DNA of 64,000 nucleotides, taken from assembly GCA_902578115.1 (NCBI GenBank), contig CACHBR010000003.1, positions 62,001 to 126,000 of the forward strand, written 5' to 3'. This document shows, in pieces, positions 1 to 64,000 of this stretch (positions within the stretch are counted from its first letter, which is position 1; each line of letters opens with the position of its first letter). Source of the stretch: an uncultured Pelagibacteraceae bacterium. GTDB taxonomy: Bacteria; Pseudomonadota; Alphaproteobacteria; Pelagibacterales; Pelagibacteraceae. The notes beneath the pieces were generated by a model, which was not told where the DNA came from, did no database searches, and was given only the letters and a program-made list of their open reading frames with translations. The translations under genes were made by a program, and so were the position numbers.

Positions 1-772
1 GTGGCTAAGTCCAGAAGAAGCGAGTAAATTTGATAAGTCAAAAATTATTATTGGGCCGCCCGAGGCAATGTCAAAATCAAAGAAGAATGTTATTGATCCA
101 GAAAGCATGATTAATATTTACGGTGCTGATGCCATAAGATGGTTTATGCTTTCAGATAGCCCGCCAGATAGAGATATTCAATGGTCAAATGAGGGGGTCG
201 CAGCTGCACATAAATTCGTTCAAAGAATTTGGTTACTTAATGAAAAAATTTTAAATAGAGGGGATGTAGACTCTTCGGAAGAAGTTGAGAAGGAGTTTTT
301 TTCAAAAGTTAACAAATATTTAGATAGAATTACTAATTTGATTGAAAAATTTCAGCTAAATGTGGCTATAGCCACGATATACGAAGCTGTAAGGTTTATG
401 GAGGAAAATCTCGAAAAAACAATAAAAAATAGAGATTTTTTGGAGTGTCAAACAGATTTGATTAAAACAATCATGCCATTCATGCCCCATTTATCTTGTG
501 AGTGCCTATCCAAGTTAGAAGGAAATGATTTTTACTCAAAGATTAAATGGCCAAAAATTAAAAAAACACTTTTAGTGGACAGTAACGTAATAATTGTGAT
601 TCAAGTAAATGGAAAGAAAAGGGGACTGATTTCAGTTAAAAAAGATATAGAGGAAAAAGATTTAGTTCAGAAAGCAAAAAAAATAGAAAATATAGATAAA
701 AATTTAAAAAATAAAAAAGTTGTTAAACAAATTTTTATTAGAAATAAAATTATTAATTTTATCACCACATGA
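1..772 (+). CDS. leuS: Leucyl-tRNA synthetase, C-terminal part (cut by window start)
   Basis: The frame is open from base 2, so this is the last ~256 codons of a gene that starts upstream. It charges tRNA-Leu. Near the beginning is the class I signature as EAMSKSKKN, where the usual first Lys of KMSKS is Ala. The anticodon-binding helices follow, and then the C-terminal domain with VIQVNGKKRG. The stop overlaps the lptE start (ATGA at 769-772). leuS-lptE-holA in this order is common in proteobacteria. An internal ATG lies inside the signature motif and is not the true start. Confidence 0.95.
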   Translation, partial: WLSPEEASKFDKSKIIIGPPEAMSKSKKNVIDPESMINIYGADAIRWFMLSDSPPDRDIQWSNEGVAAAHKFVQRIWLLNEKILNRGDVDSSEEVEKEFFSKVNKYLDRITNLIEKFQLNVAIATIYEAVRFMEENLEKTIKNRDFLECQTDLIKTIMPFMPHLSCECLSKLEGNDFYSKIKWPKIKKTLLVDSNVIIVIQVNGKKRGLISVKKDIEEKDLVQKAKKIENIDKNLKNKKVVKQIFIRNKIINFITT

Positions 773-1233
773 GATATTTCAAATTTAGTAAAATTTTAAT
801 GTTAATTATAACCAGTTATTTTATTTGGGGCTGTGGTTATCAACCAATTTTAAATGAAGAAAATCAAAAATTTTCAATTTCACAGTTCAATCTTGAAGGC
901 AACAAAAGACTTGGTGGATTATTAAAAAATAATTTAATTGTCGTTAAGAAAAATAAGAATTCTTTAGTTCTAGACGTAAAATCAGAGAAAAAAACTGCAG
1001 TTGCCAACAAGAGTGAAACTGGTAAAGTTCTATCTTACGCTTTAACTTTAAATTTTGAAATTAATGCTAGCAAAAATGAAAATATAATTTACTCAAAGGT
1101 TTTTACAAAAACTCAAAACTATACTGCAGCAGACGTACATTCGGGAACGTTAAACAACGAAAAAAAACTTGTTGAGATCTTGATCGAGTCTATTGCAAAC
1201 GAGTTATTAATTGAATTGAATTCGATCTATTAA
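769..1233 (+). CDS. lptE: LPS-assembly lipoprotein LptE
   Basis: The 154-residue product has a short hydrophobic signal ending in a lipobox (IWGC, Cys at about residue 22) followed by GYQPIL, the typical start of mature LptE. LptE plugs the LptD barrel and helps place lipopolysaccharide in the outer leaflet. Overall similarity is low, as is usual for this family. The call rests on the lipobox, the size, and the position between leuS and holA, where lptE normally sits. It overlaps leuS by 4 bases and ends 2 bases before holA, so the three are probably co-transcribed. Confidence 0.85.
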   Translation: MRYFKFSKILMLIITSYFIWGCGYQPILNEENQKFSISQFNLEGNKRLGGLLKNNLIVVKKNKNSLVLDVKSEKKTAVANKSETGKVLSYALTLNFEINASKNENIIYSKVFTKTQNYTAADVHSGTLNNEKKLVEILIESIANELLIELNSIY

Positions 1234-1235
1234 AA

Positions 1236-2240
1236 ATGATTTTAAAAAGTTATTTAGTAGAAAAAGATATCACTTTATTGGATAAATATTTTATCACGCT
1301 TATTTATGGTGAAAATATTGGTATGAAAGATGATATTAAAAATGAAATAAAGAAATTTTTTAACGATTATGAAAAGATTACTTTCACTCAAGATGAAATT
1401 TTAAAAGATTATAAAATTCTTAATGAACAAGTCGATAATACATCACTGTTTAGTCAAAAAAAAATTATTTTTATAAGTGAAATTTCTGACAAAATAAAAA
1501 ATCTTATTTCAGAAATTTTAGAAAATCAAAAATCGGACATAAAAATATTTTTGTTTGCTCAAAATCTAGATAAAAAGTCGACTGTTAGAAAAATTTTTGA
1601 GAAAGATAAAGATGCAGGAATTATTGCCTGTTACCAAGACAATGAAAGAACTCTCTCAGATTATATAAGAAAAAAACTAGAAGGGTACACGGGTTTAAGT
1701 CAACAGATGATAAATTTTCTTATTAGTAATTCAGGATTAAATCGAAAAACATTGTTTCATGAAATAAACAAAATAAAATCTTTATTTTCAGATAAAAAAA
1801 TTCATATTGAAAAGCTTCCAGAATTGTTGAATAACAACAATAATTTAGAGTTTGATGATGTTAGAGACTACTGTTTGTGTGCTGAAAAGGAGAAACTCAA
1901 TTACAGTCTTGGTAGTGTAACTTTTCAGAATGAAAACGCTTATTTTTATCTTGGTATTTTAGGGGCAAGATTAGAAAAACTTTTAAATTTAAATTATATG
2001 CTTAAAGAGGAAAAGAGCCTAGAAAAAGCAGTGGATACGATTAAACCACCCATATTTTGGAAAGATAAGCCCATATTTAATAAACAATTAAAAAAATGGA
2101 ATATAAAAAAACTTAAAGAAGCTAAAAGAATACTTTTTAAAACAGAACTACAAATAAAAAGAAATGCTAATTTAAATAATAATATTTTACTAAAAAATTT
2201 AATTATTAATTTATACGAAAAAGCTGAAGCTACTTCCTAA
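1236..2240 (+). CDS. holA: DNA polymerase III delta subunit
   Basis: This is a 334-residue clamp-loader delta subunit, the part that opens the sliding clamp for the replicative polymerase. It has the AAA+-like N-terminal fold without a P-loop, an acidic middle segment, and a helical collar domain at the C-terminus rich in Lys and Leu. Length and position after lptE match the family. The sequence is divergent, so the call is partly by context. Its 3' end overlaps the convergent parB end by 11 bases, leaving no room for a separate terminator. Confidence 0.85.
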   Translation: MILKSYLVEKDITLLDKYFITLIYGENIGMKDDIKNEIKKFFNDYEKITFTQDEILKDYKILNEQVDNTSLFSQKKIIFISEISDKIKNLISEILENQKSDIKIFLFAQNLDKKSTVRKIFEKDKDAGIIACYQDNERTLSDYIRKKLEGYTGLSQQMINFLISNSGLNRKTLFHEINKIKSLFSDKKIHIEKLPELLNNNNNLEFDDVRDYCLCAEKEKLNYSLGSVTFQNENAYFYLGILGARLEKLLNLNYMLKEEKSLEKAVDTIKPPIFWKDKPIFNKQLKKWNIKKLKEAKRILFKTELQIKRNANLNNNILLKNLIINLYEKAEATS

Positions 2241-3075
2241 GTTTTTTTGATATAAGTTCAAATTGTTCTAAAGATTTATATTTAATTACAACCTTTCCCG
2301 AATTATTTTTTTTATTCACTATTTCAATACTTAATCCAAGTTTACTTTCAATTTCATTTTTAATAAATTGAATATTGGGATCTTCTATATCGGATTTACT
2401 TTTTGTTTTTTTATTTTTTACAAGAGACTCGACCTCTCTTGCTGCCACCTTTTTTTTAACAATATTTTCTGCAATTTCTGATGCATTCGGTAAGCCAATT
2501 AAAGGTCTTGCTTGACCAGCGGTTAACTTTTCTTCTTCTAAAAGTCCGATAATATCCTCAGGTAAGTTAAGCAACCTTAAGGTATTGCTTATGTGGCTTC
2601 TACTTTTTGACATAAATTTTGAAATTTTTTCATGATCATATCCAAATTCTTGAACAAGTCTTTGGTATCCCTTTGCTTCTTCTACAATATTTAAATCTTG
2701 CCTCTGTACATTTTCAATTATTGCTAACTCTAAACTTTTCTGGTCATCTATATCCAACACTACGACAGGAACTTTGTTTAGACCTGCACGTTGAGCTGCA
2801 ATCCATCTTCGTTCACCAGCAACTATCTCAAATTTACCTTCTTCATACTTGTTTGGTCGTACAGCTATAGGTTGAATAATGCCATTTTCTTTAATAGATG
2901 ATGACAATTCATTTAATTTATCCTCGTCAAATATTGATCTTGGTTGATATTTATTCCTTACCAAATCTGCTATGGGAATACTATTTGTGTTTAAATTTGA
3001 TGAACTTGGCTTGACTTCTACATCACCAAATAAAGCTGAAAGACCTCTACCAAGACCCTTTTTTGCTGCGTTCAT
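2230..3075 (-). CDS. parB: Chromosome partitioning protein ParB
   Basis: The 281-residue ParB/Spo0J protein starts with KKGLGRGLSALFGD, typical of chromosomal ParB. The NKYQPR box follows at about residues 41-46, GIIQPI at 65-70, and the CTP-binding GERRWIAAQRA motif at 88-98. A helix-turn-helix follows in the middle, and a dimerisation region closes the protein. It binds parS and spreads to form the segregation complex. Its start overlaps the parA stop (ATGA). Two parS-like palindromes lie just upstream in rsmG, consistent with local loading. Confidence 0.97.
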   Translation of the reverse strand: MNAAKKGLGRGLSALFGDVEVKPSSSNLNTNSIPIADLVRNKYQPRSIFDEDKLNELSSSIKENGIIQPIAVRPNKYEEGKFEIVAGERRWIAAQRAGLNKVPVVVLDIDDQKSLELAIIENVQRQDLNIVEEAKGYQRLVQEFGYDHEKISKFMSKSRSHISNTLRLLNLPEDIIGLLEEEKLTAGQARPLIGLPNASEIAENIVKKKVAAREVESLVKNKKTKSKSDIEDPNIQFIKNEIESKLGLSIEIVNKKNNSGKVVIKYKSLEQFELISKKLRK

Positions 3076-3872
3076 GCTGCGCTACCTAGTGTTTGATTTT
3101 CTTGGCTGATAAATTCCTCTGCTAAGTTTATATACGATTTACTACCTGAACATTTTTTGTCATATATTAAACAAGGCATACCATGAGAGGGGGCCTCGGA
3201 TAATCGCACATTTCTTGGTACTACTGTTTTATAAACTTTATTTTTGAAATGCTTTCTTGCTTCAATGTCGACTTGTGATGACAATTTGTTTCTTTTATCG
3301 AACATAGTCAATAAAACTCCTCTGATTCCTAAGTCGGGATTTAAATTAACTTTTATTCTGTCAATTGTTTTAATCAATTGTGTTATACCCTCCAACGCAA
3401 AAAACTCAGTCTGAAGAGGTATTAATAATTCCTCAGCTGAAACCAAAGACATCACTGTCAACAAGCTTAAAGAAGGTGGACAGTCTATAAAAATATTTTC
3501 ATATTTATTTAGATGTAAATCTTGTTCTTTAGTTAAAATCTCTTTTAATAAAAAAGCTCGATTAGCATCGTTCGCGGTTTCAACTTCTAACCCTGAAAGA
3601 TTTACGTTTGATCCAATGAGATCTAGGCCTGGGACACTGCTATGTTGAATAGCCTCCTTAACGGAAGTTTTACCTATAAGTAAATTATATATACTTTTTT
3701 TCTCATCATTATTTGATTTTCCCAAACCAGTAGTGGCGTTACCTTGTGGATCTAAGTCGAGAACGAGGACTTTTTTTCCTTTAATCGCTAATGCGGTCGC
3801 GAGATTTATTACGGTAGTAGTTTTCCCAACTCCACCTTTTTGATTTATTACAGATATTATCGATCTAGCCAC
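3072..3872 (-). CDS. parA: Chromosome partitioning ATPase ParA
   Basis: The 266-residue ParA/Soj/MinD-type ATPase has the deviant Walker A motif QKGGVGKTT at residues 11-19, an LDLDPQGN motif near residue 40, and IDCPPSL near residue 130. It works with ParB on the nucleoid to move the replicated origin region. The gene sits 3 bases after rsmG and overlaps parB by 4 bases, giving the classical rsmG-parA-parB operon. The C-terminal LGSAA tail is a few residues longer than needed; otherwise the protein looks complete. Confidence 0.97.
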   Translation of the reverse strand: MARSIISVINQKGGVGKTTTVINLATALAIKGKKVLVLDLDPQGNATTGLGKSNNDEKKSIYNLLIGKTSVKEAIQHSSVPGLDLIGSNVNLSGLEVETANDANRAFLLKEILTKEQDLHLNKYENIFIDCPPSLSLLTVMSLVSAEELLIPLQTEFFALEGITQLIKTIDRIKVNLNPDLGIRGVLLTMFDKRNKLSSQVDIEARKHFKNKVYKTVVPRNVRLSEAPSHGMPCLIYDKKCSGSKSYINLAEEFISQENQTLGSAA

Positions 3873-3875
3873 AGT

Positions 3876-4514
3876 TTATTTTTTAGCATCAACTATTATT
3901 ATTTTTGAATCACTTGCCGTGATGCTAGGTACTAGCTTATACTTATAAATTAGTCCGTTTGAAGCCTTTTTTAGTTCTTCCTGTGCACTCTTTCCAAGCA
4001 TTACAATAAGTTTATGTGATTTCTTGGAGGTTTCACGTGAAATTCTTAATATTTCAGGCAACTTTTTAAAAGCTCTACATATAATATAATCTGTATCAAT
4101 TATATGAGATTGATAATCATTATCATATATATATGTCTCTTTAAGCTTTAATTTTTTGATAATAGATTTAATGAAATTAACTTTTACTTTTGATTTTTCA
4201 TAAAGTTTCACGTGAAACGTGAGAATATCACTATAAAATATAGATAGAATAATCCCTGGAAAACCCGCTCCAGTTCCTAGATCAGCTAAACTATTAAAAT
4301 TTTTATGATCAATATGCTTAACAAGCTGCGCTGAATCAAGAACATGTCGGTTCCAAATCTCTTTTTCAGATTGTTTAGAGATTAAATTATACTTTTGATT
4401 ATAATTTAAAACCTCTTCCACAAATAATTCAGTAAGTTCAAGTTTTTTTTCGTTAAAATTTAGATCTTTAGTTAAAATAAGCTTTGATTTGACCTTAGAT
4501 TCACTAAGATTCAT
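3876..4514 (-). CDS. rsmG: 16S rRNA m7G527 methyltransferase RsmG (GidB)
   Basis: The 212-residue SAM-dependent enzyme methylates G527 of 16S rRNA. The SAM-binding loop LGTGAGFPG is at residues 79-87, and NRHVLDS lies near residue 55. It is the middle gene of mnmG-rsmG-parA-parB. Two CACGTG-centred palindromes matching parS occur within the coding region and are read in different codon phases (F-H-V-K at residues 100-103, I-S-R-E-T near 158-162). This suggests the DNA word rather than the peptide is being kept. Confidence 0.95.
   Translation of the reverse strand: MNLSESKVKSKLILTKDLNFNEKKLELTELFVEEVLNYNQKYNLISKQSEKEIWNRHVLDSAQLVKHIDHKNFNSLADLGTGAGFPGIILSIFYSDILTFHVKLYEKSKVKVNFIKSIIKKLKLKETYIYDNDYQSHIIDTDYIICRAFKKLPEILRISRETSKKSHKLIVMLGKSAQEELKKASNGLIYKYKLVPSITASDSKIIIVDAKK
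4029..4044. promoter_or_regulatory. parS-like site 1 (inside rsmG)
   Basis: GGTTTCACGTGAAATT contains the 12-base palindrome TTTCACGTGAAA. It matches the widely conserved chromosomal parS consensus (TGTTTCACGTGAAACA) at 13 of 16 positions. It is about 1 kb from parB and sits in rsmG. Confidence 0.75.
4204..4219. promoter_or_regulatory. parS-like site 2 (inside rsmG)
   Basis: AGTTTCACGTGAAACG holds a perfect 14-base palindrome, GTTTCACGTGAAAC, and matches the parS consensus at 14 of 16 positions. It lies 175 bases from site 1. Location beside parAB and near the putative origin makes a ParB-loading role likely. Confidence 0.85.
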
Positions 4515-4521
4515 AAGGATT

Positions 4522-6393
4522 CTAGGCTGAGACCCTGTTTTTTACCTTTTTTATAGCTCCCAATAAAATTATTGCTGCAGCAGGGGTCACTCCATCAATC
4601 CTAAGAGCCTGTCCTAAGGTCTTTGGCTTAATCAATTTTAATTTAGACTTAACTTCATTAGAGAGTCCACTGAAGGAGTCGTAATCAATCTCTGTAGGTA
4701 TCACCAGACCTTCATCTTTTTTGAAAGTTTTAATATCGCTTTCTTGTTTAGGTAAGTAACCAGAGTAGTGAGCGTTTATTTCAACCTGTTCGTCAATAGA
4801 TCGTCCATAATGGGGTATATCAGCCCAAATCTTTCTAACATGATTTAAGTTAACATTTTTTATACCTAAAATATCTAATGCAGATCTTTTGACACCATCC
4901 ATCGCTATCTTGATTGAGTGTTTTGCGGCGGCATTTGGCGTAATAAATTTATTGGATAAAGAAATTTCCAAACTGTTTATTTTTTTTTGTTTCTCATTAA
5001 ATAATTTTTTTCTATCATCTTTTACTAAATTAATTTTAATACCAATTGGTGTAAGTCTTTTATCTGCATTATCTGCTCTTAGTGACAATCGGTATTCAGC
5101 TCTAGAAGTAAACATTCTATACGGTTCAGAAACACCTTTTGTGATAAGGTCATCGATCATCACACCAATGTATGAACTAGCTCTGTCTAAAATAAACTCA
5201 CCTCCTTTTTTAACTTTTAAAGCGGCGTTAATTCCAGCTACCAATCCTTGTGCTGCAGCCTCCTCGTAACCTGTCGTCCCATTAATTTGACCAGCTAAAA
5301 AAAGAGACCCTATTTTCTTGGCTTCTAGACTCGGTTTTAGCTCCCTTGGGTCAACATAATCATACTCTATTGCATACCCTGCTCTTACCATTTTGACCTC
5401 CTCCAGGCCCTTAATTTTAGCTAATATTTTGAGCTGAACATCCTCTGGTAACGAGGTTGATATACCATTGGGATAAACTGTGTGATCATCTAATCCTTCC
5501 GGCTCTAGGAAAATTTGGTGCTTTTGTTTTTCTTTAAACTTAACAACTTTATCCTCAATAGATGGACAGTATCTTGGACCCACACCTTTGATGTTACCAG
5601 AGTACATTGCACTTCTTGAAATATTATCGCTTATAATTTTATGTACGGTATCGTTGGTATAAGTCATTCCACAGCTAATTTGTTTATTAATCGCTTTAGT
5701 AGTTAGGAATGAAAAAAAGTATGGCTCATTATCTGCTGGTTGCATTTCAAGATTATCATAATTAATAGTTCTTCCATCTAATCTTGGAGGTGTTCCCGTT
5801 TTAAGTCTTCCAATTTTGATATTAAATTTTTCTAATTGTTCGCTTAGCCCTGTAGATGGTTTTTCATCATATCTTCCTGCTGGTATCTGTTTTTCCCCTA
5901 TGTGTATTAAACCATTTAAAAAAGTTCCTGTGGTAAGAATTAGCTGACTACACTCCACCTCTTTTCCGCTTTGACAAATGAAGCCTTTAATTTTATCTTT
6001 ATCGAAGATAAATTTCACAACAGGATCAGCTATCACCTCTAAATTTTCGTAGTTGAGCAAAAGCTCTTGCATATATTTCTTGTAAAGCTTTCTATCTGAT
6101 TGAGTTCGTGGTCCTCTGACTGCTGGACCTCTGCTTCTATTTAATAATCTGAACTGAATTCCTGATTTATCAGCTACATCACCCATAACACCATCTAAGG
6201 CATCAATTTCTCGGACCAAGTGGCCCTTGCCTAGTCCTCCGATGGCCGGATTACACGACATTTCACCTATAGTCTCTATTTTATGTGTAAAAAGACCAGT
6301 GTTTACGCCTATTCTGGCCGATGCTGCTGCAGCCTCACATCCAGCATGTCCGCCTCCTATTACAGCCACATCAAAGGTCATTTTATTGCTCAT
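4522..6393 (-). CDS. mnmG: tRNA U34 carboxymethylaminomethyl modification enzyme MnmG (GidA)
   Basis: The 623-residue FAD protein partners with MnmE to build cmnm5U at the tRNA wobble base. The dinucleotide-binding motif [11 protein letters not shown] is at residues 12-22, [21 protein letters not shown] follows at about 47-67, and the C-terminal region has [13 protein letters not shown]. Length is normal. It lies 7 bases upstream of rsmG and 47 bases downstream of mnmE, all on the minus strand, so the run mnmE-mnmG-rsmG-parA-parB may be one transcript. Confidence 0.98.
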
Positions 6394-6440
6394 AGTGGGA
6401 ATGTATCGATGAAATATGATTTTACAAGCTCAAAGATGAG

Positions 6441-7775
6441 TTATTTACCGATACAAAAGTCCTGAAATATAGATCCCAGTATTTCTTCCACATCAACCTT
6501 GCCTACTATGCTCCCAAGATGTCTTGTGGCAAGTCTAAGGTCTTCTGCGGCTGTCTCTATCTCTTTTTTTTGATCTTTCTTTAAAAATTTATCTATTTCT
6601 TTTAATGCTGCATTAAGTTTTGCTCGATGCCTCTCTCTAGTAACCAAAATATTATTAGCTTTCATAAATTTTTTACTTAGCTTCTCTTTTATTGTCTTTA
6701 TGAGCCTGTCAATGTTTTTACTATTTTTTACCGATATTAAAATTTGATCATTTTTCTTAAATTCATTTTTTGGAGTTTTTTTGCTTAAATCGGATTTATT
6801 AAAAACTAATATACAGTCATTATTAATTAATTTTTTAACATCCTTGTTAATTGTTTTTTTTGATAAATCAATCATGACCAAAGTTAAATCAGCCTCTTTT
6901 GCTTTTTTTATAGCTCTTTTAATACCCTCTTTTTCGACCTTATTTTTAGCTTTTCTTATACCAGCTGTATCAGCCAAAATCACAGGGTATCCATCTATAT
7001 TTAAATAGGTTTCAACCACATCTCTTGTGGTACCTTCCTCTTCTGAGACGATTGCAGCATCTCTTTTTGCAAGAAGATTTAATAAAGATGACTTCCCAGC
7101 GTTAACATCTCCTATGATAGATATTCTAAAACCATCTCTAATTTTTTCCCCAACTTTTTGGTCCTCTAAAATTTGTTTAATATCAGTGTGGACTTGTTTA
7201 ATTGATTTCTGAACTTCCTTTAAAACACTTCCAGGAAGATCATCTTCTGCGAAGTCTATTTGAGCCTCTACATACGATAATGATTTAACCAATTTTTCTC
7301 TTAAGTTTTCATAATATTTAGATGCATGTCCTTGAACTAAATTTGCTGCTTGTTCCCTTTGAAGCTCAGTTTCAGCGTGTATTAAATCTCCAATACTTTC
7401 TGCTTTGATAAGATCAATCTTATTATTTTGAAATGCAATTTTAGTGAATTCCCCTGGTTCAGCTAATCGACAATTTTTTTGGTCTGATAGAACCTTTAAA
7501 AGGTAGCTTATTACAGCATTACTTCCATGAATATGAAGTTCAGCTAAATCATCCCCTGTGAAACTATGGGGTTTTGGAAACCACAAAAGTAGTGCTTCAG
7601 GATCAATAATTTTTTTATTTTTTGGATCTACAAATTTACATAAATTTATCTGATTTGATTTAATATTTTTTTCATTAGTTAAAGACTTGCAAATATTAAG
7701 TGTCTGCGGACCCGATATTCTTACTATGGCTATGCCGCTTGGGCCTTTTCCTGAGGATAATGCAAATATATTCAT
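6441..7775 (-). CDS. mnmE: tRNA modification GTPase MnmE (TrmE)
   Basis: The 444-residue protein has the N-terminal tetrahydrofolate-binding domain, then a GTPase domain inserted in helical repeats. Visible motifs are GDVNAGKS (222-229), GTTRD (248-252), DTAG (269-272), NKSD, and the C-terminal FCIGK whose Cys is needed for tRNA modification. It acts with MnmG. Its start is only 10 bases from the first possible start of the divergent ogt-like gene, so promoters must lie within the coding ends. Confidence 0.98.
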   Translation of the reverse strand: MNIFALSSGKGPSGIAIVRISGPQTLNICKSLTNEKNIKSNQINLCKFVDPKNKKIIDPEALLLWFPKPHSFTGDDLAELHIHGSNAVISYLLKVLSDQKNCRLAEPGEFTKIAFQNNKIDLIKAESIGDLIHAETELQREQAANLVQGHASKYYENLREKLVKSLSYVEAQIDFAEDDLPGSVLKEVQKSIKQVHTDIKQILEDQKVGEKIRDGFRISIIGDVNAGKSSLLNLLAKRDAAIVSEEEGTTRDVVETYLNIDGYPVILADTAGIRKAKNKVEKEGIKRAIKKAKEADLTLVMIDLSKKTINKDVKKLINNDCILVFNKSDLSKKTPKNEFKKNDQILISVKNSKNIDRLIKTIKEKLSKKFMKANNILVTRERHRAKLNAALKEIDKFLKKDQKKEIETAAEDLRLATRHLGSIVGKVDVEEILGSIFQDFCIGK

Positions 7776-7785
7776 TTATTAAATT

Positions 7786-8262
7786 TTGTTTTTTATTAAC
7801 ATAGAATATATGCAAAATGCTATTTGTTTTAGTACTAAGTTTGGCTGGATTACAGCTACTGAGCAAAAAAACAAAGTAACTTCTATTCGTTTTAAAAAGT
7901 CATCAAAACAAGGGAAAACTTCATTTTTATTAAATAAACTTAAAAGTGATATTAATTTATTTTTTAAAAGTGAGACGAAACTTATAAATCTTCCATTAAA
8001 AATTGAGGGTAGCTCGATCCAAAAAAAAGTGTGGAACGAACTTAGAAAAATTAAAAAAGGGAAAACCAAAAGTTATGGAGAGATTGCTAAAAGATTAAGA
8101 TTATCACCAAGATACGTTGGTAAGATTTGCGGTCAAAATCAACATATTTTAGCTATTCCATGTCATAGGGTCATAAGATCTGATGGGTCGTTGGCAGGAT
8201 TTTCTGCAACGGGCGGTATAAATCTTAAAAAAAAACTTTTAGAGTTTGAAAGAAATAAATAA
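7786..8262 (+). CDS. ogt: Methylated-DNA-[protein]-cysteine S-methyltransferase
   Basis: The 158-residue suicide repair protein removes alkyl groups from O6-alkylguanine. The C-terminal domain shows SPRYVGKICGQNQ and the acceptor-cysteine motif IPCHRV with Cys126. The N-terminal part is short and shows no Ada-type metal-binding domain. A second start at 7810 (MQNAIC) would give 150 residues and more room for a promoter, and may be the true one. Divergent from mnmE and convergent with the UbiH-type gene. Whether it is closer to Ogt or to the Ada C-terminal domain cannot be settled by eye. Confidence 0.9.
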   Translation: MFFINIEYMQNAICFSTKFGWITATEQKNKVTSIRFKKSSKQGKTSFLLNKLKSDINLFFKSETKLINLPLKIEGSSIQKKVWNELRKIKKGKTKSYGEIAKRLRLSPRYVGKICGQNQHILAIPCHRVIRSDGSLAGFSATGGINLKKKLLEFERNK

Positions 8263-8267
8263 TTTTT

Positions 8268-9413
8268 TTACTTCAAGGATTGAAAAATACCTTTATCAGA
8301 AATTTTAATACTAATTTCCTTTAAAAAATTAAACTTATTAATATCTTTCAAAATGAAGTCCTTTATCGGTGAAGTAATTTTATTTTGTTTAAAAAAACTA
8401 TTTGTTAAATTAATTCCTAAACCAAAAAGTAAGTTTTCTGGTTTTCTTGAACTTACAAATTTCTTAATAATCTCAGAATCTCTTATTGGCAAACCTAAAG
8501 ATTGGTTGTATTCAATAAATTGAAATAATTTAATAATATCTCTTATTATCAAATTAAAACCTTGGCCTGCTACTGGATGAACATTATAAGAGCCGTCGCC
8601 AAGAACTAATGAGTTATTTTTTGAAAAAATAGAATTGAATTTAAAAGAAATTGGGAAAGTAACAATTTCGTTCAAATTTATATTTGTTTTATTACCTAAT
8701 ATTTTTTTTAATTTATTATAAACAAGATCCTTTGTGTTTATAGTTTTCAATTTATTTGAAACACTCCAAACAAAAGAGAAATTTTTTTCATTAATTGGTA
8801 AAATCGCAAGTGGGCCCTCTTTTAAAAAGTACTGTCTTGGGTCACTAATGTTAATATTATGGCTAACCATGGATGTTAAGGCAATTTCTTTATCATCTTT
8901 TTGGATATATCTTTTTCCAACAAACTCTGAAATTATTTTTGAACTTCTTCCAACACATAATAATATCAAATCATATACATAACTTTTTTTTCCCAATAGA
9001 ATACAGGTATTCTTAGTATCAACTTTTTTTACTTCTTTATTAATAATTTTTATATTTTTTTTACTTTTAATTTTTTTTAAAAAAATTTTTTTAAGATCAT
9101 TATTTTTAATGATATATAAAAGATTTTTATGATTCTCAGAAAAATTAATAAAATTATAAAGATAATTTATTTTTTCATAAAACAAATTAATTTTTTTACA
9201 TGACCAAAATAATTTGGCATCTTTTTTATCTAAGTATTTAATCAAAAATTTGAAATTACTTTGGGAAATTGCAGTAATTCTTGGATCGCTTGTTTTTTTT
9301 TCTTGTATATTTTTAATGATAAAATCTACTTCAATATCCAAATTACTAAGAGCCAAAGCTGCTGTTAAACCTGATAATCCATCTCCAATGATGCAAATTT
9401 TTTGTTTTTTCAT
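8268..9413 (-). CDS. UbiH/UbiF/COQ6-family FAD-dependent monooxygenase
   Basis: The family hydroxylates the ring of ubiquinone precursors. From the chosen start at 9413 (MKKQKICIIGDGLSGL), the FAD-binding GxGxxG motif sits at the extreme N-terminus as expected. The longer start at 9452 adds 13 residues without family character. A second FAD motif appears late as GDGSYNVHPVAGQGFN, an unusual form of the family's GDAAH-x-xP-x-x-GQG motif. About 381 residues. Which ring position it hydroxylates cannot be told. It is divergent from ftsK. Confidence 0.8.
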   Translation of the reverse strand: MKKQKICIIGDGLSGLTAALALSNLDIEVDFIIKNIQEKKTSDPRITAISQSNFKFLIKYLDKKDAKLFWSCKKINLFYEKINYLYNFINFSENHKNLLYIIKNNDLKKIFLKKIKSKKNIKIINKEVKKVDTKNTCILLGKKSYVYDLILLCVGRSSKIISEFVGKRYIQKDDKEIALTSMVSHNINISDPRQYFLKEGPLAILPINEKNFSFVWSVSNKLKTINTKDLVYNKLKKILGNKTNINLNEIVTFPISFKFNSIFSKNNSLVLGDGSYNVHPVAGQGFNLIIRDIIKLFQFIEYNQSLGLPIRDSEIIKKFVSSRKPENLLFGLGINLTNSFFKQNKITSPIKDFILKDINKFNFLKEISIKISDKGIFQSLK

Positions 9414-9474
9414 ATTTTTATGAATTTTATCAATTTTATATAAATGATACAAAGTAAACTAGGTGATTCGAGAA

Positions 9475-11541
9475 ATGCAATTAAATAGTTTATTAAACAG
9501 TGTCGCAAGTTTTATGAAAAGGCGTCTAATTGAGTTATTTGGCCTAATTTTAATTGTTTTATGTTTCTTATTTACGTTCACTTTGGCCCTTTATTCCCCA
9601 GAAAACACAACATTGATATACAGAGCAGAAGGTGACGAGGTTATTAATATTTTCTACTATTATTCAAATGCAACAGCAGACTTTTTTCTTCAAAGTTTTG
9701 GATTAATGTCATTTGCAATTGGTATTTGCAGTTTATCTTGGGGAATAAATTTAATTATAAGTAAAAAAATAGAAAATTTATTAGCTAAATCATTTTACCT
9801 TTGTGCGAGTCTATTCTTTGGCTGTTTATTCATTTATTCAAGTTTCAATAATTCATTTTGGTTAATCGATAATGGTAATTCTGGATTTGTTGGTGAAAGA
9901 AGCTATAGTTTCTTTAGCAGTTTTTTTCCAATAATTGAGAGTGAATACTTTAAAATCGGTTTTCTTTTGTTAACCTTAACTTTTTTTGTTTTAGGTTCAT
10001 CAATTAATTTTTTAAAGATTTTTAGATTTTTCGTAAAAAATAATCAAATTAATGATGGTAGGACAATTGCTCAGGATGAGCTAGAAGATAAGATTCAGGA
10101 CGATGTTTATTTAGGTCAAGAAAAACAACAATCCTTTAGTTTTAAAATTAAAAATTCGGAAACAAAAACCAACAAATATAAATTACCTTCTCTTTCTCTT
10201 TTAGAAAAAAATAAAAGTTTATCAATTACAAAGTCGGGCACCAAAAATATTGAACCAGATTTTTTAGAAAAAATACTTCTTGATTTTGGTGTTCAAGGTA
10301 AAATTAAAAAAATTAGTAATGGTCCAGTAGTGACTTTATATGAATTTGAACCCGCTCCAGGGGTAAAAGTTTCTAAAATCATTAATTTATCTGATGATAT
10401 AGCCCGTCATACAAGTTCTGTATCTACAAGAGTGTCTGTGATACCTGGAAAAAACACTGTTGGTATAGAAATTCCAAACACTAAAAGAGACGATGTATAT
10501 CTTTCAGAAATAATATCCTCCGATAATTTCAGCAAAAAAGAAAATAGTTTACCAATTGCTCTTGGAAAAACCATTTCAGGAATTCCTATTACAGTTGATC
10601 TAACGTCGATGCCACATCTTTTAGTGGCTGGTACCACTGGATCAGGTAAATCCGTTTGTATCAATAGTATAATTATGTCACTACTATATAAGCATGGTCC
10701 TGATAATTGTAAATTTATTCTTATTGATCCAAAAATGTTGGAGCTGTCGTCTTACGAAGGAATTCCTCACTTATTAACCTCTGTAATTACAGATGCAAAA
10801 AAAGCTACATCGGCGTTAAGCTGGACTGTTAAAGAAATGGAAAGCAGATACAGATTAATGAGTTCGGATGGTGTTAAAAATATTGATGGATACAACCAAA
10901 AACACAAACTCAAAATGCCTTATATTGTTGTTGTTGTAGATGAAATGTCAGATTTAATGTTGGTGTCTGGTAAAGAAATCGAGGGATATGTTCAGAAGTT
11001 ATCAGCAATGGCAAGAGCAGCTGGTATTCATATTATAATGGCCACTCAACGACCTAGTGTAGATGTAATAACAGGAACAATTAAAGCAAATTTTCCTACT
11101 AGAGTATCTTTTCAAGTAAGTTCAAAAATTGATAGTAAAACAATTTTAGGAGAGCAAGGTGCTGAACAACTTTTAGGAAAAGGCGATATGCTGTTTATGT
11201 CATCAGCTAATAAAATTTTTAGAATTCATGGTCCATATGTTTCTGAAAGTGAAATAGAAAAAGTTAATAGCTTTTTAAGATCACAGGGTGAACCAGATTA
11301 TATTGACGAGATCACGACAATTAATGTAAATGATAAATCTGAAAGTTTATCAGGGGATGGAAATGATGAATTGTATAACTCTGCACTTAAAATTGTTCAA
11401 ACAGAAAAAAAAGCATCAACTAGTTTTTTACAGAGAAAACTTCAAATTGGTTATAACCGAGCTGCTAGAATAATTGATCAAATGGAAGATAATGGAATAG
11501 TTAGTAAAGCAAACCATGTTGGTAAACGAGAGGTTTTATAG
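9475..11541 (+). CDS. ftsK: DNA translocase FtsK
   Basis: FtsK links cell division to clearing and dimer resolution of the chromosome terminus. Four membrane segments lie in the first ~190 residues, with a short linker (~190-250). The motor domain has AGTTGSGKS and VVVVDEMSDLM, and a C-terminal winged-helix gamma domain (last ~60 residues) reads DNA polarity signals. The linker is much shorter than in E. coli. Start ATG at 9475 is preferred over GTG at 9463 because AGGTGA (9461-9466) lies 8 bases upstream of the ATG. Confidence 0.96.
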   Translation: MQLNSLLNSVASFMKRRLIELFGLILIVLCFLFTFTLALYSPENTTLIYRAEGDEVINIFYYYSNATADFFLQSFGLMSFAIGICSLSWGINLIISKKIENLLAKSFYLCASLFFGCLFIYSSFNNSFWLIDNGNSGFVGERSYSFFSSFFPIIESEYFKIGFLLLTLTFFVLGSSINFLKIFRFFVKNNQINDGRTIAQDELEDKIQDDVYLGQEKQQSFSFKIKNSETKTNKYKLPSLSLLEKNKSLSITKSGTKNIEPDFLEKILLDFGVQGKIKKISNGPVVTLYEFEPAPGVKVSKIINLSDDIARHTSSVSTRVSVIPGKNTVGIEIPNTKRDDVYLSEIISSDNFSKKENSLPIALGKTISGIPITVDLTSMPHLLVAGTTGSGKSVCINSIIMSLLYKHGPDNCKFILIDPKMLELSSYEGIPHLLTSVITDAKKATSALSWTVKEMESRYRLMSSDGVKNIDGYNQKHKLKMPYIVVVVDEMSDLMLVSGKEIEGYVQKLSAMARAAGIHIIMATQRPSVDVITGTIKANFPTRVSFQVSSKIDSKTILGEQGAEQLLGKGDMLFMSSANKIFRIHGPYVSESEIEKVNSFLRSQGEPDYIDEITTINVNDKSESLSGDGNDELYNSALKIVQTEKKASTSFLQRKLQIGYNRAARIIDQMEDNGIVSKANHVGKREVL

Positions 11542-12115
11542 TTTTTTGTTAAAAAAAAATATAACTTTAATTTTATTTATAATCCTATTTATAAACTACT
11601 TTAATCAACTAAAAGCACTTGAAAAAATAAGTATTATTAATAACTTTAATTCTTCAGAGACTCTTAAATTTGATTTCAAACAAAAATCATTTGATAAAGA
11701 TGAAAAAGGAGTTTGTTTTTTGAAAAGACCATATTTCTTGAGGTGTTTATACAATGACAAAAATCAAAAAGAACTTATTATCAATAATAGAATTTTAGTG
11801 ATTTATCATAAAAGATATAAAAAGATTTATAGATATCCAGTATCAAAATCCTTTTTTATTGATATTTTAAATAGAGAGAAATTTTCTAAATTAATTTCAA
11901 ATGGAGAGAGTTTGGAAAATAAAAACTTTTTTGAAGTTAAATATTCAGATGAAAAAAGAGGGGAAATAACATTTTTTTTTAATAAGAAAGATTACAATTT
12001 AAATGGATGGAGGTTAGTTGATGTTAATAATAATGTTACAATATTAAAAATTGAAAATTTGATAAAAAATTCTATTATTAAAAAAAATTTTTTTCTAATC
12101 CCAGATCAAAATTAA
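11516..12115 (+). CDS. lolA: Outer-membrane lipoprotein carrier protein LolA-like
   Basis: A signal peptide (hydrophobic run ITLILFIILFINYF) is followed by a LolA-type body with FDFKQKSF and FLKRPYFLRCLY, the strands that carry lipoproteins across the periplasm. Position directly after ftsK is the usual alphaproteobacterial place for lolA. The ATG start overlaps ftsK by 26 bases and lacks a clear ribosome site. A TTG at 11546, preceded by GAGAGG at 11528-11533, gives a cleaner signal peptide and no overlap, and could be the real start. Confidence 0.8.
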   Translation: MLVNERFYSFLLKKNITLILFIILFINYFNQLKALEKISIINNFNSSETLKFDFKQKSFDKDEKGVCFLKRPYFLRCLYNDKNQKELIINNRILVIYHKRYKKIYRYPVSKSFFIDILNREKFSKLISNGESLENKNFFEVKYSDEKRGEITFFFNKKDYNLNGWRLVDVNNNVTILKIENLIKNSIIKKNFFLIPDQN

Positions 12116-12119
12116 TAAT

Positions 12120-12476
12120 TTAAGAAACCATTTTACCTATATTTTCGCCTGCGAAAATATGAAAATGTAAGTGAGGAACTTCTTGACCACCATCATTTCC
12201 AATGTTTGTTAAAGTTCTATAACCCTTTTCTTTTGCACCTAATAAATTTGATACATGTGTTATAGCTTTGTTAAATTCTACTATTTCTTTGTCTGAAGCC
12301 TTATTATTAAAATCATTTAAGTCAACATACTCACCTTTTGGAATTACTAAAACATGTATTTTTTTTTGAGGATTAATATCATGAAAAGCTAAAACATGAT
12401 CATTTTCGTAAACTTTCTTGCAAGGAATTTCACCTCTAAGAATTTTTGCAAATATATTATTTTTATCGTAACTCAT
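12120..12476 (-). CDS. hinT: Histidine triad (HIT) nucleotide-binding protein
   Basis: The 118-residue HIT protein has the triad motif as PHLHFHI, with His102, His104 and His106, and the early segment IFAKILRGEIPC typical of HinT. Members hydrolyse purine nucleoside phosphoramidates such as AMP-NH2. It overlaps hisE by 4 bases and is the last gene of the his operon, a placement common in alphaproteobacteria. The cellular role remains general. Confidence 0.93.
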   Translation of the reverse strand: MSYDKNNIFAKILRGEIPCKKVYENDHVLAFHDINPQKKIHVLVIPKGEYVDLNDFNNKASDKEIVEFNKAITHVSNLLGAKEKGYRTLTNIGNDGGQEVPHLHFHIFAGENIGKMVS

Positions 12477-12745
12477 TTTTGTCTTTTCTTTAGTTCATCC
12501 ATTACATCTTCGATATTTATATTATTAGCCTCTAAATAAACCATTAAATGATAAATGACATCAGCAGCTTCGTGTACTTTATTTGAATTTTTTTCCACAG
12601 ACTCAATTAATTCAGCAATTTCTTCTTTTACTTTTGAAACACTTAAGTTTTTATCATTAAGAAGTTTGTTCGTATAAGATTTATCAGGAGAAGAATTTTT
12701 TCTCTCCCTAATTATTTTTATTAGTTGTTCCAGGTTTTCAAACAT
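12473..12745 (-). CDS. hisE: Phosphoribosyl-ATP pyrophosphohydrolase
   Basis: The 90-residue all-helical enzyme removes pyrophosphate from phosphoribosyl-ATP, step 2 of histidine synthesis. It has SYTNKLL near residue 24, KVKEEIAELIE in the middle, and EAADVIYHLMVYLE, the metal-binding helices of the MazG-like fold. HisI is not fused to it and is not in this window. It starts 1 base after the hisF stop. Confidence 0.94.
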   Translation of the reverse strand: MFENLEQLIKIIRERKNSSPDKSYTNKLLNDKNLSVSKVKEEIAELIESVEKNSNKVHEAADVIYHLMVYLEANNINIEDVMDELKKRQK

Positions 12746-12746
12746 C

Positions 12747-13505
12747 TTATAACCTTACTGATACATTTTTAGAATTCAAATATTCTTTGGCATCTTTAAT
12801 TTTAAATTCGCCGTAGTGAAATATGGAGGCAGCTAAAACTGCACTTGCCCCACCTTTTACTATACCATCATACAAATGATCCAATGTTCCAACACCTCCA
12901 GAGGCAATAACAGGAATATTTGTACTTTTTGTAATTGCTTTCAATAAATCAACATCATAACCAGATTTAGTTCCGTCTTTATCCATTGAGGTCAATAGAA
13001 TTTCTCCAGCTCCGTTAGACTCTACTTCTTTTGCAAATTCTACAGCATCGATGCTGGTTTTATTTCTTCCCCCGTGTGTAAAAACTTCCCACTTATTATC
13101 AGAAACATTCTTAGCATCAATCGCTACAACAATACATTGGGATCCAAATTTTTTCGAGGCTTCTTTAACAAAACCCACATTCTTTACAGCTGCAGTATTA
13201 ATAGAAACTTTATCTGCTCCAGCTAGTAATAAATCGGTAATGTTTTGAATAGTTCTTACACCACCTCCAACAGTTAGTGGTACAAAGCATTCCTTTGAAG
13301 TTTTTATAACAATATCAATTATTGTGTCTCTATTTTCATTTGATGCAGTAATATCTAAAAAACAAATCTCATCAGCTCCACCATCACTATAAATCTTAGC
13401 TTGTTCCACTGGATCCCCAGCATCTTTTAATTCAACAAAGTTAATACCTTTAACAACTCTTCCATTTTTAACATCTAAACATGGAATAATTCTATTTTTT
13501 AACAT
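12747..13505 (-). CDS. hisF: Imidazole glycerol phosphate synthase, cyclase subunit HisF
   Basis: The 252-residue TIM barrel works with HisH to make imidazole glycerol phosphate and AICAR. The catalytic Asp in [14 protein letters not shown] is near residue 11, and the second one is in [15 protein letters not shown]. Phosphate-binding GGG and ASGGVG loops are present. The AICAR by-product is used by PurH, encoded at 28.3-29.8 kb. Its start overlaps a small unlisted reading frame (13492-13626) by 14 bases. Confidence 0.97.
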
Positions 13506-13626
13506 TTCTCCTCTTTTTCGCTTTACTTGGTAATAAGCCTTTATTTACTGCTCTTGCTCTTTCAGAGAAACCGAGCTTCTCTCCGTTTCTAATTTTTCTT
13601 CTTATCGTAGATAATTTTGCAACCAT
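13492..13626 (-). CDS. Small basic protein of unknown function inside the his operon (44 residues)
   Basis: The stretch between hisA and hisF is fully occupied by a 44-codon frame. It starts at ATG 13626 ([17 protein letters not shown]...) and ends in TAG 14 bases inside hisF. It begins 3 bases after the hisA stop, with a purine-rich AGAGATAGAG upstream. The product has about 9 Lys and 7 Arg against 2 Glu, so it is strongly basic, with no Cys and no membrane segment. Such charge suggests RNA or ribosome contact, but that is inference. I do not recognise the family. Tight spacing argues it is translated. Confidence 0.65.
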
Positions 13627-13629
13627 AAT

Positions 13630-14352
13630 TTACTCTATCTCTTTAACCAACTCATCAAGTTTAATATCACCATCATAGATGGCTTTACCAACAATAATAC
13701 CCTCAATTTTTTTATTATTTAGATCTTTCGCTTTTTTAATATCATTTATTGAAGAAACTCCCCCTGAAATAATAACAGGACAATTAGAGAACTCTGCAAT
13801 TTTTACAGTTTCATCAAAATTAGGGCTAGTTTTCATTCCATCTCTATTGATGTCTGTATAAATTATTCTGCTAACACCAAAATCATTCACTGCTTTAAGG
13901 TAGTCTATAGTTTTAACATTTAAATTTTCTTTCCAGCCCGACACAGAAAGATTTCCGTCTTTCGCATCTAATCCTAAAGCAATTTGACCTTTAAACTTTT
14001 CACAAGACTCTTTTAAAAATTCTTTATTTTTAATCGCGCCGCTACCCAAAATTACTTTCTCTACTCCAGCATCGATATATTGTTTAATGCTATCAAGAGA
14101 TCTAACACCACCACCTATTTCGATTTTTAAATCGTATTTGCTCACTATTTCTTGGATAATATCTAAATTGACTGTTTTACCAGTTAAAGCTCCATCTAAA
14201 TCAACAATGTGTAAGTTTTTAAAGCCATGATCTTTATATTTTGCTGCTTGATCAACCGGTGAAGTTTCATATTCAGTTTTATTTTCAAAATCTCCTTTGA
14301 TTAATCTTACGCATTTTTTATCTTTAATATCTATTGCTGGAAATATTTTCAT
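13630..14352 (-). CDS. hisA: Phosphoribosylformimino-AICAR-P isomerase HisA
   Basis: The 240-residue TIM barrel isomerises ProFAR to PRFAR, step 4 of histidine synthesis. It opens with FPAIDIKDKKCVRLIKGDF, holding the catalytic Asp at residue 8, and the second catalytic Asp is in YTDINRDGMKTSPN. The GGGVRS and SGGVSS loops bind the two phosphates. It lies 2 bases after hisH and 3 bases before the small basic frame, all minus strand. Confidence 0.97.
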   Translation of the reverse strand: MKIFPAIDIKDKKCVRLIKGDFENKTEYETSPVDQAAKYKDHGFKNLHIVDLDGALTGKTVNLDIIQEIVSKYDLKIEIGGGVRSLDSIKQYIDAGVEKVILGSGAIKNKEFLKESCEKFKGQIALGLDAKDGNLSVSGWKENLNVKTIDYLKAVNDFGVSRIIYTDINRDGMKTSPNFDETVKIAEFSNCPVIISGGVSSINDIKKAKDLNNKKIEGIIVGKAIYDGDIKLDELVKEIE

Positions 14353-14354
14353 TA

Positions 14355-14981
14355 TTATAAATTTAAAAAATTTTGAATTAGATTTAAACCAGTTTTATCA
14401 CTCTTTTCTGGATGAAATTGAGTTCCAAAAATATTTTCTTTTTCAACTGAGCACACAATATTAGATGAATAATCTGTTGTTGCTGAAATTACACTTTTAT
14501 CTTCAGGTACAAATTCATAACTATGTACAAAATACATATGAGAATTATTTTTTATATTTTTAAAAATTTTACTATCCTTGATGATATTAATTTCATTCCA
14601 GCCAATATGAGGAAGTTTAAATTTACCATTTTGATTGTCAATTTTAGAAACTTTTCCTGAGATCCAACCTAGTCCTTTTGTTTCTGCCTCTTCATATCCA
14701 ACATCTGCAAACATTTGTAGACCAACGCAAATTCCTAATAAGGGTTTCTTGTTGGTTATGGCAAATTCTTTCAGTGTATCTGCAAGTCCATTTATACCGT
14801 TAAGAGAGTCTACGCAGCTTTTGAAGGATCCTTGACCAGGTAGTACAATCTTATCGCTCAGTTTTATTTTTTTTATATCTGAAGTTACTTCTATATTAAC
14901 TTTGCCTTTAGCGACCTCTGTAAAAGAGTTGATGACTGAGCTTATATTGCCCGATTGGTAGTCAACAATAGTGACGTTCAT
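14355..14981 (-). CDS. hisH: Imidazole glycerol phosphate synthase, glutaminase subunit HisH
   Basis: The 208-residue class I glutamine amidotransferase supplies ammonia to HisF. The nucleophile Cys is in GICVGLQMF near residue 85, and the His-Glu pair is in FHPEKS near residue 192. The oxyanion strand appears as LPGQGSF, near the family form. It lies 5 bases downstream of hisB and 2 bases upstream of hisA. Confidence 0.97.
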   Translation of the reverse strand: MNVTIVDYQSGNISSVINSFTEVAKGKVNIEVTSDIKKIKLSDKIVLPGQGSFKSCVDSLNGINGLADTLKEFAITNKKPLLGICVGLQMFADVGYEEAETKGLGWISGKVSKIDNQNGKFKLPHIGWNEINIIKDSKIFKNIKNNSHMYFVHSYEFVPEDKSVISATTDYSSNIVCSVEKENIFGTQFHPEKSDKTGLNLIQNFLNL

Positions 14982-14986
14982 TTGTT

Positions 14987-15577
14987 TTAAATAGTGCCCT
15001 TAGTAGATGGTATTGAATTTTTAATTCTTTTATCAATTTCCAGAGCTTCTTTAAGAGATCTTGCTAGGGCTTTAAAGCAAGACTCAATTTTATGATGACT
15101 ATTTTCACCGTAAATATTTTCTACATGTAGCGTTATACCCGCAGACTGTGCGAAAGCTTGGAACCATTCTTTAAAAAGTTCTGTATCCATTTCACCAAGT
15201 TTTTCTACTTTAAGGTCTACGTTCCAAATTAAATATGGTCTATTTGATATATCCAAAGAAACACGAGTTAGCGTTTCATCCATAGGGATGTTTGTAGTAG
15301 CGTACCTTTTAATTCCTTTTCGATTTCCAGCTGCCTTTTTTATAGCTTCTCCGATAGCAATACCTGTGTCTTCGGTTGTGTGGTGAAGATCGATATGAGT
15401 ATCGCCTTTAGCATTAATTTTCATATCAATGAGAGAATGCTTGGCAAGTTGCTCTAACATATGATCTAGGAAACCTATTTTGGTCTTTATTTTATACTTT
15501 CCTTTTCCATCGAGATTCACCTCGACCGAAATATTTGTTTCTTTCGTTTTCCTTTGAATTTTAGCTTTTCTGCTCAT
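14987..15577 (-). CDS. hisB: Imidazoleglycerol-phosphate dehydratase
   Basis: The 196-residue monofunctional dehydratase catalyses step 6 of histidine synthesis. Metal-binding motifs are visible: [28 protein letters not shown] and ENSHHKIE. No phosphatase domain is fused, unlike in enterobacteria. It is the first gene of the minus-strand run hisB-hisH-hisA-small ORF-hisF-hisE-HIT. The 99 bases up to the divergent hslV must hold both promoters. Confidence 0.97.
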
Positions 15578-15676
15578 AATTTAGAAATTTAACTAAGATA
15601 TATAGTTAAATTTATCATTTATCAATAAATGACCGCAGGGTCTTGAAGATTCAAAATGAGTAGCTACATATTAATT

Positions 15677-16216
15677 ATGAGCACAAACCAAAATTGGCAT
15701 GGAACTACCATAGTCCTAATTAGGAAGGGAAATCAAACTATTGTAGCTGGTGACGGACAGGTTAGCTTGGGAAATACAGTACTTAAAAGCAAAGCCAAAA
15801 AAGTGAGAAAGATTGAGAAAAGAAATGTGATTGCTGGTTTTGCTGGATCAACTGCAGATGCATTAACTCTTTTTGAAAGACTAGAGGCAAAGTTAGAAAA
15901 ACACGCTGGTAATCTTACAAGAGCAGCTGTTGAACTTGCTAAAGACTGGCGGACAGACAAATATCTGAGAAGACTTGAAGCTTTAATGGCTGTAGCAGAT
16001 AAGGAAAAAAGTTTTATTATTTCAGGAACAGGAGATGTTTTAGAACCAGAAGACGGTATAATTGGAATAGGTTCTGGCGGCAATTATGCTCTTGCTGCTG
16101 CAAAAGTTTTAATGGATAGTGATATGTCAGCAGAAGAAATTGCAAAAAAATCATTAAAAGTAGCATCGGAGATTTGTGTATTTACAAATGGTAATGTTAC
16201 AACAGAAAAAGTTTGA
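15677..16216 (+). CDS. hslV: ATP-dependent protease peptidase subunit HslV
   Basis: HslV is the proteasome-like chamber of the HslUV heat-shock protease. Starting at ATG 15677 gives the short propeptide MSTNQNWHG followed by the catalytic Thr of TTIV, exactly the family pattern. An upstream ATG at 15656 would add 7 residues with no support. It also has AGDGQVSLG and the [11 protein letters not shown] segment. Its stop is 2 bases from the hslU ATG. The hslV-hslU pair diverging from his genes is seen in other alphaproteobacteria. Confidence 0.96.
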
Positions 16217-16218
16217 TT

Positions 16219-17589
16219 ATGACACAAAAAGCACCAAATCTAAAAATTGTAAAAGAATCTTCAAATAAGGATAGTTCTAAAGTAAGTGCATTATCTCCAC
16301 GAGAAATAGTTTCAGAATTAGATAGATATGTTATTGGACAACATCAAGCTAAAAGAGCGGTCGCGGTTGCATTAAGAAATAGATGGAGAAGACAAGCTCT
16401 ATCAGAAGATATGAAAGATGAAGTTTTACCGAAAAATATTTTGATGATTGGACCAACAGGTGTTGGTAAAACAGAGATATCTAGAAGACTATCAAAGCTA
16501 GCCCAAGCACCTTTTATTAAAGTTGAAGCAACTCGTTTTACTGAAGTAGGCTATGTTGGAAAAGATGTAGAACAAATTATTAGAGATTTAATTGAAATAG
16601 CAATTGCTATGGAAAAGGAGAAAAGGAGAAAGGAAGTACACGCAAAAGCTCAATTAGCTGCAGAGGAAAAAGTATTGGATGCTCTAGTAGGTAAAAAAGC
16701 GAGTTTGGCAACACGAGAAAGTTTTAGGAAAAGATTAAGATCTGGTGATTTAGATAAAAATGAAATTGAGATCGAAGTTAGCGACACTTCGTCTGGAATG
16801 CCTAGTTTTGAAATTCCAGGTATGCCTGGTGCCAATATCGGTATGGTAAATATTGGTGAAATACTTGGTAAATCTGGAAGTCCAAAAGGTAAGAAAAAGA
16901 AGATGACTGTAAAGGAATCGCATGAAATATTAATTGCGCAAGAGTCTGACAAGATGATAGAGCAAGATAAAATTATTAAGCAAGCAAAAGACTCGACCGA
17001 AAATAACGGTATCGTATTTTTAGATGAAATTGATAAAGTTTCAGCAAGAGGAGATAGAATTGGGGGAGATGTATCTAGAGAGGGTGTGCAAAGAGATTTA
17101 CTTCCACTAATAGAAGGAACAACCGTTAATACAAAATACGGCCCAGTTAAAACAGATCATATATTATTTATTGCTTCTGGAGCTTTTCAATTAGCTAAGC
17201 CATCTGATTTACTTCCAGAATTACAAGGGCGTTTACCAATAAGAGTAGAATTAAGTGCTTTAACAGAAGATGATTTTAAACGAATACTTAAGGAGCCAGA
17301 TAATAGTTTGATAAAACAATACAAGGCCTTATTGAAAACTGAGGACGTTGACCTTGACTTCTCTGATGATGGCATAGATATGCTTGCAAAACTTTCTACC
17401 GAAATTAATGCAACAGTAGAAAATATTGGAGCAAGAAGATTACACACAATTATAGAAAAGGTTTTAGATGAGGTGAGCTTTACCGCCTCTGATAAAGCTG
17501 GACAAACTATAAAAGTTAATAAAGAATTTGTTAGTAAAAACTTGGGTGATCTTGTTAAAAATACAGATTTATCAAAATTTATACTTTAA
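16219..17589 (+). CDS. hslU: ATP-dependent protease ATPase subunit HslU
   Basis: AAA+ unfoldase that feeds HslV. Walker A GPTGVGKT is near residue 78 and Walker [10 protein letters not shown] in the middle. The inserted I-domain between them is rich in Lys, Gly and Met, and the C-terminal end is [10 protein letters not shown], the tail that docks into HslV. ATG 16219 is chosen; the TTG at 16213 only overlaps the hslV stop. The end overlaps the convergent Smr gene by 11 bases. Confidence 0.97.
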
Positions 17590-18001
17590 AATTTTTCAAT
17601 CGGATAACTAAAGCGCCTTTACCACCCTCTCTTGGTAATGCACTATCTATTTTAGCAATTTTTGAATATAGCGATGAGGTGTTTTTAATAAACTCAGGTA
17701 TTGTTCCTTTTAATGTACTATGGTCCTTTGAAACGTAGACATTTTTTTCTAAGTTTGAATGATGTCCCTGACCAGTAATGAGTAATATTTCTGAAATACC
17801 TTTGTCGTAACAATTTTCAATAATTTCAGTAACTTTTTTGGTTGCTTCTTCTATAGATAGTCCATGAAGATCAAATTTATATCTTATAAATTTCTTTTTT
17901 TCCCTTTCCTTTTCTTCTTTATCTTGGATATCTGAGGAATTTTTTAGAAATTCTTCCCAACTTTTCTTATCTTTTTCAGATATTGTTGATTTTTTTTTCA
18001 A
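17579..18001 (-). CDS. Smr-domain protein
   Basis: A 140-residue protein with a charged coiled N-terminus and a C-terminal Smr domain. [10 protein letters not shown] is near residues 44-53, and [10 protein letters not shown] and [15 protein letters not shown] complete the domain. Some Smr proteins are nucleases and some act on stalled or collided ribosomes; which applies here is unknown. It overlaps the Tim44-like gene by 4 bases and hslU tail to tail. In many alphaproteobacteria an MltA lytic transglycosylase gene lies between these two; it is absent here. Confidence 0.9.
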
Positions 18002-18603
18002 CTATTTTTAATTTCGGCAAGATACCAATTTGGGGTCATGCTTGAAGTTGGACGAGTAAACTTCCACTTATCAATAACTGTTTTAATTTTATCTGGGTCC
18101 CCTTCAATAACGTTATTATCTTTATCTCGTTTTACTGAAATTATTTCACTTACAAATTTTACAGTAAAAAATAACGCTGTTGCCGTTTTTTCAAAATTTT
18201 CTACAACAGATGATTTTATACCTATAAATGTCAACTCAGATTTAATATTATTTTTATTTCTTTCTTCTATTGCAGACTCAAAATTTTGTCTCATTTCCTT
18301 TGTCAGCAAATCTTTTAAGCTTTTTTTATCCCCTTTAGCGAATGAATTAATTATAGTTTCGTAAGCTATCTCTGCTCCTTTTAAAAATTCTTTTCTTTGT
18401 TCTTTGTCAAATTCTGTTTGAGGTTTTTTGGTTTTTGATTTTATTTTCTCTTTGAACTTATCAAAATTTTTTTCGGAAAACCCCCCATAGACTTTATCCT
18501 GATGGCCGGTTCTTCTTCCAAGAATGTTTCTTAATCTAAGTATAATAAACCCAGCGATCATAGCTAGAAGTATTATGTCTAAATATCCAAATTCATTACT
18601 CAT
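17998..18603 (-). CDS. Tim44-like domain protein
   Basis: About 201 residues from ATG 18603 (MSNEFGYLDIILLAMIAGF). An N-terminal membrane anchor is followed by a Gly/Arg-rich hinge, a charged linker, and a C-terminal Tim44-like fold with EFLKGAEIAYETIINSFA and a WKFTR strand. Mitochondrial Tim44 tethers Hsp70 to the import channel; the bacterial relatives are thought to be inner-membrane proteins of unsettled role. A start at 18687 would overlap the divergent fxsA and is rejected. Confidence 0.87.
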   Translation of the reverse strand: MSNEFGYLDIILLAMIAGFIILRLRNILGRRTGHQDKVYGGFSEKNFDKFKEKIKSKTKKPQTEFDKEQRKEFLKGAEIAYETIINSFAKGDKKSLKDLLTKEMRQNFESAIEERNKNNIKSELTFIGIKSSVVENFEKTATALFFTVKFVSEIISVKRDKDNNVIEGDPDKIKTVIDKWKFTRPTSSMTPNWYLAEIKNS

Positions 18604-18647
18604 TATTTGATAAATATACATTATTAATATAATTTGGAAATGGACAA

Positions 18648-19073
18648 ATGAACACAATATTATTATTTTTAATTGGCATTCCAGCAATTGAAATATTTGT
18701 GATGATTAAAATTGGCCAAAACATTGGTGCATTTAATACAATTTTACTAATATTCCTAACAGCTATAGTTGGAATATATTTTGCCAAAGCACAGGGTCTA
18801 AGTACTCTTAGATCAGGTATCCTCAACATGTATAAGAATGAAATACCTTTATTCGAGATAGTTTCTGGTGCGTCAATAGCTCTAGCAGCATGCTTATTAA
18901 TATTCCCAGGATTTGTTACTGATACTTTAGGATTTTTTCTTTTAATACCTTGGACAAGAAAAATTATTATAGGTTCTTTTTTGAAAAAAAAAAATATGAG
19001 TAAAAAAGATGAAAACTACATTGAAGGTGAAATAATCAAAGAGGATAAAAAAAGAGGCAATGATGACGTATAA
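18648..19073 (+). CDS. fxsA: FxsA-family membrane protein
   Basis: The 141-residue protein has three or four hydrophobic segments. It starts LLFLIGIPAIEIFVMIKIGQ and includes the family loop GIYFAKAQGLSTLR and the FPGFVTDTLGF turn. FxsA is named for suppressing F exclusion of phage T7 in E. coli; its normal function is not known. It is divergent from the Tim44-like gene, 44 bases apart, and overlaps the secB start by 14 bases. Confidence 0.9.
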   Translation: MNTILLFLIGIPAIEIFVMIKIGQNIGAFNTILLIFLTAIVGIYFAKAQGLSTLRSGILNMYKNEIPLFEIVSGASIALAACLLIFPGFVTDTLGFFLLIPWTRKIIIGSFLKKKNMSKKDENYIEGEIIKEDKKRGNDDV

Positions 19074-19473
19074 AATCGTTTCAAAGTATATAAAAGATTT
19101 ATCGTTTGAGATAGCAGGAGCAAAAGCTTATTTTCTTTTGGAAAAAAATATAAAAAATTTTCTTGTAAATTTTGACATAAAAAGTCAAAAGATAAATCAA
19201 AATATTATTGAGGTAGATACCACACTGTATTTATCATCTAAAAAAGATACAAATTTATCGCCAATTTCTATTTGCCTTTCTTCTCTAGTGAATTTTGAAA
19301 AAGAGTTTGAAAAAAAGGAGATGGAAAAAGTTATATTAGTTGATGTTCCAAAAACAGTTTACCCTGAAATTAGAGAGACATTATGTTATTTATTCGAAAA
19401 GTCAGGATTTAAAAAAGTAAATCTTCAAAAAGAAATTGACTTTGAAAAACTTTACGAAAATAAAAAATCTTAA
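19060..19473 (+). CDS. secB: Protein-export chaperone SecB
   Basis: A 137-residue SecB homologue that keeps preproteins unfolded for SecA. The start has KYIKDLSFEIAGAK, close to the family's YVKDLSFE, and the beta-sheet region and helix are recognisable, but the C-terminal Zn-contact tail is short. The sequence is divergent, and the position next to fxsA and dnaQ supports the call. The second Met (19063) could equally be the start. It is convergent with dnaQ, overlapping by 4 bases. Confidence 0.87.
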   Translation: MMTYKIVSKYIKDLSFEIAGAKAYFLLEKNIKNFLVNFDIKSQKINQNIIEVDTTLYLSSKKDTNLSPISICLSSLVNFEKEFEKKEMEKVILVDVPKTVYPEIRETLCYLFEKSGFKKVNLQKEIDFEKLYENKKS

Positions 19474-20141
19474 AAAAAATTCTTTTTTAAATTGGATTTC
19501 AAGAAATTATTATGCTTCTTTATCTCTTCGGGATCTATTTCAATGACAATTTTTTCTCGATTTCTCGAACTTTTCACTGAAATCTTATTTTCTTCGGGAT
19601 TATAATTTGCACTGAATGACAAAGATGGTTCTTTTTGTCCAACAAGATTTATATAAACTTCTCTCAATAATTCACAATCTAAGAGAGCATTATGTTTAGT
19701 TCTTCTTGAAATATCAATATTAAAACGTTTACAAAGATTGTCGAGTGAGTTTGAGGAAGCTGGAAACTTCGATCGAGCCAAACTCAAAGTATCATCAACT
19801 TTTTTTATGTCTAGAACTTTCTTATTAATTTTTTTTAGTTCACTATTTAAAAATCCTATGTCGAAAGGAGCATTATGTATTATTAACTTTTTTCCATCGA
19901 TGAATTCTAGTAATTCATCAGCTATTTCCTTAAATTTTTGTTTGTCTTGCAAAAAGTCATTGGAAAAACCGTGAACCTTAAAAGCCTCTTGGGAAACCTT
20001 TCTTTCTGGATTTATAAGTTTGTGAAAAATTTTTTTTGTTGGAATCAAATCTTTTGTTTCAATACAAGCTATCTCTAAAATTCTATCACCATCATTAGGA
20101 GACAAACCAGTAGTTTCTGTATCTAAAAAGATTTCATTCAT
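19470..20141 (-). CDS. dnaQ: DNA polymerase III epsilon subunit (proofreading exonuclease)
   Basis: The 223-residue DEDDh 3'-5' exonuclease has FLDTETTGLSP (Asp and Glu at residues 7 and 9), HNAPFDIGFLNSEL and KHNALLDCELL (His and Asp of the third motif). It corrects errors of the replicative polymerase. The C-terminal tail, which holds the polymerase contact, is basic. It overlaps coaE by 4 bases, giving ppsR-maf-(small ORF)-aroE-coaE-dnaQ on the minus strand. Confidence 0.95.
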   Translation of the reverse strand: MNEIFLDTETTGLSPNDGDRILEIACIETKDLIPTKKIFHKLINPERKVSQEAFKVHGFSNDFLQDKQKFKEIADELLEFIDGKKLIIHNAPFDIGFLNSELKKINKKVLDIKKVDDTLSLARSKFPASSNSLDNLCKRFNIDISRRTKHNALLDCELLREVYINLVGQKEPSLSFSANYNPEENKISVKSSRNREKIVIEIDPEEIKKHNNFLKSNLKKNFF

Positions 20142-20701
20142 ATCTTAATCATTATATTTTTAATATTTTTTTTTAAAAGTTTTAAAGATCCATTATTGTT
20201 GATAACATAATCACAAAATTTAATTTTTTTTACAGGTGAAAGTTGTCTTTTATTTAAAAGGTTAAAGATCTTCTTATTATTACCTCTTTTTAGATATCTT
20301 TTTAACCTTAAATCTCTCCTTGAGTTAACAAGTATAATCTTATCATAATCTTTCATTAGTTTGCTTTCAATAAGAAGTGGTATTTCAAAAATTACGAATT
20401 TTTTTTTCTTGTTATTTTTTATAAAGTTTCTTATTTGCTTTCTTACAATAGGATGAATTATTTTTTCGAGATCTTTTAGTAGCTTTTCATTTTTTGATAT
20501 AATTTTTTTTATATTATTTTTTATATTATTTTTACTTTTAAGTTTAAATTTTTTTAAAATTTTTGTTTTAAAAATATTTGTTCGATAAATTTTTTTTACG
20601 GCTTTATCGGCATCAAAAAGTGGATATTTCTTAGATGCAAGTATTTTAGCTACTGTCGACTTTCCTGATGCCAATGAACCAGTAATTCCTATTTTTATCA
20701 T
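20138..20701 (-). CDS. coaE: Dephospho-CoA kinase
   Basis: The 187-residue kinase for the last step of coenzyme A synthesis. The P-loop GITGSLASGKST is at residues 4-15, with the Asp of FDADKAV at about 34-40, and the CoA-binding lid is seen in the Lys-rich middle. Very lysine-rich, like its neighbours. Start and stop both overlap neighbours by 4 bases. Confidence 0.95.
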   Translation of the reverse strand: MIKIGITGSLASGKSTVAKILASKKYPLFDADKAVKKIYRTNIFKTKILKKFKLKSKNNIKNNIKKIISKNEKLLKDLEKIIHPIVRKQIRNFIKNNKKKKFVIFEIPLLIESKLMKDYDKIILVNSRRDLRLKRYLKRGNNKKIFNLLNKRQLSPVKKIKFCDYVINNNGSLKLLKKNIKNIMIKI

Positions 20702-21486
20702 TTGATTAAATCAGTAACCTCTGTATTTATTTCTGGTCTAATACCGTGCCATATTTCAAATGCTTTCAATGCTTGATAAATAAACATGCTTTTACCATTT
20801 TCTATTTTCTTACCTATTTTTTTTGCTTTTTCTAAGAATTTTGTTTCGGTAGGATTGTAAATTACATCATAAAATAACTGACCATCTAGTTTGGAATAAT
20901 CTAATTTAATTTCCTCATTTTTCTTTATACCTATACTTGTGGCATTAATTATTAAATCAGATTTTATTGTTTCTCCCCAATTTATAACTTTTAAGAAGGG
21001 GAAGCTTTTTTCTAAATCTTCTGCTTTTGCTTTTGTTCTGTTAGATAAAACTATTTCTAAGATTCCCATATTTTTTAATGCCAATATAATTGAGGGAACT
21101 ACGCCCCCAGCACCTAAAATTAGTGCCTTTTTATTTTTTAGATTAAAATTGGTTAATTTTATTGCTTGCGAAAAACCATAAACATCCGTGTTATCACCAA
21201 CCAACTTATTTTGTCTTTTGAAAATTGTATTTACTGAATGGGTCTTTTGTGCAGTATCTGACAAATGATCTAAAAAAGGAATAACCTGTCTTTTGAAAGG
21301 AACTGTAACATTTATACCTTCGGTCTTGCTTTCTCTTATATCATTTAGAGTTTTTTCAATATCATTTTTCTCTAAGGACTTTTTTTCATAGATAGCATTT
21401 ACGCCATACTTTTTAATCCAAAAATTGTGTAGTAATGGTGATAACGAATGCTCTACTGGGTTTCCTATTACTAAATATTTTTTCAT
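20698..21486 (-). CDS. aroE: Shikimate dehydrogenase
   Basis: The 262-residue NADPH enzyme converts 3-dehydroshikimate to shikimate in aromatic amino-acid synthesis. NPVEHSLSPLLHN near residue 10 binds the substrate, the catalytic Lys is in INVTVPFK near residue 65, and the NADP-binding GAGGVVPS and NRTKAKAE follow. Its ATG overlaps the stop of the upstream 50-residue membrane frame (ATGA), suggesting translational coupling. Confidence 0.96.
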   Translation of the reverse strand: MKKYLVIGNPVEHSLSPLLHNFWIKKYGVNAIYEKKSLEKNDIEKTLNDIRESKTEGINVTVPFKRQVIPFLDHLSDTAQKTHSVNTIFKRQNKLVGDNTDVYGFSQAIKLTNFNLKNKKALILGAGGVVPSIILALKNMGILEIVLSNRTKAKAEDLEKSFPFLKVINWGETIKSDLIINATSIGIKKNEEIKLDYSKLDGQLFYDVIYNPTETKFLEKAKKIGKKIENGKSMFIYQALKAFEIWHGIRPEINTEVTDLIK

Positions 21487-21635
21487 TTTTTTTCTTTTCT
21501 GCTCAATTTATTAATAAAAAAAAGTGCTAGTGCTGTTAATAAAGCAAATAACTCCAATGCATGTCCAGAATCACCAAGAATTTTTTGTACTAAATAAAAA
21601 ATAACACAAACTACCAGCCAAATTAAGATTACCAT
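21483..21635 (-). CDS. Small hydrophobic membrane protein of unknown function (50 residues)
   Basis: The gap between maf and aroE is exactly filled by a 50-codon frame. It starts at ATG 21635, 7 bases inside the end of maf, and its TGA overlaps the aroE ATG. The product has two hydrophobic segments (MVILIWLVVCVIFYLV and ALELFALLTALALFF) with a short polar turn between, and a basic tail (INKLSRKEKK). It looks like a two-pass inner-membrane protein. I do not recognise a family. Coupling on both sides argues for real translation. Confidence 0.7.
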   Translation of the reverse strand: MVILIWLVVCVIFYLVQKILGDSGHALELFALLTALALFFINKLSRKEKK

Positions 21636-22213
21636 TTTAAATTATTTAAATACTCCTTTATTTTTTTAATTGGAAGTCCCATAATCGAATCCTCTTCTCC
21701 ATCAATTTTTAAAAATAAATCTTTTCCACCAGATTCGATTTGATAGACTCCATAAGCATACAATTTTTTATCATCTACTTTTTTTAAGTAAGATCTAATT
21801 TGGTCTAAATTAAGATCTTTCATAGTAAGAGAAGAAGTGTCTGTATAGTTCCAAATCATTGCTCCATTTTTAGATATACAAACTGAACTTATTAGCTGAT
21901 GTTTTTTTCCATTTAGTCTCATGAGAATTTCAAGTGCTTCTTGTCTTGATTTTGGTTTTGATATTAACTCTCCTTCAAAATCGATAACGCTGTCAGCTCC
22001 CAAGACTATTCTGTCAGGATTTTTATTGCTTACTTTGTTTGCTTTTAATTCTGCCAAATTTTTCGAAATAAGTGTAGGTGTTGCATTTTCATTTAACATC
22101 GCAGCCTTGACCTCATCCTCATCAACATTGGATGGTTCAACATCACAATCTATTTTATTTTTCTCCAAAATTTCTTTTCTTACACCGCTTTTAGAAGCTA
22201 ACACTATTCTCAT
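21629..22213 (-). CDS. maf: Maf-family nucleotide pyrophosphatase
   Basis: The 194-residue house-cleaning enzyme hydrolyses non-canonical or modified nucleoside triphosphates. It starts with IVLASKSGVRKEIL, near the family's LAS-x-S-x-RR/KE-L, and has DSVIDFEGELISKP in the middle and the IDGEEDSIMGLPI tail typical of the fold. Substrate preference cannot be assigned. It overlaps ppsR by 4 bases upstream. Confidence 0.94.
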   Translation of the reverse strand: MRIVLASKSGVRKEILEKNKIDCDVEPSNVDEDEVKAAMLNENATPTLISKNLAELKANKVSNKNPDRIVLGADSVIDFEGELISKPKSRQEALEILMRLNGKKHQLISSVCISKNGAMIWNYTDTSSLTMKDLNLDQIRSYLKKVDDKKLYAYGVYQIESGGKDLFLKIDGEEDSIMGLPIKKIKEYLNNLKW

Positions 22214-23031
22214 TTGCTTTTTTGTATTTCGTAAATTTTAATTATAGAAGCAGCAGTCTCTTCAACTGATCTTCGTGTAACATCTATAATAGGCCATCTA
22301 AACTTTTTAAACATTAATTTAGAATTTTCTACTTCTTCTCTTATTTTTTCAACATTCGTATACAGTTTTAAATCAATGTTGCTGTTAGTATTAGCTCTGG
22401 TCTTTCTTATCTCTGACAGCCTTTCTGGGTCTGCCGTTAATCCAATAACGCAAAACTTATTTTCGTTTTTCTTAAGAAGTTCTGGAATTTTTTGATCTAA
22501 AACCAGGGGAATATTTAATGTTTTAAAACCTCGGTTAGCAAGATAGATTGATGTTGGTGTTTTACTTGTTCTGCTAACACCTAATAAAATTATATCTGCT
22601 ATACTTATATCCTCATTTTTCTTTCCATCATCATGTGTCATTGTGAATTGGATAGCTTCAATTCTTTTATAATAATCTTCATCAAGCACATGTTGAGCAC
22701 TAGGTTTGTGTGTAGCCTTTTGATTAAGTAATTTTGAAAAACTCAAGATTAAATTTCCTAAAACACCAAAACATGGAATGTTATTTTTTAAACTCTCAGC
22801 TGCAAGATGTTTAGCAAGATTAGTGTCGACGATTGTATATAAAATAATAGAGTTATTCTTTTCTTTACATTCTTTAATAATCTTTGCGATCTGTTGTTCT
22901 GTTCTTATAAAAACAAATTCCTTTTTATCATAATCAAAATTTGTAAATTGTGATTGTAAAGCCAGGAAAATTCTATCTAAGGTTTCACCCGTTGAATCAG
23001 ATATAAGGAATATTTGATATTTGTTATTCAT
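22210..23031 (-). CDS. ppsR: Pyruvate, phosphate dikinase / PEP synthase regulatory protein
   Basis: A 273-residue bifunctional kinase/pyrophosphorylase (DUF299) that switches PPDK or PEP synthase off and on by threonine phosphorylation. ISDSTGETLDR is at residues 10-20, and the P-loop is GVSRTSKTPTSIYLAN near residues 150-165. Its target is not in the window. It is the first gene of the minus-strand dnaQ operon and is divergent from hemE across the putative origin. Confidence 0.95.
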   Translation of the reverse strand: MNNKYQIFLISDSTGETLDRIFLALQSQFTNFDYDKKEFVFIRTEQQIAKIIKECKEKNNSIILYTIVDTNLAKHLAAESLKNNIPCFGVLGNLILSFSKLLNQKATHKPSAQHVLDEDYYKRIEAIQFTMTHDDGKKNEDISIADIILLGVSRTSKTPTSIYLANRGFKTLNIPLVLDQKIPELLKKNENKFCVIGLTADPERLSEIRKTRANTNSNIDLKLYTNVEKIREEVENSKLMFKKFRWPIIDVTRRSVEETAASIIKIYEIQKSK

Positions 23032-23307
23032 TATGTGTTGTGAATAATATTAGTATAAATAGAAAATACTAACAGTAATTTAGAAAAAAATTAATTTAAT
23101 AACAGCAACTAACAAATTCTCAACAATCACTTTCATGTTAATGATTTGCTATCTAGTAATTAACAATGTTAATAACATGTCTATAATTCACCTATAGCTT
23201 ATTTTTTTATCAAAAGGCAGTGTAAATAAAATGAGAAATATCCCTATTTTACTAACTAACATGACCTATTACATTAAATATATATTATATCTATATTATT
23301 AATTATT
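23032..23307. other. Candidate chromosome replication origin (oriC) between ppsR and hemE
   Basis: A 276-base gap with no coding capacity, flanked by divergent transcription units. It contains a consensus DnaA box on the minus strand (TTATTCACA, 23039-23047), a one-mismatch box (23221-23229), an inverted repeat CATGTTA/TAACATG (23134-23140 and 23173-23179), and a near-palindrome TTAACAATGTTAA (23160-23172). Its AT tract at 23271-23307 has only two C/G bases, like an unwinding element. In several alphaproteobacteria oriC lies next to hemE. Assignment is inferred. Confidence 0.6.
23039..23047 (-). promoter_or_regulatory. DnaA box (TTATTCACA)
   Basis: An exact match to TTATNCACA on the minus strand, 8 bases upstream of the ppsR start. 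It is the only perfect copy in the intergenic region. Confidence 0.6.
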
Positions 23308-24315
23308 ATGAACAGACTATTGAACTGTATAAATAATAAGAAATCTAGTGATACACCTGTATGGTTTATGAGACAAGCCGGAAGGTATTTACCTGAGTTT
23401 ATGGAGATAAGAAAACAAAATACTGATTTTGTAAAACTTTGTTTAAACAGTGATTTGGCTAAAGAAATTACAATACAACCAATTAAAAGATTTGATTTAG
23501 ACGCTGCAATAATTTTCTCTGATATTCTCATGATCCCCTATGGTCTAGGTCAAAATGTGAATTTTAAAAAAGGGTTCGGTCCACAATTAGACGAAGTCCA
23601 AATAGATATTTCAACTAAAATAAATAACGAAACTTTTACCAACAATCTTAAACCAGTTTATGAAGCAATAAAAAAAGTTAGAATAGAAATAGAAAAAAAA
23701 AACTTAATAGGTTTCGCGGGTGCTCCTTGGACGCTATTTTTATACATGATTAATAGACGATCACCCAAAAAAAATTTTAACTTTGAAGAAATAATTAAAA
23801 ACAATACTCTTACAAGAGATTTATATAAAAAATTAGAAGAAATTATATGCCTTCATATCAAAAACCAGGTAGATGCAGGAGCTAACATAATACAAATTTT
23901 CGATTCTTGGGCAGGTTTACTTCCAGAAAATCAGTTAAAAGATTATTGTTATGAACCAACTAAAAGAATTGTAGAATTCGTTAAAAAACTTAATATTCCA
24001 GCTATCTGTTTTCCTAGAGGCATTGGTAAAAATTATGAAGATTTTTGTTCTTCCGTTAAACCAGATTGTATAAGTATTGATTATGAGGTTGATCCAAATT
24101 GGATAAAACAAAAAATTAAGACACCAGTAATACAAGGGGGATTGGATCCTAAAGTCTTACTAAAAAATAGAGAAGATATAGAAATAGAAGTAAAAAAATA
24201 TTTAGATATATTTCGCGACCAACCGTACATTTTTAACCTTGGTCATGGAGTTCTGCCAGAAACTAAACCTGAAACAATAAAATTTGTAACAAGCTTGGTG
24301 AGAGAATATAAATGA
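23308..24315 (+). CDS. hemE: Uroporphyrinogen decarboxylase
   Basis: The 335-residue enzyme decarboxylates uroporphyrinogen III to coproporphyrinogen III. The N-terminal signature MRQAGRYLPEF is near residues 22-32, and the catalytic Asp is in FSDILMIPYGLG. The region FDSWAGLLP near residue 200 is also typical. It starts a rightward run hemE-hemH-hemJ with 4-base overlaps at both junctions. Confidence 0.98.
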   Translation: MNRLLNCINNKKSSDTPVWFMRQAGRYLPEFMEIRKQNTDFVKLCLNSDLAKEITIQPIKRFDLDAAIIFSDILMIPYGLGQNVNFKKGFGPQLDEVQIDISTKINNETFTNNLKPVYEAIKKVRIEIEKKNLIGFAGAPWTLFLYMINRRSPKKNFNFEEIIKNNTLTRDLYKKLEEIICLHIKNQVDAGANIIQIFDSWAGLLPENQLKDYCYEPTKRIVEFVKKLNIPAICFPRGIGKNYEDFCSSVKPDCISIDYEVDPNWIKQKIKTPVIQGGLDPKVLLKNREDIEIEVKKYLDIFRDQPYIFNLGHGVLPETKPETIKFVTSLVREYK

Positions 24316-25310
24316 TCAAAGACCATCCAGATATAAAATTTGGTAAAACAGGATTATTATTGGTAAATCTCGGAACCCCGGATTCAACTAACTGGTTTGA
24401 TATAAGAAAATATCTCAAGGAATTCCTCTCTGACAGAAGAGTTATAGAGGTAAACCCTATTCTTTGGCAAATCATACTTAATTTATTTATTCTAAATTTT
24501 CGTCCATCAAAAACAGCAAAAGCATATAAAGAAATTTGGATGAAAAAAGAGAATATGTCGCCGCTTAGGCACTATACAATTATGCAAACCAAAAAGTTGT
24601 CTGAGAAAATGCAGAAAAAAAATCTTATCATAGATTTTGCTATGAGATATGGAAACCCAAGCATAAAAAATAAAATGAGAGGTCTACAAAAATCAGGATG
24701 TGAAAATATAGTTGTCTTACCTTTATACCCTCAGTACGCTGCGGCTACTACAGCAACTGTATGCGATGAAGTTTACAGAACTTTAATGGATATGAGATGG
24801 CAACCAAGTTTACAAATAATACCACATTATGAGTCTGAACCTTTATATATAGAAGCTTTAAAAAACAGTCTTGAAAAGAAATTATCAGAATTAAACTGGA
24901 AGCCCGATACTATCGTCGCCTCTTATCATGGAATACCTAAAAAATATTTTGATAAAGGAGATCCCTATCACTGTTATTGCCAGAAAACTACGAGATTGCT
25001 ATCGGAGCAATTTAAACAAATACCTATACAAACCACATTCCAATCAAGATTTGGACCTCAAGAATGGTTGCAACCTTATACAGATAAAACTTTAGAAAAT
25101 TTACCAGCCGAAGGAAAAAAAAATGTTTTAGTAATTTGTCCAGGCTTTTCATCAGATTGTGTAGAAACATTAGAAGAAATTTCAATGCAAGGTAAAGAAA
25201 GTTTTGTAAAAAGTGGTGGTATAAATTTTGATGTTGTACCTTGTTTAAATGATAATGATGATCATATAAATTTACTACAACATTTAGCGAAGAAATTTAT
25301 TTTAAAATGA
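24312..25310 (+). CDS. hemH: Ferrochelatase
   Basis: The 332-residue terminal haem-synthesis enzyme inserts Fe2+ into protoporphyrin IX. LLVNLGTPDSTN is near residue 15, the metal-site His is in SYHGIPKKYFDKGDPYHCYC, and the Glu-rich helix CPGFSSDCVETLEEI is near residue 280. These are standard family blocks. It lies between hemE and hemJ, each overlapping by 4 bases. Confidence 0.98.
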   Translation: MIKDHPDIKFGKTGLLLVNLGTPDSTNWFDIRKYLKEFLSDRRVIEVNPILWQIILNLFILNFRPSKTAKAYKEIWMKKENMSPLRHYTIMQTKKLSEKMQKKNLIIDFAMRYGNPSIKNKMRGLQKSGCENIVVLPLYPQYAAATTATVCDEVYRTLMDMRWQPSLQIIPHYESEPLYIEALKNSLEKKLSELNWKPDTIVASYHGIPKKYFDKGDPYHCYCQKTTRLLSEQFKQIPIQTTFQSRFGPQEWLQPYTDKTLENLPAEGKKNVLVICPGFSSDCVETLEEISMQGKESFVKSGGINFDVVPCLNDNDDHINLLQHLAKKFILK

Positions 25311-25738
25311 ATTTTTATTTATTCTTTAAATCATTACACCTTATTGCGATCATTTCTTGGATGGCTGGTTTATTGTATCTACCAAGAATATTTGTATATC
25401 ATGCAGAGACTAAAAATGATGACGTTAAAAATACCTTTAAAATTATGGAAAGAAGATTGTTCGTTTATATTATGAATCCTGCTATGATTTTATCTTGGTT
25501 ATTCGGTCTTATCTTAATACACTCGATTGGAATTCAGTCTTTCAGCGAATTTTGGCTTATTGCTAAAATTGTATTAGTTATATTACTAACATTTTACCAT
25601 TTTTTTTTATTTAATTGCCTCAATAAATTTAGTTTAGACAGAAATGAGCACTCATCTAAATTCTTCAGAGTAATTAATGAGGTTCCTACTGTTCTGCTTA
25701 TTGTTATTATATTTTTAGTTGTTTTTAAGCCTATTTAG
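25307..25738 (+). CDS. hemJ: Protoporphyrinogen IX oxidase HemJ
   Basis: The 143-residue membrane protein has four hydrophobic helices. The first contains FKSLHLIAIISWMAGLLYLPR, whose His and the later Arg/Lys residues are conserved in HemJ. It oxidises protoporphyrinogen IX, one step before ferrochelatase, in bacteria lacking HemG/HemY. Its place right after hemH and before rho is usual in alphaproteobacteria. Confidence 0.93.
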   Translation: MNFYLFFKSLHLIAIISWMAGLLYLPRIFVYHAETKNDDVKNTFKIMERRLFVYIMNPAMILSWLFGLILIHSIGIQSFSEFWLIAKIVLVILLTFYHFFLFNCLNKFSLDRNEHSSKFFRVINEVPTVLLIVIIFLVVFKPI

Positions 25739-25798
25739 ACTTGAAATAATTATTATTATTTAATATATTACGCTTACTTACCTTATCAAACAATCATT

Positions 25799-27070
25799 AT
25801 GGACTTACAAGAACTAAAAAAGAAAACGCCTTCTGAGCTTATTTCCCAAGCTGAAAAGCTTGGTATTGAAAATCCAAGCACATTAAGAAAACAAGAAATT
25901 TTATTTTCTATATTAAAAAAGCTTGCTGAAAAAAATGAACAAATAACAGGAGGCGGCGTACTGGAAGTTCTTCAAGATGGTTTTGGTTTTTTAAGAGCAA
26001 TTGAATCAAATTACCTTCCAGGACCAGACGATATATATGTTAGTCCAAGCCAAATTAGAAGATTTGGATTACGTACTGGTGATTCAGTAGTAGGAGAAAT
26101 ACGAGCACCTAAAGATTCAGAAAGATATTTTGCTTTATTAAAAGTTAATCAAATAAATTTTGAAGATCCAGACAAGGGAAGAAATAAAATAGCATTTGAT
26201 AATTTAACGCCGCTTTACCCAAATCAACAATTAAAAATGGAAGTCGAGAAAAACACAGCTGAAAAAAAACCTGATCAAACTGCTAGATTGATTGATCTAG
26301 TAAGCCCGATCGGAAAAGGGCAACGATCATTAATTATTTCACCTCCAAAAGCAGGAAAAACAATTATACTTCAAAATATTGCTCATTCATTGGCCGCCAA
26401 TCATCCAGAATGTTATCTAATGGTTTTATTAATAGATGAAAGACCCGAAGAAGTAACTGATATGCAACGAACAGTTAAAGGTGAAGTTATAAGCTCAACC
26501 TTTGATGAGCCTGCATCAAGACATGTTGCTGTAGCGGAGATGGTAATAGAGAAAGCAAAAAGATTAGTCGAGCATAAAAAAGACGTAGTAATATTGTTAG
26601 ACTCAATTACAAGACTTGGAAGAGCATATAACGCGGTTGTTCCAAGTTCTGGAAAAGTATTGACAGGAGGTGTTGACGCAAATGCATTACAGCGACCAAA
26701 AAGATTTTTTGGAGCAGCTAGAAATGTTGAACAAGGTGGGTCATTAACTATTATTTCTACCGCTTTAGTTGACACAGGGAGTAGAATGGACGAAGTAATA
26801 TTTGAAGAATTTAAAGGTACAGGTAATTCTGAATTAATATTAGATAGAAAAGTTGCTGATAAAAGAATTTATCCAGCTGTTGATGTTACAAGGTCTGGCA
26901 CTAGAAGAGAAGAATTGTTATTTAAAAAGGAAGATCTAACGAAAATGAATGTCTTAAGAAGAATTATAAGCCCTATGGGTACAATGGATGGTATAGAATT
27001 TTTAATTTCTAAGCTCAAAAATACTAAAAATAATGCAGATTTTTTTATATCGATGAACAAGCCTAACTAA
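25799..27070 (+). CDS. rho: Transcription termination factor Rho
   Basis: The 423-residue hexameric RNA helicase has an N-terminal Rho_N helix region (1-45), a cold-shock-like RNA-binding domain (about 50-120) with GFGFLRA, and an ATPase domain with Walker A SPPKAGKT (181-188) and Walker [17 protein letters not shown]. Length is standard. A 60-base gap separates it from hemJ, and 5 bases from the methyltransferase that follows. Confidence 0.98.
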
Positions 27071-27075
27071 AATCG

Positions 27076-27810
27076 ATGGATGAAGGTTTACAAGATTACA
27101 AAGAGCAACAAAAAAGTATAAATAATTTCTTTCCAAGATTTCCAAATAAACCCAACTTCAAAGGCAAAAATATTCTTGAGTTTGGTTGTGGTAGGGGCGC
27201 ATTTTCTTTAAATCTAGCAAACGAGGAACCTAAAAATATAGTGGCTATTGACACAAATCCTAATTATATAAATTTTGCCAAAAAAAATTTAAATACTAAT
27301 TTTCACCAACACAAAAATAAAATTAACTTTTTATATCAAAATATTAATGATTGGCAAACTGATCTAAAATTCGATTATATAATTACAAAAGAAGTATTTG
27401 AACATACGTTAGACTTACCCAAAGTTTTGAATTCGATGTACAAATTGTTAAATAAAAATGGATTAGTCCTCGCAGGTTTTGGACCACTTTATAATTTTTT
27501 TAACGGTGATCACGGCTATACCAGAGCAATTTTACCTTGGTTTCATCTTTTACTTCCCAATAAATTTTTAATATATAATGCAAATAGAAATAGAGAAAAC
27601 AAAATTAAATCTATCGAGCAACTTGGTTTAAATACTTACTCTTTAAAGAAGTATAGAGAAATTTTTAACAATTCAGAGTTTGAGATTATTTATTTCAAGA
27701 CAAATTGTACATCAAATAAGTTAGCAATTCCTTTTAAAATTTTAAGTAAAATAAAATTTTTAGAGGAGTATTGTACTTTTAATATATTTATTGTGTTAAA
27801 AAAAAAATAG
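27076..27810 (+). CDS. Class I SAM-dependent methyltransferase, substrate unknown
   Basis: The 244-residue protein has the SAM motif ILEFGCGRGAF at residues 33-43, the acidic motif IDTNPNY near residue 58, and a post-I strand FDYIITKEVFEHTLD, all typical of the Methyltransf_11/25 type. It sits 5 bases after rho, so it is probably read through from rho. Here rho is followed by this gene rather than mnmE, which is its usual neighbour in many alphaproteobacteria. The substrate cannot be predicted. Confidence 0.85.
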   Translation: MDEGLQDYKEQQKSINNFFPRFPNKPNFKGKNILEFGCGRGAFSLNLANEEPKNIVAIDTNPNYINFAKKNLNTNFHQHKNKINFLYQNINDWQTDLKFDYIITKEVFEHTLDLPKVLNSMYKLLNKNGLVLAGFGPLYNFFNGDHGYTRAILPWFHLLLPNKFLIYNANRNRENKIKSIEQLGLNTYSLKKYREIFNNSEFEIIYFKTNCTSNKLAIPFKILSKIKFLEEYCTFNIFIVLKKK

Positions 27811-27859
27811 TTTATTAATATTGACGTTTAGAAAATTTTTGTAATATACTGTTTTTGTT

Positions 27860-27934
27860 GCGGGAGTAGCTCAGTGGTAGAGCGAAACGTTGCCAACGTT
27901 TAGGCCGAGGGTTCAATTCCCTTCTCCCGCTCCA
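27860..27934 (+). tRNA. tRNA-Gly (anticodon GCC)
   Basis: A full cloverleaf is visible. The acceptor GCGGGAG (27860-27866) pairs with CTCCCGC (27924-27930). The anticodon stem AAACG/CGTTT surrounds loop TTGCCAA with GCC at 27892-27894. The T arm is GAGGG-TTCAATT-CCCTT, the D arm has AGCTCAGTGGTAGAGC, and CCA is encoded at 27932-27934. Confidence 0.97.
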
Positions 27935-27945
27935 TATAAAAAATT

Positions 27946-28284
27946 ATGAGTGATTTAGCAGATAAAAAATGTATACCGTGCGAGGGAGGTATACCAAGTT
28001 TCAATATTAATGAAATACACAAATATCTTAAAAAGGTTGATGGATGGGATGTTAAATCTGATGATCAAAAGACCTATTACTTGTTAAAAGAGTTTAAATT
28101 TAAAAACTTTTTAGAAAGCCAAAATTTTGTAAATAAGGTAGGTCAAATAGCTGAAAAAGAAGGACATCATCCAGATATTTGGTTTGGATGGGGTTATGCT
28201 AAAATTAAAATATTTACTCATGCTATCAAAGGATTACATGAAAGCGATTTTGTCCTTGCAGCTAAAGTAGATAGAATTTCCTAA
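27946..28284 (+). CDS. phhB: 4a-hydroxytetrahydrobiopterin dehydratase (PCD/DCoH family)
   Basis: The 112-residue pterin-4a-carbinolamine dehydratase has the active-site motif EGHHPD (His74, His75) and the upstream W-x-V segment (DGWDVKS). It recycles the cofactor of aromatic amino-acid hydroxylases. No such hydroxylase is encoded in this window, so the partner is unknown. It starts 11 bases after the tRNA and overlaps purH tail to tail by 4 bases. Confidence 0.93.
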   Translation: MSDLADKKCIPCEGGIPSFNINEIHKYLKKVDGWDVKSDDQKTYYLLKEFKFKNFLESQNFVNKVGQIAEKEGHHPDIWFGWGYAKIKIFTHAIKGLHESDFVLAAKVDRIS

Positions 28285-29828
28285 TGATTAAAGTGTCTAG
28301 TTCCAGTAAAAATCATTTTAACTTTGGCTTTATCAGCAACTCTAATTGACTCTTTATCTCTTATTGACCCACCAGGTTGAACAATCAATTTAACACCAGA
28401 TTTAATTAATTTTTTTATACCATCAGGGAAAGGGAAAAAAGCATCCGATGCAGCTATTGAATTTTTTATTTTTTTAGGCTGAAATGTTTTAGCTTTCGCT
28501 ACTGCAATTTTACAGCTATCAACTCTACTTGGTTGTCCTGCTCCAATACCTATTGTTGAAAAATCTTTAGTAACAACAATAGAATTTGATTTAACGAATT
28601 TGCAAACATTCATCGCAAATTTTGCTAATTTTATCTCTCTTTTAGAAGGTTTTAATTTTGTCACAAATTTTAACTTTTTATAATCAAATATCTCTAAATT
28701 TTGGTCTTGAATTAATAAAGAATTGTTAAAACACTTGATCTGAATATCAGAAATTAATTTAAATTTTGAAATGTCGATTAAAATCAAATTTCTTCTTGAT
28801 CGAAAAATTCTTAAAGCCTCTTGGTCGAAACTTTTTGCTAAAATTACCTCAAAAAAAGTTTTAGAAATTTCTCGTGCAATCTTCTTGTTTATCTTAAAAT
28901 TGCACGCCACTACCCCTCCAAACGCACTCACAGGGTCGCATGACAAAGCATGTTGGAAAGATTTAAGCGGTGACGAATTTACTGATACCCCGGATGGATT
29001 TGCGTGTTTAATAATAACTGTACCTGTTTCTTTAAGTGAATCCAAAATTTCTAGACCTGAAAAAATATCATTGTAATTATTATAGCTTAAATTCTTACCC
29101 GCTATTTTTTTAAAACCAATTTCTTTTTCACTTAGTTTATTTGAATAAATACTACTTTTCTGATGAGGATTTTCCCCATACCTTAGATCGGTTAATTTTT
29201 TTCCAGACACAGTCATTTTATCTGGAAATTTTATATTCATTTCTTTATTAAACCAATTCGAAATTATTGAATCGTAATAAGCGGTTAATCCAAAAGCTTT
29301 ACTCGCCATGTATTCTCTAAATCTTAAATCGGTAGAGCCTTTGTTTTTTTCTAATTGATTAATCAAAAATTTATAATCACTTTTATCAGTAATTATCGTT
29401 ACATCCTTAAAATTTTTAGCAGCAGCTCTCACCATCGTGGGCCCACCAATATCAATATTTTCAATAATACTATTTTTATCTTTATTTTTTGTAATAGTTT
29501 CTTGAAATGGATAAAAATTCACAACAATTAAATCTATATTTTTAAATTTATTTGAACTCATCTGGCTTTGATGTTTTTTATTTGACCTATTGTTCAATAT
29601 TCCAGCATGAATTTTTGGGTGAAGAGTTTTAACTCTTCCATCAAGCATCTCTTTAAACCTTGTAAATTTTGAAACTTCCGTACAATTATACTTAAGTTTA
29701 ATGATTTCTTTGAAAGTTCCCCCAGAGCTAATAATATTAATTTTGTTTTTTTTCAAATAGAATAATATTTTCTCTAAATCAGATTTATCAGATACAGAAA
29801 TCAATGCATTCTTAATTTTTCTAAGCAT
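28281..29828 (-). CDS. purH: Bifunctional AICAR formyltransferase / IMP cyclohydrolase
   Basis: The 515-residue enzyme catalyses the last two steps of purine synthesis. The N-terminal IMP cyclohydrolase domain has ISVSDKSDLEKI, ISSGGTFKEI and NIDIGGPTMVRAAAKN. The C-terminal formyltransferase domain has LRYGENPHQKSS, IKHANPSGVS and SDAFFPFPDGI. AICAR from the HisF reaction also enters here. It is downstream of the heparinase gene, 6 bases apart, an arrangement seen in other alphaproteobacteria. Confidence 0.97.
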   Translation of the reverse strand: MLRKIKNALISVSDKSDLEKILFYLKKNKINIISSGGTFKEIIKLKYNCTEVSKFTRFKEMLDGRVKTLHPKIHAGILNNRSNKKHQSQMSSNKFKNIDLIVVNFYPFQETITKNKDKNSIIENIDIGGPTMVRAAAKNFKDVTIITDKSDYKFLINQLEKNKGSTDLRFREYMASKAFGLTAYYDSIISNWFNKEMNIKFPDKMTVSGKKLTDLRYGENPHQKSSIYSNKLSEKEIGFKKIAGKNLSYNNYNDIFSGLEILDSLKETGTVIIKHANPSGVSVNSSPLKSFQHALSCDPVSAFGGVVACNFKINKKIAREISKTFFEVILAKSFDQEALRIFRSRRNLILIDISKFKLISDIQIKCFNNSLLIQDQNLEIFDYKKLKFVTKLKPSKREIKLAKFAMNVCKFVKSNSIVVTKDFSTIGIGAGQPSRVDSCKIAVAKAKTFQPKKIKNSIAASDAFFPFPDGIKKLIKSGVKLIVQPGGSIRDKESIRVADKAKVKMIFTGTRHFNH

Positions 29829-29834
29829 AATTTT

Positions 29835-31484
29835 TTAAATTGATCTTTTAAGTTCCCATTTTATACATGTATCTTGTTGATTAGTATTACCATAAATAAC
29901 CGCACAATCATTATTTACTATTCTATTTCTACCCATAAATAATCCTTTCTCTATTTCTAAATTATGGCTTTCGGAAATCAGTATCCAAGATTTTTTTTGG
30001 TTAATCTGCAAAAGTATACTTTGTCCACTTATAGTTTTGATTGCTGATATGCCTGGATATATGTGGAATCTTATACTAAATCTTAATCCTTGGGGAACGT
30101 TATTTTTTTTTATTAGAGTATCTACCCCATTCACATCACCATTTTTTTTTAAAACTTTAATTTCTCTTCTATGCAAATATCCATATTTGTTTAAGTAAGC
30201 ATTATGTGTTGCTGCAACGAATGTATCATTTTTACTTTCCTTACGCGCAATATCATAAATTTTAAAACCATCACTAATAGTTGAACCAAAAGTTTTATTT
30301 ATTAAATTATTCCTTTGAAACTTAACTACAGATGTATCATTTAAGCACAAGGTCGACTGTGCTGAGGTAAATTTACTTATAAGCTGTGTTTTTTTTGATA
30401 TCTTTCTTCCGTAACCACAATTAGTAATTATTTTGTTACCTTCATAAAAATATTCGAAAGAAAGTGGACCTGACTGATAATCTTTTGAATATTCATATAC
30501 TGGAGGCTCGCCAGAGTCGAAATATAGTGTATTTTTCTTATTTTTTATAATTTGAATTTGACCTACGAATTCTAATTTTTTATTAAAAACATAATTTAAT
30601 TTTGATAAATATATCAAGAAGCCGTCTAAATTTTTCTCAGTTGTGCCATTAAAAAGGGGCAAGTTTTTGCTTTCACTTTTTAATGAATTTAAACAAATTA
30701 GATTTTTATCAATAATATCATTTAAATATTCAGGTACTACTTCCTGTGCATTTTGTATCCATTCTTTTATTATTATAAAATATTGTAAAAAAAATATAAG
30801 ATTTTCTGCATTTCTATTTTTTGGAAAACCATTTTTATCAAAAAAACTATCTATAATTCTTTTTAACTCTTTTAAGCCAAAATTATAATTAATATAATAT
30901 TCTTTAAAAACTAAACCTGACAATATAATCGAAGCTAAGCATGATATTCTGGTTGTCTCGTATGAAATTATATTTAAGTTTTTTTTTAAAAAGTTAACTT
31001 GTTTTACTAGATACATTGTGAAAAATTTATGAAATTTATCCTCCTTTTTATCTAAAAATAAATCTGCATTTGAAATCCACGCAATAATTCTTTTACTCAA
31101 GATATTCTCATCCCACACTTCTTTTTTATAATTTCCGTAGTTTTTTATCCAATCATTTATAATTTTTTTCATTGACTCCTTATCATTCTTTCTGTCAACA
31201 AGATTTAACCATAAAAAGCTATGCAAATTTTTTATATCACTTTTATTTTTTGCGTTACTCCAGAAATAATTTGCTTCAAATTTTGAAATTTTCAAAAGGG
31301 ACTCTCTATGATTCAAGAAAGGCGACAAAAGATGTGGGTTAGGGTAGAAAAAAAATCTTGATGGACTTTCCGTCAACAAACGCTTGTTGTAAAAAGAAGT
31401 TGAAAAAAAAAATCTTCTTATTGATTTTATTGTAATCTTTTTAGCAGATAAGAAGTAAAGATAGATACTTTTAAGATCTAACAT
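29835..31484 (-). CDS. Heparinase II/III-like family protein
   Basis: A 549-residue protein with an alpha-helical toroid N-terminal half (regions W-x-x-N-I-L-S-K-R-I-I-A-W-I) and a C-terminal beta-sandwich. The latter contains SGPLSFEYFYEGNKIITNCGYG and AQSTLCLNDTSVVKF. This is the layout of heparinase II/III polysaccharide lyases. No signal peptide is visible, unusual for a true polysaccharide lyase. The gene commonly sits beside purH in alphaproteobacteria, and may act on an envelope polymer. Substrate unknown. Confidence 0.82.
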   Translation of the reverse strand: MLDLKSIYLYFLSAKKITIKSIRRFFFSTSFYNKRLLTESPSRFFFYPNPHLLSPFLNHRESLLKISKFEANYFWSNAKNKSDIKNLHSFLWLNLVDRKNDKESMKKIINDWIKNYGNYKKEVWDENILSKRIIAWISNADLFLDKKEDKFHKFFTMYLVKQVNFLKKNLNIISYETTRISCLASIILSGLVFKEYYINYNFGLKELKRIIDSFFDKNGFPKNRNAENLIFFLQYFIIIKEWIQNAQEVVPEYLNDIIDKNLICLNSLKSESKNLPLFNGTTEKNLDGFLIYLSKLNYVFNKKLEFVGQIQIIKNKKNTLYFDSGEPPVYEYSKDYQSGPLSFEYFYEGNKIITNCGYGRKISKKTQLISKFTSAQSTLCLNDTSVVKFQRNNLINKTFGSTISDGFKIYDIARKESKNDTFVAATHNAYLNKYGYLHRREIKVLKKNGDVNGVDTLIKKNNVPQGLRFSIRFHIYPGISAIKTISGQSILLQINQKKSWILISESHNLEIEKGLFMGRNRIVNNDCAVIYGNTNQQDTCIKWELKRSI

Positions 31485-31487
31485 TAA

Positions 31488-32150
31488 TTAACTAGAACGA
31501 AGTAATCCAATATTCTTTTTTAAGTCCCCGTTATTTTCATTAAAAATAGTAGAACCCGAAACTAATATGTTAGCCCCCGCATCTTTTACTTGTTTTGAAT
31601 TATTAAAATTTATCCCACCATCAATTTCAATATCAATTTTTAAATTTCTTTCTGATATGATTTTTCTCAAGCTTTTTACTTTATCAAGAACTTCTGGCAT
31701 AAACTTCTGTCCTCCAAAACCCGGTTCTACACTCATAATTAAAATCAAATCAATTTCATTAATATATTTTTCGATTAAGTTTATACGTGATTTAGGTTTT
31801 AAGGATACCCCAACTTTTTTATTATATTTTTTAATTAAACCAATTGTGTGAGCTATATTATCTGTGGCTTCTGGATGAAAGGTAATTATATCTGAACCAG
31901 CCTCCGAAAATGATTTTATATAGTTATCAACTGGAGATATCATTAGATGGACATCAAAAGTTTTTTTTGTAAAAGGCCTTAGTTTTTTTACAACCTCAGG
32001 ACCAATAGTAAGATTAGGTACAAAATGTCCATCCATAACATCTACATGAATATAGTCAGCACCTGCTTTATCTAAAGAAACAATTTCCTCACCCAATTTA
32101 CTAAAATCTGCAGAGAGTATAGATGGGGAAATTTTGATTGAACTCGTCAT
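31488..32150 (-). CDS. rpe: Ribulose-phosphate 3-epimerase
   Basis: The 220-residue TIM barrel interconverts ribulose-5-P and xylulose-5-P in the pentose phosphate pathway. ISPSILSADFSKL is at the start, the metal-binding HVDVMDGHFVPN is near residue 35, and MSVEPGFGGQKF and IDGGIN follow. All are diagnostic. It is 3 bases upstream of the heparinase gene on the same strand. Confidence 0.97.
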   Translation of the reverse strand: MTSSIKISPSILSADFSKLGEEIVSLDKAGADYIHVDVMDGHFVPNLTIGPEVVKKLRPFTKKTFDVHLMISPVDNYIKSFSEAGSDIITFHPEATDNIAHTIGLIKKYNKKVGVSLKPKSRINLIEKYINEIDLILIMSVEPGFGGQKFMPEVLDKVKSLRKIISERNLKIDIEIDGGINFNNSKQVKDAGANILVSGSTIFNENNGDLKKNIGLLRSS

Positions 32151-32203
32151 TATTATTTATTTATAGTTTTAATTTTTTTTATGTCAAAAAAAATTTCTCT
32201 TTT

Positions 32204-34132
32204 TCAACTTCTACTACCAATATCCTCAGACTGGGAAACAATGTTTTTATCTGGAGCGGCAGACATACCCATTTTGAAAGCTAAAAACCATACTAATATT
32301 ATACCAAGTAACCAAAAGATAATTTGCCATACCCATATTGATGGTATTCCAAAAGCCCAACTTTCAACATTGTTCGGGTTTCCAAACATGTTGTTTCCTA
32401 TTATCACACCAGGGCCTAATGAAAAAAATATCCAAGTTACAGTTACAATCCATGCACTTGGTTTTAGACTTCTCCTGCTTATTGAAAAATTCTTATGATC
32501 ATTAAAAAACTCATGAACTTTATTTTTATAATTATTCTCTTTAGTCTCTTGAGTTATAAATGAAATTGAGATGGCTGAAATAAAATTAAATAAAATTCCC
32601 CAGAAACCAGAATGAATTGTAAGGGGCCATTTTTCCCAACTAATTAAATTACCAAACATTACCTGTCCAATATGTTCAGTAAAAAAAACAGTAATAATTC
32701 CAACTACTATTCCAAAAGCTACACCATTTTTTGTTAACCAAGGAAAATAACATATCGCTATTAGTGGCACAAACATTTGGCATGCAATACTTAAAGCAAA
32801 ACTACCTAGATCTAAAATCGATCCTGAACTCTGAATTGATAATGTTAATGCAAAAATAAATACAATCATTAAAATTATTCTAAACGCAAAAATCTGCTCA
32901 TTATTGTTCATGTTTGGTATGAAAAATTTCTTTAATATATCTCTAGTTAAAAGAGCTCCTGAGCTTAAGTAAATTATGCTTGCAGATTGTACAGATGCAA
33001 TTCCACAAACCAATAATAGTCCAAAAAATAGGGGAGAATATTCTCCTATCACGTTTAATAAATGTGGCACCAATCCCTCAAGATTGTTTGGTGAAATATT
33101 ATTTGGAAGAATGTTTGAAATATTATTTCCTGTTTGGTTAATAACATCATTTGATCCTAAAAATATTGATCCGACACCAATTGCTACTGTGAAAAAAATT
33201 AAAATGAAACCAATTAAAAAAGATGAAAACCAAACTTGTTGTGTACCAAAGGATTTTGCTTCTCTATTTGAAAAAACAAGCATAGAAAAACTTGGTGACA
33301 TAACTATCCCAGAAATTGCTATAGTAAAAGTTAGAATCATCGAGCTAGTCCAAATCCCACTATATGAGGAACTTCCTTTTATTATCTCAACCGTCTTGAT
33401 AGTTCCTGGAACTGATAAGTAAGCATTATAACTTTCACTGACATTAAATAATGTCTCTTTAACATTTGAAATTCTTGACAAACTTTCGTTCAATAAATTC
33501 CAACCACCAACTAAATCGTAAGTAACAAAACCTAAAGCTATAATCCCAAAAATAGTTAATAGGAAATTGAATGTATCAATATAAATTAATGATCTAATTC
33601 CACTTAAACTTAAGTAAACTATTATGACTGAACCAAGCAATAAAGACGCAGAACCTGAACCTATAATATTATCAGTAACTATACTTAATATAATCCCTGC
33701 CAAAGAAAGTTGCATTGCAATAAATGGTATTGCAAAGCCTAAACCCAAAACTACAATTAGTATTCTTATTAAATCACTTTTAAAATAAGTTGCCATCATT
33801 TCTGCTGGGGTAATAAATCCAAATTTTTTTGATAACATCCATTGTTTTCTTAAAAAAAGTAAACTAATTAAGGAAACGCCTATTGCAGATAGAGAAGATG
33901 CAGCGTAGGGAAATCCATTAAGTAAAATTTGACCAGGATGAACAAAGAATATCCAACAAGAAAATATTGTACCTGTCGAAACAATTACATAGACCCATGG
34001 AGGCAAATTTCTTCCAAAAATAAAAAAGTCTACAGGGGTAATGGTTTTTTTATTATTCTTAAAACCAATATATAAACAGTATACCCAAAAAAGAGTTAAA
34101 AAGATTATAAGTGAGTAAATTTTGCCAGGCAT
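32204..34132 (-). CDS. Sodium:solute symporter family protein (single subunit)
   Basis: A 642-residue, very hydrophobic protein with roughly 13-14 membrane helices of the SSS fold. FFIFGRNLPPWVYVIVSTGTIFSCWIF and the GIRSLIYIDTFNFLL segment match the family's Na+-site region. The C-terminus ends in a short polar tail with DKNIVSQSED. The substrate cannot be read from sequence. It is distinct from, and longer than, the ActP-like symporter at 34.6-36.4 kb. It may be co-transcribed with the small membrane protein upstream. Confidence 0.88.
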   Translation of the reverse strand: MPGKIYSLIIFLTLFWVYCLYIGFKNNKKTITPVDFFIFGRNLPPWVYVIVSTGTIFSCWIFFVHPGQILLNGFPYAASSLSAIGVSLISLLFLRKQWMLSKKFGFITPAEMMATYFKSDLIRILIVVLGLGFAIPFIAMQLSLAGIILSIVTDNIIGSGSASLLLGSVIIVYLSLSGIRSLIYIDTFNFLLTIFGIIALGFVTYDLVGGWNLLNESLSRISNVKETLFNVSESYNAYLSVPGTIKTVEIIKGSSSYSGIWTSSMILTFTIAISGIVMSPSFSMLVFSNREAKSFGTQQVWFSSFLIGFILIFFTVAIGVGSIFLGSNDVINQTGNNISNILPNNISPNNLEGLVPHLLNVIGEYSPLFFGLLLVCGIASVQSASIIYLSSGALLTRDILKKFFIPNMNNNEQIFAFRIILMIVFIFALTLSIQSSGSILDLGSFALSIACQMFVPLIAICYFPWLTKNGVAFGIVVGIITVFFTEHIGQVMFGNLISWEKWPLTIHSGFWGILFNFISAISISFITQETKENNYKNKVHEFFNDHKNFSISRRSLKPSAWIVTVTWIFFSLGPGVIIGNNMFGNPNNVESWAFGIPSIWVWQIIFWLLGIILVWFLAFKMGMSAAPDKNIVSQSEDIGSRS

Positions 34133-34173
34133 ATCTATTTTTTAAATTCTGTTTTTAGACAATTTTATTTAAA

Positions 34174-34512
34174 TTATCTATTAAATAAACGATAAATTTC
34201 TTTAGCGATATCGCTTTCTAATGGAAATGACAACATGCCCATTACATCATATCCAAGGATATATGGCATAGCGTAAAAACGAAACATATAAAAAAACCAT
34301 GCAACGTATAATGGAACAAAAAGAGGTATTATAAAACTTGGAGTGATGAATTTAAATAATTTTATAATAGGATTGGTAAGTTTAACAAATGCTTTCATAA
34401 AGAAAAAATTTGAGTCTTCTCTTTGGAAAATATTCATTGCTGATCTCCCAATTAAGGTCCACATAATTATTCCAAGAATATAATCTACTATCAGTATCCA
34501 AAGTGGCATCAT
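34174..34512 (-). CDS. Small membrane protein, unknown (YggT-like at most)
   Basis: A 112-residue protein with two clear hydrophobic segments (residues about 5-22 and 58-80). The segment NPIIKLFKFITPSFI recalls the YggT family but I cannot confirm it. The C-terminal third is soluble. It lies between the actP terminator and the 642-residue symporter gene, so it may be the first gene of the symporter transcript. Either of two adjacent Met codons could start it. No recognisable catalytic motif. Confidence 0.65.
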   Translation of the reverse strand: MMPLWILIVDYILGIIMWTLIGRSAMNIFQREDSNFFFMKAFVKLTNPIIKLFKFITPSFIIPLFVPLYVAWFFYMFRFYAMPYILGYDVMGMLSFPLESDIAKEIYRLFNR

Positions 34513-34550
34513 TTAAAATATCATGTGAAAATATTACCTTAAAGCAAAAA

Positions 34551-34577
34551 AAAAGGGGCGAACAAGTCGCCCCTTTT
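34551..34577 (-). terminator. Strong intrinsic terminator after actP
   Basis: An 11-bp perfect stem (AAAAGGGGCGA / TCGCCCCTTTT) with a 5-base loop. On the minus strand it is followed by a long T run (the + strand has A's at 34547-34550 and earlier). It lies 18 bases after the actP stop. It stands out because stems this GC-rich are rare in this window. Confidence 0.9.
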
Positions 34578-34594
34578 ATAATAAACAATTTTAT

Positions 34595-36430
34595 TTAGTG
34601 TTGTTTTCCAAGAATAGCTCTTCCGCTAGGTATTCTAACGTCATCAACCATCTTTTGAACGGCAGCACTAGGTTCTTTAGTCATTAAGCTTACTACAACC
34701 ATTGCAACTAAGCTTACTGATGCTCCTATGATACCAAATCTTAAGTGGTCAATTCCAAGCCATGGAGTGTTTGCCATAAACTTAGGTCCAACATAAATTA
34801 GATATGCTGTACCAGAGATTAGACCTCCAAGTATTCCTGCAACCGCACCTTCTTTAGTAGCTCTCTTCCACCATACACCAAGTACAAGTGGGAAGAATAA
34901 GCCTGACATTGCAAAGTCGAATGCCCAAGCTACTGCTCCTAGAATGCTTGTTAATCTCATTGAAGAGATGTAAGCAGCAAGAGCACCTATCACTACTAGA
35001 AGTACACGCGCAACAATTAGCCTTTTTCTAACGTCAGCTTTTGGATCGATTATTTTGTAGTAGATATCGTGTGATAAACAGTTTGATATCGCTAAAACTA
35101 ATCCATCGGCAGTTGACATGGCAGCAGCCATACCACCTGCAGCAACTAATCCAGAAATAACGTATGGTAAACCAGCAACTTCAGGAGTCGCTAATACTAC
35201 TACGTCACCTCTCATAAACCACTCGTTCAACTGTAATATTCCATCACCGTTGAAGTCAGCAATAAATACTTGTTTTACTGCAGACCAGTTTTGAACCCAT
35301 TGTATACTTTGTACTTCCGCAATTGATTTTCCAATAATTGCAGTAGGTAAGTTTGGATCCATTAACTGTAGTTTAGATAGTGTTGCTAGCATAGGCGCAG
35401 AGAAATAAAGCAAGAAGATAAAGAACAGTGACCAAGCCACTGATTTTCTCGCTGATTTAACAGAAGGAGTTGTAAAGTATCTCATTAAAATATGAGGTAA
35501 CGATGCAGTTCCAACCATCATACAGATCGCAAGCGATAAGTATTTCCATACAGCCATTCCACCCGCAGGTACAGCAGAGTGAGGATTAGAAATATATTTT
35601 AATCCACCAGGAACACCGGCTTCTTTAATTGCAGCCCCTGTGTTCTTAGTTAACCCGAACTGAGCCTCTAGGTCAGCTAAACGTTGTACTTCATCACCAA
35701 GCATAAAGTGTGGGAATGGATTACCTAATTTACTTCCCATCCAGAATACTGGTATCAAGTATGCTGTTATAAGTACTATGTACTGGGCTACTTGTGTCCA
35801 AGTAACAGCTCTCATACCACCTAACATTGAGCACATTAAAATACTAACTAGACCAACCCAAACTCCAAGTTCAAATGGAATTTGTAAAGCTCTTGAAGCA
35901 ATTGTTCCAGTAGCATTAATTTGTGCCGTCACGTAAGTGAATGAAGCTAATACTAAAACTAAAGTTGCGCAAAATCTTGGTAGATTTCCGCCGTATCTAG
36001 TTCCAATAAAGTCCGGTACAGTATAACAACCAAATTTTCTTAAATATGGTGCTAGAAGAGTCGATACTAATACGTATCCACCAGTCCATCCAACTAAGAA
36101 TGCCATGTAAGTATAGCCACCAAAGTAAATACCTCCAGCCATTGCAACGAACGATGCACCTGACATCCAGTCAGCTGCTGTCGCCATTCCATTAAATACT
36201 GTTGGTACTTGTCTTCCCGCTACGTAGTAAGCATCAACTTGAATAGTTCTAGATAAGTAACCAATCAATGCGTATATAAGCACTGTAAAGGCTACAAACA
36301 TAATTCCTATGCTTGCTGCGCTAACACCAGCTGATTCTAGTACTGCCATCAATAAGATGAATACTAGGAAACCTCCAGTGTACAAACCGTAGATCTTGGG
36401 AAGGTTTTGTATAAAACCACCTTTAAACAT
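34595..36430 (-). CDS. actP: ActP-like sodium:solute symporter, large subunit (VC_2705 type)
   Basis: The 611-residue SSS transporter pairs with a small DUF4212 protein and is related to acetate permease. About 13 helices are seen; ADWMSGASFVAMAGG near residues 86-100 is typical. Between two helices there is an exact EF-hand-like loop (Asp392 to Glu403). Base use is clearly less AT-biased than neighbours, suggesting high expression. A strong ribosome site (AGGGAGGAT) precedes ATG. The start overlaps the DUF4212 stop (TAATG). acs lies nearby, supporting an acetate or small-acid role. Confidence 0.9.
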   Translation of the reverse strand: MFKGGFIQNLPKIYGLYTGGFLVFILLMAVLESAGVSAASIGIMFVAFTVLIYALIGYLSRTIQVDAYYVAGRQVPTVFNGMATAADWMSGASFVAMAGGIYFGGYTYMAFLVGWTGGYVLVSTLLAPYLRKFGCYTVPDFIGTRYGGNLPRFCATLVLVLASFTYVTAQINATGTIASRALQIPFELGVWVGLVSILMCSMLGGMRAVTWTQVAQYIVLITAYLIPVFWMGSKLGNPFPHFMLGDEVQRLADLEAQFGLTKNTGAAIKEAGVPGGLKYISNPHSAVPAGGMAVWKYLSLAICMMVGTASLPHILMRYFTTPSVKSARKSVAWSLFFIFLLYFSAPMLATLSKLQLMDPNLPTAIIGKSIAEVQSIQWVQNWSAVKQVFIADFNGDGILQLNEWFMRGDVVVLATPEVAGLPYVISGLVAAGGMAAAMSTADGLVLAISNCLSHDIYYKIIDPKADVRKRLIVARVLLVVIGALAAYISSMRLTSILGAVAWAFDFAMSGLFFPLVLGVWWKRATKEGAVAGILGGLISGTAYLIYVGPKFMANTPWLGIDHLRFGIIGASVSLVAMVVVSLMTKEPSAAVQKMVDDVRIPSGRAILGKQH

Positions 36431-36690
36431 TAGTCATCCTCCCTTTCACCGCCATATCCGTGTTCGTCGTCGATTTTCTCCTGTTTGTTAGCGAACCAAA
36501 AGATTAAAATTACGAAAGCAGCAAGTGATCCTTGTGCTGACATATAGTAAGCTAGTGGGTAACCAAGAAACGATCCTTGATTTACCGACTCGCCGAACAT
36601 AAATATTACTATTGAGAAAAAGAACCAAATAGCCAATGTTACAAACATATGGTTTTTGGTCTTTTGCCAATGTGATTCTTTGTTTGACAT
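36430..36690 (-). CDS. DUF4212 small subunit of the symporter
   Basis: An ~86-residue protein with two membrane helices (FVTLAIWFFFSIVIFMF and an AAFVILIFWFANKQ segment), then an acidic tail (EHGYGGEREDD). Such proteins are the small partner of VC_2705-type symporters. ATG at 36690 is chosen because a strong Shine-Dalgarno site lies just upstream. An ATG at 36732 would add 14 unrelated residues. Translation is coupled to actP through TAATG. Confidence 0.9.
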   Translation of the reverse strand: MSNKESHWQKTKNHMFVTLAIWFFFSIVIFMFGESVNQGSFLGYPLAYYMSAQGSLAAFVILIFWFANKQEKIDDEHGYGGEREDD

Positions 36691-36694
36691 GTCT

Positions 36695-36703
36695 TTCCTC
36701 CCT
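36695..36703 (-). promoter_or_regulatory. Strong ribosome binding site of the DUF4212 gene
   Basis: AGGGAGGAA on the minus strand, just upstream of ATG 36690. It decides the start and stands out in a window where clear Shine-Dalgarno sites are rare. actP has a matching AGGGAGGAT at 36436-36444. Confidence 0.8.
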
Positions 36704-36831
36704 TTTTTTGTTAAGAGTATTTTGCGAAGCATACTTAAATCACCATTAATTAAAAGACAAAAAATGGCTGTAAAAGCCCAAAATGTTACCCTTTTACAAA
36801 GGAAAATAGTCTGATATTTTAATAATACAAC

Positions 36832-37443
36832 GTGAAATTGAATCTTAAAGACCTTGAAAAATACCTGTTTCCTATCAAAAGGATATTCTCAAAATACAAG
36901 CAAATAAAAACTGTAGAACAAGTAAAAGTATTTATACAAGAACAATCAGCTCAGGTAAGTCAAATGACTTTGTATGGTTATTTAAAAACCAGAATGGGTG
37001 CTAAGCATGTAATCATGTTCGAAGATAAAGATTTTTTAAAATCAATAAATATTGCAAAATGGCAAATTTACGTAGTGTCTTTAATAGACTGTACATTTTT
37101 TTGCTTTTCGTTCTTGCACAAAGAAAAAAAATTTATGAAAACTGATATGGCAAATCAAATTTTTTTTGAAATATTAAATAATGAAAAAGCTAGTGGTATG
37201 GATTTAGATGCTTATGAAAATGCAACAAAAGAATTTAATTCAAGACTTACAAGTATCAATTGGGAAACATATTATAATACTAACCCATTTGAAAATAGTG
37301 CTCTTGCTTTATACAAGTGGGCACCTATAGCTGAAGAATTAAAAAAATTTGATAAACAGATTGTTCTAAATTCTGTGTTTTTAAAATGGAATAATGTTCA
37401 AAAAGACTTTAAAAAATTAGTTAATAATTTCACTGGAAATTAA
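36832..37443 (+). CDS. Protein of unknown function (203 residues)
   Basis: A 203-residue soluble-looking protein beginning at GTG 36832. Blocks such as LYGYLKTRMGAKHVIMFED and INIAKWQIYVVSLIDCTFF look like the kind of conserved stretches found in a small alphaproteobacterial family I recall but cannot name with certainty. A hydrophobic stretch (IYVVSLIDCTFFCFSFL) may be a helix or a buried core. It is the only plus-strand gene between divergent DUF4212-actP and convergent acs, 2 bases from the acs stop. No function is offered. Confidence 0.75.
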   Translation: MKLNLKDLEKYLFPIKRIFSKYKQIKTVEQVKVFIQEQSAQVSQMTLYGYLKTRMGAKHVIMFEDKDFLKSINIAKWQIYVVSLIDCTFFCFSFLHKEKKFMKTDMANQIFFEILNNEKASGMDLDAYENATKEFNSRLTSINWETYYNTNPFENSALALYKWAPIAEELKKFDKQIVLNSVFLKWNNVQKDFKKLVNNFTGN

Positions 37444-37445
37444 AA

Positions 37446-39527
37446 CTATTTTTCTTTTCTATTTTCAATTAAAGACTCTACTACAGATGGATCAGCAAGA
37501 GTGGTTGTGTCACCAAGATCATGGTGTTCGTTTGCAGCAATTTTTCTTAGAATACGTCTCATAATTTTTCCTGATCTTGTTTTTGGTAATCCAGGCGCAA
37601 ACTGAATGTAGTCTGGGGTTGCGATTGGACCTATTTGCTTTCGTACCCAAAGTTTAAGTTCTCTTTCTAAATCACCATTAGGATTTTCACCTGCGTTTAA
37701 AGTTATATAACAATAAAGTCCATTACCTTTAATTTCATGTGGAAATCCTACAACTGCAGCTTCGGCAACTTTATTATGAGCAACAAAAGCACTTTCTATC
37801 TCAGCCGTACCTAAATTATGACCAGAAACTATTATTACATCATCAACTCTACCTGTAATCCAATAATAACCGTCTTTGTCTCTTCTACATCCATCGCCTG
37901 TAAAATATTTTCCATCAAATTGTGAAAAATAAGTATCTATAAATCTTTTGTGATCTCCATAAACTGTCCTCATTTGTCCTGGCCAAGATTGGGTCATACA
38001 AAGTCTGCCCTTGCAAGCTCCCTTTAAAACTTTTCCAGATTCATCAACTATCGCGGGTTTAATACCATAAAAAGGTTTTGTGGCTGATCCAGGTTTTAAA
38101 TTAATCGCTCCTGGTTGTGGAGAAATTAAAATCCCTCCTGTTTCAGTTTGCCACCATGTATCAACTATTGGACATTTTTTTTCACCAACTGTCTTGTAGT
38201 ACCACATCCATGCTTCAGGATTTATTGGTTCACCAACTGTACCTAAAAGTTTCAATGACTTTCGACTTGTTTTCTTAACTGGACCGTCTCCCTCCCGCAT
38301 TAAAGCACGAATTGCTGTTGGCGCGGTATAAAAAATATTAACTTTGTATTTATCAACTATTTGCCACCATCTTGAACTATCAGGGTAATTAGGAACTCCT
38401 TCAAACATAATTGTGGTAGCACCATTAGCTAAGGGTCCATAAATAATATAACTGTGTCCAGTTACCCAACCAATGTCAGCTGTACACCAATAGATATCTT
38501 TGTTTTTATAATCAAAAATATACTGATGTGTCATGGAAGCATAAACCATGTATCCACCAGTTGTATGTAAAACACCTTTTGGTTTTCCAGTAGATCCCGA
38601 GGTATAAAGAATAAATAGTGGATCTTCTGCATTCATCTCTTCCGCCACACATTTATCAGATACATCCTTTGTAATATCATCATAAGAAATATCTCGATCA
38701 TCGTTCCAATCAACAGTATTTCCAGTTCTTTTAACAACTACACATTTTTTAACATTTGGACATTGCATCATAGCTTCGTCAGCAATTTTTTTTAGTGGTA
38801 TTATTTTTCCACCCCTTACACCTTCATCTGCAGTAATTACATAATCTGACTCGCAGTCATTAATTCTTGTTGCGATTGAGTCTGGAGAGAAACCACCAAA
38901 TATTATTGAGTGAACCGCACCAATCCTGGCGCAAGCTAACATAGTGTACGCAAGCTCAGGTATCATAGTAAGATAAATCGTTACCCTATCTCCTTTTTGA
39001 ATTCCTATGCTTTTTAATCCGTTTGCTGCTTTGCAAACATTTTTATGAAGTTCTTTATATGATATTTTTTTGGAGTCACTTGGGTCATCACCAACCCATA
39101 TAATTGCAGTTTTATTTCCTTTTTTCTCTAAATGTCTATCAATACAATTCGCTGATGCGTTTAATGTACCATCGTAATACCATTTAATACTAACATCCTC
39201 TTTGCTGTACTTTACATCTTTAATTTTAGTATATGGTTTCATCCAGGCAATTCTTTTTCCTTCTTTTGCCCAGAAACCTTCGTTATCTTTTAATGATAAT
39301 TTATATTTTTTCGAATATTGGGATTGATTAACATAAGCCTGTTTTTCCCAAGTAGGAGGCACTTTAAATACTATATTCCCATCGGAATCTTCTATTTGCC
39401 TTGAGCCCTTCTTTTTCGATGAAATTTTCTTTTTCTTTTTTCTAAGAATTTTTTTCTTTTTTCTTTTAAAACTTTTCTTTTTCTTAGATTTTGATTTTCT
39501 TTTTTTCTTTTTACTTCGTTTTGCCAT
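37446..39527 (-). CDS. acs: Acetyl-CoA synthetase with a lysine-rich N-terminal tail
   Basis: The 693-residue AMP-forming enzyme makes acetyl-CoA from acetate. It shows [22 protein letters not shown], and the lysine of [10 protein letters not shown] that Pat acetylates in other species. It is ~40 residues longer than most. The first 43 residues hold 24 Lys and 5 Arg, all before the start of the usual N-terminal domain (about [10 protein letters not shown]). The ATG at 39527 has TGAGGA at 39531-39536, and no in-frame Met occurs before the core domain, so the tail is probably made. Confidence 0.93.
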
Positions 39528-39547
39528 ATATCCTCAAAATGTAATAT

Positions 39548-39964
39548 TTAAATTATTTTACCCATCTTACAAATAATTTTCCAGCTTTTATAGTCTATAG
39601 GCATCACCGATAATCGGCTTTGTTTAATTAGCGGTAAATGAGAAATAGCCTTAGTTTTTTTAATTTTTACCAAAGAAATAGGAAATTTCAACTTTTGAAT
39701 AAACCTGACTTGAACAGCAACAAACTTTTTTTTCTTATCAGTTTTATCTGGAAAAGCTTCTTTAATAACCTCTACTATTCCGACAATTTCTTTGCCAATA
39801 TTAGAATGATAGAAAAAGCAAAGATCACCTGTTTTCATAGATCTTAAATTATTTGCAGCTTGATAATTTCTTACACCATCCCAAGCTACACCTTCACTCC
39901 CAGCATCTTTTTGTTGTTCAATTGACCAAACATCAGGTTCTGATTTTAATAACCAATAATTCAT
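39548..39964 (-). CDS. EVE-domain protein
   Basis: A 138-residue EVE-domain protein. It starts MNYWLLKSEPDVWSIE and has WDGVRNYQAANNLRSMKTGDLCFFYHS, both hallmarks of the family, whose PUA-like pocket recognises modified bases. It overlaps the tsaD stop by one base and lies 20 bases upstream of acs, so tsaD-EVE-acs may be one transcript. The target here is unknown. Confidence 0.93.
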   Translation of the reverse strand: MNYWLLKSEPDVWSIEQQKDAGSEGVAWDGVRNYQAANNLRSMKTGDLCFFYHSNIGKEIVGIVEVIKEAFPDKTDKKKKFVAVQVRFIQKLKFPISLVKIKKTKAISHLPLIKQSRLSVMPIDYKSWKIICKMGKII

Positions 39965-41040
39965 TAAAATTTTAAGCCCGGACCTTTTAAAAAAGGTGCT
40001 TTAACATCTAGAGGCCATCTAGACTTTACCGTCTCATATTTTTTATGGAATAACTTCTTTTTACATCTTTGAATTCCAGCCCATGCAATCATAGCAGCAT
40101 TATCACCGCAAAATTCTTTAGAGGGGAAAATTGGTTTAAAATTCATTTTTAACGAAACTTCTTTTAAACCTTTTCTAATTGTTTCGTTAGCAGCTACTCC
40201 ACCCGCAACTACAAAATATTTTAAAGATTTATCAATAATTTCATTTCCAAACTGTTTCATTGCTACTTCTGTTTTTTTCTTCAAAATTTTATTTACAGTT
40301 TCTTGAAATGATGCAGCTAGATTATATCTTTCTTTGTTTGATTTTAAGTTTTTTGACTTCCTCAGTACGTCTGTTTTCAGACCAGCCAGGGATAAATTAC
40401 ATCCTGCTCTATTTATAATTGGCTGGGGTAAAATAAAACTATCTTTTATTCCTAATTTGGAAAATTTTTCAACGTTTGGTCCACCAGGATAGCCTAAATT
40501 CAGGATTTTTGCAGTTTTATCAAAAGCTTCACCGACAGCGTCATCAATTGTGGTACCAATTTGTTTATAATTATTTACGCCGTTTACAATTAAATACTGA
40601 GAGTGACCGCCTGAAACCAAAAGCAATAAATACGGAAAAGATATTTTATTTTCAATACTAGGACTAAGTGCGTGTCCCTCCAAATGATTTATGGGAAAAA
40701 ATAATTTATTTCCAAAAGCAGCAATACTTTTTCCAATGTTAAAACCTACATGCAAACATACTACTAAACCTGGCCCAGCTGTTGCCGCAATACCATCTAG
40801 GTCTTTAATTTTTTTTTTACTTTTTTGAAGAGCTTTTTCAATAATAAAATCAATATTTTCAATATGTGATCTCGCTGCTATTTCAGGAACAACTCCACCA
40901 AATTTTTTATGCTCTTTAATTTGACTAGAGACGATATTTGATAATACATTTGCAGTGCTATCGCCATTTTCCTGAACTATTGCTGCAGCAGTTTCGTCAC
41001 AGCTCGTTTCAATTCCTAAAAAAGTAAGTTTTTTTTTCAT
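39964..41040 (-). CDS. tsaD: tRNA N6-adenosine threonylcarbamoyltransferase TsaD
   Basis: The 358-residue ASKHA-fold enzyme finishes the t6A37 modification of ANN-reading tRNAs. It has GIETSCDETAAAIV at residues 9-22, the metal-binding HLEGHAL, the DDAVGEAFDK region, and FCGDNAAMIAW near the C-terminus. Length is normal. It is divergent from hemC, 38 bases apart. Confidence 0.97.
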   Translation of the reverse strand: MKKKLTFLGIETSCDETAAAIVQENGDSTANVLSNIVSSQIKEHKKFGGVVPEIAARSHIENIDFIIEKALQKSKKKIKDLDGIAATAGPGLVVCLHVGFNIGKSIAAFGNKLFFPINHLEGHALSPSIENKISFPYLLLLVSGGHSQYLIVNGVNNYKQIGTTIDDAVGEAFDKTAKILNLGYPGGPNVEKFSKLGIKDSFILPQPIINRAGCNLSLAGLKTDVLRKSKNLKSNKERYNLAASFQETVNKILKKKTEVAMKQFGNEIIDKSLKYFVVAGGVAANETIRKGLKEVSLKMNFKPIFPSKEFCGDNAAMIAWAGIQRCKKKLFHKKYETVKSRWPLDVKAPFLKGPGLKF

Positions 41041-41078
41041 TAAATTAGATATTATAAAATATAAATCTTTATTTATAA

Positions 41079-41999
41079 ATGGACAACAAAATTACTATAG
41101 GTGCCAGGGGTAGCAAACTGTCTTTGGCTTATGCTAATAAAGTTAGAAGCAATATTCTTAGTCAAGTACCGGGAATCGATAAAGAAATTATAATTAAAAC
41201 AATTAAAACATCAGGTGATTTATTTCAGAATAAAAAAATTTCTGAAATTGGCGGAAAAGATTTATTTTGTAAAGAAATAGAAGAAAAATTAATTAAAAAA
41301 GAAATTGATATAGCAGTCCACTCTCTTAAAGATATGGACTCAGAAGAAACTAAAGGTTTAACTATTCATGCCTACTTAGAGAGAAATGATGCGAGAGAAA
41401 CATTTGTTTCGAAAAGTTTTAATAAAATATCAGACATAAAAGAAGGTAAAATTGGTTCAAGTTCTAAGAGACGTGAACTTCAAATAAAACTTTTAAATAA
41501 AGACATCAAAGTTGAAAGCATAAGAGGTAACGTAGACACAAGAATTGAAAAAATAGAAAAAGGAGAATACGATGGTGTGATTCTGGCATTAGCAGGTTTA
41601 AAAACATTAAATTTAAAAAATCATATTAAACAAATATTTTCTCTAAAAGAATTTATTCCAACGGCTGGGCAAGGGATTATCGCTGTACAATGTAGAGAAA
41701 ATGATGAGGATACTAAAAAAATTTTAAAAAAGATTAATCATATTAATACAGAAATATGTGCGTTAGCTGAAAGAAGTTTTTTAAAAACATTAGGAGGAGA
41801 CTGTGATACAGCGGTTGGTTGCTCAGCTGTTCTCAAAGGAAATGACATTGATTTAGAAGCTCAACTTTTTTCAGATGATGGTAAAGAAGTATACAATGTA
41901 ATTAAATCTGGAAAATCAACTGATCCTCAAAGTCTAGGCAAAGTTGCAGGTGAGGAAATTTTAAAAAAAGCCGGAAAAAATTTTATTAAAAAAAGATGA
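41079..41999 (+). CDS. hemC: Hydroxymethylbilane synthase (porphobilinogen deaminase)
   Basis: The 306-residue enzyme polymerises four porphobilinogens. GARGSKLSLAYA is at the start, HSLKDMDSEE near residue 90, the RRELQ arginines follow, and the dipyrromethane-attaching Cys is in GGDCDTAVGC. All are diagnostic. It overlaps hemD by 4 bases. Together with hemE, hemH and hemJ, five haem-pathway genes lie in this window. Confidence 0.97.
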   Translation: MDNKITIGARGSKLSLAYANKVRSNILSQVPGIDKEIIIKTIKTSGDLFQNKKISEIGGKDLFCKEIEEKLIKKEIDIAVHSLKDMDSEETKGLTIHAYLERNDARETFVSKSFNKISDIKEGKIGSSSKRRELQIKLLNKDIKVESIRGNVDTRIEKIEKGEYDGVILALAGLKTLNLKNHIKQIFSLKEFIPTAGQGIIAVQCRENDEDTKKILKKINHINTEICALAERSFLKTLGGDCDTAVGCSAVLKGNDIDLEAQLFSDDGKEVYNVIKSGKSTDPQSLGKVAGEEILKKAGKNFIKKR

Positions 42000-42700
42000 A
42001 TATTATTTTTACAAGACCTTTAATAGATGCTGAGGATTTGATGACAAACTTTTTTTCATCAAACTATAAAGTGATACATTTGCCAACTTTAAGTATTACC
42101 TCTGCAAACATGGAACCAATTAATGTTAAAGAATTTGACGGTTTAATTTTTACTAGTGCTAATGCAGTAAGATTTTTACAATTAAAAAATGATGAAAAAA
42201 ATATAAAATGTTTTTGTGTTGGTAATATAACTGAGAGATCTTTAAGATTAAAAGGTTTTACTAATACAGTTGCCGCATCAGGCACAGTTAACGCTCTTAA
42301 AAATATAATTTTAAACTCTGAAAAAAAAATAAAAAATCTAGCATATTTATGTGGAGATGTTGTCTCTTATGATCTGGATAAAGATCTCAAACTTTCTGGA
42401 TTTAAAATTAAAAAAATAATAAATTATACTTCAAGTAAAATAACAAATCTAAACAGTGAAAGCTTGGATTTAATTAAAAAATACCCTCCAGATGTAACAC
42501 TTATTTATTCTAAAAGAAGTGCAGAAAGTTTTGATGAGATAGCAAGGAAATACTCCCTTTCAGAATTGATGACACAATGCACAGTTATGTGTATAAGTAA
42601 AAAAATTGAAGAATTTTTAAAATCAAAAGGTTGGAAAAAAACAGAAACTTTTAATCCTGGAGAAGAACTTTTAAAAATAGAACAAATTAAAAATGGATAA
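41996..42700 (+). CDS. hemD: Uroporphyrinogen-III synthase
   Basis: The 234-residue HemD family protein closes hydroxymethylbilane to uroporphyrinogen III. The family is very diverged in sequence. FTSANAVRFL near residue 50 and the YSKRSAESF stretch near residue 168 are the recognisable marks. Position directly after hemC with a 4-base overlap makes the call secure. It overlaps mscS by 8 bases. Confidence 0.92.
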   Translation: MNIIFTRPLIDAEDLMTNFFSSNYKVIHLPTLSITSANMEPINVKEFDGLIFTSANAVRFLQLKNDEKNIKCFCVGNITERSLRLKGFTNTVAASGTVNALKNIILNSEKKIKNLAYLCGDVVSYDLDKDLKLSGFKIKKIINYTSSKITNLNSESLDLIKKYPPDVTLIYSKRSAESFDEIARKYSLSELMTQCTVMCISKKIEEFLKSKGWKKTETFNPGEELLKIEQIKNG

Positions 42701-43784
42701 AACGGAAGAATTTATAGAATTGTTTATTGATGTTTGGAAGAATGGAATTTCAGGAATAAATATTTCAGAAATTATTATCGCTCTCCTTATTTTCTTCTTA
42801 TTTCTTTTTCTTAGAGGATTATTTGCAAAATTTATTATTAAACGTCTTGAAAAGTATGTTTCCAAAACCTCAAATAAATTTGACAATACCCTAGTAGAAT
42901 CTTTAAAAGGCCCAACGAAATTTTTTCCTATCGTTATAGGTTTTTTTGTTGCAACAAGCTATGTATCCTTAGGTGATAGCACTGAAAACTTTATAGATAA
43001 CGCAAACAGAACACTTATTACGATTTTAATTTTTTGGTCACTGCACCAAATTATTGGCCCAATATCAGTTTTAATAAAAACTGTAGAAGATCTTCTATCT
43101 AAAGATCTTTTAAACTGGATAATAAAAGCATTTAAAATCTTAATTTTAATTCTTGGAGCGGCTGCAGTTTTAGAACTTTGGGGTATCAAGATAGGCCCTA
43201 TAATAGCTGGATTAGGTTTGTTCGGTGTGGCTGTAGCGTTAGGTGCCCAAGATTTATTTAAAAATTTAATTTCTGGTATTTTGGTTTTAGTCGAAAAAAG
43301 ATTTAAAGTTGGAGATTGGATTTTAGTTGAGAATATTATTGAAGGAATTGTAGAAAAGATTGGGTTTAGATCGACGGTAGTAAGAAAATTTGATAAATCA
43401 GTTGCTGTAATTCCCAACTTTCAATTTGCTGAGAACGCAGTGATAAACATTAGTGAGACAACAAACTGGCGAATTAATTGGATAATTACTCTGCAATACG
43501 ATACCACAGTTGATCAATTAAAAAAAATCCGAGACGAAATTGACAAATACATTACAACTTCAAAAGATTACAAGATAAGCGAGAACACAACTCATGCAGT
43601 AAGGATTGATAAGTTTTCAGATAGTTCAATAGATATGTATGTAAGATGTTTTACAAATACAAACAGATGGTCTGAATGGTTAAAAGTTAAAGAAAGATTA
43701 GCAATAGCTATAAAAGAAATTGTTGAGAGAAACAAAGCCTCTTTTGCATTCCCAAGTCAATCAATTTACGTAGAAAAAAAATAA
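42693..43784 (+). CDS. MscS-family mechanosensitive channel
   Basis: The 363-residue channel has several hydrophobic N-terminal helices, then the pore helix region GLGLFGVAVALGAQDLFKNLISG. The beta domain follows with ILVEKRFKVGDWILVE and an alpha/beta cytoplasmic cage. It probably releases solutes on hypo-osmotic shock. It overlaps hemD and lies 3 bases upstream of the yggT gene. Confidence 0.93.
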   Translation: MDKTEEFIELFIDVWKNGISGINISEIIIALLIFFLFLFLRGLFAKFIIKRLEKYVSKTSNKFDNTLVESLKGPTKFFPIVIGFFVATSYVSLGDSTENFIDNANRTLITILIFWSLHQIIGPISVLIKTVEDLLSKDLLNWIIKAFKILILILGAAAVLELWGIKIGPIIAGLGLFGVAVALGAQDLFKNLISGILVLVEKRFKVGDWILVENIIEGIVEKIGFRSTVVRKFDKSVAVIPNFQFAENAVINISETTNWRINWIITLQYDTTVDQLKKIRDEIDKYITTSKDYKISENTTHAVRIDKFSDSSIDMYVRCFTNTNRWSEWLKVKERLAIAIKEIVERNKASFAFPSQSIYVEKK

Positions 43785-43787
43785 AAA

Positions 43788-44078
43788 ATGAAATCAGTTT
43801 TAATTTTAATTGATAGTTTGGTTAGTATTTATATTTGGATTTTAATTATTAATGCATTACTTAGTTGGTTAATAGCCTTCAATGTTTTAAATACTTCAAA
43901 TAGACTGGTCTACTCCCTTCTTGATATAAGTTATAAAATGACAGATCCACTTTTAAGGCCAATTAGAAATTTTTTACCTAATCTTGGAGGAATAGATATT
44001 TCACCTGTGATTCTTATCTTACTTTTAATGTTTATTAGAAATTTAGCTTTTGAGTTTTTGGCACCTTCAATGTTTTGA
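43788..44078 (+). CDS. YggT-family membrane protein
   Basis: The 96-residue protein has two hydrophobic helices (IYIWILIINALLSWLIAF and the ILILLLMFIRNLAFEFL helix). Between them is the YggT motif MTDPLLRPIRNFLPNLGGIDISP. The function of the family is not established, though links to osmotic or ion balance have been proposed. It sits between an MscS-type gene and folD, all overlapping or a few bases apart. Confidence 0.9.
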   Translation: MKSVLILIDSLVSIYIWILIINALLSWLIAFNVLNTSNRLVYSLLDISYKMTDPLLRPIRNFLPNLGGIDISPVILILLLMFIRNLAFEFLAPSMF

Positions 44079-44080
44079 AT

Positions 44081-44923
44081 ATGATAATAGATGGAAAAAA
44101 AATAGCTGAAACTTTAAGACAAAAATTAAAAAAAGAGATTGTAGAAATCAAGTCAAGTTTTAAATCTGCACCTGGTTTGACTGTAATTTTAGTAGGAGAG
44201 GATCCAGCAAGTAAGATTTACGTCAGAAATAAAGAAAAATTCTCAAAAGAAATTGGAATAAATTCTGAAGTGATAAAGTATCCTGAAAATATTGAGGAAA
44301 AAGAAGTTTTAAGTAAAATTATTGAACTAAATAAAAATAAAAAGGTTTCTGGCATTCTAGTTCAATTACCTTTGCCAAAGCATATAAATAAACAAAAAGT
44401 GATTGAAACTATTCTTCCTGAAAAGGATGTTGACGGTTTTCATCCAATAAACGTAGGAAATTTATCCTCAGGATATGACAGTAAAATACCATGTACTCCA
44501 TTAGGATGTTTTCTATTACTAAAAGAAGTTGAGAAAAACTTAAGTGGTAAACATGCTGTAGTTATAGGAAGATCTAATTTAAACGGAAAACCAATGGCAC
44601 AACTACTATTAAAGGAAAACTGTACTGTCACAATCACACATTCAAAAACAAAAGACTTAAAATCTCAATGTAATAAAGCTGATATAATTATCGCAGCTGT
44701 TGGAAAACCTAAACTTGTGAAAGGTGATTGGGTAAAAAAAAATGCAATAGTAATTGATGTGGGTATCAATAAAACTACAGATGGCATTGTAGGTGATGTA
44801 GATTTTAATGAGGTCTCAAAAGTTGCTAAAGCAATAACACCCGTTCCCGGAGGTGTTGGACCAATGACTATAGCTTGTTTATTAAGGAATACAGTCGAGT
44901 GCTTCAAAAGAGCTAATTCTTAA
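44081..44923 (+). CDS. folD: Bifunctional methylenetetrahydrofolate dehydrogenase/cyclohydrolase FolD
   Basis: The enzyme interconverts one-carbon tetrahydrofolate species. Signatures are VGEDPASKIYVRNK near residue 40, VQLPLPKHIN near residue 93, and VVIGRSNLNGKPMAQLLL, followed by TPVPGGVGPMT near the C-terminus. ATG 44081 is chosen; a TTG at 44075 overlaps the yggT stop. The full length of ~280 residues is normal. Confidence 0.97.
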   Translation: MIIDGKKIAETLRQKLKKEIVEIKSSFKSAPGLTVILVGEDPASKIYVRNKEKFSKEIGINSEVIKYPENIEEKEVLSKIIELNKNKKVSGILVQLPLPKHINKQKVIETILPEKDVDGFHPINVGNLSSGYDSKIPCTPLGCFLLLKEVEKNLSGKHAVVIGRSNLNGKPMAQLLLKENCTVTITHSKTKDLKSQCNKADIIIAAVGKPKLVKGDWVKKNAIVIDVGINKTTDGIVGDVDFNEVSKVAKAITPVPGGVGPMTIACLLRNTVECFKRANS

Positions 44924-44951
44924 TAATTAATAAATTATATATTTTGCGTTA

Positions 44952-46430
44952 ATGAAATTGTTTTTAATTCTTGGAAATCAACTTTTCAATCCAAAGTATT
45001 TAAAAGAATTTTCTGAGCACACATTTTATATGGCAGAAGATTTTGGATTATGTACGTTCCAAAAGCATCACAAATTAAAGATATTACTTTTTTTATCATC
45101 AATGCGATCTTACAGAGATGAACTCAAATCTAAGAAGTTTAAAGTTGTCTATAATGATTGCAACAAAGACTTCAAAAATTCTTATGAGAAAAAACTTGAA
45201 AAAATAATTAAAGACAAAAGAGTTACAGAGATAAGTTTTTTTGAAATAGAAGACATTTTTTTTGAAAAACGATTAAAAACTTTATTTAAAAAGAAAAATA
45301 TAAAATTTAATGAATTGAAGTCTCCTATGTTTCTTACATCTAGAGATGAGTTCAAAAAATACTTAAATGGCACGAAAAAACCATTCATGGCTAACTTCTA
45401 TAAAATAAATAGATCAAAATTTAATATATTAATGAATAAAGATGGAACACCAAAAGGAGGAAAATGGAGTTTTGATGAAGATAATAGGAAAAAGTTACCC
45501 GATAAAGTTGATGTACCTAAACAATTAAAATTTCAAAATACTTCTCATACAGAAGAATTAAAAAAATTTATTGAATTAAATTTTAAAAATCATCCTGGAA
45601 CAACAAGAAATTTCTGGTTTCCAACGACTAGAGATCAAACACAGAAACTTTTTGATCAATTTCTTAAATCAAAAATTAATTTGTTTGGAGATTATGAGGA
45701 TGCTGTAAGCAAAAAATCAAATATTTTATTTCACAGCGCATTAAGCCCATTAATAAATATTGGTTTAATAACACCTGCTGAGATATTAGAAAAAGTAAAA
45801 AAAGTAGAAAATAAAACAAGAATTAATTCTTTAGAGGGTTACGTTAGACAAATTATTGGTTGGAGAGAGTTTATGAGAGGTATTTATCAAAATTATGATG
45901 AACGACTTGAAAGCACAAATTTTTTCAATCACAAAAATAAAATGAAATCTTCTTGGTACAGTGGAACAACTGGTCTTGACCCTTTGGATTTTTCAATTAA
46001 AAATGCTGTGAGTTATGGTTGGTCTCACCATATCGAGAGGTTAATGATCTTAGCGAATATTATGAACCTTTGTCAGATCCATCCTAAGCAAGTTTATAAA
46101 TGGTTTATGGAAATGTTTGTTGACTCTTCAGATTGGGTAATGGCACCAAATGTTTACGGTATGGGACTTTTTAGTGACGGTGGAATATTTGCTACAAAGC
46201 CATACATATGTGGCTCTAGTTACTTTTTAAAAATGATGGATTTTAAAAAAGGGGAATGGTGTAACATTATGGATGGTCTCTACTGGAATTTTATAAATAA
46301 AAATAGAAAATTTTTTTCTAAAAATCCAAGACTGTCAATGATGGTCAGAATCTTTGATAAAATGAAGTCAGAAAGAAAAAAATTAATTTTAAACGCTGCA
46401 CAAAAATTTATAAAACAAAATACTATTTAA
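44952..46430 (+). CDS. Cryptochrome/photolyase family protein, PhrB-like
   Basis: A 492-residue protein of the prokaryotic PhrB/cryptochrome family, able to repair UV lesions in some members. The N-terminal alpha/beta domain starts FLILGNQLF and the FAD-binding domain includes GYVRQIIGWREFMRGIY, VYGMGLFSDGG and ATKPYICGSSY. The canonical C-x2-C part of the iron-sulfur ligand set is not visible near the C-terminus: only Cys420 (YIC) and Cys437 (EWC) remain, plus Cys374. It is followed directly by a DUF2256 gene, a known companion. Confidence 0.88.
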   Translation: MKLFLILGNQLFNPKYLKEFSEHTFYMAEDFGLCTFQKHHKLKILLFLSSMRSYRDELKSKKFKVVYNDCNKDFKNSYEKKLEKIIKDKRVTEISFFEIEDIFFEKRLKTLFKKKNIKFNELKSPMFLTSRDEFKKYLNGTKKPFMANFYKINRSKFNILMNKDGTPKGGKWSFDEDNRKKLPDKVDVPKQLKFQNTSHTEELKKFIELNFKNHPGTTRNFWFPTTRDQTQKLFDQFLKSKINLFGDYEDAVSKKSNILFHSALSPLINIGLITPAEILEKVKKVENKTRINSLEGYVRQIIGWREFMRGIYQNYDERLESTNFFNHKNKMKSSWYSGTTGLDPLDFSIKNAVSYGWSHHIERLMILANIMNLCQIHPKQVYKWFMEMFVDSSDWVMAPNVYGMGLFSDGGIFATKPYICGSSYFLKMMDFKKGEWCNIMDGLYWNFINKNRKFFSKNPRLSMMVRIFDKMKSERKKLILNAAQKFIKQNTI

Positions 46431-46562
46431 GTGATTAAAAAAGAAAATTTACCTTCTAAAATATGTATGGTTTGTAAAAGACCATACACCTGGAGAAAGA
46501 AGTGGAGACTTAACTGGGACAAGGTTAAATATTGCTCGAAAAAATGCTCAAAACTAAGATAA
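46431..46562 (+). CDS. DUF2256 small zinc-binding protein (43 residues)
   Basis: A 43-codon frame starting at GTG 46431, directly after the photolyase stop. It carries KICMVCKRPYTWRKKW and VKYCSKKCSKL. This pattern (C-x2-C, then RP-(F/Y)-x-WRKKW, then Y-C-S-x2-C) is that of DUF2256. Four Cys suggest a zinc site. It is probably translated with the photolyase gene and is often found next to such genes; its function is not known. It overlaps the convergent gene by 9 bases. Confidence 0.88.
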   Translation: MIKKENLPSKICMVCKRPYTWRKKWRLNWDKVKYCSKKCSKLR

Positions 46563-47693
46563 TTTAAATTTTGTTATTATTTTTGGAATATTAGACTTAA
46601 AATTGAAATAACCTTTATTAGAAAAATTCCAACAAAATAAGTCTTTTTCATTTTTTAAAAATCTACATTTAATATCTTTTGTTTTATTTAAACGCTTTAT
46701 AAAAGATAAATTCTCTCCTATTGAGGGATAAATAACATCAAGCTCTTTTACTCCATCTAATATATTTAAACTTTGTGAGTTTTCTAAAAATTTTATATTT
46801 TTAGTCAATGTCTTCAAGTGGTTTTTTATAATTATTTTTTTAAAATCTAAAACTTTTTGATCAAGTTTAATTTTCCTTTTATCATTTTCTATTAATAAGC
46901 AATAAATATTTTGATAATTGTCTAAATTATAATTTTCTAAATTTAAATCATTCTCAAAAAAAATAAGATTTTTTACTTTTTCATAATCATTAAAATTTTC
47001 AATCTCAGTCAATTTGTATTCACGTTTGTCCTGTAATGGTATTGGATTTTCAACTAATCTTATATTTTTGTATTTATTATTTGTAAACTTTTCAATATTC
47101 CAAGATTGTGCAGAATAATTTTTTCCTTTAGTTTGAAGACCAGCTACCCATCTCCAGCTCAGAGTATTTGATGCAGCATCACCATCTAAAAGATACTTTA
47201 AAAAAAATTCAGCACCTTTCTGCCAAGGTAATTTTAATGTAAATATCCAAATACTCGCAAACCACATTCTTGTATGGTTATGAAGATAATTAAATTCTTT
47301 TATCTCGTTTACCCAATCATTAAAGCATGCAATTTGGGTTTTTCCATTTATAGCTTGCTGTATCTTTTCATCATCTTTTATATTTTTTAGATCTTCAGTA
47401 AAATCTGTCCAAACTTTTGGTCTCAATTCCAACCATCCTTTCCAATATACTCGCCAAAAAATTTCTTGAACATATTTTTCAACTTTTTGATAAGGTCGCT
47501 TTCTTAAAACCCTTTCAACAGTTTCATATTCAGTTATTAGTCGGTGAGTAATATATGGAGATAGACATGAAACATTTTTTCTTTCTTTAGGTCCAAAATC
47601 AAAATTTCTTTTGGAATTATAGTTGATAATTTCGTTTTCAATGAAATCATCTAATTTCTTTAGTGCACCATCTCGTGTTGTTTCAAATATCAT
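46554..47693 (-). CDS. Photolyase/cryptochrome-type FAD-binding protein with C-terminal alpha/beta region
   Basis: A 379-residue protein. Residues ~1-230 resemble the FAD-binding domain of class I/DASH photolyases: SCLSPYITHRLIT, FLKYLLDGDAASNTLSWRWVAGLQ and SAQSWNIEKFT. There is no alpha/beta antenna domain in front. Instead the C-terminal ~150 residues look like an alpha/beta fold (IYCLLIEND, VIYPSIGENLSF, WNFSNKGYFNFKSNIPKII). This looks like swapped domain order or a truncated form with an added domain. Function may be a light receptor or repair enzyme. Convergent with DUF2256. Confidence 0.78.
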   Translation of the reverse strand: MIFETTRDGALKKLDDFIENEIINYNSKRNFDFGPKERKNVSCLSPYITHRLITEYETVERVLRKRPYQKVEKYVQEIFWRVYWKGWLELRPKVWTDFTEDLKNIKDDEKIQQAINGKTQIACFNDWVNEIKEFNYLHNHTRMWFASIWIFTLKLPWQKGAEFFLKYLLDGDAASNTLSWRWVAGLQTKGKNYSAQSWNIEKFTNNKYKNIRLVENPIPLQDKREYKLTEIENFNDYEKVKNLIFFENDLNLENYNLDNYQNIYCLLIENDKRKIKLDQKVLDFKKIIIKNHLKTLTKNIKFLENSQSLNILDGVKELDVIYPSIGENLSFIKRLNKTKDIKCRFLKNEKDLFCWNFSNKGYFNFKSNIPKIITKFKLS

Positions 47694-47709
47694 AGTTTAT
47701 TAAAACTTT

Positions 47710-47743
47710 AGATAATATTTTTCACAGTTATTTGATATTATCT
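47710..47743. promoter_or_regulatory. Inverted repeat in the divergent photolyase/phosphatase promoter region
   Basis: AGATAATAT (47710-47718) and ATATTATCT (47735-47743) are perfect 9-base inverted arms 16 bases apart, in the 60-base gap between divergent starts. It could be an operator or just an AT-rich chance match. Confidence 0.35.
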
Positions 47744-47753
47744 ATTTAAGCAC

Positions 47754-48305
47754 ATGCATAAAAAACTTCTAATTATTTTATCAATTTTTACTTTACTTCT
47801 AACGAACGTAAAATCTGATGAGATTGTAATCAAACAATTAAAAAAAGGTGGTAATATTGTATTTATAAGACATGCGATTGCGCCTGGCGGTGGTGACCCA
47901 GAAAATTTTAGATTGGATGATTGTTCAACTCAGAGGAATTTAGATAGTCAAGGTATTGAACAATCAAAAAAAATGGGTTTATTTTTTCAACAAAATAATA
48001 TTCCTATAGACCAGGTGTTATCCAGTGAATGGTGCCGTTGTAAAGATACGGCTAAATTTGCTTTTAAAGATTATGAGACTTTTAATGCTCTGAACTCTTT
48101 TTTTTCTTCAAAATTTAAAGAAAATAAAGAAAAACAAATGAAAGATTTAAATAAATTTTTAAATAACTGGGAAAGTAATAAAAATTTAATTTTAATAACT
48201 CATTATGTAGTAATTTTAGAAAGTTTGAACAAAACAGTATCCTCTGGTGAAATTGTTGTAGTTGATAAAAATCTTAATTATATCGGTAGTGTTGAGAATT
48301 ATTAA
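47754..48305 (+). CDS. Secreted histidine-phosphatase family protein
   Basis: A 183-residue protein with a signal peptide (KKLLIILSIFTLLLTNVKSDE) followed by the phosphohistidine motif VFIRHAIAPGGG (residues ~37-48). QVLSSEWCRCKDTA and the second catalytic His in LITHYVVIL complete the fold. Members of this branch are periplasmic or secreted phosphatases; the substrate is unknown. Divergent from the FAD-binding gene and tail to tail with the SDR gene (4-base overlap). Confidence 0.85.
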   Translation: MHKKLLIILSIFTLLLTNVKSDEIVIKQLKKGGNIVFIRHAIAPGGGDPENFRLDDCSTQRNLDSQGIEQSKKMGLFFQQNNIPIDQVLSSEWCRCKDTAKFAFKDYETFNALNSFFSSKFKENKEKQMKDLNKFLNNWESNKNLILITHYVVILESLNKTVSSGEIVVVDKNLNYIGSVENY

Positions 48306-49018
48306 CCAACGTTTGATCTTCCACCATCAACTCCAATAATTTGACCAGTAATCCATGAGCTTTCATCAGATAGAAGAAACTTTGCGAGTGCTGCCGAATC
48401 TTTTCCTTCGCCAAGCCTTTTGAGCGGATGCATTTTTGCAATACCCTCTGCAATTTTTGGATTTTTTAAAATTTTACTAGCCATTTTTGAGTTACTCATA
48501 CTTGGAGCTATACAATTAACTCTTACGTTTGGCGAAAATTCCGCTGCCAAAGAAATAGTAAGACCCTCCAAAGATGCTTTTACTGGCGAGATAATTCCAT
48601 GATTAGGGAAACCTTGATTAGCAGCAACTGTTGAAAACAAAACTATTGATCCTTTATTATTTTTTAAACTTTGATGAAATTTTTTTATAATGTCGTAAAT
48701 AGGAAATAAATTTAGTGAAAATGATTTCATTACATCTTTTTTTGAAATTAAATTTATTGGTTTAAGGTCTATAGATCCTACGCAATAAGCAATACCTTTA
48801 ATTTCAGTCTCAGCAAGATCACTATCAACTTTATCTAAAAAACCTTCTTCTAATACATCAGCAACACTAAAGCTATGACCAGTTTCATCTGACAGTCTTG
48901 AAACTTCATCCTGACTTTTTCCTATAAGATGACATTCGGTTGATCCACTTTGCATTAATTTGGCAAGAGAACTTCCAACAGCCCCAGTAGCACCAAATAT
49001 TAAAATTTTATTAGCCAT
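48302..49018 (-). CDS. SDR-family protein lacking the usual catalytic tyrosine
   Basis: A 238-residue short-chain dehydrogenase fold. The NAD(P)-binding GATGAVGSS is at residues 9-17, the N-terminal core continues to VLFSTVAANQ with the Ser near 129, and there is a C-terminal GQIIGVDGG. The YxxxK motif appears as IISPVKASL: Lys147 is present but position 143 is Ile instead of Tyr. Either it is a binding protein or another residue is used. Last gene of the leftward run IalB-argG-PsiE-139aa-SDR. Confidence 0.85.
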   Translation of the reverse strand: MANKILIFGATGAVGSSLAKLMQSGSTECHLIGKSQDEVSRLSDETGHSFSVADVLEEGFLDKVDSDLAETEIKGIAYCVGSIDLKPINLISKKDVMKSFSLNLFPIYDIIKKFHQSLKNNKGSIVLFSTVAANQGFPNHGIISPVKASLEGLTISLAAEFSPNVRVNCIAPSMSNSKMASKILKNPKIAEGIAKMHPLKRLGEGKDSAALAKFLLSDESSWITGQIIGVDGGRSNVG

Positions 49019-49022
49019 ATAT

Positions 49023-49442
49023 TTAATTATTTTTACTCAATTGCAATTTCCTTGCTATCCCAAAACTCAAAAATGTTAAATAAGTTCCAGTAATGAATAA
49101 TCCGTTAGCAATTATCATAGTTACATGTGTGATTTCGAAATAGGAGAACAGTAAATAAGCAAAACCAATCATTAGGTCCCAAACACCAAATAATAAAATA
49201 TAAAGTGGCCATCTCGAACCTTGTCCTAGTGATTTAAAATCAGCAATTCGTCTTTTAATATATTCTGTTCCAAGAGCAATTAGAAAAAGTGGAACTATAA
49301 AAAAGAAAACCCATAAATAAATTGCTATGCTAAAATTATCTTGTACCCAAACTTTTGGAAATAAGTCTGTCTCGTGAAGAAAAGTCCAAAAAATAAGATA
49401 TCCAAACATGTAATATGCAACAATTGCTACTAGTTGTTTCAT
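49023..49442 (-). CDS. Four-helix membrane protein of unknown function (139 residues)
   Basis: Hydrophobic segments lie at about residues 3-20, 36-56, 78-98 and 105-125, with a charged loop (TEYIKRRIADFKSLGQGSRW) between helices 2 and 3. It is 5 bases downstream of the PsiE-type gene and 4 bases upstream of the SDR gene, so the three are likely co-transcribed. I do not recognise a family. The aromatic-rich helices (YLIFWTFL, YLLFSYFEI) may bind a cofactor or lipid, which is only a guess. Confidence 0.75.
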   Translation of the reverse strand: MKQLVAIVAYYMFGYLIFWTFLHETDLFPKVWVQDNFSIAIYLWVFFFIVPLFLIALGTEYIKRRIADFKSLGQGSRWPLYILLFGVWDLMIGFAYLLFSYFEITHVTMIIANGLFITGTYLTFLSFGIARKLQLSKNN

Positions 49443-49447
49443 TTTAA

Positions 49448-49843
49448 TTAAGCTTCCTCACCAGGATTTTTTTTATCCATTCCAAGTTTTTTGCTGTATC
49501 TCAAAGTTAAGAAAAAAACTGATAAAGCTAATAATAGAATAGCAGCACCCTGATAAATTAAATTTACTGAGGCACTATCTTTGTCTTGCAAAATTATTAG
49601 TCTAGCTAATGCTGTGATTGCAATTAATACAGGGTAAGTAATCCTTATTGTTTTACTAGCCCAGAAAACTCCGATCATTCCGATAACTTCAATATAGATA
49701 AACATCAAAAGAAGGTCTGCTAAAGTTACACGACCATTTTTATACATTTCGTTGATTTCAAAACCAAAAGCCAACACAGTTCCGACCAAAATAAATATTA
49801 CAGCAACTAGCTGAATATTTCTGATTATAATGTTCATACTCAT
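49448..49843 (-). CDS. PsiE-family membrane protein
   Basis: A 131-residue protein with four hydrophobic helices. LADLLLMFIYIEVIGMIGVFW and ALARLIILQ resemble PsiE, a phosphate-starvation-inducible inner-membrane protein in E. coli of unknown biochemical role. It lies 27 bases downstream of argG and 5 bases upstream of the 139-residue membrane gene. No Pho box was identified. Confidence 0.82.
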   Translation of the reverse strand: MSMNIIIRNIQLVAVIFILVGTVLAFGFEINEMYKNGRVTLADLLLMFIYIEVIGMIGVFWASKTIRITYPVLIAITALARLIILQDKDSASVNLIYQGAAILLLALSVFFLTLRYSKKLGMDKKNPGEEA

Positions 49844-49870
49844 AGAAGTTTTTTATATTTTTAATTATAC

Positions 49871-51061
49871 TTAAACCCTAAGCTTTCTTGCCGCACCCAA
49901 TATAAATCTCTCAACTTTTGACTTTTTGAAACTTTTATTTTCTTCAAAAGACACTTTATCAATAGAGTATGCTTTACTGTTACTTTGTCTTGATAAAATT
50001 GTAACATTTCCTTTGTATAACTTAAGTTTAATATTTCCATTTACTTGATTTCTTTTAAGATCAACTTTTTTCTGTAATTTAATTCTAGATTTTGAAAACC
50101 AAAAACCATTATAAATCAGCTCGGCGTATTTCGGCATAATTTCATCTTTATCATGCATAGTTTTTTTATCTAAAGTTACAGACTCTATAGCTCTATGTGC
50201 TACCATCAAAAGAGTTCCTCCTGGAGTTTCGTATACTCCTCTTGACTTTATTCCTATAAATCTATTTTCAACTAAATCAACTCTTCCGACTCCATTCTTA
50301 CCAGCAATTAAATTTAATTTTTGAAGTAGTTTTGCTGGAGGTAATTTTTTATTATTTACAGAAACAGGGTCACCTTTTTTAAATCCTATAGTTACATAAG
50401 ATGGTTTACTAGGTGCTTTTTCAGGTGAAACGGTTCTTTGAAAAATATATTCTGGTGCCTGTTTTCTTGGGTCTTCCAACACCTTACCCTCTGTTGAAGT
50501 GTGATAGAGATTATCATCAACAGAAAAAGGTGGTGCCCCCTTTTTATCCTTCGGTATAGGTATGTTATGTTTTTTTGCGTATTTTATTAAATCAGTTCTA
50601 GATTTTAATTTCCAAATTCTCCAAGGGGCAATTACTTTTATATTTGGTCCAAAGTAATAATATCCAAGCTCAAATCTTACTTGATCGTTTCCTTTTCCTG
50701 TTGAACCGTGTGATACAGCAAATGCTTTAAATTTTTTAGCAATAGCGATCTGTCTTTTAGCAATCAAAGGTCTCGCTATAGACGTTCCTAATAAATAAAC
50801 GCCTTCATACAACGCATGACCTCTAATCATTGGGTAAACATAATCTTTAACGAAAGTATTTTTTAAATCCTCAATAATTATGTTTTTTACACCCAATCTT
50901 TTTGCATTTTTTATAATTTTGCTTTTGTTTATCTCTTGTCCAATGTCAGCAGTGTAAGCAATAATTTCTGAATTGTAATTTTCTTGAAGCCATTTTAAAA
51001 TTATAGAGGTGTCTAGCCCTCCAGAGTAAGCTAAAACAATTTTATTCTTTTTTTTAGGCAC
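49871..51061 (-). CDS. argG: Argininosuccinate synthase
   Basis: The 396-residue enzyme condenses citrulline and aspartate with ATP. The N-type pyrophosphatase motif [16 protein letters not shown] is at residues 10-25, [15 protein letters not shown] near residue 120, and the substrate-binding [18 protein letters not shown] in the second half. Length is normal. Its start overlaps the IalB-like gene by 8 bases. Confidence 0.98.
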
Positions 51062-51554
51062 AACTTTTTCTAGCGGTATTGTAAGCTTTAGTGAAGCCCA
51101 TCATAGAATACATGTCTTTTGTTTCTGTACCGGTGCTCGTTCTTGCAGTCACAGAAAGTTTAGAGGCTTTTTTCATAGTTTTAATTAAATTAAATTCCTC
51201 TTCTCCATCAATTAACCAGGCAAAATTTCCTTGTGAAAAAAATAAAAATTCATTTTTTCCTGATTTTGCAATTACAGAAGATTTTTTATACATATGACCA
51301 CTTGTAACACTAAGCTCATTTTTAATTTTTTCATCTTTTCTAAAAGTCACAAATAATCTGGATGGATCCCTTTTTAAACTTTTAGGAGCTCTTTCCAAAG
51401 GTACGGTTTGAGCAAAACAAATTTTTCCTTTATTACCACTATAGGTGAAAGCTTCCCAACTCTTATATTTACCAATACTTTTTGGTTGATTACCAAAAGC
51501 ATTAGAAGAATAAACAAAAACAAATAGTAAAAATGTGATTAAAAATTTTTTCAT
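51054..51554 (-). CDS. IalB-like periplasmic protein
   Basis: A 166-residue protein with a clear signal peptide ([20 protein letters not shown]) and a mature region resembling invasion-associated locus B proteins: [17 protein letters not shown] near the start and a C-terminal [14 protein letters not shown]. Two Cys residues could form a disulfide. Alphaproteobacteria commonly carry this family, and it does not imply invasion here. The first gene of the run leading to argG. Confidence 0.85.
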
Positions 51555-51616
51555 TTCGAATTTTTCTTGATAAAGTCAATTTATACAAATTTCAGATCTT
51601 TTCAATAGTTGTTTGA

Positions 51617-52657
51617 TCAAGGTGCAGGATTAGGAATCTTTTCATGTATTAAGTTTATTTCATTCAAAATACTTTCTTCCAACGTAATATCTACACTATC
51701 AATGTTTTCTTTAAGCTGTTCCATAGTTGTTGCTCCAATAATGTTGCTTGTCACGAAGTCTCTCGAATTCACAAATGCAAGAGAAAGCTGTGATAAAGAT
51801 ATCTTATATTTTTCTGCAACTTTATAGTATTCATCTACTGCATCAAAAGTTCTTTGATTATGATATCTGGGATAGTTTTCATAAAATAAATCTAGTCTTG
51901 AATTTTTAGGGATATTTTTATTTCTATATTTTCCTGTTAGATAACCTACTGCCAGGGGTGAATATGCTAACAATCCAGCTTTTTCTCTCATTGAAATTTC
52001 AGACATTCCAACTTCATAGGATCTATTTACCAAACTATATGGATTTTGAACAGAAACTACTCTAGGTAAATTTTGTTCTTTAGAAATCTCTAAAAATTTT
52101 GAAAACCCCCAAGGAGTTTCATTTGATAAACCTATATATTTTATTTTACCCTGAGAAATAAATTTTTTTAAAGTTTTTAAAATACTCTCAAAACTATTCC
52201 AAGATTTTTCATGTATATCGTGTTCATAATCCAAATCACCGAAATAGTTTGTATTTCTTTCAGGCCAGTGGAGTTGATATAAATCAATATAATCTGTTTG
52301 TAATCTTTCTAGGCTTTTATTTAATGCTTCCTCAATACTCTTCGGGGAATATTGCGATCCTCCACCCCTAATCCACTTTAAACCTGGACCAGCAATTTTA
52401 CTTGCTAGAATTACTTTTTGCCTATTTTTTCTGAGTTTGAACCAGTTACCAATAATTTCCTCAGTTTTACCGTAAGTTTTAGCTTTCGGTGGTATTGCAT
52501 AAAGTTCAGCAGTATCAAAAAAATTTACACCTTTTTCTAAAGCATAGTCCATTTGTTTAAATCCTTCTTCTTGAGTATTTTGCTCGCCCCAAGTCATTGT
52601 GCCTAAGCAAATGAGACTTACTTTCAAATCAGTTCCACCAAGTTTTTTAAATTTCAT
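51617..52657 (-). CDS. Aldo/keto reductase (Tas-like)
   Basis: The 346-residue NADPH-type TIM barrel has the catalytic tetrad visible: Asp and Tyr in NFFDTAELY, Lys in KVILASKIAG, and His in YQLHWPERN. The start KFKKLGGTDLKVSLICLGTMTWG and the loop following FVNSRDFVTSNIIGATTM are Tas-like. The physiological substrate cannot be assigned. Standalone gene, with 62 bases to the IalB start on the left. Confidence 0.93.
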   Translation of the reverse strand: MKFKKLGGTDLKVSLICLGTMTWGEQNTQEEGFKQMDYALEKGVNFFDTAELYAIPPKAKTYGKTEEIIGNWFKLRKNRQKVILASKIAGPGLKWIRGGGSQYSPKSIEEALNKSLERLQTDYIDLYQLHWPERNTNYFGDLDYEHDIHEKSWNSFESILKTLKKFISQGKIKYIGLSNETPWGFSKFLEISKEQNLPRVVSVQNPYSLVNRSYEVGMSEISMREKAGLLAYSPLAVGYLTGKYRNKNIPKNSRLDLFYENYPRYHNQRTFDAVDEYYKVAEKYKISLSQLSLAFVNSRDFVTSNIIGATTMEQLKENIDSVDITLEESILNEINLIHEKIPNPAP

Positions 52658-52734
52658 TAAATCCTTATTTTATTGATTTTTTTAAAGCAATTATTGTCTA
52701 TTGAAAAGTGAATAAAAAATCATATATTAAATTT

Positions 52735-53478
52735 ATGGTATTTAATAAACAAACAACTGCAACAAGATCTTCGGCTTCACAAGCAATAATTGACCAAGGT
52801 TTAAGAGCTTACATGTTAAGAGTTTACAATTACATGGGATCAGCTCTACTAGTTACAGGTATAGTAGCATTATTAACTTTTAAATTTTCAGTAGTTTCTT
52901 TATCACCTTTAAGCTTAACTCCATTAGGAAATTCACTTTACAATTCCGGCTTAGCCTGGATTGTAATGTTAGCTCCACTTGGTGTTGTTCTCTATATGAG
53001 TTTTGGAATCAGAAAAATGAGTGTTTCTAAAGCACAAACAACATTTTGGATTTTCGCAGCATTAATGGGGTTATCTCTGTCGTCAATTTTTTTAGTATAC
53101 ACAGGAACTTCTATTACAAGAGTATTCTTCATAACTGCAGGGACATTCGGCGCAATGAGTATTTATGGATACACGACAAAAAGAGATCTAACTAAACTAG
53201 GATCATTTTTAATGATGGGTTTAATTGGAATAATTATTGCATCAATCGTTAATATATTCATGAAATCTTCAATGATGTATTTTGTGATATCAATCTTAGG
53301 TGTTTTAATTTTTGTTGGTCTTACTGCTTATGATACTCAAAAGATAAAAAATATGTATCTTGAAAGTGATAACAGCGAGATCTCAGGGAAGAAAGCAGTA
53401 ATGGGCGCTCTAACTCTATACTTAGATTTCATTAATTTATTTATTATGCTTCTAAGACTTTTCGGTCAAAGAAGATAA
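52735..53478 (+). CDS. Bax inhibitor-1/YccA-family membrane protein
   Basis: About 247 residues from ATG 52735 (MVFNKQTTATRSSASQAI). Seven hydrophobic helices are seen, with the conserved QGLRAYMLRVYNYM before helix 1 and LTAYDTQKIKNMY near the C-terminal end. YccA in E. coli binds FtsH; other members leak Ca2+. A GTG at 52708 would add 9 residues without family support. Confidence 0.92.
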   Translation: MVFNKQTTATRSSASQAIIDQGLRAYMLRVYNYMGSALLVTGIVALLTFKFSVVSLSPLSLTPLGNSLYNSGLAWIVMLAPLGVVLYMSFGIRKMSVSKAQTTFWIFAALMGLSLSSIFLVYTGTSITRVFFITAGTFGAMSIYGYTTKRDLTKLGSFLMMGLIGIIIASIVNIFMKSSMMYFVISILGVLIFVGLTAYDTQKIKNMYLESDNSEISGKKAVMGALTLYLDFINLFIMLLRLFGQRR

Positions 53479-53480
53479 CT

Positions 53481-53825
53481 TTATTTTACTAATTTTAACC
53501 TCGTCCATTCAACTCTTTTAATTAGATTTTCTAGGTTGTCAGATTTTTTAACAATCTTTCCATTTCTATCTAAAATATAAAATCTTTCATCTTGTCGTTT
53601 GGGACTGAGATTTTTTGATATTCTATAAATAGGTTTTTCAGAAGCTCTTTGATATATATCAAATGAAATTTCTTTTTTATTTATTGACAGTCCGTAATCT
53701 TTCCAATCTCCAGCAGAAACTTTTTTTGCGTATAGATTTAATATTGACCTAAGCTCATTTTTAACAAAAAATTTTTCTTTTTTCTTAAACTTATTATTTA
53801 CAACTAATTTTAATTTACTTCTCAT
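53481..53825 (-). CDS. DUF2794 protein
   Basis: A 114-residue protein of the alphaproteobacterial DUF2794 family. It has ELRSILNLYAKKVSAGDWKDYGLS and a second half with PIYRISKNLSPKRQDERFYILDRNG. Function unknown; probably cytosolic. It overlaps the YciB start region by 11 bases on the same strand. It is convergent with the Bax-inhibitor gene (2 bases between stops). Confidence 0.88.
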   Translation of the reverse strand: MRSKLKLVVNNKFKKKEKFFVKNELRSILNLYAKKVSAGDWKDYGLSINKKEISFDIYQRASEKPIYRISKNLSPKRQDERFYILDRNGKIVKKSDNLENLIKRVEWTRLKLVK

Positions 53826-54369
53826 TTAATTTATAATTTTTTATTAATGGTATCTGGAAAGCTGTAAATATAAAAGTAATTGGTAATATACCCCAAACTT
53901 TAAAATTGATCCAAAATTCCTCTGACTGAGTTCTCCAAACAAATTCATTTAGAGCTGCAAGAAAAATAAAAAATAATATCCATCTATACATCAGCTTATT
54001 CCAACCTATTTCTTCTAACTTAATCGAGCCTTGTAAAAATAATTGTAAGAAATTTTTTTTAAGTATTATTTTCCCAAAAAGTAGTCCAATTGCAAATAAA
54101 ATGTTAATTATTGTTGGTTTTAAATAAATAAATATAGGGTTTTTGAAAAAAATTGTAAGTCCACCAAAAATAGTAATTAAAATTGCACCTATTAAAGGAA
54201 CGTACGGTATTTTCTTATCTAAATAGTATATGATTATAACTGCGAAAATAGTTGCGATAATTAATGGAGGAATTGCGGTTTCTAAATTTTTTCCTCCTTT
54301 ATAGTATACTGTGAAAAAAATAATTAATGGACCAAAGTCTGTAAGCAGCTTAATAAAAGATTTATTCAC
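53815..54369 (-). CDS. yciB: Inner-membrane septation protein YciB (IspZ)
   Basis: A 184-residue protein with five or six hydrophobic helices. FGPLIIFFTVYYKGGKNLETAIP at the start and WNKLMYRWILFFIFLAALNEFVWR in the second half are the family's best blocks. YciB affects envelope synthesis and septation in enterobacteria. Normal length. Divergent from hspQ with 79 bases between the start codons. Confidence 0.93.
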   Translation of the reverse strand: MNKSFIKLLTDFGPLIIFFTVYYKGGKNLETAIPPLIIATIFAVIIIYYLDKKIPYVPLIGAILITIFGGLTIFFKNPIFIYLKPTIINILFAIGLLFGKIILKKNFLQLFLQGSIKLEEIGWNKLMYRWILFFIFLAALNEFVWRTQSEEFWINFKVWGILPITFIFTAFQIPLIKNYKLNEK

Positions 54370-54448
54370 AAGAAAAAGCTACCATAAAAGAAATTTAATT
54401 GAAATTTAATATGTTGATTTTAAATAAAATGTTATTATCTTGTTAATT

Positions 54449-54769
54449 ATGAGTTCTAAAAAAGCTAAGTTTTCTATCGGCAATATTGTTAAACACAGAC
54501 ACTTTAATTTCAGGGGTGTAATTTATGATGTTGATTTTGAATTTAATAATTCAGAAGAATGGTACCAATCGATACCCAAAGATGTAAGACCAAGAAAAGA
54601 TCAACCCTTTTACCATTTGCTTGCCGAAAATAATGAAATTACTTATGAGGCATATGTCTCAGAGCAAAACTTAATAACTGATACCTCAAAAGAGCCAATC
54701 AGACATCCTCTAGTAGATGAGTTTTTTTCTGAAAAAAGAGGATCAGTTTATTATAAACCTTCTAATTAG
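54449..54769 (+). CDS. hspQ: Heat-shock protein HspQ
   Basis: About 106 residues from ATG 54449. KFSIGNIVKHRHFNFRGVIYDVDFEF opens the protein, and WYQSIPKDVRPRKDQPFYHLLAE and AYVSEQNLI follow. HspQ is a small hemimethylated-DNA-binding/Lon-modulating protein in E. coli. The TTG at 54440 is rejected. A 177-base non-coding region follows before ccmC. Confidence 0.92.
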   Translation: MSSKKAKFSIGNIVKHRHFNFRGVIYDVDFEFNNSEEWYQSIPKDVRPRKDQPFYHLLAENNEITYEAYVSEQNLITDTSKEPIRHPLVDEFFSEKRGSVYYKPSN

Positions 54770-54837
54770 TTCTTTCTGCCACAAAGTTAACAAGATTCAC
54801 TCAAAACTCTGTCCAAAACTTAAATTACTTATTTATT

Positions 54838-54900
54838 GTTAGTGTCTAGTTGAGGTCAATTCTTACTTCCTTATCTCCCTCAGACTTCGGCTAGACCAAC
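54838..54900 (+). ncRNA. Possible structured RNA element upstream of ccmC
   Basis: In the 177-base gap before ccmC, GTCTAG (54844-54849) pairs with CTAGAC (54891-54896), extended by GTT/AAC (54838-54840, 54898-54900). TGAGG (54851-54855) pairs with CCTCA (54878-54882). The loop is 22 bases. The stretch is less AT-rich than its surroundings. It could be a leader element or a small RNA on either strand. No known class was recognised. Confidence 0.35.
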
Positions 54901-54946
54901 AAAATGTACCATTCAAAAATTAATCAAAATCATATAAATAAATAGG

Positions 54947-55654
54947 ATGATTAAATACTTAAATCCAAGCTATGTTTTTAAAATTTCAGGTAAACTTTTA
55001 AACCTTTTTAAAACCTTATTAATTCCATTAGTGGCTATTGGTTTAATTTTTTCATTATTTTTATCACCTGAAGATTATATCCAAGGTGACTCTGTTAGAA
55101 TTATGTATATTCATGTTCCTTCTGCTTGGATTTCTTTATTTGGTTTTGCTGCAATTAGTTTTTTTTGTATTTTAAACTTTTTGTTTAAACTAAAAAATGT
55201 GACTTTAATTTATAAAAGTCTTGCGCCAATTGGACTAACTTTCAATATTGTAGCAATTGTTACCGGATCTCTTTGGGGACAACCAACATGGGGTACTTGG
55301 TGGGCTTGGGACGCGAGACTTACATCAATGCTTGTTTTAATGTTTTTTTATATAGCGTTTATATTTTCATACAAATTTATAAAAAGTCCAGATAGATCAA
55401 TTAAAGCTTGTACACTTATTTCTGTCTTGGGTTTAATAAATATCATTATTATAAAATATTCTGTTGAATGGTGGTCAACTTTACATCAACCCTCAAGTAT
55501 TAGTCTTGCCAAGGAAACCACGGTACATTTTTCAATGTTAATTCCTTTAGGATTGATGGTATTTGCGCTTTTTATGTATGTTGCGGTAATTTTTCTAATG
55601 AAATATAGGATAGAAACAATTAGAATTAAGAGAAAAGGGTTTAAAAAACTATGA
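54947..55654 (+). CDS. ccmC: Haem exporter/chaperone-loading protein CcmC
   Basis: The 235-residue membrane protein has six helices and the periplasmic tryptophan-rich loop WGTWWAWDARLTS (residues ~111-123), which holds haem. It loads haem onto CcmE in cytochrome c maturation. It heads a rightward operon ccmC-D-E-F-G-H. ccmA and ccmB, which usually precede it, are not upstream here (hspQ is). Confidence 0.96.
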   Translation: MIKYLNPSYVFKISGKLLNLFKTLLIPLVAIGLIFSLFLSPEDYIQGDSVRIMYIHVPSAWISLFGFAAISFFCILNFLFKLKNVTLIYKSLAPIGLTFNIVAIVTGSLWGQPTWGTWWAWDARLTSMLVLMFFYIAFIFSYKFIKSPDRSIKACTLISVLGLINIIIIKYSVEWWSTLHQPSSISLAKETTVHFSMLIPLGLMVFALFMYVAVIFLMKYRIETIRIKRKGFKKL

Positions 55655-55878
55655 ACTTCGAATTTTTTATAATGAATGGATTTGGTATCTACGTATGGTC
55701 TGCGTTTGCCTTCACATTTATAGTCTGTTTGTTTTTATACATCAGAACAAGAAAAACTCTCAAAAAATTGGAAAAAGATTTCATTAAAGAAGCCAATAAT
55801 CTTTCTGAGGATCAGTTTGAAGATATTAAAAATCAAAAAATTGCTAAGGAAATTTTAATTTCACATTCAAGAAGTTAA
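55651..55878 (+). CDS. ccmD: Cytochrome c maturation protein CcmD (likely)
   Basis: A 75-residue single-pass membrane protein with helix YVWSAFAFTFIVCLFLYI and a basic-to-acidic tail. It sits between ccmC (4-base overlap) and ccmE, exactly where ccmD belongs. CcmD helps release holo-CcmE. The tail is longer than in many CcmD proteins. The call rests largely on position and topology. Confidence 0.82.
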   Translation: MNFEFFIMNGFGIYVWSAFAFTFIVCLFLYIRTRKTLKKLEKDFIKEANNLSEDQFEDIKNQKIAKEILISHSRS

Positions 55879-55893
55879 CCTAGCATTTCTGAA

Positions 55894-56322
55894 ATGCTCT
55901 TAAAAAAGGTAAAAATTAGATTATCAATCTTACTAACCCTATCAGTTTTAAGTGTATTAGCAATTTTTTTATTATTTAAAGTTTTAGAAGATAACGTTTT
56001 ATATTTCTATTCTCCTTCGGAAATTAAAAATAGTGACGATATAAATTTAAAAAAAAAGATTAGAATAGGTGGCATGGTTAAAAAAGGATCAATACAAAGT
56101 AATGAAAGAGATATAAAATTTATAGTAACAGATTTAAAAAATGAAATAATAGTAAGTTATTCAGGAACAGTCCCGGCTCTATTTGCAGAAGGAAAAGGTG
56201 TAGTTGCCGAAGGTAATTTAAAAGATAAGAAATTTTTTATCGCAAAAAGAATTTTAGCAAAACACGATGAAAATTATATGCCTCCAGAAGCAAAACAAAG
56301 TTTAAATAAAGATGCTAAGTAA
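55894..56322 (+). CDS. ccmE: Haem chaperone CcmE
   Basis: The 142-residue protein has an N-terminal membrane anchor and a periplasmic OB-fold. RIGGMVKKGSIQ near residue 56 and the haem-attaching His in LAKHDENYMPPE (H-x3-Y) near the C-terminus mark it. It carries haem to CcmF. It overlaps ccmF by 11 bases. Confidence 0.96.
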   Translation: MLLKKVKIRLSILLTLSVLSVLAIFLLFKVLEDNVLYFYSPSEIKNSDDINLKKKIRIGGMVKKGSIQSNERDIKFIVTDLKNEIIVSYSGTVPALFAEGKGVVAEGNLKDKKFFIAKRILAKHDENYMPPEAKQSLNKDAK

Positions 56323-58195
56323 TTTAGGAACTATATTTGTAATTATAGCATTATTAATAAGTTTTTTATTAATTTTTTTTTCTTTAAGAGAATTCAAAAC
56401 TAATAACAATTTAATACCAGGAAAAATTTTTAAATTTTCTTTACTTCAATTATTTTTTTCTATTTCGAGTTTTATAATACTTTTGATAGCTTATATCATT
56501 TCTGATTTCTCTTTAGTAAATGTTTATGAAAATTCACATACAAATAAACCCTTATTTTATAAAATATCTGGAACATGGGGAAATCATGAGGGTAGTTTAT
56601 TATTATGGATAAATATCTTAGTTTTATTTTCATCCTTATTTTTGTTTATTAATAAAAACAGAGATAAAAATTTCAAAATTTTAACTTTATTATTCCAAAA
56701 TATACTTATTGTTATTTTTCTTATTTTTTTATTAAGTAATTCGAACCCATTTTCTAAATTATTTCCAATCCCGTTAGAAGGTCTTGGCTTGAATCCAATT
56801 TTGCAAGACCCAGCTTTGGCAATACATCCACCTTTACTTTATGTAGGTTTTGTTGGCTCGTCTATTTATTTTTCAGCTGCTCTTGCAGCTTTAATATCAA
56901 AAATTGACTCACGAACACTAGCTGTATCTATTAAACCTTGGGTTCTAGTATCTTGGTTTTTTCAAACTGTTGGAATATTAGTTGGTTCTATCTGGGCATA
57001 CTATGAATTAGGATGGGGCGGGTATTGGTTTTGGGATCCGGTGGAAAATTCATCTTTGATGCCATGGTTTGTAATGACAGCTCTTCTCCACTCAATATTA
57101 GTTTTAGAAAGAAGAATAGGACTTTACTCTTGGGTAATTGTACTCAGTATTTTAACTTTTACTATGAGTGTTACTGGAACATTTTTAGTTAGATCTGGCA
57201 TACTAAATTCTGTTCATACTTTTGCAAGTGATCCATCAAGAGGTCTTTTCATTTTAAGTTTTTTAATATCCATGGTTTTTTTCTCAACGTATATTTTTTT
57301 CAAATTTGCGCCCACCGAGAATAAAAAATACGCAATATTCTCAAAAGAAACTTTTATTATTGCAAACAATTGGTTCATGATATTTTTTTTAGGAGTAGTT
57401 TTAATTGGTACACTTTATCCCGTATTTCTAGATACAATTACTGGATCTAAGATATCCGTTGGTCCTCCTTATTATAATTTGGTTTTGGCACCTTTTTTAA
57501 TACCACTCTTATTCTTGATGACATCAGGTCCTAATTATAAATGGATATCGTATGAGACAAAATCATTCTTCGATGTAGTATTGGTTTTATCCGTATTATT
57601 ATTTTTAATTACTTTTTTTATAATTAAAAATAATAGTTTTTTATTAAACTTAATATTATTTTTTTCCATTTATTTAATTACACAAACACTTTTTGACTTT
57701 TATGAAAGCTTTAAAAAAAGAAATGTAAATATTTCTAGAATAATATCTCATTTAGGTTTTGGGCTATTGATATTCTTTATTTATATAAATCACATATTTT
57801 CACAAGAAAATAATTTCAATTTAAAATTAGGTGAAATAAAAAAAACAGATCAGTATATAATAAAGTTTGAAAATTTAGAGGAAAAATCTGTCAAAAACTA
57901 TAAATCTATAGTTGGATATTTTAATATTTCAGATAAAAAAACTTCTAAGACAAAAGAACTTAAACCTGAAATCAGAGTTTATGATAGGCCCATTACAATT
58001 ACTTATGAAGCCTCTATAGACTCTAATTTATTCTCCGACACATATTTAACTATGAGTAATATATCTGAAACGGATATATTTAATATTAAATTCCAAGTAA
58101 AACCTTTTATGAATTTTATTTGGTTCTCGGTTTTACTGTTATCTTTAGGCGGACTACTCAACTTTTTAAGTAGAAACAAAAATGAGAAAAATTAA
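56312..58195 (+). CDS. ccmF: Haem lyase subunit CcmF
   Basis: The 627-residue polytopic protein attaches haem to apocytochrome c with CcmH/I. The Trp-rich loop WGGYWFWDPVENSSLMPW and GTWGNHEGSLLLW, and PPLLYVGFVG, are classical. The C-terminal periplasmic portion ends before a last helix. It overlaps ccmG by 14 bases. Confidence 0.96.
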   Translation: MLSNLGTIFVIIALLISFLLIFFSLREFKTNNNLIPGKIFKFSLLQLFFSISSFIILLIAYIISDFSLVNVYENSHTNKPLFYKISGTWGNHEGSLLLWINILVLFSSLFLFINKNRDKNFKILTLLFQNILIVIFLIFLLSNSNPFSKLFPIPLEGLGLNPILQDPALAIHPPLLYVGFVGSSIYFSAALAALISKIDSRTLAVSIKPWVLVSWFFQTVGILVGSIWAYYELGWGGYWFWDPVENSSLMPWFVMTALLHSILVLERRIGLYSWVIVLSILTFTMSVTGTFLVRSGILNSVHTFASDPSRGLFILSFLISMVFFSTYIFFKFAPTENKKYAIFSKETFIIANNWFMIFFLGVVLIGTLYPVFLDTITGSKISVGPPYYNLVLAPFLIPLLFLMTSGPNYKWISYETKSFFDVVLVLSVLLFLITFFIIKNNSFLLNLILFFSIYLITQTLFDFYESFKKRNVNISRIISHLGFGLLIFFIYINHIFSQENNFNLKLGEIKKTDQYIIKFENLEEKSVKNYKSIVGYFNISDKKTSKTKELKPEIRVYDRPITITYEASIDSNLFSDTYLTMSNISETDIFNIKFQVKPFMNFIWFSVLLLSLGGLLNFLSRNKNEKN

Positions 58196-58700
58196 TTATA
58201 TTATTATATCTATATTATTTTCTTTTCTTTTTATTATTCTCTATTCTAGTTTGGATAATGAGAGGGTTTATAATACAAAAGATTTAATTGGAAAAAAAAT
58301 ATCACAGGTAGAAATTAATCTGTTTCAATCCAATGAAACTATCAATACAAAAGAATTCATTAATAATGAGTTTACTATTTTAAATTTTTGGGCTTCGTGG
58401 TGTGCTCCTTGCAGGAAAGAACACCCAAATTTAGTCAGATTATCTAAAATTAAAAATATCAAACTTGTAGGTGTAAATTTTAAAGATAATGTGGAAAATG
58501 CAAAAAATTTTCTAAAAGAAAATGGCAATCCTTTTGATATTTTAGCTGAAGATAAAAATGGTAAAAATTCTGTTAATTTTGGAGTTTACGGTATTCCAGA
58601 AACAATTTTAATTGACTCCGAATTAAAGATCTTAAAAAAATATATTGGACCTTTAAATATTAAAGAAGTAAACGAAATAAGAAAATTAGTAAAAGAATGA
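58182..58700 (+). CDS. ccmG: Thiol:disulfide interchange protein CcmG/DsbE
   Basis: The 172-residue membrane-anchored thioredoxin fold has active site FWASWCAPCRKEHP (C-x2-C) and the cis-Pro region GVYGIPETILID. It keeps apocytochrome cysteines reduced. It overlaps ccmF upstream and ccmH downstream by 4 bases. Confidence 0.95.
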   Translation: MRKINYIIISILFSFLFIILYSSLDNERVYNTKDLIGKKISQVEINLFQSNETINTKEFINNEFTILNFWASWCAPCRKEHPNLVRLSKIKNIKLVGVNFKDNVENAKNFLKENGNPFDILAEDKNGKNSVNFGVYGIPETILIDSELKILKKYIGPLNIKEVNEIRKLVKE

Positions 58701-59065
58701 AAAATATAATTAATATTTTGCTGCTATTTTTTTTTATCACATCAAATAGTCAAGCTAACGAAAATTTAAATAATAAAATTTTGAAAAATCTCAGATGTTT
58801 AGTTTGTCAAGGTCAGACAGTTCAGGACTCAAATTCAGAATTTGCACTAATAATTAAGAGTGTTGTTAAAGACAAAATAAAAGAGGGAAACAATGAAAAA
58901 GAAATTTATAAATTTTTATCTGAAAAGTATGGAGATTGGATATTATTAAATCCTCCATTTAAGAAAAATAGCTATCTACTATGGTTTTTACCTTATTTAC
59001 TATTTATTTTAGGTATTATACTTTTATTTTTTTTATTAAAAAAACCAAAAATTAGACTTAAATAA
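58697..59065 (+). CDS. ccmH: Cytochrome c maturation protein CcmH (CycL)
   Basis: The 122-residue protein has a signal peptide, the active-site LRCLVCQGQTVQDS (R-C-x2-C), and a C-terminal helix (SYLLWFLPYLLFILGIILLF). It is the reductive partner for apocytochrome. The TPR protein CcmI/CycH, often fused or adjacent, is absent here. End of the ccm operon. Confidence 0.95.
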   Translation: MKNIINILLLFFFITSNSQANENLNNKILKNLRCLVCQGQTVQDSNSEFALIIKSVVKDKIKEGNNEKEIYKFLSEKYGDWILLNPPFKKNSYLLWFLPYLLFILGIILLFFLLKKPKIRLK

Positions 59066-59109
59066 TAAAACTCTATACAAAGGTTTTTTTAAATTGTAAC
59101 TTTATATAT

Positions 59110-59610
59110 ATGAGACTTAAAACTTTTATTTTTTCATCTGTACTTGCACTAAACAGTCTAAACTATTCTTTCGCTGATGATGCAAGATCAGGTATAAACT
59201 TTTATAGCGGAACGTTTGATTTTAGTGATGACAAAAAAAGTTCTACTTTGTTTGGTATCGAACATCAAAATGAAAATTTATACCGAGATACTATGATAGG
59301 AAGAGTATCTCCCATCACAGGAATGATGATTACACAAGATGCCGCCGCATATATTTATACTGGTATTGAAGCAAATTATGATTTAGGTCCATTTAAATTT
59401 ACTCCAAGTTTTGCACCTGGTCTTTATAGTCAGGGTGATGGAAAAGATTTGGGGCACCCATTAGAATTTAAAAGCGAGGTTCAACTTTCAATGGATTTAG
59501 GAGACACTACAAATTTTGGAATGTCTTATAACCATGTATCTAACGCTAGTTTAGGCGATAAAAATCCTGGGGCTAATAGTTACATGTTCAATTTTCTAAA
59601 AAAATTTTAA
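59110..59610 (+). CDS. Acyloxyacyl hydrolase (PagL-like lipid A 3-O-deacylase)
   Basis: A 166-residue protein with a signal peptide (LNSLNYSFA region at ~15-22) and an outer-membrane beta-barrel body. The C-terminal active-site motif YNHVSNASLGDKNPG matches PagL, whose catalytic His-x-Ser is here His-Val-Ser. PagL removes the 3-O acyl chain of lipid A. Acyl removal could modify this bacterium's surface. Separated by 44 bases from ccmH, so it probably has its own promoter. Confidence 0.87.
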   Translation: MRLKTFIFSSVLALNSLNYSFADDARSGINFYSGTFDFSDDKKSSTLFGIEHQNENLYRDTMIGRVSPITGMMITQDAAAYIYTGIEANYDLGPFKFTPSFAPGLYSQGDGKDLGHPLEFKSEVQLSMDLGDTTNFGMSYNHVSNASLGDKNPGANSYMFNFLKKF

Positions 59611-59620
59611 TATTTAAATA

Positions 59621-60775
59621 ATGGGACTAAAAGATTGCCACAACTTTAGTGACTTCAGAAAACTTGCAAAAAGGAAATTACCGTCACCGATATTTCACTA
59701 TATTGATGGCGCAGCAGATGATGAAGTAACATACAAAAGAAATACAGAAGCATTCAATGATGTTGACTTAGTGCCTAATGTTTTGAGAGGTGTTGAACAT
59801 GTCGATCTTTCAACTACTATATTCGGCAAAAAATTAGATTTACCTTTTTATTGTTCGCCTACAGCTTTACAGAGACTATTTCATTATCAAGGAGAAAGAG
59901 CTGTTGGACAAGCAGCACAAAAGTTTAACACAATGTTTGGTGTTTCATCATTGGCAACTGTAAGCGTAGAGGAAATTTCGTCACTTGTTAATACTCCAAA
60001 ACTATTTCAGTTTTATTATCATAAAGATAAAGGACTAAACAATGCAATCGTCGAAAGAGTTAAAGCTGCGAAATTTGATGTTATGGCACTTACCGTAGAT
60101 ACGATAACTGGAGGTAATAGAGAAAGAGATCTAAGAACCGGGTTTACATCACCACCTAAACTTACACTTTCAAGCTTGATTAGTTTTGCAATGAAACCAA
60201 TGTGGGGAATAAATTATGTTACCAGAGGAAAATTCGAGTTACCCCATCTTCAAGATCACGTAAAAGAGGGAACTAGTACTGCTACATCTGTCGGAAATTA
60301 TTTTTCAACAATGCTAGATCAATCAATGAACTGGAAAGATGCTGAAAATCTTTGTTCCAAGTGGGGAGGACATTTTGCTCTTAAAGGTGTTATGAGTGTT
60401 GAAGATGCAAAAAGAGCAGTTGATATTGGATGTTCTGGAATTATGGTTTCAAATCATGGAGGAAGACAACTAGATGGGGCTAGATCTCCTTTCGATCAAT
60501 TAGCAGAAATTATTGACGCTGTTGGAGATAAAATAGATGTAATTTGCGAAGGAGGAATTCAAAGAGGAACACATATGCTTAAAGCTTTATCAATGGGAGC
60601 TAAAGCTTGTGCAGGTGGGAGACTATATCTTTACGCACTAGCAGCTGCAGGTCAAGCCGGTGTTGAAAGAGCTTTAAATCAGTACAAAGTAGAATTACAG
60701 AGAGATATGAAACTTATGGGATGCACAAAGATTAGTGATTTAAATAGAAAGAACTTAAGATTTAGAAAAGTATGA
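59621..60775 (+). CDS. FMN-dependent alpha-hydroxy-acid oxidase/dehydrogenase, copy 1
   Basis: A 384-residue TIM barrel of the lactate/glycolate oxidase family. HYIDGAADDE near residue 25, SPTALQRLFH near residue 80, and the catalytic His in VSNHGGRQLDGARS near residue 277 are clear. It oxidises an L-2-hydroxyacid using FMN. It ends in a 4-base overlap with copy 2. Exact substrate (lactate, glycolate or other) cannot be told. Confidence 0.92.
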   Translation: MGLKDCHNFSDFRKLAKRKLPSPIFHYIDGAADDEVTYKRNTEAFNDVDLVPNVLRGVEHVDLSTTIFGKKLDLPFYCSPTALQRLFHYQGERAVGQAAQKFNTMFGVSSLATVSVEEISSLVNTPKLFQFYYHKDKGLNNAIVERVKAAKFDVMALTVDTITGGNRERDLRTGFTSPPKLTLSSLISFAMKPMWGINYVTRGKFELPHLQDHVKEGTSTATSVGNYFSTMLDQSMNWKDAENLCSKWGGHFALKGVMSVEDAKRAVDIGCSGIMVSNHGGRQLDGARSPFDQLAEIIDAVGDKIDVICEGGIQRGTHMLKALSMGAKACAGGRLYLYALAAAGQAGVERALNQYKVELQRDMKLMGCTKISDLNRKNLRFRKV

Positions 60776-61929
60776 GTTTAAAAGATTGTTATAATTTTGA
60801 GGATTTTAGAAAACTAGCCAAAAAAAAATTACCTTCTCCAATTTTTCATTACATTGATGGCGGGTCTGATGATGAATCTACTTTAAGAAGAAATACTGAC
60901 TCTTTTAATGATTGCGATTTGGTTCCTAATGTTCTGGCTAGTGTTGGAAAACCTGATCTATCAACTACTTTATTCGGAAGAAAAATTGATATGCCAATTT
61001 TCCTATCACCTGCAGCGATGCAGAGACTGTATCATCCAGATGGAGACAGAGCTTCAGCAAGAGCAGCAGAAAAATTCAATACTTTCTACAGTATGTCTTC
61101 TATGGGGAATAATACTATAGAAGAGGTCGCAAATATTTCTGGTGGACCAAAGCTGTTTCAACTTTATGTTCACAAAGACAGGTCAATCTCTGATGATTTA
61201 ATTGATAGATCAAGAAGATCTGGGTTTGATGCAATGTGTTTAACGGTAGATACTTTAGTAGCAGGCAATAGAGAGAAAGATCATAGAACAGGATTTACAA
61301 CTCCACCGAAACTAACACTTGAAAGTTTAATGAGTTTTGCAATGCGACCTCAGTGGGTTTTTAATTATTTAACTGGTAAAAAATTTGAACTAGCCAATGT
61401 TAAAAAGAAAACTGACAAAGGAACAAATATAGCAAAATCTGTAATTGAATATATCAATGAACAATACGATCCAGCAATGGGCTGGAAAGATGCAGAGTAT
61501 TGTGCAAAAAAATGGAATGGGCCTTTTGCATTAAAGGGAGTTATGTCTGTTGAAGATGCAAAAAGAGCAATTGATATTGGATGTACAGCAATCATGATAT
61601 CCAATCATGGAGGACGTCAACTTGATGGATCTAGATCTCCCTTCGATCAAATAAAAGCAATTTCTGATGCTGTTGGTGATAAGTTGGAGATTATTTTAGA
61701 TGGAGGTGTTAGAAGGGGAACGCACGTTTTAAAAGCTATTGCTGCAGGAGCAAAAGCTTGCAGTTTTGGTAAAATGTTTTTATTTTCTTTGGCTGCAGGA
61801 GGTCAAAAAGGTGTTGAACATTTGTTACAAAACATGCACGATGAAATTAATAGAAATATGGTTTTGATGGGGTGTAAAAATTTAAAAGAGTTGAATAGTT
61901 CAAAATTAATTTATAGAAATAAGAAATAA
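60772..61929 (+). CDS. FMN-dependent alpha-hydroxy-acid oxidase/dehydrogenase, copy 2
   Basis: A 385-residue paralogue of copy 1 with many identical blocks, including HYIDGGSDDE, the catalytic ISNHGGRQLDGSRSPFDQ, and a matching C-terminal MGCKNLKELN. The two arose by tandem duplication. Substrate-side differences (SPAAMQRLYH instead of SPTALQRLFH) suggest related but different acids. It is followed after 17 bases by the aminotransferase, so a four-gene transcript is plausible. Confidence 0.92.
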   Translation: MSLKDCYNFEDFRKLAKKKLPSPIFHYIDGGSDDESTLRRNTDSFNDCDLVPNVLASVGKPDLSTTLFGRKIDMPIFLSPAAMQRLYHPDGDRASARAAEKFNTFYSMSSMGNNTIEEVANISGGPKLFQLYVHKDRSISDDLIDRSRRSGFDAMCLTVDTLVAGNREKDHRTGFTTPPKLTLESLMSFAMRPQWVFNYLTGKKFELANVKKKTDKGTNIAKSVIEYINEQYDPAMGWKDAEYCAKKWNGPFALKGVMSVEDAKRAIDIGCTAIMISNHGGRQLDGSRSPFDQIKAISDAVGDKLEIILDGGVRRGTHVLKAIAAGAKACSFGKMFLFSLAAGGQKGVEHLLQNMHDEINRNMVLMGCKNLKELNSSKLIYRNKK

Positions 61930-61946
61930 AGAAAAAAACTCAAATT

Positions 61947-63110
61947 ATGAAACTAGCAAAAAGTTTAAATAGATTAGGAACAGAAACTGCTTTTAGTGTT
62001 CTTGCAGAAGCAAAAAAATTAGAAGCCAAAGGTAAACCAATGATACATCTCGGATTAGGCCAGCCAGATTTTAAAACTCCAAAACATATCGTTGATGCTG
62101 CAAAAAAAGCCTTGGATGATGGACATCATGGCTATGTTTTATCCAATGGAATTCTTGAATGCAGACAATCAGTCACAAGAAAAATTAAAAAACTTTACAA
62201 TCAAGACATTGATCCCGAAAGAATAATTATTATGCCAGGTGGAAAACCTACAATGAGTTATGCAATTCAGTGTTTTGGCGAACCCGGTGTAGAAATAATT
62301 CACCCAACACCTGCATTTCCAATCTATGAGTCTATGATCAATTTTACTGGTGCTAAACCTGTTCCGTACGATTTAACCGAAGATAAAGATTTAAAATTTA
62401 ACCCCGAGAAAATCTTATCCTTGATAACTGATAAAACAAAATTATTAGTTTTAATTAATCCAAATAATCCAACTGGTAGTTTTGTAGATAAATCAGATAT
62501 CGATGTTTTAGCAGAAGGATTAAAAAAACATCCTCATGTAACAATTTTAAGTGATGAAATTTATAGTAGACAAATCTTTGATAACAAAGAAATGCCTACT
62601 TTTTTTAATTATCCAGAATTAAGAGAAAGATTAATTGTTCTTGAAGGTTGGAGCAAAGCTTATTCAATGACAGGATGGAGATTGGGCTGGAGTTTTTGGC
62701 CAAAAAATCTCATAGAACATGTAAATAAATTAGTAATAAATAGTGTTTCATGTGTAAACGCAGCTGCTCAGTTCGCAGGTATTGCTGCTTTAGACGGTCC
62801 AGATGACTCAATAAATGAAATGATGAGAAAATTTACAATAAGAAGAAAACTTATTCACGAAGGTTTAAATAATTTACCAGGAGTAGAATGTAGTTTACCT
62901 GGAGGAGCATTTTATGCTTTTCCAAAAGTCATAGGAACAGGAATGAATGGCGCTGAATTTGCTAAAAAATGTATGCATGAGGCAGGTGTAGCTATTGTTC
63001 CAGGAACAGCATTTGGGAAAACAGCTCAAGATTATGTTAGATTTAGTTTTGCAGCTTCTAGCGATAATATCTCACAAGCTTTAGAAAAAATCAAAAAGAT
63101 GCTTGGTTAA
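61947..63110 (+). CDS. PLP-dependent aminotransferase, class I/II
   Basis: A 387-residue fold-type I aminotransferase. It has GLGQPDFKTPKHI near residue 36, NPNNPTGS near residue 172, the PLP-binding Lys in GWSKAYSMTGWRLGW near residue 238, and RFSFAAS at the end. Probably transaminates an oxoacid made by the neighbouring oxidases, which is inference. Subtype (aspartate-like) not certain. Confidence 0.92.
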   Translation: MKLAKSLNRLGTETAFSVLAEAKKLEAKGKPMIHLGLGQPDFKTPKHIVDAAKKALDDGHHGYVLSNGILECRQSVTRKIKKLYNQDIDPERIIIMPGGKPTMSYAIQCFGEPGVEIIHPTPAFPIYESMINFTGAKPVPYDLTEDKDLKFNPEKILSLITDKTKLLVLINPNNPTGSFVDKSDIDVLAEGLKKHPHVTILSDEIYSRQIFDNKEMPTFFNYPELRERLIVLEGWSKAYSMTGWRLGWSFWPKNLIEHVNKLVINSVSCVNAAAQFAGIAALDGPDDSINEMMRKFTIRRKLIHEGLNNLPGVECSLPGGAFYAFPKVIGTGMNGAEFAKKCMHEAGVAIVPGTAFGKTAQDYVRFSFAASSDNISQALEKIKKMLG

Positions 63111-63120
63111 TTAAGGTATA

Positions 63121-63156
63121 TTTTTTCTATAGAATTTAATAACATTATAGAAAAAA
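63121..63156 (+). other. AT-rich inverted repeat before the GlcD-type gene
   Basis: TTTTTTCTATA (63121-63131) and TATAGAAAAAA (63146-63156) are perfect 11-base arms around a 14-base loop, in the gap between the aminotransferase stop and the next ATG at 63158. It is too poor in GC for a strong terminator, but it abuts the start codon and could occlude or regulate it. Confidence 0.35.
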
Positions 63157-63157
63157 A

Positions 63158-64000
63158 ATGAACGAACAAATACAATCAGAATTAAAGAAAATTTTTAATG
63201 GTAGATTTTCTACCTCAGTTTCCACTAGAACCAACTACGCTAGAGGTGAGGATACATATGATCCGGTATTGTCAAAAGCTGTAGTTTTTCCAGAAACTAA
63301 CGAGGAGGTTTCCAAAATTCTTAAACTTTGTAATGACCACAAAGTTCCTGTTGTTCCATTTGGGACTGGGACATCTTTGGAGGGTAATGTTGTAGGGAAT
63401 GATAAAGGCATAACGATATCTTTAGAAAAAATGAACAAGGTCCTAAGCGTGAATGTGGAAGACTTTGATTGCAGAGTGCAGGCTTGTGTCACCAAAGAAC
63501 AATTAAATGATTATTTAAGGGAGGATGGAGTTTTTTTTCCAATAGATCCTGGAGCAAATGCAGCAATAGGTGGTATGGCATCAACATCAGCATCAGGAAC
63601 TATGGCTGTAAAATATGGGACAATGAAAACTGTAATAACTGGTCTTACAGTAGTACTTCCTAATGGTGATATTATAAAAACTGGAAGTAGAACAAAAAAA
63701 ACTTCTGCTGGTTATAACCTGACTAATTTATTCATCGGTTCAGAGGGAACACTTGGAATAATTACAGAGATACAATTGAGATTATCTCCAATCCCAGAAA
63801 GTATTATGAGTGCAGTTTGTCATTTTCAGTCTTTAGAGGATGCAGTTCAAGCAGCACAACAAGTTATTCAATATGGTGTACCGATAGCCCGAATTGAAAT
63901 GCTTAATAAAGAACAAATGGATATAAGTATTAATTATTCAAAGTTAAAAGACATGAAAGTTTTACCAACATTATTTTTTGAATTTCACGGATCAGAGTCG
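63158..64000 (+). CDS. FAD-linked oxidase, GlcD/D-lactate dehydrogenase type (cut by window end)
   Basis: An open frame from ATG 63158 to the window end (281 codons so far, no stop). The FAD-binding PCMH domain is visible: VPVVPFGTGTSLEGNV near residue 67, FFPIDPGANAAIGGMASTSASG, and FIGSEGTLGIITEI. It resembles the FAD subunit of glycolate oxidase and D-lactate dehydrogenase. Together with the two FMN oxidases upstream it points to 2-hydroxyacid oxidation. C-terminal half missing. Confidence 0.93.
   Translation, partial: MNEQIQSELKKIFNGRFSTSVSTRTNYARGEDTYDPVLSKAVVFPETNEEVSKILKLCNDHKVPVVPFGTGTSLEGNVVGNDKGITISLEKMNKVLSVNVEDFDCRVQACVTKEQLNDYLREDGVFFPIDPGANAAIGGMASTSASGTMAVKYGTMKTVITGLTVVLPNGDIIKTGSRTKKTSAGYNLTNLFIGSEGTLGIITEIQLRLSPIPESIMSAVCHFQSLEDAVQAAQQVIQYGVPIARIEMLNKEQMDISINYSKLKDMKVLPTLFFEFHGSES

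Follow-up and report, generated by a model that had tools for sequence, protein, structure and literature searches.

The window, the whole 64,000-nucleotide stretch of DNA that was analysed, is a portion of a 138-kb contig (C3) from a draft Pelagibacteraceae genome that is 82% complete. The closest relatives that carry a name are single-cell genomes of uncultured Pelagibacteraceae, and the organism is therefore a SAR11 bacterium. At positions 23032–23307 it contains a 276-bp gap bounded exactly by ppsR on the reverse strand and hemE on the forward strand, and the two flanking genes are divergent, as the initial annotation had stated. The A+T content of the gap is 80%, compared with roughly 70% across the window. 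The same pair of genes, ppsR (COG1806) and hemE, flanks the published replication origins of Caulobacter and Rickettsia (PMC1914354), which bears out the earlier remark that the origin of several alphaproteobacteria lies beside hemE. In common with a hemE–COG1806 origin, the gap is placed between the two genes, is richer in A+T than the genome, and includes an AT-rich stretch. The genes beyond ppsR are Maf, aroE, coaE, and dnaQ, and those beyond hemE are ferrochelatase, UPF0093, and rho.

22210–23031, reverse strand: ppsR (COG1806/DUF299 kinase-pyrophosphorylase), origin-flanking gene (PF03618, 2.2e-88)
23032–23307, no strand: putative chromosomal origin (oriC), based on the conserved divergent pair, gap length, skew, strand bias, and box density
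23308–24315, forward strand: hemE, origin-flanking gene (PF01208, 8e-95)

The gap contains a series of DnaA boxes and box-like sites.

23039–23047, reverse strand: DnaA box 1, TTATTCACA, adjoining ppsR; strict consensus match, position kept in most relatives, TGTGGATAA in several congeners
23096–23104, forward strand: degenerate DnaA-box-like site TTAATAACA; a TTTATTMACA-like element is conserved here in the alignment of the genus
23136–23144, reverse strand: DnaA-box-like site TCATTAACA (forward strand TGTTAATGA), a conserved ATGTTAAT element
23167–23175, reverse strand: putative DnaA box TTATTAACA, the commonest box of the family; position conserved, TGTGTATAA in several congeners
23178–23186, reverse strand: relaxed box TTATAGACA; pattern match only, position not clearly conserved
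23221–23229, reverse strand: DnaA-box-like site TTATTTACA, which most congeners carry as TGTAGATAA; one of the best-conserved 9-base windows of the genus

Three boxes in the window match the strict consensus TTATNCACA; the one within the gap, at 23039–23047, is the single perfect box reported previously. It is weak evidence, because 4.4% of shuffled gaps carry a strict box. The initial annotation counted one near-box, whereas four sites in the gap differ from the consensus by one mismatch (23167, 23178, 23221, and 23306), the last of which overlaps the start of hemE.

The motif of the family is TTATNNACA, with TTATTAACA as its commonest form. Five TTATNNACA sites are located in the gap out of 23 in the window, with a P value of about 7e-8 that is conditional on the choice of the motif after inspection of the gaps of relatives; at least four were reached in none of 3000 shuffles. 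One of the five overlaps the start codon of hemE, the site at 23178 is not clearly conserved, and three (23039, 23167, and 23221) are exact and conserved in position. Within the window, TTATNNACA sites are densest in the gap, which has the cluster of DnaA boxes characteristic of a hemE–COG1806 origin. A low number of boxes had been taken to fit a reduced origin. The number is low only when the Escherichia coli consensus is imposed, and therefore it is no evidence of reduction; the description as reduced may nevertheless hold, since the gap is shorter than 400 bp and has no CtrA sites.

The locus was compared with 84 loci from relatives, which represent 77 distinct gaps. In every locus where both genes were located, ppsR and hemE are divergent and 258–297 bp apart. 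The matches to hemE are split across two frames in two relatives (G040:C1:358206-359182 and G131:C5:73510-74500), which suggests a frameshift or a sequencing error. The alignment of 78 distinct gaps, including that of the window, contains close species and is unweighted by phylogeny, so that the following counts do not represent independent events: TGTNNATAA occurs at 152 forward sites, versus 13 ± 3.5 expected, and TGTTAATAA is present in 52 gaps, versus 2.4 expected. The TGTNNATAA sites cluster at about 5, 100–105, 125–135, and 185–195 bp from ppsR. The search for conserved 9-mers proposed in the initial annotation thus finds TTATNNACA at fixed positions in the aligned gaps. The cluster of relaxed boxes, with its conserved position and fixed spacing, is not a product of chance.

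Two further elements occupy the hemE-proximal end of the gap.

23253–23277, forward strand: core block TAACTAACA-TGAC-CTATTACAT-TAA; box-like site, short spacer, trios CTA and TTA, then CAT
23271–23307, no strand: AT tract of 37 bases, candidate DNA-unwinding element; one G/C in 37, adjoins the core block; a high A+T content is shared by all relatives

The core block, missed in the initial annotation, shows the highest conservation anywhere in the 21 gaps from the window's genus and sits 30–55 bp upstream of hemE. It aligns with a succession of box, 4 nt, CTA/ATA trio runs, and AT tract in sister genera; the example from sister genus g2 reads TTATTAACA-TGAC-CTA-ATA-ATA-CTA-TTA at the core position. 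The order of box, spacer, and trios is that of the published DnaA-box/DnaA-trio unwinding module, BUS (PMC8287927, PMC6669920), which is defined by a DnaA box with at most two mismatches followed by at least three trios within 16 bp. The sister genera match this module. By contrast, the window's genus has CTA-TTA-CAT with only two consecutive trios, and the box-like site at 23253–23261 has two mismatches even to the family motif. The sole match of the BUS script in the window rests on an implausible box, TTAAATATA. Because the script over-predicts in AT-rich DNA, a stricter box-then-trio rule was used instead, together with shuffles and the reverse strand. In the forward direction 23 of the 78 gaps pass, compared with none as reverse complements and 1.2 in shuffles. 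A tightened form of the BUS definition is satisfied by 32 of the 78 gaps. No gap of the window's genus passes. It is conceivable, if rather doubtful, that this genus uses a modified unwinding module, in which the trio run is replaced by the almost invariant 21-base block AACTAACATGACCTATTACAT, read differently by DnaA or a partner, at an origin without CtrA control.

Other elements of the gap named in the initial annotation are less distinctive. The 37-base AT tract exists as described, with its one G/C; however, similar tracts occur in no fewer than four other places of the window. Inverted repeats are also present, but they are imperfect, and the best of them (23156–23165/23167–23176, 10 nt, 90%) is ordinary for DNA with 80% A+T. 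Each of these two features, like the strict box, is near the level of chance.

The position of the gap in the chromosome was determined in the closed genome of a relative, G003, read almost whole (10 kb missing), and in two sampled genomes from two further genera, G005 and G009. The cumulative GC skew of G003 reaches its highest value at 675 kb and forms a broad trough that takes in the gap at 67 kb. The absolute minimum is at 98 kb, 31 kb from the gap, where the value is nearly as low. Among all positions scanned in G003, an origin at 65–70 kb fits the coding-strand bias best. The gap of G003 has four TTATNNACA sites, a number reached by no other 280-bp stretch in 1.2 Mb, and is their densest cluster; places with at least three such sites are limited to 66.8–66.9 kb and 82 kb. 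The sampled genomes agree: the skew of G005 changes sign near 1.06–1.09 Mb, with the gap at 1.09 Mb, and that of G009 is predominantly above zero between 160 and about 760 kb, with the gap at 141 kb. In all three genomes skew, joined in G003 by strand bias, places the origin within tens of kilobases of the gap, as expected for a hemE–COG1806 origin. As first proposed, replication of this Pelagibacteraceae chromosome very probably starts within the ppsR–hemE gap; the skew, the strand bias, the conserved boxes, and the published flanking pair all support this assignment.

Promoters are required for both genes of a divergent pair, and the core block is only 30–55 bp from hemE; local skew minima, moreover, are found about 31 kb away. 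The gap could be only a shared promoter–operator region of ppsR and hemE, with the origin elsewhere within about 100 kb. This is unlikely, because the sites match DnaA boxes, form the densest cluster of the G003 genome, and coincide with the peak of strand bias. Furthermore, in genus g9 (L208–L213) the gene that directly follows ppsR is rho, 82–84% identical to that of the window; hemE is absent from the locus, and a URO-D gene with a divergent sequence is found elsewhere in the genome. Genus g9 keeps the box 5 bases from ppsR (a variant in one of six genomes), a later box, and a box/trio-like tail. The element is therefore independent of hemE and not merely its promoter, and the purely promoter-based explanation was rejected. 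The genes hemH and UPF0093 are apparently also absent beside ppsR in g9. The element in the gap may in addition carry the promoters of ppsR and hemE.

Origins beside dnaA are common in other phyla. The dnaA gene lies 60–86 kb from the gap (72 kb on the window's contig), and in G003 it is within the broad skew trough. An origin at this place is nonetheless highly improbable and was rejected, since no stretch near dnaA of G003 (129.8 kb) has a cluster of three or more TTATNNACA sites. Moreover, the side of the gap on which dnaA lies differs between genera, at a similar distance, and it is hemE rather than dnaA that adjoins the origins published for alphaproteobacteria (PMC1914354). Relative to G003, a block of about 17 kb that bears the gap (−13 to +4 kb) is inverted with respect to both of its flanks on the window's contig; therefore, this segment has been inverted between the lineages. 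The block corresponds to about 10–27 kb of the window and about 54–70 kb of G003:C1. Judged by the position of dnaA, the arrangement of the window is similar to that in other g1 and g5 genomes, and the arrangement of G003 to that in g3/g12.

The cumulative skew of the 138-kb contig itself has its minimum at about position 55,026 of the window, 32 kb off the gap on the hemE side. The off-centre minima at +31.9 kb (G000, the window's own genome) and +30.9 kb (G003) fall in DNA that is non-homologous by synteny, which argues that they are local noise of gene orientation; a second dip is present on the other side. The skew of the draft contig alone is misleading and uninformative on the position of the origin. 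An origin near 54–55 kb of the window, which this minimum and the strict box found at 54362 would favour, was rejected as scarcely credible, because the homologous DNA of G003 (about −46 kb) shows no skew minimum and no cluster of boxes.

The partition genes reported about 19 kb from the gap are present, together with parS-like sites.

2230–3872, reverse strand: parB–parA, chromosome partition genes (NCBIfam ParB, 1.5e-54; ParA-type ATPase matches), about 19 kb from the gap
4204–4219, forward strand: parS-like site AGTTTCACGTGAAACG inside rsmG, two mismatches to TGTTTCACGTGAAACA

A second parS-like site, at 4029–4044, has three mismatches. Sites with at most three mismatches number three, and that many together were found in none of 100 shuffles.

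The DnaA protein retains the box-recognition motif RDHTTVIHA. DnaA is predicted to bind the TTATNNACA sites, which are distributed across some 190 bp in the direction from ppsR to hemE, and would next occupy the site at 23253–23261. DnaA would extend from this site along a single strand of the CTATTA/AT-rich stretch. The 37-base AT tract would then open, the helicase would be loaded there, and two forks would leave the putative origin. With only two clear trios left in the genus, the exact unwinding contacts in the window's species are the least certain step of this predicted sequence of events.

The window gap contains no CtrA site of the form TTAA-N7-TTAA. Across the 78 gaps there are 39 such sites, versus 18.5 expected, distributed over 30 gaps. 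Most of eight genomes have four OmpR-type regulators each; one example of each of the four classes was compared with the CtrA model, and none reached its cut-off (best 144.9 of 350 bits, the window's own genome being 82% complete). G003 encodes a short OmpR-type regulator of 186 residues whose sole match to known families is a C-terminal DNA-binding one (L077:4859-5419), and similar proteins are found in other relatives. The loose IHF consensus WATCAN5WTR has one match in the window gap, at 23125, and the stricter consensus has none. The window gap is also free of GANTC, which is depleted in the 78 aligned gaps (3 versus 10.7 expected); the depletion stands despite a CcrM homolog reported for SAR11 bacteria (PMC3973325).

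The origins of Caulobacter crescentus (Cori) and Rickettsia prowazekii have the same flanking genes, DnaA-type sites, and an AT-rich region of about 40 bp; however, they are longer than 400 bp (PMC1914354), compared with the 276 bp of the window gap. They also differ in that the SAR11 sites are mostly TTATTAACA, the window gap is without TTAA-N7-TTAA and GANTC, and no CtrA was found among the OmpR-type regulators examined here. The origins of Wolbachia, Ehrlichia, and Anaplasma share with the window gap the hemE side, the DnaA sites, and the high A+T content, whereas their other flank is COG1253 in place of ppsR (PMC1914354).

Few groups of ocean bacteria are as abundant as SAR11, and estimates of growth from metagenome coverage depend on the positions of the origin and terminus. 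No description of a SAR11 origin sequence was found in the open-access literature searched, and automatic predictions may exist in DoriC. The proposed location matches that of origins in other alphaproteobacteria, and a conserved set of initiator-like sites is retained there even by a genus without hemE at the locus. The comparison of relatives supplies exact candidate sites and shows that the element outlives the loss of the neighbouring hemE. The results suggest that replication is initiated here in the absence of the CtrA sites known from Caulobacter.
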